Assembly: GCA_024998685.1 (NCBI GenBank)
Contig: JACOEH010000049.1
Location: 1 to 34,665 of the forward strand
Length of the DNA stretch: 34,665 bases
Source of the DNA: Nitrospira sp.
GTDB lineage: Bacteria; Nitrospirota; Nitrospiria; Nitrospirales; Nitrospiraceae
Direction: 5' to 3'
The translations under genes were made by a program, and so were the position numbers. The notes below the pieces were generated by a model. The model was given only the letters and a program-made list of their open reading frames with translations, did no database searches and was not told the DNA's origin. How positions within the stretch are numbered: position 1 is the stretch's first letter; every line of letters starts with the position of its first letter. Positions 1 to 34,665 of the stretch are shown here, piece by piece.

Positions 1-17
1 CGGGACCCTGCTCACAC

Positions 18-37
18 CCCCGCCTTTACAGGCGGGG
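18..37. other. Short perfect hairpin
   Basis: CCCCGCCT and AGGCGGGG form an 8-bp perfect stem around a 4-nt loop. No T-tract follows on the plus strand, so it is a poor intrinsic terminator. Such GC hairpins occur at the ends of IS200/IS605-type elements, but no transposase is visible here, so its role is open. Confidence 0.4.
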
Positions 38-206
38 ACCTCTCGCTGGATTAGAGGCGGGCGAACCTCCCATCGACCGCATCATTAGCATTAAAAAGAA
101 CAGCGCAAGTTTTTTATATTTCTCTTTTGGATAGCGTTTTTCCGAGGTACGCTTGCAATCCGCAAGGGTCCCCTCCTCCAACCAACGATGAAAGGGAGCC
201 CCAGGT

Positions 207-497
207 ATGGCCGCAACACCGAAATTCTGTCGTCAATGCAGCGGTCGGTTTTCCTCGATCGCATGCAGAACCGAACACGAGATAGAGTTCTGCAGCCCGA
301 GCCATTACCAGTTTGGAACGATTGCAGATCGGGGCAGGATGCCGCTCTTGCAAGAAGGCGAGTGCGATAACTGCGGGCACGAGGATATTCTCATCTCTTA
401 TCGAATACGAGAATCTCACCTAACAACTCCGGGGGTGAGACCATCAGATGCTTCACGTCCTGAGAGTCTTTCGATACGAAATCCCTCCTTGATGTAG
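207..497 (+). CDS. Hypothetical small cysteine-rich protein
   Basis: A 96-residue ORF with an AGGGAG ribosome-binding site 8 nt before its ATG. Two CxxC pairs (CRQC near residue 8 and CDNC near residue 54) and two further cysteines between them suggest a zinc-ribbon-like fold. The C-terminal 30 residues look like unstructured read-through. There is no signal peptide and no recognised family. It stands alone, with no operon partner. The overlapping plus-strand ORF from 188 has no comparable motif and is treated as a shadow. The protein could be a spurious ORF; the cysteine pairs and ribosome-binding site are the only support. Confidence 0.4.
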   Translation: MAATPKFCRQCSGRFSSIACRTEHEIEFCSPSHYQFGTIADRGRMPLLQEGECDNCGHEDILISYRIRESHLTTPGVRPSDASRPESLSIRNPSLM

Positions 498-910
498 CCG
501 AGACCAGTGCACGCGGCATATGCTCCTGCTGCTGCTTGCTCCGTCGCCTCTCTTAGAGTCTTGTCGAGATGCTATAACAGCCCGCTCTTGCTCATATGGT
601 AGGGTTTCCCCAAGCCATCTTCTTTCAGCCACAGCTTCTTTTTGTCAGGGTACTGCAAACTCAATATGGGACCCATTCCAGGCTGGTAACCATTCGGCAC
701 GATAGGATGGGATGGTGCGCGAGGCATAGGACAGTTGTGGCAACTCACTACGTCATGGATTCACCATGATCGCATTTGTCAGCTGAGTTAAGAGTAATTA
801 AGAGGTAGGGGAGCCAATAAATAACTCCATTTTAAGGCCTTTTCCCAGGTGTCAGGCTTTCTGTGAGGACGTAGACTATTAGATAGAGCATAGCTCATGT
901 CCTCATGTCT
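498..910. other. Stretch without a convincing gene
   Basis: About 410 bp with only short ORFs lacking ribosome-binding sites or family motifs. I see no convincing RNA gene, repeat or terminator. Confidence 0.5.
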
Positions 911-1081
911 ATGAAATCTTACGTCCTACTGATACTCGCCTCACCCGTTGTAGCATGCGCTGCGAGTCGAGACGATTTACCTGTTAAACCGACGGCCGAA
1001 CCGCGGGACATATGGCAAGCCGCGGTACACACAATCGTCTCTTTAGCTATCGTGGATGTAATCTCAAGGAGAAGGTTATGA
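911..1081 (+). CDS. Putative small lipoprotein overlapping the downstream Pal-like gene
   Basis: A 56-residue ORF beginning MKSYVLLILASPVVAC. This is a short positively charged start, a hydrophobic core and a plausible lipobox ending in Cys16, which predicts lipidation at the inner or outer membrane. An in-frame ATG at 905 is an alternative start. Its stop codon overlaps the ATG of the next gene (ATGA, 1078-1081), the usual arrangement for translational coupling, and that overlap is the best argument that it is real. The ribosome-binding site is weak. The mature part (about 40 residues) has no recognised motif. Role unknown. Confidence 0.45.
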   Translation: MKSYVLLILASPVVACAASRDDLPVKPTAEPRDIWQAAVHTIVSLAIVDVISRRRL

Positions 1082-1815
1082 ATACAGCACTAGCAAAATT
1101 TGGAGCGGTAGTGGTGATGGGGATAGTTTTATTATCGGATCAAGGGTGCAATACAAAAGGGCTCAAGTCTGAGTCTGAAGGCGAACGTGGATCAGCAAGT
1201 GTGGGTACGAAGCTGCCCTCTATCTTCGGAGAAAGCTCAAACGGTGATACGAAGCTGCCCATCTTCTCCGGGGAAAGCTCAAGCGATCATACAAAGCTGC
1301 CTCCTATATCCGAAGGAAGCTCGAGCGATGGATTGAGCGGGTTCTCTCGCAATCCGTCGGAGGAACGGCTTGCACAAGACGAATATCCGGGAGTGCTGAC
1401 CCCATCAGGAGTCGTCCCTCGTCAACGTGCCGAACTGACAAAGGAGGAAAAGGCTGCCATGCAAGCGGGTTTGCAGGACGTTTTCTTTGGCTATGATGAG
1501 TGGACCCTGACTGATGTCGGCATGGATGCGCTCAATCATGGCGCAGCCTATCTCAATCATCATCCGGCAGCTGTGCTGAAAATTGAAGGGCACTGTGACG
1601 AGCGAGGCAGCGCCGACTATAACATGGTGTTGGGCGACAAACGCGCCAAGGCTGCACGGAACTATCTTGCAGAAGTTAGCGTGAACCTCAAGCAACTAGC
1701 CATCGTCTCGTATGGTAAAGAGCGTCCCTTCTGCTTTGATCGAGACGAATCCTGCTATCAGCAGAACCGACGCGACCACATGCTTCTTTCCATAAATGAA
1801 GAGGCCGCTCCATAA
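1078..1815 (+). CDS. OmpA/Pal-family outer-membrane-associated protein
   Basis: A 245-residue protein. The start at 1078 is chosen because AAGGAGAAGGTT precedes it; an upstream in-frame ATG at 1012 has no such site. The N-terminus has a hydrophobic signal segment followed by Cys24, but the lipobox (DQGC) is poor, so lipidation is uncertain. Residues 44-85 are three 14-residue repeats of the TKLPxxxGESSxxD type. Residues about 120-240 are an OmpA-like peptidoglycan-binding domain: FFGYDEWTLT, then IEGHCDERGSADYN, then SYGKERPFC and QNRR. Pal proteins tether the outer membrane to peptidoglycan within the Tol-Pal system. No tol genes are nearby, so this is a stand-alone paralog. Two cysteines in the last loop (ERPFC...ESC) could form a disulfide and recur in the paralog at 7765-8358. 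Confidence 0.85.
   Translation: MNTALAKFGAVVVMGIVLLSDQGCNTKGLKSESEGERGSASVGTKLPSIFGESSNGDTKLPIFSGESSSDHTKLPPISEGSSSDGLSGFSRNPSEERLAQDEYPGVLTPSGVVPRQRAELTKEEKAAMQAGLQDVFFGYDEWTLTDVGMDALNHGAAYLNHHPAAVLKIEGHCDERGSADYNMVLGDKRAKAARNYLAEVSVNLKQLAIVSYGKERPFCFDRDESCYQQNRRDHMLLSINEEAAP
1207..1332 (+). repeat. Three tandem 42-nt coding repeats
   Basis: Three in-frame 42-nt units encode 14-residue repeats starting TKLP and containing GESS or GSS. They lie in the linker between the signal segment and the OmpA domain and have diverged at the third codon positions and at several residues. Confidence 0.8.
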
Positions 1816-2173
1816 TGAAGGGTCATCCACATGGAGCGTGCTGGGCTCCCTTAATAAACCGAGGGAATTCTTCAAACTGGGTTAGGCCAGACGTGTAGAG
1901 ATATTATAATTGTCCTGAACCAGCTTTTGTGCTCATCCAGTGCGGAGGCAGCACCCTGACGAGTGCCTCTTCCATTTTCTTTCTTTCTGTGCAACCGTGT
2001 GATTCCTGGTTTGCTCTCCGCTGCCCATTCCATCGCCTGTGGCAACAGATGTCATCTTTGGGAAGCTCCAGGATCGCGACAAGACGAAAGCTTCTGGCCT
2101 AGACACAAGAAGGCTCTGCCCTCTTTCAAAGGCTGAGCCTTTTCGAACAGCATACGTGAAATATTCCGGGTAA
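1816..2173. other. Stretch without a convincing gene
   Basis: About 360 bp between the Pal-like gene and the first copy of the 38-nt repeat. The minus-strand ORF at 1933-2193 lacks a ribosome-binding site and family features. Nothing else is visible. Confidence 0.5.
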
Positions 2174-2211
2174 CGTTTCCGCTCCCTGTTCAAAATATTT
2201 CCACTGCCCTG
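2174..2211. repeat. 38-nt direct repeat, copy 1
   Basis: A 38-nt sequence beginning CGTTTCCGCTCC and ending CCACTGCCCTG. It is repeated identically at 2669-2706, on the other side of the small secreted-protein gene at 2260-2574. Both copies are preceded a few bases upstream by ATATTCCG. Confidence 0.85.
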
Positions 2212-2259
2212 TTCTATACCTTTCTATACCTTTTCGAATGTCATATTCACTGGAGCAAC

Positions 2260-2574
2260 TCAGTCTGCACGCTGCAAGGTGGTGGTATGTCCCTTGTCCG
2301 TCACATAGGCTTTAACCTTGTCGCCTGCGACCACTTTATCCAGCTTCGTACTCTTGTCAACATGGATCTTGTGCACTGAGCCATTGTCATCTTTGATAAC
2401 GTAGTATGCACCCTCGATGTTCATCAAGGTTCCGTTGATCGTATCTTTGGTCAGACGTTCCTTGATGGTGGGCGTGGCTTCTTTCTCAGCCATTGGATCA
2501 GCGGCGTAGGTCATGTCGAGTCCGGAGCCCAACAGTCCACCCATCAACATCACTACAATGAATTTTGCTTTCAT
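2260..2574 (-). CDS. Small secreted protein, beta-barrel-like family
   Basis: A 104-residue protein starting at the ATG preceded by GGAGGCCTT. Residues 1-24 form a signal peptide ending TYA before ADPMAEKEA. The mature protein follows a pattern shared with four neighbours: a GTL segment, then YYVIKDDNG, IHVDKST, then GDKVKAYV and a C-terminal TTLQ. This resembles small periplasmic OB-fold-like domains. Its closest relative here is the gene at 6303-6635 (ADPxAEKEAxPTIxER, IHVDKSTKLDKV and GHTTTLQR all match). Direct 38-nt repeats lie on both sides, which suggests a duplicated or mobilised segment. Function unknown. Confidence 0.8.
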   Translation of the reverse strand: MKAKFIVVMLMGGLLGSGLDMTYAADPMAEKEATPTIKERLTKDTINGTLMNIEGAYYVIKDDNGSVHKIHVDKSTKLDKVVAGDKVKAYVTDKGHTTTLQRAD

Positions 2575-2668
2575 AAGGCCTCCGTCTAATCCTGAATCCT
2601 GTTGCATGCGCTACAGCGCATCATGAACGAATCGTTTCAAGTCCCCTTCCATATTCCGTTCCTGATAG

Positions 2669-2706
2669 CGTTTCCGCTCCCTGTTCAAAATATTTCCACT
2701 GCCCTG
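2669..2706. repeat. 38-nt direct repeat, copy 2
   Basis: Second identical copy of the repeat at 2174-2211. The two copies are 495 bp apart and bracket one complete gene. They may be recombination or duplication scars, or shared regulatory sequence. Confidence 0.85.
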
Positions 2707-2835
2707 CTCAATGTTCCACTTACCGTGTTCGTGACTTCATCGGTACTGGAAGAATCCCTAAATCAATCAATGGAGTGACATGATCGAAGAGACAGGAAGA
2801 GTACCGGAAGGAACGGGAAGGAACATGGGGTGAGC

Positions 2836-2976
2836 TCTAGCAGGATGCAGAAAAAGTCGATTTTTGTGCTTCGACGTGCTCAGCACGAACGGAAAACCTC
2901 AGTAAATTCAATGGCCGCTCCGTTCGTCCTGAGGCTCTCGAAGGATGAACGGAGGGTTTTTCCGCAGCCTGCTAGA
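2836..2976. mobile_element. MITE-like element with terminal inverted repeats
   Basis: A 141-bp non-coding element starts TCTAGCAGGATGCAGAAAAA and ends with the near-perfect complement (TTTTTCCGCAGCCTGCTAGA), differing at two positions. Inside are two imperfect palindromes of the kind known as dispersed repeats in many environmental bacteria: one around GTGCTCAGCAC and one pairing CCGTTCGTCC with GGATGAACGG. CTAG at both extremities may be the duplicated target. The element is too short to encode a transposase and would need one in trans. One matching end is also seen at 4674-4697. Confidence 0.65.
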
Positions 2977-3110
2977 TCGGAGAGTCTGCTGCCAATGGGA
3001 TGTCAATTAAGTTTGCCCAGCGCTAGTGATTTATCCAGTTTCCATTCCAAGTCCTCTGTAGTTAACCTGAAACTGAGGTAGAAGAGAACACTACAAGAGG
3101 AGGAAAGATC

Positions 3111-3479
3111 ATGAGTCGTATGTCGAAATTGCTCGGAATGACTGTCGTCACAGTTATGCTTGGCATGGGCCTGCCCACAATTGCTTTGTGTGGCACGGAC
3201 AGAACGGTCTATGACCAACCTGAGGTGCAACGAGGCACGATCATCACTGGCAAAGTCATGAACGTCGTCAAGCTCAAGGGGAACCCCGATCAGCCAGCCT
3301 GGCAAGTATTTGTCAAGGATCGAGAAACGGGTGAACTGGTGCTGCTCCATGTCGATCGGGACACCATGCGGAAAGACATTCGGGTCAGCCCCGACCTGGG
3401 AGATAACGTCATCGCGAAATACAATGAACAGAATAATCATGCGTACTCGTTCTTGACGGATGAGCGTGATCATAACTAG
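3111..3479 (+). CDS. Small secreted protein, beta-barrel-like family
   Basis: A 122-residue protein with an excellent ribosome-binding site (GAGGAGGAAAGATC before the ATG). Residues 1-28 form a signal peptide (MSRMSKLLGM then a hydrophobic core ending ALCG). The mature protein has the family layout: TGKVMNVVKLKG, QVFVKDRETGE, LLHVDRDT, then GDNVIAKY. It is more divergent than the 2260 and 6303 proteins but shares the order of the strand-like segments. It is the only member of the set on the plus strand. No partner gene is attached. Probably periplasmic; function unknown. Confidence 0.75.
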   Translation: MSRMSKLLGMTVVTVMLGMGLPTIALCGTDRTVYDQPEVQRGTIITGKVMNVVKLKGNPDQPAWQVFVKDRETGELVLLHVDRDTMRKDIRVSPDLGDNVIAKYNEQNNHAYSFLTDERDHN

Positions 3480-3618
3480 TCATGGGGTCATTTGCGAGCC
3501 GACTGTCATGTTGCGAAGCAATATGTTTGCCCCTGTGATCGATTCTGATCGTTGCTCTCATTGATTGAGCGTCTCGTATACTTCTATTAACATCAATGAG
3601 CTAGAATTCCCTTATTTG

Positions 3619-3801
3619 CTATGACACCCACTGTATGCCCCATTCCTGAAGCACATTCATCAGTGCCTGAATCGTCAACGGCGAGGCCTTCAGATCGATT
3701 GGTGACCTCATATAGGCTCGCCCATTTCCGATGACCTCATCCTGGAGTCTGCTCCTGATCGCGTCCCTGTTCCTCCTCGGTTGTAACTCCTCGGCCTCCA
3801 T
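3619..3801 (-). CDS. Hypothetical small protein, 60 residues
   Basis: A short ORF starting MEAEELQPRR with AGGAG 6 nt before its ATG. The sequence has a charged N-terminal half with an RSRLQDEVIG segment and a predicted helix (SPLTIQALMNVLQEWG). There is no signal peptide and no recognised family. The ribosome-binding site and helix make it more credible than neighbouring short ORFs. It is transcribed away from the next gene at 3968. Confidence 0.5.
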   Translation of the reverse strand: MEAEELQPRRNRDAIRSRLQDEVIGNGRAYMRSPIDLKASPLTIQALMNVLQEWGIQWVS

Positions 3802-3967
3802 TTTCTTCTCCTATGCACTTTCCTAGTAGGACGCCTATCGCAGGTCGGGTATGGTTGGCGAGGGTGGTTATAAAAAAGGGATTGGTCATAAAACGGAAAC
3901 ATCTTCTCCATGCCGATTGGCGTGGGAGAGATGAGTCATTCTGCGGAAGCGTCGAATAGGTACATCA

Positions 3968-4441
3968 ATGAAGAAGCGAAACATCGACAGTGTTCCCACA
4001 ACCGCCCTTTCTCCTACCCATGAATGGTTAGATGTGGAGGCCCTTGCGGATGTAGAAATTACCTCCGAGCACACCTCTCATCCGATTGAATCCGCATTGC
4101 TAGCCGGTCGGGGTTCGGGGTGGCGGGCCGCAGGATCTGGAAGACAAACGATCCGCATTACCTTTACGCACCCGCAGCCGCTGCGGCAGATCTGGCTGAC
4201 TTTCCACGAACCCGAAGTGGAGCGCACACAAGAGTATGTCTTGCGTTGGTCGCCGGATCGCGGACAGTCATTTCAAGAAATCGTGCGCCAGCAATGGAAC
4301 TTTAGTCCACATGGCTCAACGAGCGAGACGGAAGACCATCATGTCGATCTTCCGGCTGTCACGTTGCTTGAGTTGAGTATCACTCCAGACATAAGTCGGG
4401 GGAATGCATTCGCCTCGTTGGCGCGATTGCGACTGGCCTAA
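3968..4441 (+). CDS. Discoidin-like (galactose-binding fold) hypothetical protein
   Basis: A 157-residue cytoplasmic-looking protein without a signal peptide. Residues about 40-155 read like an F5/8-type (discoidin/XRCC1-like) beta-sandwich: LAGRGSGWRAAGSG, TIRITFTHPQPLRQIWLTF, a YVLRWSPDRGQSFQEIVRQQ strand pair and a closing LELSITPD segment. Proteins of this type bind carbohydrates or other proteins, but no ligand can be inferred. The ribosome-binding site is weak (AGG 8 nt upstream). A hairpin with a T-tract just downstream (4456-4519) would end its transcript. It stands alone. Confidence 0.65.
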   Translation: MKKRNIDSVPTTALSPTHEWLDVEALADVEITSEHTSHPIESALLAGRGSGWRAAGSGRQTIRITFTHPQPLRQIWLTFHEPEVERTQEYVLRWSPDRGQSFQEIVRQQWNFSPHGSTSETEDHHVDLPAVTLLELSITPDISRGNAFASLARLRLA

Positions 4442-4455
4442 ACTCCACCCTCGTT

Positions 4456-4519
4456 GCCATGAGGGTATCGAAGCCACCGCGCTGGCGGACTATGTTACCC
4501 TCGGCATTTTTTGTTTTTC
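4456..4519 (+). terminator. Putative intrinsic terminator
   Basis: GCC plus GAGGGTA (4456-4467) pairs with TACCCTC plus GGC (4496-4505), with a small inner hairpin in the loop. ATTTTTTGTTTTT follows immediately. It lies just after the gene ending at 4441 on the same strand. Confidence 0.55.
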
Positions 4520-5015
4520 GAATGAAATTTTTCCGGCTGCTTGAACGTATTCCTCAAAGTCTGCGCTACTCCTTGATAATTGCTTATGTCGGCTGAAAGG
4601 AGTTGAAGAATCCTTCTTGAACCCGCTCTCCTCATCCCTCCCTCTCTACGCCGGGACGTCGGAAATCACAAGAGTTTCCGCAGCCTGCTGGATTCGGTAC
4701 ATCGACAACCTCCGTAAGGTGCGCTTGTGCACGGCCCGCTCTTGTGTTTCCGCTCAAACGCGACTCAAACTCAACGCAGCGTACAGAGCATTTGAAAGAT
4801 GGATATCGGTATAAGCATAGATAATCTTTGACTTGATAATAGCTGCACACTTCCCATCCGCACATAGCACCTCAGCGTTCCAGAACGGTACGTAACATGC
4901 CTCACGCCAAGCCATGGAGGTCGCTGGTCATCGCAAGCGTTTTCTTGCATAAAGAGAACAGCTTTCATTAATTCCCAATACTCTCCAGCTTATTATTGAT
5001 GACGAAGGTATGGCG
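4520..5015. other. Stretch without a convincing gene
   Basis: About 500 bp with only short unsupported ORFs on both strands. It contains a solitary MITE-end-like sequence at 4674-4697. Confidence 0.5.
4674..4697. repeat. Solitary MITE end
   Basis: GTTTCCGCAGCCTGCTGGAT and the next bases TCGG match the right end and flank of the 2836-2976 element (GTTTTTCCGCAGCCTGCTAG, then ATCGG) with few differences. No partner inverted repeat is seen nearby, so it appears to be a decayed remnant. Confidence 0.45.
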
Positions 5016-5234
5016 ATGGACAACAGATTGAGGGTACAGAAACCCATGAAGAGGTTTATGGCGGCTATCAGCCCCATAGGAGCACACCTGATGGCAGGAA
5101 AGCCTCTCACGGACGTGGAACTGGACTCCATTGTGAATACATGCTTAGAACTTCAAACTGCGATTGAGGTGTGGAGGAGAAAGAAGTGCCTTCTCAGCAA
5201 AGTATCTCGGCGTTCATTCGTGAAGGGCTCCTGA
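5016..5234 (+). CDS. Hypothetical small protein with a degraded second copy
   Basis: A 72-residue ORF starting MDNRLRVQKP. The ATG at 5016 is preferred over the in-frame ATG at 5010 because GAAGGT lies at a usable distance. It contains KRFMAAISPIGAH and a charged C-terminus (VWRRKKC). The same N-terminal pattern and about 20 bp of its upstream sequence recur in degraded form at 11187-11340, which suggests that it was once a coding unit. No family is recognised and no signal peptide is present. Confidence 0.5.
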   Translation: MDNRLRVQKPMKRFMAAISPIGAHLMAGKPLTDVELDSIVNTCLELQTAIEVWRRKKCLLSKVSRRSFVKGS

Positions 5235-5430
5235 TCGGTCGGCATCCATAGGCGAGCCAAGGAACTCGGGAAATGTCGGCATTTGCCGAAGCATCTTCAG
5301 TTTTTGCAATTCTACTGCCTTTTTTCCGGGTGCTGCAAATCCGAAAAGAGTCTCAAACCCATGCCGGGAGAGGGCCTGCCGATCGCACTGGTGGGGTGGT
5401 GCCTTGGCGGGCGTTTGTGCATTTCCCTGG

Positions 5431-5436
5431 TATAAT
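5431..5436 (+). promoter_or_regulatory. Extended -10 promoter element
   Basis: TATAAT preceded by TGG, which is a TGn extended -10. No clear -35 is seen. The next ATG begins 8 nt downstream at 5444, so a transcript from this site would be leaderless or nearly so. Confidence 0.35.
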
Positions 5437-5443
5437 GTTTGAT

Positions 5444-5614
5444 ATGCCTTCAAAGAAACATTCCAAGCCCAGTTTCGTGAGCCGCAAACGCTCCCGGCCC
5501 TTAGGCCGAAGTAAGGGCTTCATAGGGTCCGAGAAAAAGCCCGCCAAGCCACCACCCGATACCAGCCGTATCCCATGGTTTCCACCTCTTCCCAAGACCG
5601 GAACGGACGCCTAG
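5444..5614 (+). CDS. Putative small basic protein, possibly leaderless
   Basis: A 56-residue ORF starting MPSKKHSKPS, rich in Lys, Arg, Ser and Pro, ending in a proline-rich tail (RIPWFPPLPKTG). It has no ribosome-binding site, but a TGGTATAAT element ends 8 nt before the ATG, compatible with leaderless initiation. The composition suggests a nucleic-acid-associated or disordered peptide. An in-frame ATG at 5435 overlaps the promoter element and is less likely. It may be spurious. Confidence 0.35.
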   Translation: MPSKKHSKPSFVSRKRSRPLGRSKGFIGSEKKPAKPPPDTSRIPWFPPLPKTGTDA

Positions 5615-5653
5615 AGCGTTTGCTCAGAATCTTTCTGGCCTGATCCGTAAACC

Positions 5654-6022
5654 TTAGAAGTCTTCAAACAATCGAAGCTGATTTAGATGTACCTTTTTTC
5701 CCATCACTGCGGACAGCCTCGGAAGCCTCGGTTCTTTCTTTGGTTTGCTTGAATGGGCAGATACCAACAAAACCTGGGCTGCTGTCCAGGTTCCTATCAC
5801 TTCAAAGCCAACGAGGTCCGTCTCTCGCAAGTTCAAACTCCATGGGGGAACTGGCTTCTTACGCATCCTCCCAGGTGGGTTCAGATAGTGAAGTTGAAAC
5901 ATCCATTCCCCAGTCCAGTCTGTGCCGACCTTATGCACGACACCAATCAGACCTGCAGGGATGCCATACCGCTCTATCGTCTGCTTGAGATAAACCCCTT
6001 CAACAATGTCAGCCTTTAGCAT
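5654..6022 (-). CDS. Hypothetical protein
   Basis: A 122-residue ORF starting MLKADIVEGV, with the ATG chosen over an upstream TTG. The N-terminal 50 residues look like a small beta domain (VYLKQTIERYGIPAGLIGVV, then TGEWMFQLHYLN). The C-terminal half is basic and proline-rich. There is no signal peptide. The amino-acid sequence is regular enough to be coding, but no family is recognised, the ribosome-binding site is poor, and it has no operon partner. Confidence 0.55.
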   Translation of the reverse strand: MLKADIVEGVYLKQTIERYGIPAGLIGVVHKVGTDWTGEWMFQLHYLNPPGRMRKKPVPPWSLNLRETDLVGFEVIGTWTAAQVLLVSAHSSKPKKEPRLPRLSAVMGKKVHLNQLRLFEDF

Positions 6023-6302
6023 ATCCAACGATTACAGAAGTCAGTCCCAACGCCGAGTCATCGAATGCGGTAAAATCAACGGGACTGACCTAAGTTACTG
6101 AAACATCTATCTAAGCTTTTGTAAGAGTGTTGCCTGATCTAATTCCAGGATGGGAACTAGAAAAAACCCTAGACCTACTCAAAGATTAGCAGAGATAGAT
6201 GAGGTTCTGATCCTCAACCCCCAAGACCGGCACTAACGGCGAGCCGCCGCATCGAGATTCCACTGTTGCGATAGTCATAATTCTTTCACCTGAAGACTCC
6301 GC

Positions 6303-6635
6303 TCAATTATCCCGCTGTAACGTCGTCGTATGGCCCTGCTCTGTCACATAGGCTTTAACCAAGTCGCCTGTCATCACTTTATCCAGCTTGGTGCTCTTAT
6401 CGACATGGATCTTTTGCACCTTGCCGGCATCGTCCCTGATGTAGTAATACTCACCCTTTTTTCTCATTAAGGTCCCTTCCTTTCTCGTTAAGGTGCCCAT
6501 GATGGTGTCTCGCGTGACACGCTCGTTGATGGTCGGATTCGCTTCTTTCTCAGCAATGGGATCGGCTGAGTATGCCGTGCCGAGGCCGGAACCCAATACT
6601 CCGACTACAAACATGGATAGAATTCGAGCTTTCAT
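6303..6635 (-). CDS. Small secreted protein, beta-barrel-like family
   Basis: A 110-residue protein with GGAGGACGCCA before the ATG. A signal peptide ending TAYS precedes ADPIAEKEA. It is the closest paralog of the 2260-2574 protein, with matching PTIxERxTxDTI, KIHVDKSTKLDKV, GDxVKAYV and GHTTTLQR segments. Compared with that paralog it carries a 7-residue insertion (GTLTRKE next to GTLMRKK) explained by a 21-nt tandem duplication. It lies 94 bp downstream of another family member (6730-7143) on the same strand, so the two may be co-transcribed. Function unknown. Confidence 0.8.
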   Translation of the reverse strand: MKARILSMFVVGVLGSGLGTAYSADPIAEKEANPTINERVTRDTIMGTLTRKEGTLMRKKGEYYYIRDDAGKVQKIHVDKSTKLDKVMTGDLVKAYVTEQGHTTTLQRDN

Positions 6636-6729
6636 TGGCGTCCTCCGTTCAGCATTCACTTACTGTCGCGTAGGGCCACCGGCTTGGTAACTGGGGGAAT
6701 ACCCTGGACGAGAAACCCCTCCTGGTGGT

Positions 6730-7143
6730 TTATTCCGGATTGCAGTCAACCGAGCCATGCTCGTCTCGGCGATCGGTACTTTCGTTGGAGCGAATCCACA
6801 GGGCAGTATTCTGATCGTCTACATATGCCGTAATGCGGTCTCCTTTCTGAATCACCGGCTTGTCCGTTCTCTTGTCGGATAGCAAGCTCACTTCTTTTCC
6901 GTTTGCGTCCTTGACGACATAGTAATCGCCGTCCATGCCGATCAGCTCCCCGGACAGGATATGGGTGCCCCTTCCCAAATCTTCTTCGGCCCGCATAACA
7001 TTTTGTCCAGACATGATGTCGCATGGGGTTCTTTTTATCTTGTCTGCTGCAAGCGCACCATCACTCGCCTGAAGCATGATAAATAGACCTAGAAACAAGA
7101 ACATTCCACCTGCTGACATTCGAACAACTTGTGAAGTCATCAT
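6730..7143 (-). CDS. Small secreted protein, beta-barrel-like family
   Basis: A 137-residue protein with AGGAGGAATTT before the ATG. A signal peptide of about 33 residues ends ALAA before DKIKRTP. The mature protein follows the family pattern: HILSGELIGMDGDYYVVKD, then EVSLLSDKRT, then KGDRITAYV and LWIRSNE. It differs from the relatives by a longer N-terminal extension containing one Cys and an acidic tail with another Cys, so a disulfide is possible. It sits upstream of the 6303-6635 paralog. Probably periplasmic; function unknown. Confidence 0.8.
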   Translation of the reverse strand: MMTSQVVRMSAGGMFLFLGLFIMLQASDGALAADKIKRTPCDIMSGQNVMRAEEDLGRGTHILSGELIGMDGDYYVVKDANGKEVSLLSDKRTDKPVIQKGDRITAYVDDQNTALWIRSNESTDRRDEHGSVDCNPE

Positions 7144-7441
7144 AAATTCCTCCTGGCCAACCGGTTACGGCATATCGCACTGCACTTTTTATTAGATAGT
7201 GTACCTAATAATTACAACGCTACATTGTCAGTTGGGTAACATAGAACCCGTAAGTTCCCTAGGATATTGGTCTGTGCAATCATCAAGAACTGATCTCAGC
7301 CTCATTCCTTTTGTTTTAGTGCGGCAATCCGAATATGGGTCCCAAGCCAAAGCCCAGGGTATGGTCTGCCGGATCGATATATTGGAGAGGGCTAAGCATT
7401 ATTTACTCAGGACGATTCATATTGCGGCACTGAATTTTCTC
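7144..7441. other. Stretch without a convincing gene
   Basis: About 300 bp upstream of the 6730-7143 gene and downstream of the pseudogene. It should contain the promoter for 6730-7143, but I cannot point to one. No other feature is seen. Confidence 0.4.
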
Positions 7442-7619
7442 TCATTGGATAGTCCATTCGGGGTGCCGTAAGTGTGCCCTACGCCGCTTGATGTAGTTCA
7501 GAATGACCGCGATGATCGAAGGCCAGCCGGTCTGGAATGCGCCGACCGACCACCGTGGCTGTGTCGATAATGCCGGTAAACAGGCTGAATGCGTGAAGGG
7601 CGTACACGACCGCCTGTTG
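7442..7619 (-). pseudogene. Remnant of a DUF4870-like membrane protein
   Basis: Reading leftward, one frame gives QAVVYALHAFSLFTGIIDTA then TVVG. After a 4-nt tandem duplication (GTCG twice, around 7540) the next frame gives AFQTGWPSIIAVILNYIKRR. Together these match the hydrophobic core of DUF4870-type small membrane proteins. The N-terminus is missing: an in-frame TAG lies just upstream of the CAA codon at 7619. The C-terminus ends early (EWTIQ then stop), where the family continues with another membrane segment. So the gene is truncated at both ends and frameshifted. The family call rests on recalled motif similarity. Confidence 0.6.
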
Positions 7620-7764
7620 AAGCTATGTGGAGTTGCAAGGGACTTATCGGCCCGACGCAATCTACACGTGTGGGGAGCCTCGTTCCACAAAAAAACTGGC
7701 ATCAGTACGCGCACTTCAGCACCTTCCCACATAGATTGAAAGTGGGTTGTCTTCTCAGCACCCG

Positions 7765-8358
7765 CTACTGCCGCCTGAAATGCACTCGTCGGTTCAATTG
7801 CCAACAGGCTTCACTGTGCTCGGTGCAGAAGGGTCGTTCTTTTCCGTAACTGAGGATTTGGATTTGAGACGCGGCCAAACCGAGATCTTGCAGATATCGC
7901 TTGGCGGCCTGAGCGCGCCGTTCCCCAAGGACGAAGTTGTACGCACTGGTGCCCCGCTCATCACAGTGGCCTTCGATCACGATCGTATGGTCCGGCTGTG
8001 CCTTAAGAATCGTGGCAGCGGCTTTGAGTTCCGTTTTCGCCTCATTGCGGAGCGTATATTGATCGAAATCGAAATATACCTCGGTGAGTTCTGCCACCGG
8101 TTCGCTCGGCGGAGAGACCGGACCGGACGGAGGATTCACCGCAGCAGGCTGTTCCGACGGGCGCATCTCCGGTTCTTCCACTCGAGCCGGGGGCGCGACC
8201 CTCGCCGCCTCGTCCTCAGGTGCCGGAGAGGGACGGGCCAGGGAAGCTTGATCCTCCATCCCGCTCGTGACTCTCCGTCCGCTACAGCCTGATACAATCG
8301 TGAGCACAATTAACCACAGAACGAGCATGTCATGCCGGCGTCGTATCTGAAGCGACAT
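7765..8358 (-). CDS. Pal/OmpA-family lipoprotein
   Basis: A 197-residue protein. GAGGAGGG directly precedes two ATGs; the second is preferred because it gives a workable spacing. The signal peptide ends in a good lipobox (IVSGC, Cys25), predicting an outer-membrane lipoprotein. A Pro/Glu-rich linker (about residues 30-85) follows, then an OmpA-like peptidoglycan-binding domain: VYFDFDQYTLR, IEGHCDERGTSAYN, ILSYGKERPFC and LNRRVHF. It is the classical Pal layout. The last loop carries two cysteines, as in the 1078-1815 paralog. It ends abruptly after NRRVHFRRQ, slightly short for the family. It starts 12 bp after the gene at 8371-8709 on the same strand and is probably co-transcribed with it. 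No tol genes are nearby. Confidence 0.9.
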   Translation of the reverse strand: MSLQIRRRHDMLVLWLIVLTIVSGCSGRRVTSGMEDQASLARPSPAPEDEAARVAPPARVEEPEMRPSEQPAAVNPPSGPVSPPSEPVAELTEVYFDFDQYTLRNEAKTELKAAATILKAQPDHTIVIEGHCDERGTSAYNFVLGERRAQAAKRYLQDLGLAASQIQILSYGKERPFCTEHSEACWQLNRRVHFRRQ

Positions 8359-8370
8359 CATCCCTCCTCG

Positions 8371-8709
8371 TTATCGAACATGAACGGATCGAGCAATCAA
8401 ACCATCTGATGTCTTGAGGTATGTCATATCAGCCTTCTCACCGACTTTGACGTCGGCTAACTGAGCGTCCTGCTTCCCTCTCTTGATCTTCGTATCAGTC
8501 GGCACACGAGCTCCGACCACGAGTGCTTCCTTATTAGGGAGCGTGACTTCCACCACGATGGTCTGAGGATCCACTGTGACGTCCGTCGCAACTACGGTAC
8601 CTTCGACCGTTCGCTCTATTGTTTCTCCAGCCCGACTGCTAATGGGAACAGCTATGCTTGTCCATCCACATGCTAAAAGAACGAACGACATGTACACGTT
8701 CATGCTCAT
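8371..8709 (-). CDS. Small secreted protein, beta-barrel-like family
   Basis: A 112-residue protein with AGGGGTTCT before its ATG. The signal peptide runs to about residue 27 (SSRAGE). The mature domain reads RTVEGTVVATDV, VVEVTLPNKE, ARVPTDTKI, then VGEKADMTYL and SVHVR. This order of segments resembles the four other small secreted proteins, though it is the most divergent member. It is the first gene of a probable two-gene operon with the Pal-like lipoprotein (7765-8358), which places the family in the cell envelope. Function unknown. Confidence 0.75.
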   Translation of the reverse strand: MSMNVYMSFVLLACGWTSIAVPISSRAGETIERTVEGTVVATDVTVDPQTIVVEVTLPNKEALVVGARVPTDTKIKRGKQDAQLADVKVGEKADMTYLKTSDGLIARSVHVR

Positions 8710-9049
8710 AGAACCCCTTCACTCCAATGCCGATGATTCGGCTCAGGATCACCACTGAAATCCGGACCTTGGGGAGAAGAATGCCCCGTAGGTCTCAGGC
8801 CGCATCGGCCTTCTCGCGCGCCAGATCCTCGGGTTCAAGCATGGACGCAAGAATACCTGTTGCAACACTGGGGAAACACCCCGTTCTTTATCGCATTCCT
8901 TCCTACCGTGGTGGCAATCATACCGTCGTCTCTCATGTGGCACGCTGATTCATTTCCCACAAGGCGAACCCGTGGTGCTGTGCCCGCGCGTTCCCTACCC
9001 CTTCATTTGTAGGTGGGCCGTGTGGAGATCACCGCATGATTGATCGCAT
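8710..9049. other. Stretch without a convincing gene
   Basis: About 340 bp between two minus-strand operons. ORFs here lack ribosome-binding sites. It presumably holds the promoter for the 8371-8709 gene, but no element stands out. Confidence 0.45.
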
Positions 9050-9670
9050 CTACGGGATAGGCGGCACCAGATCCGACAATGTCGTCGAGAAGACGAATAA
9101 AAATACGTAGTGGTTATAGTAGGCATCGCCCTCGTACGTTGATGTCGACCCCACAAGCTGCCCGGTTTTCTTATCCAGAAAATCCATCGACAAACGGGCA
9201 TGTCCTCGCTGCTTGGACGCCTCGTAGATCGACAATTTGGGCACGGCAAATGGGATGAACGCGCTGCTGAGCGCCGGCATACCGAAGAACGTCTGATTGT
9301 GGAGCGTACCGAACGCGTCCAACGTCACCCTGACCACCAGCGTTTCTTTTCCGTCCTTGTCTTTCGGTACATAAAACCCTTCCCGGCTCAGCCATCTCTC
9401 AATGAGCGCGTTCGCGTACCCCTGATCCGCCGTAAGGCCGGTCGTTTCAACCGCGACGGATTGTCCTGGCCGGACGGGAACCACTGCATCGATCAGACTC
9501 CTTTGGAACGCCTGGGCCAAGACCAATTGTTCGGTGGCGGTTCTGGGCGTGTTGGTCGTGTCGTAGGAAACCGCACACCCCCCCATTCCCAGCATCAGGC
9601 CCACTGAACAGAGCATGACCCAACTCCGTTCGGCGAGCGTGCACCTCATGTTTCGATCAGTCACGTTCAT
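9050..9670 (-). CDS. Lipoprotein, DUF6655-like
   Basis: A 206-residue lipoprotein. The ATG at 9670 is chosen because GAGAGG lies 7 nt upstream; a longer reading frame to 9865 would overlap the preceding gene. The signal peptide ends in a lipobox at Cys32 (GMGGC). The mature start SYDTTNTPRTATEQLVLAQA, followed by FQRSL, resembles a lipoprotein family I recall as DUF6655. The rest is a beta/alpha domain with LVVRVTLDAFGT and an aromatic C-terminus (YYNHYVFLFVF). It lies 85 bp downstream of another lipoprotein gene on the same strand. The biochemical role is unknown. Confidence 0.75.
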   Translation of the reverse strand: MNVTDRNMRCTLAERSWVMLCSVGLMLGMGGCAVSYDTTNTPRTATEQLVLAQAFQRSLIDAVVPVRPGQSVAVETTGLTADQGYANALIERWLSREGFYVPKDKDGKETLVVRVTLDAFGTLHNQTFFGMPALSSAFIPFAVPKLSIYEASKQRGHARLSMDFLDKKTGQLVGSTSTYEGDAYYNHYVFLFVFSTTLSDLVPPIP

Positions 9671-9755
9671 GCGAAGACCTCTCACGCGGTTCATCGGAAG
9701 AGTGATCGACGATCCGCCTCTCATGCTCCTGCCTCTTATAAATCGTTGAGCCAAC

Positions 9756-10313
9756 TCATTGCGAGCCCGTCGGGAGAGGTCCCTCAACGGCGCACATTTT
9801 CTCAGAAGAGAGAAACCACTTTGTTCCTGACGGACGGAACCCCCATACCGTTGCGAGTGCCTCACACGTCAGCAGAGCAAGGGCATCCTTCGTGGGACGG
9901 GTCTCAAATGTGGCATACCGGGCGCTGCCGCTCCAGGAAATTCGCCCGGTCTGGACCTCTACGCCCCGGACACTGATCATGGGCGCCCGATGGTCGCCTC
10001 CGCGATTGATAAATACTACTTCCTGCACTCCCATTTTCGTCGCGGTCTGAAGAATGGTCGCTTCATCCTTGAGCGTGTGCGTCAGTTCGAGGTTGTCTGT
10101 CTCCAGGTTCGTGTACAAGAGGCTCCGCTCGAGAACAGACCGGCCTCGTTTCTGTAGCCAGGTCGTCGCCATGCCCACGGCGCTCACATCGTCTCCCCAC
10201 ACAATCGTGAGCGAGGCCTGAGCCGGCAGATCATGCCGAAACCCGTCGGTCACCGGCACGCACCCGGCCAAGAATAGCATTATCCATCCACATGCGATTG
10301 TGAATGTTCTCAT
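9756..10313 (-). CDS. Putative lipoprotein
   Basis: A 185-residue protein with GGAGGGCTTC before its ATG. A short signal peptide ends in a strong lipobox (FLAGC, Cys18). The mature region has alternating strands and helices: LTIVWGDDVSAVGMATTWLQ, EATILQTATKMGVQEVVFIN, and VEVQTGRISWSGSARY. The last segment resembles lipoproteins in which a small domain reports on envelope assembly, but I do not recognise the family. It is probably the first gene of a two-lipoprotein operon with 9050-9670. One cysteine pair (CEAL and EKMC) remains in the mature part. Confidence 0.75.
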   Translation of the reverse strand: MRTFTIACGWIMLFLAGCVPVTDGFRHDLPAQASLTIVWGDDVSAVGMATTWLQKRGRSVLERSLLYTNLETDNLELTHTLKDEATILQTATKMGVQEVVFINRGGDHRAPMISVRGVEVQTGRISWSGSARYATFETRPTKDALALLTCEALATVWGFRPSGTKWFLSSEKMCAVEGPLPTGSQ

Positions 10314-10461
10314 GAAGCCCTCCGTACAACTCTCAGGTAGGTGTCTCGTGCTGTGACCCCTTAGGTTTTTTCTTCCTCTGCTATTTTGGGAGGTGGGGCT
10401 CGAAACCGTTCTCTACCAAACACAACCAGCCGAAATCCCCATCGTCGCCCTCAGACACGAC

Positions 10462-11067
10462 TCAGTGCTGAGACAAGATCGCTATTGATTTGCGGGATGT
10501 GCCAAACTGCAAGTCTCTATTCGAGATGCCGGTCTCTTGATGTTTGATCGTATCGGATTCCCGCCGCCCCAATCCTTCAGCCCACGCGGCATTCACCAGA
10601 CGAACCCGCCCTTCACGAGACGAAAGGGATTCGTGAAAGAGCGTCGAATAGCTCTCGCGCAAATGTTCCTGAAATTGAGCCTGCTGCTCAGCCGGAATGC
10701 CTGCCAGGACAGCGAGAGACGCGACGTGTTCACCGGATCCTCGGGCAACTTCTGCCCGTAAATGCTCATACGAAAAGCCGACAAACAGTTCAGTTTTTTC
10801 CCTGGCCCAAGTGAAACGGTCGATCGCGGCGGCTCCGGGAGTGGTGCTCGAGAGGAATTTCTTCGTCGGTTCAAGCAATTCGCCGACGGCTTTCGAGGTG
10901 CCGTCCGTGAGCGCCGTGGTCGCCTCGAAGGGCGCCTTGGTCAAATCGGCCGTCGCGTCGGTCGTACCCGCTGTTATGCAGCCCGCCGACAGGAGCATGC
11001 ACCCAAGGAGTCCACATGTGAAAACACCATGGAGAGATGTACGCTTCTTCGTCATCTGATCAGCCAC
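10462..11067 (-). CDS. Lipoprotein with DUF3015 domain
   Basis: A 201-residue protein. The GTG at 11067 is preferred over the ATG at 11055 because GGAGG lies 5 nt before the GTG. The signal peptide ends in LSAGC (Cys30). The mature region contains FEATTALTDGTS, then STTPG, then FVGFSYEHLRAEVARGSGEH, then VASLAVLAGIP. This is the pattern of the DUF3015 family of secreted proteins of unknown function. The C-terminal 60 residues (GRRESDTIKHQE onward) go beyond the domain and look poorly conserved. It is monocistronic in this window. Confidence 0.75.
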   Translation of the reverse strand: MADQMTKKRTSLHGVFTCGLLGCMLLSAGCITAGTTDATADLTKAPFEATTALTDGTSKAVGELLEPTKKFLSSTTPGAAAIDRFTWAREKTELFVGFSYEHLRAEVARGSGEHVASLAVLAGIPAEQQAQFQEHLRESYSTLFHESLSSREGRVRLVNAAWAEGLGRRESDTIKHQETGISNRDLQFGTSRKSIAILSQH

Positions 11068-11186
11068 ATGTTCCTCCAACTGGGTTCATCTCGGTTTATA
11101 TTTATTTCTCACTCCATCCGCAGCTAGGAAAAGCCATAGTCAGGGCTGGTGGTCGAGCGCGTTCCCCATACTCCGACTCATTCATG

Positions 11187-11340
11187 AGGAAGGTATCGCG
11201 ACGGACAAGCGTTTGACTGTACAGAAGACCATGGCAAGGTTTATGGCGGCTTCGAGTCCCATAAGAAGCGCGCCTCATGGCAGAAAGCCTCTCAAGGACC
11301 TGGAAAAGGACCTGGAATTAGACTCATCGGTTGCCTTCAA
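11187..11340 (+). pseudogene. Degraded copy of the 5016-5234 ORF
   Basis: GAGGAAGGTATCGCGACGGA and what follows parallel the upstream sequence and start of the 5016 ORF. Translation from 11201 gives TDKRLTVQKTMARFMAASSP, against MDNRLRVQKPMKRFMAAISP. The start ATG has become ACG, the middle carries substitutions and small insertions (RKPLKDLEKDLELDSS against GKPLTDVELDSI), and similarity ends before the convergent ATP-grasp gene. This is evidence of an old duplication rather than a functional gene. Confidence 0.55.
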
Positions 11341-11352
11341 TAGCAAAAAGTC

Positions 11353-12285
11353 TCACGATTGGGGCAACGTCAGAATTTGGCCTAAGGATAAGTCAAAAGA
11401 ATCCGGCACGAACCGAATCAATCCACCTTCCGGATACAGAGTCATCTCCCCGAAGACTATGCGCGTTCCTCCTGTGCAATAGAGATCGACACGAACGAAC
11501 GGAACGTCCTTCGATAATACTTGCGCTGCCGCAATCATGGCCTCGAACCTGCTCGGCTTCGGAATCTGCTCTTTACTCGGCTGATATTTAATGTTGAACG
11601 GCAGCGGTGTCCAGGCCAAGTCGAACATGTGACGATGATGGTTTGCATACCGTCCCGTCACCACTTGGACAAAGCGTGGCTCTGGCTCCCCATTGAAACA
11701 AAAGAACTTATAATCAGTCGGCACGTTCCCTGCTTCATCGCTCAGATACCGCTCACAGATGACTCGGGGAGTGATGTGTTTGTAGGCCCATTCTCGTGAC
11801 ACCCAGTACTCGCTTCGCTTCATCCATTTGGCTAATTGCGCTTGCGTTGTCGGTACATCGAGTTTGGATTTGTCCCGACACAAAATATTTTGCCCTGAAC
11901 CCCACGTGACCTTTAGCACGAACGACTCAGGAAGCGTTTCGAACGGAATTACTGTAGGATCATCCCACACTCCATACAGTTCATTGAGAAATTCATGACC
12001 GATCTTACCGGCGACGTATTCGCGTACCGCGTACTTGTCCGCCAGCGATGTCATAATCGGATGCCGGTAATATCGCATTAACCAGTGAATTTTTTCGTTT
12101 AATGTCTGCGGGGAAGAGAGATTGAGACGGCGGCCGAACCGTTTCTTGAATTGCGATCTTTGCACGTAAGAATCCGGCAGTCGATCACAGCACCAAGTGG
12201 TAAAATGGTCCCACCGTCGTCTGATAGCCATGCGAACCGGAAGTGGCACGATTCGGCGCAGGATCACTTTCGATTGTTTAACCAT
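11353..12285 (-). CDS. ATP-grasp protein, TupA-like (polysaccharide biosynthesis type)
   Basis: A 310-residue protein that resembles the TupA-like ATP-grasp family, often found in teichuronopeptide, capsule or glycan clusters. Visible family segments are TLNEKIHWLMRYYRHP with TSLADKYAVREYV near the N-terminus, LPESFVLKVTWGSGQNILC, then PTDYKFFCFNGEP, DVPFVRVDLYC and FGEMTLYPEGGL (the C-terminal metal and ATP-binding region). The start at 12285 is preferred over an upstream frame extension; AGG lies 8 nt before it. It probably ligates an amino acid or sugar moiety in a surface polymer, but the substrate cannot be told and no glycan cluster surrounds it, so it may be a horizontally acquired single gene. 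Confidence 0.8.
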   Translation of the reverse strand: MVKQSKVILRRIVPLPVRMAIRRRWDHFTTWCCDRLPDSYVQRSQFKKRFGRRLNLSSPQTLNEKIHWLMRYYRHPIMTSLADKYAVREYVAGKIGHEFLNELYGVWDDPTVIPFETLPESFVLKVTWGSGQNILCRDKSKLDVPTTQAQLAKWMKRSEYWVSREWAYKHITPRVICERYLSDEAGNVPTDYKFFCFNGEPEPRFVQVVTGRYANHHRHMFDLAWTPLPFNIKYQPSKEQIPKPSRFEAMIAAAQVLSKDVPFVRVDLYCTGGTRIVFGEMTLYPEGGLIRFVPDSFDLSLGQILTLPQS

Positions 12286-13207
12286 AGATGACCTAATACA
12301 TAGGCATTTATGCCGGTCCATTATCCGGAGGCTATGGAGGCTATGAATGCCTCCTGAGAACGGCGCAGGATGCTAGGCGCCCTGGGAAGTCTTGGTGCTA
12401 CAAACCGGCGGCTACATCCCAAAACTATTGCCGTTTCAGAAATGGGCTTCGATCGATCAGACCTCGCAGTCTTCCTCCGCAAATCGGTTACAGTGAGCGA
12501 CAGAAGTACCTCCCACTAAATGTATCGATACAAATGAAATGTATCGATGCGGGTAAGGACATATTGGCTGATGTATAAGAACCCGAAGATCGCTGCTGTA
12601 AGGGTGGAGATTGGGATAGAGATCGCGATAAATAATTGACGAATACATGGAATCCTTCCGTTTGCAGAAGGCCATCATTCATCGATACACGAATTCATCA
12701 GTACTTCATTTAGCGGAAAGTAATCAAGAAGAAACGCAGCCAATCTTGTCATGTCTTGTCATGCCAGCTTCTGTACTATCCTTTTACCTAATGCCTCAAG
12801 CGAATATGGAGCCAACACACGTGCCTTGTGGGGTCGTAAATCTTCGATATCGTATGAGCCTCCGTCACCGAAAAAGAGGGCGACCCGCCGTTGTTCTCGC
12901 TCCGAACCAGCTTCTCTTAACCGACCGTCTTGCCGCCGGCGCAGGATGAGGGATTCTTGCGGGGAGTAGTGCTGGGGATTTTCGCGTAATGGACGGGTCA
13001 AGTGGCGACAGACTATGGCAGGAATTGCTGCCCTGTGAGGTTCTCCTTCATGAGGAGTTCTTCACCCTCTTTTCGCTCTTCCTTCATCACTCTTACTGAG
13101 GCGAACGCTAAATAGTGCGTACCTTAATTTCTTGAAAAGCGCATAAACAGCCGCTTTTCGGGATGTTCTTACTGACAAATTGCGCACTCTTTCATGGTCG
13201 GATCAGT
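12286..13207. other. Long stretch with no convincing gene
   Basis: About 920 bp. Short ORFs on both strands lack ribosome-binding sites and family features. Notable only are the repeated ATCGATAC-type motifs at 12518-12690. Confidence 0.5.
12518..12690. promoter_or_regulatory. Repeated GTATCGATAC-type palindromic motif
   Basis: GTATCGATAC, a perfect 10-bp palindrome, occurs at about 12522. GTATCGATGC follows at 12541, 19 bp further (near two helical turns), and ATCGATAC recurs at 12681. The first two share the longer AAATGTATCGAT. The spacing resembles operator pairs, but no regulator or adjacent gene start can be assigned. Confidence 0.3.
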
Positions 13208-13324
13208 ATGTACGATGAGTCGGCGATTCTTGGGATAGTGATCGCGGCTGCCTTTGTGTATCAGACAAGGTCAGCAGCCGTAGGGTTGTCTCGGGATGTT
13301 GATGAGCTGAAATCGCGCTCCTAA
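13208..13324 (+). CDS. Putative small single-pass membrane protein
   Basis: A 38-residue ORF: MYDESAILGI, then a hydrophobic segment (VIAAAFVY), then a polar tail with DVDELKSRS. It resembles a tiny single-pass inner-membrane protein. The ribosome-binding site is weak (GGATC). It is too short to assign to a family, and the main support is the clean hydrophobic-then-amphipathic pattern. Confidence 0.3.
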   Translation: MYDESAILGIVIAAAFVYQTRSAAVGLSRDVDELKSRS

Positions 13325-13561
13325 GGATGTTGACATGCCCATCACACCGATTGAGGATCTCTTCACTTATCGACTTCACCAAGCCTACAACCGATCTACG
13401 CTGGCTGGAGCTTCCTCCACGAAGAGGCTCGGAGTGGCTCACTATGTTGTAGAGATGCTCAAACGTGTTGTGCCTCGCATCAAATCTTTTTCAAGATGCG
13501 CGCATGTTGAAGCAGTGTACAGAATGTTCCCCTGTAAATCGTTTCACTCAAGGAGGTCCTT

Positions 13562-13960
13562 GTGATCACAGCAACCAAGATCGTTGGTATGCTCGCGTGT
13601 GGAGTCATACTGCGCATTGGCCTATCTCATCAGACCACGTGGGCGAAAGACGGGATGGAAGCGTCTCGTTTTGCTTCACGTATCGGCGGACAAGCTGGAC
13701 AGCCCTACGGATACGTCAAACACAATCGCCCATCTGGCCAAGCAAAAGAACGACTAGACAGACACCCTGGAGAACGAACCGGCGGGCAAGCTGGGCGACC
13801 CTACGATCACATGAAATACGAATATGAGCCTATCCAGGCCAAAGGACGAATCGGAGGGAACGCTGGAGAAAGCTATAGCCCTGTCCAATTAGAATTAGGT
13901 GATTCTCGGTGGAAGGACATTCTGCGGAATTCTGGTCGTGGTCTAGAACCGGAATCATAG
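13562..13960 (+). CDS. Secreted protein with Gly-rich repeats
   Basis: A 132-residue protein with a GTG start after AAGGAGGTCCTT, an excellent ribosome-binding site. Residues 1-29 form a signal peptide ending TTWA before KDG. The mature part has three degenerate repeats around RIGGQAGQPY, RTGGQAGRPY and RIGGNAGESY, separated by charged, Gln-rich linkers, and it ends in a short charged helix. No cysteines are visible in the mature region. The family is not recognised. The repeats suggest a low-complexity periplasmic or surface protein. No neighbour gives a functional hint. Confidence 0.65.
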   Translation: MITATKIVGMLACGVILRIGLSHQTTWAKDGMEASRFASRIGGQAGQPYGYVKHNRPSGQAKERLDRHPGERTGGQAGRPYDHMKYEYEPIQAKGRIGGNAGESYSPVQLELGDSRWKDILRNSGRGLEPES

Positions 13961-14020
13961 TATGCCCGGCTCAACGCAACGTGAGACCTTGATGCCGCGG
14001 AATTCGCGAGGAGGGACGCC

Positions 14021-14257
14021 ATCATACGAGAATATAATGGCCACCTGATCGCCCTCATAGCGGGTCAAAAAGATGGGCGATGGGTGTGCCAGTATCTCAT
14101 TATTGACTCCGGAGCCACGGGCTATTGCGACGGAAGCTTCGCGACGCATAGTGAGGCAGACGCCGCCGCCCTCCAAGCAGCGAAGAATGTAATCGATTCA
14201 CGCCGATGGGGGGTGAGGTCCGTGGCGCCGCATGATCGATGCGGGTTGGGCTCCTAG
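14021..14257 (+). CDS. Hypothetical small protein lacking a standard start codon
   Basis: The frame from 14021 reads IIREYNGHLIALIAGQKDGR, then WVCQYLIIDSGATGYC, then FATHSEADAAALQAAKNVID and a short tail to a TAG. This looks like a real small alpha/beta domain of about 75 residues. A strong GAGGAGGG lies upstream at the right distance, but the codons in start position are ATC and ATA rather than ATG, GTG or TTG. Either a rare start codon is used, or a point mutation removed the original ATG. The out-of-frame ATG at 13992 gives only a 16-residue peptide. No family name is assigned. Confidence 0.45.
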   Translation: MIREYNGHLIALIAGQKDGRWVCQYLIIDSGATGYCDGSFATHSEADAAALQAAKNVIDSRRWGVRSVAPHDRCGLGS

Positions 14258-14347
14258 CGCTCTTGCTCAGGCATGACTGCTCACGATGACGGCGCAGCTA
14301 CCACTTCGGCGGCTGCGTGAGCGCATCGCCCTCCTCACGCCCCTAGT

Positions 14348-14560
14348 GGGAATACCAGCTGTACATTCTGGCTGAGGTCTTGTCAGATCATATCCCTCGT
14401 GCTGTGATCGATACGTGCACGACGGTCGATCAGCTCATTCATAAGTTGGAGAAGGGTTCTTACGATACCATTGCGGTGAGCCGCCAAACCGAACTTGGTG
14501 TGGACGCCGACTCCTCATTTGTCTGGGATCACTCGCTTCCTTTCTCACATCCTTTCAATG
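14348..14560 (+). pseudogene. Possible response-regulator receiver remnant
   Basis: The frame after a TAG reads WEYQLYILAEVLSDHIPRAV, then IDTCTTVDQLIHKLEKGSYD, then TIAVSRQTELG. This resembles the helix-strand-helix-strand part of a receiver domain but lacks the N-terminal acidic residues and a clear phosphoacceptor, and the reading frame loses sense further on. It may be a decayed gene or chance. Confidence 0.25.
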
Positions 14561-14725
14561 AACTCGTGTATATTTCACTCCGTGGGTCACGATCTCCGAG
14601 ACCTGCGACGCGGGAGAAGGATTCAACTCTATGCGCGCAAGCGAGAATACGGACTTGTTCAGTGCCGACTCAACCAGGAACCAGCCAAGGTCCACGTGGT
14701 CTCAGAAGTCCTCGGAATTGAGAGA

Positions 14726-15196
14726 ATGTCCGTGACCTTCACAATTGATACGATGATTCGCTTGCTCCGCATGGCCAACATCGCGATGCTGTTTCTGTAT
14801 TCATTGGGACTCATCATCCGAGTTCCCTCAGAAATGACTCGATTGTCAAAGGCAGGCTCGGTACATCTGATTGCTTTCCTCATCGTTACATTGCTTCTGT
14901 TTCTTCTGCATGCTCTTTCGCTGTCCTACGCCTGGCGTGGGTTAGGGTCAACCGGCACACTAAAGGTTGTGCAGATCGCATGGTGCCTCAACATAGCGCT
15001 GGTCCTGTTCAGCCTGTATCAGATCGTCAGTTCCCTGCTGGGCAATGCGGACGTTCTTTTTTCTAACCCTCCCTTCACCCTCTTGGTCGTACTCAATGTC
15101 GTGGCGCTGGGCCGACGTCAATCTATATTGAAAGCGATGCCGGCCACCCAGACAGGCGGCACGAGCAAGGATTCAAAGCCGAGCGCCGGCGGTTGA
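14726..15196 (+). CDS. Hypothetical membrane protein
   Basis: A 156-residue protein with about four membrane segments: MANIAMLFLYSLGLIIRV, SVHLIAFLIVTLLLFLLHAL, the WCLNIALVLFSLYQIVSSLL region and FTLLVVLNVVALG. It ends in a short polar tail rich in Thr, Gly and Ser. The ATG at 14726 is selected because the frame upstream is not hydrophobic and looks non-coding; the ribosome-binding site is weak (AGAG). No family is recognised and no operon partner is evident. Confidence 0.6.
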   Translation: MSVTFTIDTMIRLLRMANIAMLFLYSLGLIIRVPSEMTRLSKAGSVHLIAFLIVTLLLFLLHALSLSYAWRGLGSTGTLKVVQIAWCLNIALVLFSLYQIVSSLLGNADVLFSNPPFTLLVVLNVVALGRRQSILKAMPATQTGGTSKDSKPSAGG

Positions 15197-15383
15197 ATGA
15201 TTCGCGACGGATGGAATGATGAAAATTTTCCCGGCGGTCGGCACAGTCGTGCAGATCGCTGTTCAGTCGGTCGCCTGTTGGAATGCGGGAGTATTACAGA
15301 ATGGTTTTTAGGTCTTACCTTCTACGCGAATCAACACTTTAAATAAAGAGAGGAACCATTCGAATGCCGAACCCAGTATCTTC

Positions 15384-15974
15384 CTACTGTGACGGATAAC
15401 TGTCGATGGGAATCATCAGGTGGGCATAGGGAGTTCCGGCCCACATGACCCATGGTCCCCCGTTTCTCGAATTCGTCGACACGGTTTTCAACGTGTCCGC
15501 ATTGGGCACGAGGACCATGATGTGGGCACCGAGCTGATCGACCCAATCATCTCCCGGCTTCGGTTCGGTCGCATACGGATCGATATTGCTCACCGGACGG
15601 TCGCCTTGCAGCATATAGGCTATCCCTACTTGGGTATACGTGGGCGTCTTCTTGTTCTTCAATGCATCCATAAAATTACGCCACGATTCGTTCATACATA
15701 CGGAGTCTGTTCCTACCGTATTGGGATCATCCGGCAAGCACATCCACCCATTGCTCCCGATGCGGACTACTTGTCCGTCCCGATTGAGAATGGTGGCATG
15801 TTTCGACAGTGACGCCGGCGCGGCATGTTCAGCGGCTGCCGCTTCGGCCGCCTGACGGACCACATCGCGGCGCGCCCCTCCTTCGCCGAGGACCGATGAC
15901 GGTGACAGTGCTGCGGTGACGGCCATGATCAACACTCCGACCGGCACGATCATGGATTTCCCCTCGCGCATCAT
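15384..15974 (-). CDS. Hypothetical secreted protein
   Basis: A 196-residue protein. AAGGAGGGTGCCT precedes the ATG at 15974. The signal peptide ends near VLGEGGARRD. The mature part starts with an Ala-rich helix (VVRQAAEAAAAEHAAPASLS), then has SNGWMCLPDDPNT and DSVCMNESW, whose two cysteines probably form a disulfide. The C-terminal half contains GIAYMLQGDRPVSNIDPYAT and AHIMVLVPNADTL. Similar secreted hypothetical proteins exist in environmental bacteria, but I cannot name a family. It is probably periplasmic and monocistronic. Confidence 0.75.
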   Translation of the reverse strand: MMREGKSMIVPVGVLIMAVTAALSPSSVLGEGGARRDVVRQAAEAAAAEHAAPASLSKHATILNRDGQVVRIGSNGWMCLPDDPNTVGTDSVCMNESWRNFMDALKNKKTPTYTQVGIAYMLQGDRPVSNIDPYATEPKPGDDWVDQLGAHIMVLVPNADTLKTVSTNSRNGGPWVMWAGTPYAHLMIPIDSYPSQ

Positions 15975-16133
15975 AGGCACCCTCCTTTCTCAATGGGACC
16001 GCTCTTGTGCCTCGATATCCTAAGCGCTCGAAGATTGGGAGTGCAATGAAAAAGGCACGGCGCGATAACCGTGATCACGAGTCGACGAGATACACTGCGG
16101 AACGAAGGAGTAACGTAGGCTGTCTGAACCACG

Positions 16134-16166
16134 AAGGCCGCGTCGCGTGAGACGCGGCCTTTTCTT
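16134..16166 (+). terminator. Strong GC-rich terminator hairpin
   Basis: AAGGCCGCGTC and GACGCGGCCTT form an 11-bp perfect stem with a 6-nt loop. TTTTCTTCC follows on the plus strand; the minus-strand tail is weaker. It lies about 40 bp beyond the stop of the minus-strand operon (16205-19916), so it may act for that operon despite the better T-tract on the opposite strand. Confidence 0.65.
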
Positions 16167-16204
16167 CCGCCCAGGCCTCTTCACGGATCGAAGGGATGGA
16201 AGAG

Positions 16205-17626
<1,422 letters not shown>

Positions 17627-17658
17627 ATAATCCCTTATAATCCCTTCTCCCAAAGTCG

Positions 17659-18444
17659 TTAAGGTGTCGTCTCGTGGCCCGGAACCGGAACGGTGGTCGC
17701 CGGCGGACGTATCGGCCGCACTTTTTCCCGCATTTCCTGATCGATTCGTTTCAACGCGTCGAGTTGCGTGGAAAGCTCCTCGATCTTTCTGTCCCGCTCG
17801 GCAAGCTGTTTTTGCAGATTTTGAATCGATGCCGGATCGGGCGTCGCCTTGGCCGAGTCTTTCTTCGACAATAGCGACTCGATCTTGTGCTCTCGATCCG
17901 CCAGCTCGCGCTGCAAGGTCCCAACCGCTTCGGAATCGTTGCCTTTGGATGCACGAAGTTGTTGAATGAGCACCTCATGATCAAGCAAATTCCGCACCAG
18001 GCGATCGGTGATCACCGCCAACGATGTATTAGCCTCCGCAAGAAGCGGGGCTCGAAACACGGCTTCCAGCCATGATTTGTGTCCAGGAACGGTAGGTTGT
18101 TGCAGCAATTCAAGCCAAGCTTTGCTTGATGCAGCGAGGTGGCTCTTGGGGGCAACCGCTATAACCTTCTCAAAATATTTCCCTGCAATTTCGCGACTTT
18201 CATAGAGGCCGAGCAATCCGCGCGTAAAATAGACATGGTCGCAAGAGGTCGATGCGTCACATTTTGAGGCTATGCTCTCTTGTTTCTTCGTAAGTGATTG
18301 AAACAGTTTGGCTTCTCGAGGCTCTGCAGAAAAAAACGGACGAGAACCGGGCGGAGGGGTTGTCCAAGCCGCACACCCCACCAATAAGAATAAGGTGGAA
18401 CTGATGATGGAAGCTCTCGTCAGAGATAGCGTTTTTCTCGTCAC
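17659..18444 (-). CDS. Lipoprotein between kinase and regulator (QseG-like position)
   Basis: A 261-residue protein starting with GTG, whose first codon overlaps the kinase stop (GTGA). The signal peptide ends in LLVGC (Cys24), predicting a lipoprotein. Residues about 70-130 look like a small helical, TPR-like region (GLLGLYESREIAGKYFEKVI). Residues about 170-235 are a coiled coil with two REHKIESL or RDRKIEEL type heptad blocks, and the tail is Pro-rich. In enterobacteria the lipoprotein QseG sits in the same operon position and modulates the GlrK kinase. Sequence similarity to QseG cannot be judged by eye, so the functional equivalence is inference from position, lipidation and helical content. 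Confidence 0.8.
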   Translation of the reverse strand: MTRKTLSLTRASIISSTLFLLVGCAAWTTPPPGSRPFFSAEPREAKLFQSLTKKQESIASKCDASTSCDHVYFTRGLLGLYESREIAGKYFEKVIAVAPKSHLAASSKAWLELLQQPTVPGHKSWLEAVFRAPLLAEANTSLAVITDRLVRNLLDHEVLIQQLRASKGNDSEAVGTLQRELADREHKIESLLSKKDSAKATPDPASIQNLQKQLAERDRKIEELSTQLDALKRIDQEMREKVRPIRPPATTVPVPGHETTP

Positions 18445-19916
18445 GCTCGTCCTACCTTTTCTGGTTTTGCCAACCGTAGGATAAACCGTACAGTCACCCC
18501 CTTACCTTTCTCACTTTCGATCCAGATTCTTCCCCCGTGAGCTTCCACGACCTTCTTCGCCAAGGCTAACCCCAATCCACTCCCCGCCGTATGCTTCGCC
18601 TTCATGCGGCCTTGAACAAAACGTTCGAATACATGGGGCAGATCCTCCGGAGCGATGCCGGGTCCCGTGTCTGAAACGGTCACTTCAAGGACTCCGGCTT
18701 GTGGGTCCGGTTTCATTTGAACCTTCACCACACCTCCCTCAGGACTGAATTTGAGAGCGTTTGAGAGTAAATTATCGAGCACCTGTTCCAAACGGGAGGA
18801 GTCCGCCTTGACCCAGGCCCGCCCCCCGATACTTTCCAGCACAAGTTGCACATGTTTGGAATCCGCCAAGAGGCGAATCTTATTGATGGAAATTTCCCCG
18901 ATCCGATGGAGATCCATCGGGACAATGCGGTACTCCATCATCCCGGCTTCCATTTTCGATAAATCCAGAATCGTGGAGATCAGATTGATCAGCCGCTTAC
19001 TGCTGTCGGCCATGATCCGAAGAATTGTCCGCTGCTCCTGTACCAGTGGGCCCGGAATCTCATCGAGCAGGAGGTGCGTGCCTTCTTGAATCGAGGCCAT
19101 CGGAGTGCGCAATTCATGGGACACGTGCGCGAGGAAGTCCGTTTTCATATCGTCTATTTCCTGCAGCTTTTTGCCCATCCAATTCACGGTATCGACGAGC
19201 TCGCGTAACTCCGCAGGAGCATTGATCTGAAGAGACGCCCCGAAATTTCCTTGCCCGATCTGTTTGATGTGCCCTTGCAGCTGTCGGAGCGGACGTAAAA
19301 TCGTATAGCTGGCGATGCCGGCAAGCCCCAACCCGAACACCAACGCGACCAAGACCAGTTGCTCTGTGACGGCCTCCGCTTGGGCCGCGCTGGCTTGGGA
19401 TTCCGTCACCCCGACATTCACTCGAGCCTCGTGCAGATCGATATAGCTCTGAATCGAGGAAGACATCCGATCCGTCAGGCCATCACGACGGCTCTCATAC
19501 TCCGGAGTCGCCTCACTGATCTTCCCCTTCGCGGCCTGCAATTCATTCTGAAAAAGCTTCAGCTGCTCCTTGAGCAATTCGTCCGTCTCTTGGAGGAGTT
19601 TCAATCCTTGAGGGGAACTTTCCTGTCCTCGTAACACCTGAAGACTTCGCTGAAATTCATCAACCTCTTCAGTAAGATTCGTGAGAAAGGTGCGATCGCC
19701 GGTCGCAAGGTATTTCTTTTCACTGTTCAATTGGGCATAGAGCGAACCCAGCAGCCTCTTCGCGGATTCAGCAGCGGGATAATGGTACGACGCCATCCGG
19801 GTACTCATCGTCGTCAACTGCCGAAGCTGAAAGAGCGCGTAAATGTTGACCCCTCCCATGACTGTGATAATGACGAGGGAAGTCATCACCAACCGCCAAA
19901 AGATCGAAAGTTGCAT
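18441..19916 (-). CDS. Sensor histidine kinase (GlrK/QseE-like)
   Basis: A 491-residue membrane kinase. The ATG at 19916 is preferred over a GTG 24 bp upstream because GTGGAG precedes it. It has an N-terminal membrane helix (VMTSLVIITVMGGVNIYALF), an extracytoplasmic helical sensor of about 150 residues, a second membrane helix (LVLVALVFGLGLAGIASYTI) and a HAMP linker. A HisKA domain carries phosphoacceptor H267 in FLAHVSHELRTPMAS, and the HATPase domain has DNLLSNALKFS, DTGPGIAPEDLP and GSGLGLALAKK. It should autophosphorylate and pass phosphate to D54 of the regulator two genes downstream. The sensor region looks like the four-helix type of chemoreceptor-like domains. The signal is unknown. 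It heads a three-gene operon. Confidence 0.95.
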   Translation of the reverse strand: MQLSIFWRLVMTSLVIITVMGGVNIYALFQLRQLTTMSTRMASYHYPAAESAKRLLGSLYAQLNSEKKYLATGDRTFLTNLTEEVDEFQRSLQVLRGQESSPQGLKLLQETDELLKEQLKLFQNELQAAKGKISEATPEYESRRDGLTDRMSSSIQSYIDLHEARVNVGVTESQASAAQAEAVTEQLVLVALVFGLGLAGIASYTILRPLRQLQGHIKQIGQGNFGASLQINAPAELRELVDTVNWMGKKLQEIDDMKTDFLAHVSHELRTPMASIQEGTHLLLDEIPGPLVQEQRTILRIMADSSKRLINLISTILDLSKMEAGMMEYRIVPMDLHRIGEISINKIRLLADSKHVQLVLESIGGRAWVKADSSRLEQVLDNLLSNALKFSPEGGVVKVQMKPDPQAGVLEVTVSDTGPGIAPEDLPHVFERFVQGRMKAKHTAGSGLGLALAKKVVEAHGGRIWIESEKGKGVTVRFILRLAKPEKVGRA

Positions 19917-20084
19917 GCGTCTCCACCTCTTTCGCGCCACATCGCGAAGGAACTAGCTCAAGTGTAGGCTAACCCATACACTATTTCATCTCTGAATCAC
20001 AACCCAAGAACCATCGCCAACCAAGAAGTGAATCAAATTGAGGGATACATGTAATGAACCGGACGGCTTATCCAGGCGTCGGCC

Positions 20085-20915
20085 CTACTGTCTGGTGCCA
20101 AACTGGTGAGAAAATAGACGTTGCCGCCTGGAGGACCCATGGAGCGAGGCAAACAAGTGACCGCGGAACAGCAAAATCGCCATGGCCATCGGCGGAGTCA
20201 AGAGTAACAGGATGATCCCTTGCCCTTCGGAATCCAAGCCCACGTAAGATAACCATCCCTCGATCGCGGTGAGCGGCAGCATGAGGATTTGGAAGAAGTC
20301 GAGACCCGCGCCCCGACCGACACGGCCTGAAAGCGTGAAAAACTCCTGCAACCCGCTCGGCGACAGCACCACCGGCAAGATGAGAATCACGAAGGGAAGA
20401 AACCATTCGACCCAATGTTCCAACACAAACTCATAGGAAGTCTTGAACACGTTGAGCGTTGAATCGTGTCGGACTTGATAAATCACCTCCGGCGCCGGAT
20501 TCAAGAGGATGAAGACCAGCAGCAGAAATGCCGACAACAGAAACTGTCCATAGGGATTCGCTTGCATCCCCATATCGAGCAGCATCGTCGGCAGCCACAG
20601 CACAAATCCCACGCCGATCACGTCCCAGAAGTAATACCCAAAGCTCTCGGTCACATCCTTGAGCTGGATGGACCTCGCTCCACTCAGAGACAGCTCGATC
20701 AGCCGGAGGGTCGCCCCGACCAACAACGCATTGACGATGCCGAGGATGAACCCCCCGGCGATGCCCAATGGAGCGGCGATCCGTGACGTTCCCAAAAACA
20801 GGACGGCAAATACAATGAGGGCCACCATGGTCAACCAGCTTCGAGCGAACGAACGCCCGGTCGCATACAGGACATGTCGATACAGCTGAAGCGTGGCGGA
20901 AACAAGGTTGACCAT
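20085..20915 (-). CDS. Hypothetical polytopic membrane protein
   Basis: A 276-residue protein with about six membrane segments: LTMVALIVFAVLFLG, IAGGFILGIVNALLVGATLR, DVIGVGFVLWLPTMLLDMG, FLLSAFLLLVFILLN, WFLPFVILILPVVL and IILLLLTPPMAMAILLF. A conserved-looking loop (NPAPEVIYQVRHDS then NVFKTSYEFVLEHW) sits between segments four and five. The ATG at 20915 is chosen over a longer frame. It is divergently transcribed from clpB, sharing a 150-bp intergenic region. No family name is secure; it resembles generic conserved membrane proteins of unknown function. Confidence 0.75.
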   Translation of the reverse strand: MVNLVSATLQLYRHVLYATGRSFARSWLTMVALIVFAVLFLGTSRIAAPLGIAGGFILGIVNALLVGATLRLIELSLSGARSIQLKDVTESFGYYFWDVIGVGFVLWLPTMLLDMGMQANPYGQFLLSAFLLLVFILLNPAPEVIYQVRHDSTLNVFKTSYEFVLEHWVEWFLPFVILILPVVLSPSGLQEFFTLSGRVGRGAGLDFFQILMLPLTAIEGWLSYVGLDSEGQGIILLLLTPPMAMAILLFRGHLFASLHGSSRRQRLFSHQFGTRQ

Positions 20916-20987
20916 GCAGGTGCGTACCCTAATCGGGATTGAGCAAGAGGTCAAGAACTAGTCGCGTCCGCAATGGAAAAATAGATT

Positions 20988-21014
20988 CTTGGTTGACTTA
21001 TCCCGACCCCATGC
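20988..21014 (+). promoter_or_regulatory. Heat-shock sigma-32-type promoter of clpB
   Basis: CTTGGT at 20988-20993 and CCCCAT at 21007-21012 are separated by 13 bp. This matches the RpoH pattern CTTGAA-N13-15-CCCCAT in order, spacing and all six -10 bases. It lies about 55 bp before the clpB ATG. A sigma-70 reading (TTGACT, 17 bp, TATCAG) overlaps it, so both holoenzymes could use this site. Confidence 0.6.
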
Positions 21015-21068
21015 TTATCAGATGGTTCATCAACAATATCTTCAGTCTCTTTTCAAGGGTGACTCGCC

Positions 21069-23681
21069 ATGGATGTGAACCGAATGACGATCAAGCTGCA
21101 AGAGGCACTCCAGTCGGCGTCTGCCCATGCGCAGCGAAGAAGCCATCAAGGCATCGATATTGAGCATGTGCTGTTGGCGCTGCTCGATCAGGATGGTGGA
21201 ACGACTCCTGCCCTGCTCGAGGGGGCCGGTCTCGCCTTGCCTGCCGTGCGGCAGGCGGTCGAGCAAGCATTGGCCAAGCTGCCGCAAGTGCAAGGGTCCG
21301 GGGCCGCTCCAGGCCAAATGCATATCACCCCCCGCCTGACCCAGGTCCTCAACCATGCGGAGGACGAACAAAAATCGCTCAAGGATGATTTTCTCAGCGT
21401 CGAGCATGTGCTGTTGGCGATGGTCCAAGAAGGAGGAGTGCTCAAAAAACTGGGACTCACCAGGGACCGTCTGCTGGCCGGATTGCAACAGGTGCGCGGC
21501 AATCAGCGGGTCACCAGTCAGGATCCCGAAAGTACCTACCAGTCGCTGGTGAAATACGGGCGTGATCTGACTCAATTGGCCGGACAAGGCAAGCTCGACC
21601 CCGTCATCGGTCGCGACGACGAAATCCGACGTGTGATTCAGATCCTGTCCCGCCGAACCAAGAACAACCCGGTGCTCATCGGCGAACCGGGGGTCGGAAA
21701 AACCGCGATCGTGGAAGGGCTGGCGATTCGTATCGTCAAAGGGGATGTCCCCGAAAGTCTCAAACACAAGAAGCTCTTCGCGTTGGACATGGGATCGCTC
21801 GTCGCCGGGGCGAAGTTTCGCGGTGAATTCGAAGAGCGGCTCAAGGCCGTACTCAAGGAGATTCAATCTTCCCAGGGTCAGATTCTGCTGTTCATCGACG
21901 AATTGCACACCGTCGTGGGCGCGGGAGCGGCCGAAGGCGCGATGGACGCGGCCAATCTGCTGAAGCCGATGTTGGCCAGGGGCGAATTGCACCTCATCGG
22001 CGCCACGACGCTCGACGAATATCGGAAACACATCGAAAAAGACGCGGCCTTGGAACGCCGCTTTCAGACCGTCTTCGTCGATCAACCGTCCGTGGAGAAT
22101 ACCATTTCCATCTTGCGCGGCCTCAAAGAGCGCTATGAGGTCCACCACGGCGTGCGGATCAAGGACAGTGCGCTGGTCGCGGCGGCGAAATTGTCGCATC
22201 GATACATTTCCGATCGGTTTCTTCCGGATAAAGCCATCGACTTGGTCGATGAAGCCGCCGCGCGGCTCAGGACCGAAATCGACAGCCTTCCGGCCGAATT
22301 GGACGAGGTCTCCCGCAAGGTGCTCCAGTTGGAAATCGAGCGGGAAGCGTTGAAGAAAGAAAAGGATCCGGCAAGCGCCGCCCGCCTGACCACTCTCGAG
22401 GCTGAGCTGACCGAAAAACAACGCGACTTGCAGGCCCTGAAAACCCGGTGGGAATCGGAAAAGACCTCCGTCTCCCGCCTCCGTAAAACCCGTGAAGCGA
22501 TTGAAGACGTCAAGCTGAAGATCGATCAAGCCGAACGGGCGTATGACCTCAATCGGGTGGCTGAGCTGCGGTACGGAGAGCTGCCTCGGCTCGAGCGGGA
22601 ATTGGAACTGGAGCAGCAGCATTTGGGAAAAAAGCAAGATGAGACCAAGCTGTTGAAGGAAGAGGTCGATGAAGACGAGATTGCCGCCGTGGTCAGCCGA
22701 TGGACCGGCATTCCCGTTTCTCGTTTACTCGAAGGGGAAACCGACAAGCTGTTGAAACTCGAGGACCTGCTGCATCAGCGTGTCGTGGGACAAGATGAAG
22801 GCGTTCGAGCCGTCGCGGACGCCGTACTTCGTGCCCGGTCGGGCATCAAAGATCCCAATCGCCCGATCGGTTCATTTTTATTCCTCGGCCCGACCGGCGT
22901 CGGGAAAACCGAATTAGCCCGTGCCCTGGCCTCAATTCTTTTCGACGACGAAGGCAATCTGATCAGAATCGACATGTCCGAATATATGGAAAAACACACG
23001 GTCGCCCGCCTGATCGGCGCGCCTCCCGGCTACATCGGCTACGAAGAAGGCGGCCAACTCACTGAAGCCGTTCGGCGGCGCCCATTTTCCGTGATCCTGT
23101 TCGATGAAATCGAAAAGGCGCACCATGATGTCTTCAATATCTTGCTGCAAGTGCTGGACGATGGGCGATTGACCGATTCACAAGGCCGCACGGTCGATTT
23201 CAAGAACACCGTGTTGATCATGACCTCCAATATCGGCAGCCCGCAGATTCTCGAAGCGCAACAATGCGGCGCGTCGTATGAGCAAGTCAGGACGGTCGTC
23301 ATGGACGAATTGCGCCGGCATTTTCGCCCGGAGTTCTTGAACCGAGTCGATGAACTCGTGGTGTTCCACCCGCTGGGCACCGAACATTTGGTCAAGATCG
23401 TGGAAATTCAGTTGGAGCGTCTCCGCAGCAGACTGGCGGAACGCCGGATCACCCTGTCCATCACGCCTGCCGCTCTCCGGCACCTGGGCGAACGCGGCTA
23501 TGATCCGGTCTATGGCGCGCGCCCCCTCAAGCGCCTCATTCAGCAGGAATTGGAGACCCCGATCGCCCGATTGCTGGTGAAGGGCGAATTGCGTGACGGG
23601 GACACCGTGTCGATCGATCTGAAGAACGGAAGCCTTCTCCTGACGCCGACCGTTACCGGAACAGCGGGTGCCTCCGCCTAA
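21069..23681 (+). CDS. clpB: ATP-dependent disaggregase ClpB
   Basis: An 870-residue Hsp100 protein, full length for the family. ClpB forms a hexamer that threads aggregated proteins through its pore and refolds them with DnaK. The N domain covers about 1-145. NBD1 has Walker A GEPGVGKT (205-212) and Walker [10 protein letters not shown]. The middle domain is a long coiled coil (about 400-530). NBD2 has Walker [10 protein letters not shown] (607-615) and ILFDEIEKA, and the C-terminus is the AAA lid. Pore-loop motifs [11 protein letters not shown] and GYIGYEEGG are visible. AAGGGTGA precedes the ATG, and a heat-shock-type promoter lies upstream. Its stop overlaps the stop of the convergent gene at 23678. 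ClpB is expected to be under heat-shock control here. Confidence 0.97.
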
Positions 23682-24103
23682 CCGATAGAGACCGCGCCTC
23701 CGTCGGCATCGTGCGTCAGCCCGCTCTTCTGCTGCTTGTCGAGCTTCCATTCCTTGGGGGAAATCTCCAACACGTGTCCTTTCATCGTATGAAACGCTCC
23801 TCGCGACAACGAGACCACGTCGGAGGCCTTCACTTCGAAATGGAGAACGAGTTTGCCGGACTCGATTTCTTTCATCGCCATGCTCGTGTTCGTCTTCGTC
23901 AATTCATAGGCGCGCCGTTCATTGAACGTGATGGTGCTGTCCACCACCTTCGCCAACAGCCGGCCGTTCGCGTCGAACAACGCAAAGTTCACCAGGAGCA
24001 CCCCCGTTGAAGGATGCCGGGCGACTTCGATTTGCGGGACACCCTCGATGTCGATGGTGCCGTTGGAATTTCGGTACAGATTGGAACCGATTTCAATATC
24101 CAT
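23678..24103 (-). CDS. Hypothetical protein, convergent with clpB
   Basis: A 141-residue cytoplasmic protein without a signal peptide. The start at 24103 ([10 protein letters not shown]) is preceded by GAGG at close spacing. The first 110 residues read as a beta-rich domain: [53 protein letters not shown] and a closing helix ([16 protein letters not shown]). Sequences of this kind occur in bacteria and phage-derived loci, but I cannot name the family. Its stop codon overlaps the clpB stop in convergent orientation, so transcripts from the two genes could be antisense at their ends. Confidence 0.65.
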
Positions 24104-24273
24104 AGTCCTCAAACCTTATTTTCCGGCTTTGGTGTAGAACTAAGCCCTCTCTTTTATCTCTGAAACCGATCCTTTTTCAATCCTCGCCGGCAACGACCTG
24201 ATCCGGATGGGGGTCGCGTGCTTGTGATCACACCGGTGGTTTGTTAGACTCGGCTCACATTGATGAGGCACTC

Positions 24274-24843
24274 ATGGCCGCCCCCTCCGTACACATAAAG
24301 CGCTGGACCCGCCGGGAATACGACCGTATCGCGGAGGCGGGCCTCTTCGGTCCCGATGAGCGCGTGGAATTGCTTGAAGGAGAAATCATCACTGTGACAC
24401 CTCAGCAAAGCCCGCATTCGGCTTGTATCGGATTGATCGACGGCACGTTGCGGCACGCCTTTGGTCCGTCATACTGGGTCCGCATCCAATTGCCGCTCAT
24501 CGTGGACCCGGACTCAGAACCGGAACCGGACCTGATGGTGGTGCCTGGCTCTCCACGAGACTACGTTCATGACCACCCTCGCACAGCCGTCATAGTCGTG
24601 GAGGTGGCGGACAGCACCGTCGCCAAAGACCGGACGTACAAAACCAGAATTTATGCGCGCGCCGGTATTCCGGAGTACTGGATCATCAATCTCGCCGAAC
24701 GCTGTCTGGAAGTGTACCGGAATCCGGAGACTTCCACCCAAGCCGCCTTATATCGCTCATCCCAGAGGCTCAATCCTTCCGACAGTCTCGCTCCCCTCGC
24801 CGCTCCTGAATCCACCGTCACCGTCGCGGATTTGCTCCCGTAG
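24274..24843 (+). CDS. Uma2-family (DUF820) nuclease-fold protein
   Basis: A 189-residue protein of the Uma2 family, which has the PD-(D/E)xK nuclease fold; most members are uncharacterised. The ATG at 24274 is preferred over the in-frame TTG at 24241 because GAGG lies 6 nt before it. Family segments are RWTRREYDRIAEAGLFGPDE, VELLEGEIITVTPQQSPHSA, EPEPDLMVVPGSPRDY (acidic catalytic position), VIVVEVADST and KTRIYARAGIPEYWIINL (Lys and the signature C-terminal strand). Uma2 genes are commonly found in accessory regions and in multiple copies. It lies at the border between the core region and the defence island. Confidence 0.9.
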   Translation: MAAPSVHIKRWTRREYDRIAEAGLFGPDERVELLEGEIITVTPQQSPHSACIGLIDGTLRHAFGPSYWVRIQLPLIVDPDSEPEPDLMVVPGSPRDYVHDHPRTAVIVVEVADSTVAKDRTYKTRIYARAGIPEYWIINLAERCLEVYRNPETSTQAALYRSSQRLNPSDSLAPLAAPESTVTVADLLP

Positions 24844-25027
24844 CGCACCGATCACCCTGCTGGTTGTGTGACTTCACTTAAATTCACGTGAAGTTCGTGA
24901 GTTGGATTGCATTCATTCTCCACCCCTTGTCTAAAGTTGGAGAGACCGGGGTCGCCAGGCCGCCTCTTTCGTGCGTTCCATTCCCGAATCCGCCCGCCCT
25001 GTTCCAAATCCCCAAACACGGCTCTCC

Positions 25028-25414
25028 CTATCCCTGCAGCGGCTCCACTCGACGCCCCATTTCATTCACGAACGCTCGTGCCGCCTCAATTCCTGTTTCC
25101 GCCTGCTCACGGCCGATCTCGGCGAACCCGTAATCTCCCTCGGCGCGGTCCTCAAATCCGTCGCGGAGGAGATGAAAGAATCGCTCAGGCACGTCGCCGG
25201 GTTTCACAAAATGCTCTTGAAATGCGGCAATGACACCGGAGTGTTTTGAGCGTCGCACGTCCCGAGTCAAAAGCATGGCTTGCGCCACATAAAACATGGC
25301 GTAGTAGGCCCGCGACACTGCAAAATCGTAATCGTCGTCCTGTAGTAGACGCTCGGCTGCCTTTACGCTTCGCCGCGCTTTGGCCAGGAGACCTGCGATT
25401 TCCTTCCGGCTCAT
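25028..25414 (-). CDS. HEPN-domain protein, HepT-like toxin (intact copy)
   Basis: A 128-residue helical protein of the HEPN family. In MntA-HepT (type VII) pairs, HepT is a ribonuclease toxin that MntA inactivates by adding AMP. The catalytic-type motif R51-x6-H58 is present in LTRDVRRSKHSG. Other family segments are [20 protein letters not shown] and KPGDVPERFFHLL. Its ATG overlaps the stop of the upstream nucleotidyltransferase (ATGA, 25411-25414), which fixes the start and shows coupling. A paralog with the same length but three lesions lies at 30042-30427. The pair sits immediately beyond the trailer end of the CRISPR array. Confidence 0.85.
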   Translation of the reverse strand: MSRKEIAGLLAKARRSVKAAERLLQDDDYDFAVSRAYYAMFYVAQAMLLTRDVRRSKHSGVIAAFQEHFVKPGDVPERFFHLLRDGFEDRAEGDYGFAEIGREQAETGIEAARAFVNEMGRRVEPLQG

Positions 25415-25752
25415 AACGGAATGCCTTCTTCGTGGATGTTCGCAAAAATCGCAAAATCCCCACGCTCGCGAGCCTGTGCGCAATCCATCATGAGAATTGA
25501 AATGACAAGGCTGTGCTTCAAGGAGACCTCGCCGGTCAGCCACCGAATGCGGCGCTTGATTGCCAGATCCAGCCGCTCTATATCGAGTTTGAGCATGACA
25601 TCCATATCCGAATCAGGCTCCGCATCACCGCGCGCGCGTGAGCCAAAGAGTGTCCACCGCATGGACACGCCGGGCAATGCCTCGCGAACATCTCGCTGAA
25701 GATCGGCAAGCGCCGCCCGTTCCTGCGCGGAGAGTGCCTCAATTGTCCGCAT
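25411..25752 (-). CDS. MNT-domain nucleotidyltransferase, MntA-like antitoxin
   Basis: A 113-residue minimal nucleotidyltransferase. The active-site signature is GSRARGDAEPDSDMD (G37-S38 with metal ligands D49 and D51). Enzymes of this kind AMPylate the HEPN partner to neutralise it. It overlaps the HEPN gene by 4 bp. Its start lies only about 15 bp from the degenerate last repeat of the CRISPR array, so there is little room for its own promoter and transcription may come through the array. The protein is closely similar to the MNT at 30424-30765: TLFGSRARGDA, SDMD, LDIERL and ARERGDF match. Confidence 0.85.
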   Translation of the reverse strand: MRTIEALSAQERAALADLQRDVREALPGVSMRWTLFGSRARGDAEPDSDMDVMLKLDIERLDLAIKRRIRWLTGEVSLKHSLVISILMMDCAQARERGDFAIFANIHEEGIPL

Positions 25753-25767
25753 AGAATCCTTGCACGT

Positions 25768-27336
25768 GTTTCAATGGGGCCACGGCATCTCAGCCATGGA
25801 AATTATCATGGAACATGATCCGGTGTCGCAAGAGATTTCGGCTTCAATGGGGCCACGGCATTTCAGCCGTGGAATTGCGCAGCGGGCGAACTGAGAACCA
25901 CATCGTTAGAACCGGCTTCAATGGGGCCACGGCATTTCAGCCGTGGAATTAGAGAGGGCGCGACCGTTTATTCGGTCTGAAGTGCCCGCTTCAATGGGGC
26001 CACGGCATTTCAGCCGTGGAATTAGGGTGAGCGCTACCTGAACGGCACGGTGATCAAGTGGCTTCAATGGGGCCACGGCATTTCAGCCGTGGAATTGGTA
26101 GGGCCAGATAGAAATGAGTGTGCGGGGCAAAGGCTTCAATGGGGCCACGGCATTTCAGCCGTGGAATTTGTGATGGCTGGAAGGCGCTCGCCGATCGGTA
26201 CTGTCGCTTCAATGGGGCCACGGCATTTCAGCCGTGGAATTCTCGCGGTTGTGATGGAGACACTTGCGGCCCCCGCCGCTTCAATGGGGCCACGGCATTT
26301 CAGCCGTGGAATTAAGCCGTCGGGCCAGCGGCACGCAGTCAGGTACTCCGCGGCTTCAATGGGGCCACGGCATTTCAGCCGTGGAATTCCCGAATATGGC
26401 GGCCAATAAGAACACTTCGATGAAGGGCTTCAATGGGGCCACGGCATTTCAGCCGTGGAATTCACCGTTTCGGAGCTCAGCACTGGGTTGTTTTATGGTG
26501 GCTTCAATGGGGCCACGGCATTTCAGCCGTGGAATTACAGACCCTTCAAGCCGATTTCACGTTCGCATCTCCCGCTTCAATGGGGCCACGGCATTTCAGC
26601 CGTGGAATTCCTTAGCATTTGCTCGAACCCACGCCAATACCGCAGGACGCTTCAATGGGGCCACGGCATTTCAGCCGTGGAATTCGAAATGCTGAACCCC
26701 CACATGATCCGGCGTGAGCCGCTTCAATGGGGCCACGGCATTTCAGCCGTGGAATTCGTTGTCACGAAGTTCATCAGCAACGTAGGAGCAGAGCTTCAAT
26801 GGGGCCACGGCATTTCAGCCGTGGAATTGGGGCTCTCGACCGGCGTGATGCGCTGCGGCCCACGGCTTCAATGGGGCCACGGCATTTCAGCCGTGGAATT
26901 CGCGACGATTTGGATCTGGAAGGGCAGTTGGATATCGCTTCAATGGGGCCACGGCATTTCAGCCGTGGAATTCCCCCATAATCACGAGATCAGTATCGTC
27001 GGAATGCACGCTTCAATGGGGCCACGGCATTTCAGCCGTGGAATTGAAGCATCAGACCTCGTACAGGCCGGGAAGCTCGAGCTTCAATGGGGCCACGGCA
27101 TTTCAGCCGTGGAATTGATGCGGGTCATTCGTAGAGGGAGCCACGGCATGAAGTCGCTTCAATGGGGCCACGGCATTTCAGCCGTGGAATTTCGCCGCCG
27201 CCGTGATGCTGCGAGAAGAACTGAAGGGCTTCAATGGGGCCACGGCATTTCAGCCGTGGAATTATTACGTTGGCAACCCCAAAGGGCCACGACGACAGCG
27301 GCTTCAATGGGGCCACGGCATTTCAGCCGTGGAATT
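25768..27336 (-). CRISPR. CRISPR array, 22 repeats and 21 spacers
   Basis: Repeats of 36 bp recur with starts at 25768, 25841, 25915, 25988, 26061, 26133, 26206, 26278, 26353, 26427, 26501, 26574, 26649, 26721, 26793, 26865, 26937, 27010, 27081, 27156, 27228 and 27301. Spacers are 35-39 bp. On the plus strand the repeat starts GCTTCAATGGGG and ends GCCGTGGAATT; CCACGGC and GCCGTGG form a 7-bp hairpin around ATTTCA. The repeat at 25768 has four or so mismatches and is the trailer-end copy, so transcription is inferred to run on the minus strand from a leader next to cas2. In that sense the repeat ends ATTGAAGC, similar to the common ATTGAAAC 3' end. All other repeats look identical. ORFs through the array are artefacts of the repeat. 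Confidence 0.98.
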
Positions 27337-27549
27337 GGCTCCTGGGAAAGTGCGCAGAAGACCAGCATCTCTGGCGCACCTTGCGAGCGCTGGTTTCAAG
27401 ACAACAGGCTTGTCCGTTCATCGAACCGGCGTCACCTCCTTTCCAGGCACGATCTTCCTTGTTCGTGCTGATCGTTCGCTGTTCTTTGTCGCGAGCGCTG
27501 CCCGCTTCGTCCTCACCATTCGAGCGCTCGCACGGATGCCAAGCCATGA
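27337..27549 (-). promoter_or_regulatory. CRISPR leader region
   Basis: A 213-bp non-coding stretch between the cas2 stop and the first (leader-end) repeat. It contains three GAGCGCT-type motifs: GCGAGCGCTG at 27383 and 27491, and CGAGCGCTCG, a perfect palindrome, at 27521. These could bind Cas1-Cas2 or a host factor during spacer integration. No -10/-35 pair is clear on the minus strand. Leader identity follows from array polarity. Confidence 0.6.
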
Positions 27550-27840
27550 TCACAAGACCCGTGGCCTGCGTTCCTCCATTTCTGCCTTGAGCCCCAACGA
27601 CTCCATTCGCTTCACCGGATTGGACTCCGTTGCACCCAGGTCGATGATGAGCACCTGATCTTCCGTGTGATGAATGATCTCCGTCAAGGCCTCCTTCATC
27701 CTGACCAGATCGATCTCGGGCAAATCGCACTGAAACACCGAGAGCTGCAAATGTGCGCCGAACCCCTTCATGGTCTTGAAGACGCGCCGCAGGCGTTTTG
27801 GGTCCGCAATATCGTAGGTCACGAGATAGTGGCGTCGCAA
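27550..27840 (-). CDS. cas2: CRISPR-associated endoribonuclease/integrase subunit Cas2
   Basis: A 96-residue Cas2. Cas2 dimers bridge two Cas1 dimers in the spacer-integration complex. The ferredoxin-like fold is visible: RRHYLVTYDIADPKRLRRVF at the N-terminus with the conserved Asp (D10), VFQCDL in the second strand, and a closing ILIIDLG-like strand (VLIIDLGATE). The start is taken as the TTG at 27840, 5 nt after a GGTGA sequence at the end of cas4-cas1. An ATG further upstream (27927) would overlap cas1 by 83 bp and add a non-Cas2 sequence. It is translationally adjacent to cas4-cas1 and precedes the leader. Confidence 0.93.
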   Translation of the reverse strand: MRRHYLVTYDIADPKRLRRVFKTMKGFGAHLQLSVFQCDLPEIDLVRMKEALTEIIHHTEDQVLIIDLGATESNPVKRMESLGLKAEMEERRPRVL

Positions 27841-27844
27841 GGGG

Positions 27845-29545
27845 TCACCGCGTGATAAAGGCCGGAAACTCTGGGATTTCGCCCAAGAGATACCGTCCGA
27901 GCAATCGAGCCTGCACTTCCAGCACACGACGATAGCTGATCTGGTAGCCGAACACCGGATGGGTGATGTCTTGCCCCATACGCCGTTCGTAGGTTTCGAT
28001 CAACCGACGACGGCCGTCCGGAGTCAGTGTGACCGACCCCATCCGCTCGAACCAATCGCTCTGTCGAATTTCCCCGTTGTTGATGGCGGTCAGTACGGCG
28101 GAATCCGCGATGAGAGGGCGGAATTCTTCCATCATGTCCAAGGCCAACGCCGGTCGTCCATATCGAGGCTGATGATAAAACCCCAAATAGGGATCGAGTC
28201 CCACGCTATGCAACGTGACCGTCCATTCCCGCGCCAATATGGAATACAGCAGCGAGAGCATCGCATTCACCGGATCGCGCGGCGGTCGGCGGTTGCGACC
28301 GTCAAAATCGAAGCGCGCACAGGGCTCGGCTTCTTTCAACATGCCCGCAAACTCCGAGAAGTATCGCCGAGCCGCGGTTCCTTCGATGCCAAGCAACGTC
28401 TCCAGCGAATTCACCGCGCCCGCCTGCACCTGGTCACGCTTCAAATCTATGATGATGGTTTCCGGCGCGGCGCGATGATTCCTCCGGAGCAACGTCCTAC
28501 AGTTGGCGATTTTGGCTTGCACGAACCGGCGCGCCAACACCAGGCATCGTTCAGAATCGGCTGCGACGGCATACTGGCGTCGCCGGAGATCGATATGTTT
28601 GTGTGGAAGACCGATAGTGATGCCGTAAAACCATCCGCCGCTGGAACAGTAGACTAAAGGAATATTCCGCTTGCACAACTCTTGGATGACTTGGGTGCTC
28701 GCCTGGACACTGCCGTACAGGACGACTTGCGAGGTTTCGATGAGTCGGGCTTCCCCGATGACGGCATCATGATCCTTGACTTTGAGACATTCCCCATCTT
28801 TGCTCAGCCTGGCGCCCGGTGTTTGCACATGCAGAGGCAAAGCGTCGTCGTTGCCCGGCACCAATTTGCGAAGCGCCGGCGCTTCTCCCTCGTGCGGCTC
28901 GCGCAACCATCCCACTTCATCCGGCAGGCAGAGTCCCACCAGGGAACAACGCGGACACTTTGGGCTATCCACCAGCGGCGGCGGGGCAACAGTCGCCCCC
29001 GCCATCGCCCGCATATCGTGAAGCAGCTCATGCGTTCGCGCGACCAACTCCTCGTCGAACGGCACCTCGACCCGCTCGCGCGATGCAACGAAATAGAGCA
29101 CCCCTCGTTCGCAGACGAAGCCCTGTTCACGAAGCAATAACCCTTGCACACAGAGTTGCACACGTTCCGGTTCCCACGCGCCTTGTGGCGTATGAGGACG
29201 TTTGCCGCGTTTGTAATCAACGGGAACGACCGTCGGTCCCTCACCTTCCACCAAGTCGATCTTCGCCGTCACCCCGAGACGCTCTGAGGACAACCAGACA
29301 GAACGCTGATGAATCGTAGTTTCTTCCGATTTCCGCTCATCGCCCTGGCGTGGTTTTCTCGCCGGTGCCTGATCCACCCGTCGGTGATGAAACCGCCCCT
29401 CCATCGTCTCCGCGTTGTCGGCGAACTCGCCATCCACCCATTCAAAATAGGCCAACCTGGGGCAATAGGCGAATTCGTTCACCATCCGCGCGGGGAGCAA
29501 CGGAAGGTCGCCCCCCGTGGACGGTTGTTGTGATTCAGACTCCAT
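27845..29545 (-). CDS. cas4-cas1: Cas4-Cas1 fusion protein
   Basis: A 566-residue fusion typical of type I-G (formerly I-U) systems. The Cas4 part (1 to about 215) is a RecB-like nuclease that trims prespacers and selects PAM: Cys28 with Cys197, Cys200 and Cys206 are positioned to hold an iron-sulfur cluster, and D97, D110 and K112 (VDYKRG) form the nuclease motif. The Cas1 part (about 235-566) is the integrase, with E388 (LLGIEGTAARRYF), H458 (DPYLGFYH) and D470 (ALALDMMEEFRP) as the metal-binding residues. All catalytic residues seen are intact. The ribosome-binding site AAGGAG is only 2 nt from the ATG. A perfect TTGACA (29582-29587 on the complement) lies upstream, without a clear -10. 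It is followed by cas2 with 4 bp between stop and start. Confidence 0.96.
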   Translation of the reverse strand: MESESQQPSTGGDLPLLPARMVNEFAYCPRLAYFEWVDGEFADNAETMEGRFHHRRVDQAPARKPRQGDERKSEETTIHQRSVWLSSERLGVTAKIDLVEGEGPTVVPVDYKRGKRPHTPQGAWEPERVQLCVQGLLLREQGFVCERGVLYFVASRERVEVPFDEELVARTHELLHDMRAMAGATVAPPPLVDSPKCPRCSLVGLCLPDEVGWLREPHEGEAPALRKLVPGNDDALPLHVQTPGARLSKDGECLKVKDHDAVIGEARLIETSQVVLYGSVQASTQVIQELCKRNIPLVYCSSGGWFYGITIGLPHKHIDLRRRQYAVAADSERCLVLARRFVQAKIANCRTLLRRNHRAAPETIIIDLKRDQVQAGAVNSLETLLGIEGTAARRYFSEFAGMLKEAEPCARFDFDGRNRRPPRDPVNAMLSLLYSILAREWTVTLHSVGLDPYLGFYHQPRYGRPALALDMMEEFRPLIADSAVLTAINNGEIRQSDWFERMGSVTLTPDGRRRLIETYERRMGQDITHPVFGYQISYRRVLEVQARLLGRYLLGEIPEFPAFITR

Positions 29546-29644
29546 GGCTCCTTATCGGCAGGAAGCTTGGAGATATTCAGTTGTCAAAGAACAGGTGACC
29601 CATCACTTAACACAGCGCCTGCACACATCCCTGGTCCACTCTGC

Positions 29645-29650
29645 TATACT
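29645..29650 (+). promoter_or_regulatory. Extended -10 promoter for hicB
   Basis: TATACT preceded by TGC (TGn extended -10), 31 bp before the hicB ATG at 29681. No strong -35 is evident. The element supports independent transcription of the plus-strand hicB gene between the cas modules. Confidence 0.4.
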
Positions 29651-29680
29651 GCGTTCACTTGTCATATCCGCGAGGCACAT

Positions 29681-29884
29681 ATGGAATATCCCATCGTCAT
29701 CGAACAAGATCCCGAAGCCGGAGAGTATGTCGTGTCTTGCCCGACCCTCAAAGGATGCGTCTCGCAAGGTGAGACGGAAGAAGAAGCCGTGGACAACATC
29801 AAAGACGCCATCCGGACCTATCTCGCGAGCATCGAGGATCTCAAGCGGTTGAAGAAGCTGAGGACCGTCGAAGTCGCCGTATGA
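29681..29884 (+). CDS. hicB: HicB-family antitoxin
   Basis: A 67-residue HicB with the partial RNase H-like fold: YPIVIEQDPEAGEYVVSCPT, then LKGCVSQGETEEEAVDNIKD and AIRTYLASIE. HicB neutralises the HicA mRNA interferase and often represses the operon. It lacks a C-terminal DNA-binding extension, so it is the short form. Its stop overlaps the start of hicA (ATGA, 29881-29884). Because hicA is truncated, this antitoxin is orphaned unless it acts on another HicA. It runs against the surrounding cas genes, which suggests an insertion between the cas4-cas1 and csb2 parts of the locus. Confidence 0.85.
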   Translation: MEYPIVIEQDPEAGEYVVSCPTLKGCVSQGETEEEAVDNIKDAIRTYLASIEDLKRLKKLRTVEVAV

Positions 29885-29995
29885 CCAAGCTGCCGCAGGT
29901 CTCTCATGAACGCGTCGTGAGAGCCCTCACACGCGCAGGCTTTGAGGTCCATCGTCACATATTGCTTCAGGTCTGGAGTAGCAGGATGGTCCGAA
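29881..29995 (+). pseudogene. hicA: Truncated HicA toxin gene
   Basis: The first 26 codons (MTKLPQVSHERVVRALTRAG then FEVHRH) are a clear HicA N-terminus. The next expected residues, the G-S-H catalytic histidine strand, are absent. About 90 bp are missing, and the sequence resumes with a weak match to the HicA C-terminal helix (RSGVAGWSESL) in another frame. The toxin should therefore be inactive. The plus-strand frame that runs on is not a meaningful gene and overlaps the HEPN pseudogene on the opposite strand. Confidence 0.7.
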
Positions 29996-30041
29996 TCTCT
30001 GCCTCCGACGTCTTTCCTCATTCATCCAGGATGGCATTCTG

Positions 30042-30765
<724 letters not shown>

Positions 30766-30904
30766 GTGTTCCTCCGGGTAACCGTTCCAACCCGTACCAC
30801 AACCCACTTGCTGTGGATATCACGCATCACACGGTTTTCTCCTCATAGCTCACCCTGCGCCGGCTTCGTCCACCGGGACGAACTGTTCGAGGCCGAAGTG
30901 CCGC

Positions 30905-31102
30905 CTACTTCAAACTCAATTGCCGCTTCACGCTCGCCAGCGGCACCGTGCGCTTCCGACCTTCCGCCTTTTTCGCTTTGCGCAGTTGCAGCAAGTCTTC
31001 CATATCCTCAAGCCGCTCCTTGAGCGAAAGAAACTCTTCATACGGCAGTACGGCGAATTGTCTTGTGCCTGCCAGACGAACGCGACATGTATGGTCATTC
31101 AT
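30905..31102 (-). CDS. Phd/YefM-like antitoxin or similar small protein
   Basis: A 65-residue protein. LPYEEFLSLKERLEDMEDLL followed by a basic KAKKAEGRKR and PLASVKRQLSLK resembles the C-terminal toxin-binding part of Phd/YefM-type antitoxins. Its ATG overlaps the stop of the nucleotidyltransferase gene upstream (ATGA, 31099-31102), so the two are coupled. Phd-type antitoxins normally pair with Doc or RelE toxins, not with a nucleotidyltransferase, and no such toxin follows: 30766-30904 contains only a 22-residue frame. The pairing may be new, or the real toxin may have been lost. Family assignment is tentative. Confidence 0.6.
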   Translation of the reverse strand: MNDHTCRVRLAGTRQFAVLPYEEFLSLKERLEDMEDLLQLRKAKKAEGRKRTVPLASVKRQLSLK

Positions 31103-31431
31103 AATTCCACTCCTGTCTCGACGATTTCCTGAATGAACTGATCTCCACGGGCCAGGCGCTCTGAAAGTTCTTCCGGAGTCAAGACGATCGGGGCAAGAGA
31201 CAATTCCCGGCTGATGTCTCTGACTACGGCCAAGGCTGACCCCATCCGTTCATAAAAACGTTCTGTCGTCGGCGCCACCACCAAGAGATCGATGTCGCTG
31301 TGCTCAGTCGGTGTGCCTCGCGCGAACGATCCATACAGTAGCACCTGCTCGGCCCGATAGCGCTTCCGTAGCCGGTCCGCAATCGCCTTCAATTGTTCAC
31401 GCGCGACCGAGCCCGAAGTCGCCGTACGCAT
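31099..31431 (-). CDS. MNT-domain nucleotidyltransferase
   Basis: A 110-residue minimal nucleotidyltransferase with GGGAGGG before the ATG. The signature is GSFARGTPTEHSDIDLL (G34-S35, metal ligands D46 and D48). It is of a different subfamily from the two MntA-like copies and lacks a HEPN neighbour. The partner gene is instead the 65-residue protein at 30905-31102, with which it overlaps by 4 bp. It lies 144 bp downstream of csb2 on the same strand and may be read from the cas promoter. The substrate is unknown; by analogy it would transfer a nucleotide to a toxin or RNA. Confidence 0.85.
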   Translation of the reverse strand: MRTATSGSVAREQLKAIADRLRKRYRAEQVLLYGSFARGTPTEHSDIDLLVVAPTTERFYERMGSALAVVRDISRELSLAPIVLTPEELSERLARGDQFIQEIVETGVEL

Positions 31432-31575
31432 AACGCCACCCTCCCTTCGTTCCCTATATCTCCCTCACGGCCGTGCACAGACCAAGATTGACTTCGGACA
31501 CACACTTCACGGTTCTACCCCTACCCTCTAATCCTTCGCCGAACATCCCCAGCACGAACTTCCCGAGATCTCATC

Positions 31576-33036
31576 TCATGACCAAGGCATCATCAACCCA
31601 AATCCTGCATAGCGTCCGCGCCCAACGACAAGCGGTCCAATGACCGGCTTATTGAATGTAATCTCCGCATGAAAACGTTGTGTATCTGACAGATATCCCT
31701 TTACCCGGTAATCGAGAGCATGGCTTGTCTTGGGAACAATGGGGCCCCTGAATGTAGCGATGGAGTCGATGCTCTCGCTCTTTATGCCCAATCGATTCAG
31801 AGCGGCGACAATTAGCGCGGCTTCGGAACGACCTCGGCGCCTATGTCCAGGAAGAATAATCGGTGTGACTGTCCGCCATGTGTTTGATGGGGATTCATGC
31901 GAACCTAGAAAGAAATTCAAAACGGAGTCTGACAGAGGATCTTCCACTGGTTGAAACCGGCCGATGGGTGTCCCGCCATCTTTGAGTGCACCCGACGTTA
32001 ATCGTTGAACATCGGTGAAAAGCTCACGGGCTTTTCCATCTGTACACCCATAGCCAATGACCAGCACCCTTCGGATATAGCCATCAGCATTGAATGAACG
32101 ATCTAGGCTCGGAATCGGAACGTAGCCAAAATGATCGCCGTCGTACGACCGAACCTTTTCGGATGGCCCTATCTGTGGCTCATGACCGGCAACCAATCGG
32201 CATACCAAATCCTTCCCATAATAGTTAACGAAGGATTGCTGCTTAAAGTGTTCGAGAATGGCATGTCGAACCATAGCGCTGGCTTGGCGAAAATCTCGTG
32301 GTTCAAACTTTAACCGCGCATCGTCCAACTGCCATAACTCAAAAAGTGCTAGCGGCGTATCAAAACTGATGAACCTGGAAGGCCGATAATCAACGCTATG
32401 AGAGGGGATCGGGTAGTCTAAGGGTGAATCGCCACTGAGGACACCTCGATAGCGCTTCTGATAGGCCCTTAACGCCCCCCTATTAGGAGAATGCCATTTC
32501 CCACCAATCCGTTTCGTCGGTTCAAAGAGACAGCGGCTTTGGCTAACCTGTGGTGACGGAGTTTCGACATCAGCCACTCGCCCATGTGCATAAACAATGT
32601 CTTGGTGTTGACCTAGATGAGTAACCAAAGAGGCTATCGCGCAGATCACGCTGGCATTTGTCCGCGCATCCTCGTCATCCGCAACCTCCCAGCGATAAAT
32701 AACTCGTTCGCTACCGATGAGGACCTTTGCCAACATCGGTTTCGGCGTCCTAATATGATCCAGCATGTCGTCATTGTTCGGAAGGTAGTTTGTATACTCC
32801 TTACCCTCTTCAGTTACCTGACCTATTTCGATTGTCGGTGGTCTTAGGCTTTCGAGCCACTTCAGCGCACGGTCGCGAACGTCCTGATTGACGATACCGT
32901 AGGCCCCTCGATGGCTGCCCGCAATTAATGCCTGAAATAGACGGAGGGGAGATGGTGGCCATTCAAGAACCCTTTCGCCCCGTCGTCCATGATAGCGTCT
33001 GGATGGAAACGTCACCGATAGACTAAGCTCCATCAT
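31576..33036 (-). CDS. csb2: Type I-G Csb2 (Cas5-Cas6 fusion)
   Basis: A 486-residue protein of the Csb2 (GSU0054) family. In type I-G systems this protein combines a Cas5-like backbone subunit with a Cas6-like crRNA endonuclease. Visible segments are LSVTFPSRRYHGRRGERVLE then WPPSPLRLFQALIAGSHRGA at the N-terminus, YTNYLPNNDDMLDH, and a C-terminal GPLVVGRGRYAGFGLMMPW, the glycine-rich loop expected of the RAMP fold. The start at 33036 is preceded by GGAG 8 nt upstream; a second ATG follows directly. It lies 28 bp downstream of csb1. With it, crRNA maturation could still occur. The next gene is not a cas gene but a nucleotidyltransferase. Confidence 0.92.
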   Translation of the reverse strand: MMELSLSVTFPSRRYHGRRGERVLEWPPSPLRLFQALIAGSHRGAYGIVNQDVRDRALKWLESLRPPTIEIGQVTEEGKEYTNYLPNNDDMLDHIRTPKPMLAKVLIGSERVIYRWEVADDEDARTNASVICAIASLVTHLGQHQDIVYAHGRVADVETPSPQVSQSRCLFEPTKRIGGKWHSPNRGALRAYQKRYRGVLSGDSPLDYPIPSHSVDYRPSRFISFDTPLALFELWQLDDARLKFEPRDFRQASAMVRHAILEHFKQQSFVNYYGKDLVCRLVAGHEPQIGPSEKVRSYDGDHFGYVPIPSLDRSFNADGYIRRVLVIGYGCTDGKARELFTDVQRLTSGALKDGGTPIGRFQPVEDPLSDSVLNFFLGSHESPSNTWRTVTPIILPGHRRRGRSEAALIVAALNRLGIKSESIDSIATFRGPIVPKTSHALDYRVKGYLSDTQRFHAEITFNKPVIGPLVVGRGRYAGFGLMMPWS

Positions 33037-33064
33037 ATATAAGACTCCGTGTTCTCCCGTGACA

Positions 33065-34306
33065 CTACTTGCTCCCTTTGCCAGACTTCTTCTTGCCCTC
33101 CTTTTTCAGCCTCTCTACCTCCTCTCTCACTTTCTTGACATCGAAATCTATGGTTTGCCCCGCACCGACACCGAAATCTTTGGCCGTTTTATCGGCATAC
33201 TTCAGAACGTGCTCCAAGCACCATTCAATGCTTTCTGGTTTAGACTTAGAATCGGTGTAGACCACGCAAGCCGTGGGATCACCACGACGAATGAGCAAAC
33301 AACCTTCACGCAGTGCGTAATGTGTCTGTGACCGTGCTGCCACGAGCGCCAACCCCAAAATATAACGGCGTAGTTTGAGCGTAGTTCCTGGATCAATCTC
33401 CTGAGGGTTACCGTCACGGTCGGTTTTTGTCACAGCCAGTGAGCGTAGATTCACCAAATTAATCTCGGTTCGTCGAATAATCTGTCCGTACACCCGCACT
33501 CCACCATGCGTGTCGACCGCCGGAGCAGCACGCAGACCGAGTTTTGATAACGGATCTTTGCCGTCTGCAGCCTTGCCGGATCCTTCATCAACACTCTGCG
33601 ACTGCTCTTCGCCTTCCGGCACTTCATCACCTAAACCGATCAGGGACGGATCGAAGGCCGGATTGAATTGCGCGGAGCGTTTGACAACAGCAACATTTGT
33701 GGCGCGTATGGTGGAAGACAAGAGTCGTCCGTATTTGAACATTGTAGTTTCAGGCCGTGAATCCCAGAAACCAAACACTAAAGAGGTTGGAGACAGCTTC
33801 GCCAATGGCTCCGCGTTTCCATTATCCCTCATTGCTTTGATCGCCTCTGTGACATTATCGCGAAGGTTGAAAAACCTGACTGCGCCGTCTGCAATGCGAT
33901 GGCCAATGTCCAACAAATTGACCCTTATTGTCCTATCTTCGGCATTTACCTTTGTTTTCATGGTTACTTCGATTTGTGGCACCAATGAAGACAAGGAAGC
34001 TTTTTTGAAGCAAGACTCCATTCGATTGGCCTGCGAGCCAATGCTATCAATCAAGCATGTATTGACCTCCTCGCCAGGTTGTGCAGCCTGTGACTCTTTA
34101 TCTTTTCGTAGCGTGTCAATTCGATAGGGATGCTCGGCCTTTCTCACCGCAAAGGTAGGTGGGAAAATGATCGCATCTTTTCCTTCTGATGGCTCCAAGA
34201 CTTCCGAGAGGGTAATTGCGGCTGGAAGTCCGGCATCCTTCAGCCAGTCCACCGACTTGATGTACTTATCATAAGCTTCGACCTGCACATTCATCTCATC
34301 GCTCAT
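33065..34306 (-). CDS. csb1: Type I-G Csb1 (Cas7 backbone protein)
   Basis: A 413-residue Cas7-family protein of the Csb1 (GSU0053) type. It would form the helical backbone of the Cascade complex on the crRNA. Family marks are the signature DSIGSQANRME (87-97), LVFGFWDSRPETTMFKYGRL, a GLGDEVPEGEEQSQSVDEGS insertion, and a Lys-rich C-terminal tail (RLKKEGKKKSGKGSK). GAGGAGG lies 8 nt before the ATG. The upstream partial gene overlaps its start by 4 bp (ATGA). It is the first complete cas gene of the minus-strand operon in this window, followed by csb2. Confidence 0.94.
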   Translation of the reverse strand: MSDEMNVQVEAYDKYIKSVDWLKDAGLPAAITLSEVLEPSEGKDAIIFPPTFAVRKAEHPYRIDTLRKDKESQAAQPGEEVNTCLIDSIGSQANRMESCFKKASLSSLVPQIEVTMKTKVNAEDRTIRVNLLDIGHRIADGAVRFFNLRDNVTEAIKAMRDNGNAEPLAKLSPTSLVFGFWDSRPETTMFKYGRLLSSTIRATNVAVVKRSAQFNPAFDPSLIGLGDEVPEGEEQSQSVDEGSGKAADGKDPLSKLGLRAAPAVDTHGGVRVYGQIIRRTEINLVNLRSLAVTKTDRDGNPQEIDPGTTLKLRRYILGLALVAARSQTHYALREGCLLIRRGDPTACVVYTDSKSKPESIEWCLEHVLKYADKTAKDFGVGAGQTIDFDVKKVREEVERLKKEGKKKSGKGSK

Positions 34307-34620
34307 TGTGTTTGCCTCCTCAAAGTTGTCTGGGATGCCATCGTCAGGTTGGAGTACTTGTCTCTCGATGCACGCGCTGACTCCATCGGAAGAACTGTCG
34401 ATTCATCTTCGAAAGCGGCGCAAGATGCCGCTACTCGTGCAAGTGCAACTGGCAATGGGATGGTCCACAAGCCGTATCGAAAGACGGTTCTTTCAATCCA
34501 TCCGCGAGTGGATTGGTTTCCACCGGCTTCAATTGTCCGTTGGGGAAAGAAGTGCTGAGCACCAATGGCCGCAAGCATCTCCGTGATAGGATAGGTTGAG
34601 ACCGCCAGATCTAGGGCGTG
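34303..34620 (-). pseudogene. 3' fragment of an upstream cas gene (csb3/cas8-like), apparently IS-truncated
   Basis: The frame is open from 34620 to a TGA at 34303 and ends by overlapping csb1 (ATGA). Its translation, LDLAVSTYPITEMLAAIGAQ then HFFPQRT, then TVFRYGLWTIPLPVALARVA, reads as a genuine protein C-terminus and resembles the C-terminal part of type I-G Csb3/Cas8 proteins. The family assignment is tentative. Upstream of codon CAC (34618-34620) two TGA codons follow at once, exactly where an IS-like end begins (GGCGTGTCATC). So this is probably the distal piece of a longer cas gene cut by an insertion, whose remainder would lie beyond the window. Confidence 0.65.
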
Positions 34621-34665
34621 TCATCAATTAATTTTCTAGATTCACAACGCCATCGTGTTGTGCTT
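34611..34665. mobile_element. Putative IS end at the window edge
   Basis: CTAG (34611-34614) is followed by GGCGTGTCATCAATTAATTT. It coincides with the abrupt end of the cas-gene reading frame, as expected for an insertion. CTAG is a common IS5-type target. The sequence resembles IS terminal repeats, but the other end and the transposase lie outside the window. Confidence 0.4.

Follow-up and report, generated by a model that had tools for sequence, protein, structure and literature searches.

An IS5-superfamily element splits csb3 in a Nitrospira type I-G CRISPR-Cas locus whose array carries self-matching spacers

A type I-G CRISPR-Cas locus of Nitrospira has its large-subunit gene, csb3, split by an IS, and six of the 21 spacers in its array match the host's own genome. 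We read these together: the IS would have split csb3, Cas8g2 would have been lost and interference switched off, while adaptation by Cas4-Cas1 and Cas2 continued; from the sequence we put the probability of this at roughly 0.8.

The window is the entire contig C77 (34,665 nt) of a Nitrospira sp. MAG of 105 contigs and 4.83 Mb, and it stops inside an IS. The locus, in the order cas3-csb3-csb1-csb2-cas4/cas1-cas2-array, is spread over contigs C74 and C77. Its nearest named relative is in a Nitrospira MAG (record JAICWG01), and the Nitrospira relative G001 has the same gene order with an uninterrupted csb3 at the matching site. Type I-G was formerly called I-U, and the csb gene families are named after Geobacter GSU0051-0054. 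A search for Csb1 on plasmids returned distant I-G systems only. The junction involves the following features:

34303..34614, minus strand: last third of csb3, the gene of the type I-G large subunit Cas8g2; 102 codons and a stop; TIGR04106 positions about 202-255
34611..34614, no strand: target site CTAG, whose second copy adjoins the opposite IS end on C74
34615..34665, plus strand: one end of an IS5-superfamily element with 17-bp TIR GGCGTGTCATCAATTAA; C77 breaks within it; 2 mismatches in 51 against a complete copy in G023

Read on the minus strand, 34303-34614 gives the 102 residues DLAVSTYPITEML...RRQTQ* in frame; the alignment to csb3 of G001 shows 79% identity. The N-terminal two-thirds of csb3 (first 186 codons; TIGR04106 positions 1-203) forms the end of C74, straight after cas3. 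C74 ends in ...GCCAACGAT-CTAG-GGCGTGTCATCAATTAAGCC..., and reverse-complemented C77 starts with ...TTAATTGATGACACGCC-CTAG-ATCTGGCGG...; when the flanks are joined over one CTAG they align with the uninterrupted csb3 of G001 (...GCCAATGATCTAGACCTACCGG...), and the joined halves stay in frame (...AGFSANDL-DLAVSTYPITEML...). The IS ends beside csb3 on the two contigs are the two different (opposite) ends of one element. The original prediction, that a cas gene upstream of csb1 had been cut by an IS, is thus borne out: C74 carries both the second IS end with its CTAG duplication and, past that end and in frame, the gene's 5′ portion, and the fragment, proposed for comparison with Csb3, Csx17 and Cas8 profiles, matches TIGR04106 (Cas8g2/csb3). 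The protein-like frame that it described is a real csb3 frame up to the CTAG junction, although the host-derived length is about 103 codons rather than 106. A chance junction was ruled out by the multi-copy element with identical TIR, the CTAG duplication and the empty site in G001.

Read from its start codon, csb3 now continues for a few codons inside the IS before a stop, which precludes a whole large subunit. A profile search of the genome found no second csb3 and no Csx17; the same Csx17 model does detect Csx17 in sister genomes. The whole large subunit expected of type I-G, be it Csb3/Cas8g2 or Csx17/Cas8g1, is therefore absent, csb3 being split.

That an IS lies to the right of the junction, as had been proposed, follows from the multi-copy TIR and from the transposase in complete sister copies. 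The source genome (G000) has 13 occurrences of the 17-bp terminal repeat, near contig ends and preceded by CTAG or TTAG wherever looked at. Among 147 related genomes the repeat was found in 18 (including G017 and G012). In sister genomes the complete copies measure 853-854 bp (769 bp in one case), are flanked by CTAG, CTAA or TTAG, and encode a DUF4096 plus DDE_Tnp_1 transposase in two frames; one of them (L055) matches PF13340 and PF01609 (IS4/5-type DDE transposase). The IS5 superfamily is marked by TIRs and a fixed short target duplication, here a 17-bp TIR and YTAG-type flanks, also in the complete sister copies. The element resembles other members with a DUF4096/DDE_Tnp_1 transposase in its length of about 850 bp, its two-frame transposase and its short YTAG duplication, and differs in a terminal-repeat sequence confined to one genus of the 24 searched; we take its group to be IS427-like. 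Some genomes of the genus hold a dozen or so copies. The window contains no transposase because the assembly breaks at IS repeats, and since C77 and C74 both break inside the IS, leaving its interior outside the assembly, the insert could exceed a single IS in length. Judged from the orientation of the ends, the transposase of the csb3 insertion should lie antisense to csb3. A further copy of the IS end (L012, G000:C93) sits within the final codons of an Hsp70-like gene, whose C-terminus it shortens or lengthens.

The rest of the locus consists of whole frames that score above their family cut-offs:

33065..34306, minus strand: csb1 (Cas7g), intact, 413 aa; TIGR02570 95 bits, cut-off 38
31576..33036, minus strand: csb2 (Cas5-Cas6 fusion), intact, 486 aa; TIGR02165 201 bits, cut-off 45
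27845..29545, minus strand: cas4-cas1 fusion, intact, 566 aa; NF049935 805 bits, cut-off 560
27550..27927, minus strand: cas2, 125-aa frame with cas2 domain at residues 33-108; TIGR01573 39 bits, cut-off 24.5
Contig C74, directly before the csb3 5′ part: cas3 (Cas3g), intact, 1016 aa; TIGR02621 579 bits, cut-off 400

These scores agree with the earlier view that cas4-cas1, cas2 and csb2 look intact. The view that csb1-csb2 had lost both cas8 and cas3 stands only for the former: whole csb3 is gone, but loss of cas3 was ruled out by the intact gene just upstream of the IS. Values of dN/dS against G001 are 0.165 for cas3, 0.180 and 0.195 for the N- and C-terminal parts of csb3, 0.133 for csb1, 0.151 for csb2 and 0.058 for cas4-cas1. 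The csb3 halves are thus undecayed (near 0.18-0.20, like their neighbours), and the insertion is recent on that scale. With csb1 adjacent to csb2, cas3 upstream (C74), a Cas4-Cas1 fusion plus Cas2 and a TTN PAM, the locus, judged from its sequence features, is a broken member of type I-G by all features except the large subunit. It shares the cas3-csb3-csb1-csb2-cas4/cas1-cas2-array order, the 36-bp repeats and, at the matched protospacers, the TTN PAM of the csb3/Cas8g2 variant, and differs in its IS-split csb3 and an effector without large subunit. Genes for MntA-like nucleotidyltransferases and small partners (HEPN-like by eye) lie at 25028-25752, 29927-30807 and 31099-31431 of the window, flanking the array and sitting between csb2 and cas4-cas1; similar genes occupy the equivalent place in G023.

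The array, with the spacers that match the host genome (numbered from the leader), is as follows:

25770..27336, minus strand: CRISPR array with 21 spacers; 21 identical 36-bp repeats and a degenerate one at the terminus
27337..27549, minus strand: inferred leader side, last repeat to cas2, 157 identities to the same stretch of G001
26389..26426, minus strand: spacer 13, self-target C80:16106-16143, intergenic near smpB, PAM TTT
26463..26500, minus strand: spacer 12, self-target C67:11531-11568, intergenic, PAM TTA
26537..26573, minus strand: spacer 11, self-target C22:18198-18234, gene with carboxypeptidase-regulatory-like domain, PAM TTT
26610..26648, minus strand: spacer 10, self-target C16:27928-27966, no clear gene, PAM TTT
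26757..26792, minus strand: spacer 8, self-target C102:76496-76531, globin gene, PAM TTG
26901..26936, minus strand: spacer 6, self-target C20:101448-101483, NtrY-like histidine kinase gene, PAM TTG

We place the leader at the right end, since the degenerate repeat is at the left, cas2 is at the right and the PAMs are 5′-TTN in that orientation. All six self-matches (spacers 6, 8, 10, 11, 12 and 13) are 100% over the full spacer length, and their targets lie on contigs of 34-176 kb. TTN, the reported type I-G PAM (PMC9638904), precedes each of the six self-protospacers in crRNA sense, for which the chance is 3e-8 with a local TT frequency of 5.6%. The protospacers of spacers 6, 8, 11 and 13 recur across many Nitrospira relatives, mostly at 84-97% identity; being conserved in the genus, they are ordinary chromosome and not mobile DNA. 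Mobile elements as the self-targets were accordingly rejected, given this conservation of four of the six and the NtrY-like kinase, globin and carboxypeptidase-regulatory-like genes among the targets. Searched against phage records, the spacers gave one weak 79% match only, and five non-self spacers gave zero exact matches in IMG/VR.

Three relatives with uninterrupted I-G loci served as controls, and none of their 108 spacers (G064, 40; G023, 29; G039, 39) is a full-spacer self-match, though G039 is 88% complete and a match there could be missed. Csx17 and Cas3 are present in G064 and G039. The G023 locus (G023:C1:144500-151600, L112) has cas3, csb1, csb2 and a member of the Cas3-extension family NF049934 where Csx17 or csb3 is expected; Csx17 was not identified within that stretch. 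A further G039 match, made of 29 bases of CRISPR repeat and 10 of the adjoining spacer, was not counted as a self-match; it is a lone 39-base stretch outside the array (G039:C4:109820-109858; L118, L120). The excess of self-matches here over the relatives has a Fisher p of 7e-6 (computed with 20 spacers), and against the published self-targeting rate of 0.4% (PMC6990116) p is 1.5e-10. The six PAM-flanked self-targeting spacers lend independent support to the original suggestion that interference is probably disabled and adaptation intact.

In the proposed course of events, a YTAG-targeting IS5-superfamily element with 17-bp TIRs, 854 bp long in sister genomes, first jumps into a CTAG of csb3; the CTAG would be duplicated and csb3 cut in two after roughly codon 186. 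An effector without Cas8g2 could not license targets for Cas3, and interference would be off. Cas4-Cas1 and Cas2 would keep adding PAM-selected spacers, pieces of the cell's own chromosome included, and selection would no longer remove the self-spacers. With an active system, any self-spacer should prove lethal (reviewed in PMC6990116), so at most the oldest, spacer 13, can predate the loss; interference would have been lost no later than soon after its gain, as five more would scarcely be survivable with the system active. We infer that no fewer than five acquisitions, and as many as twelve or more, followed the loss. Spacer 13 may have provoked selection of the IS mutant or may have come later; this is one genome. 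The five newest spacers, at the leader end, have no self-match against the host genome, and this counts against the proposed course of events.

Interference may instead have been blocked first by other means, an anti-CRISPR or silencing of the operon, with self-spacers piling up and the IS arriving as a later neutral event. Tolerance of 24 self-spacers through anti-CRISPRs is known in Xanthomonas albilineans (PMC10810201), and the youth of the IS, with csb3 halves undecayed, suits this order of events. So does a self-match in the genome's second CRISPR-Cas system, which is type I-A-like (L119, G000:C22:64000-83000; cas6, cas3, cas8a, cas7, cas5a and cas1, an apparently complete effector gene set) and whose array is built on another repeat, 37 bp long and present 17 times: of its 17 spacers, one matches smc on C41 at 100%, so part of the self-spacer excess could be a property of the strain. 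The IS alone is enough, however, and a further cause is unneeded; we consider a prior block unlikely, if the most serious competitor. Far less probable is that the split is an artefact of assembly or binning, with C74 and C77 coming from different strains or not adjoining. The MAG is in 105 contigs that break at this IS, which would favour such an error, but the IS ends are opposite, the 4-bp duplication is identical, and the halves are complementary in frame and in G001 order; C77 retains the gene order found beside the array in G001, and the six exact self-matches tie the array to the source strain or a near-identical one. Least credible of all is a Cas8g2 working in two pieces (N-terminal 186 residues plus a C-terminal fragment from an internal ATG at 34578) so that interference or target binding persists: both halves are still open, the C-terminal part does have that ATG and internal cas8 translation is known in types I-B, I-C and I-D, but no internally encoded subunit was seen in a type I-G study (PMC9638904 for both), the IS lies between the fragments and probably keeps their transcription apart as well, and six unmutated TTN-flanked self-targets argue against active targeting.

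Loss of interference through the split csb3 thus remains our preferred reading, and it has precedents. Lactobacillus acidophilus NCFM (PMC6990116) likewise has six genome-targeting spacers and a broken interference module, but it has lost the whole cas cassette, while the Nitrospira locus has a single broken gene, csb3, and keeps intact adaptation genes. The type I-C and I-F1 arrays of X. albilineans (PMC10810201) also hold many self-targeting spacers; its cas genes are intact and anti-CRISPRs block Cas3, whereas here the large-subunit gene is disrupted. Self-spacers accumulating where interference is lost and adaptation spared had been proposed as a possible exception (PMC6990116). In the Nitrospira-specific literature we found nothing on point. 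Inactivation of cas genes and tolerated self-targeting are already known, and what we have here is a clean, datable natural instance in type I-G and no new kind of system.

The lesion, adaptation genes that are intact and a series of self-spacers with the correct PAM, in acquisition order, come together in one genome. We lean, by a small measure, towards seeing in this native I-G locus an adaptation-only recorder, which after losing Cas8g2 would have acquired a minimum of five PAM-correct spacers, and as many as twelve or more, sampling the host chromosome, with the order of the array dating the loss. For type I-G, the array offers a natural set of spacers that Cas4-Cas1 acquired without selection.
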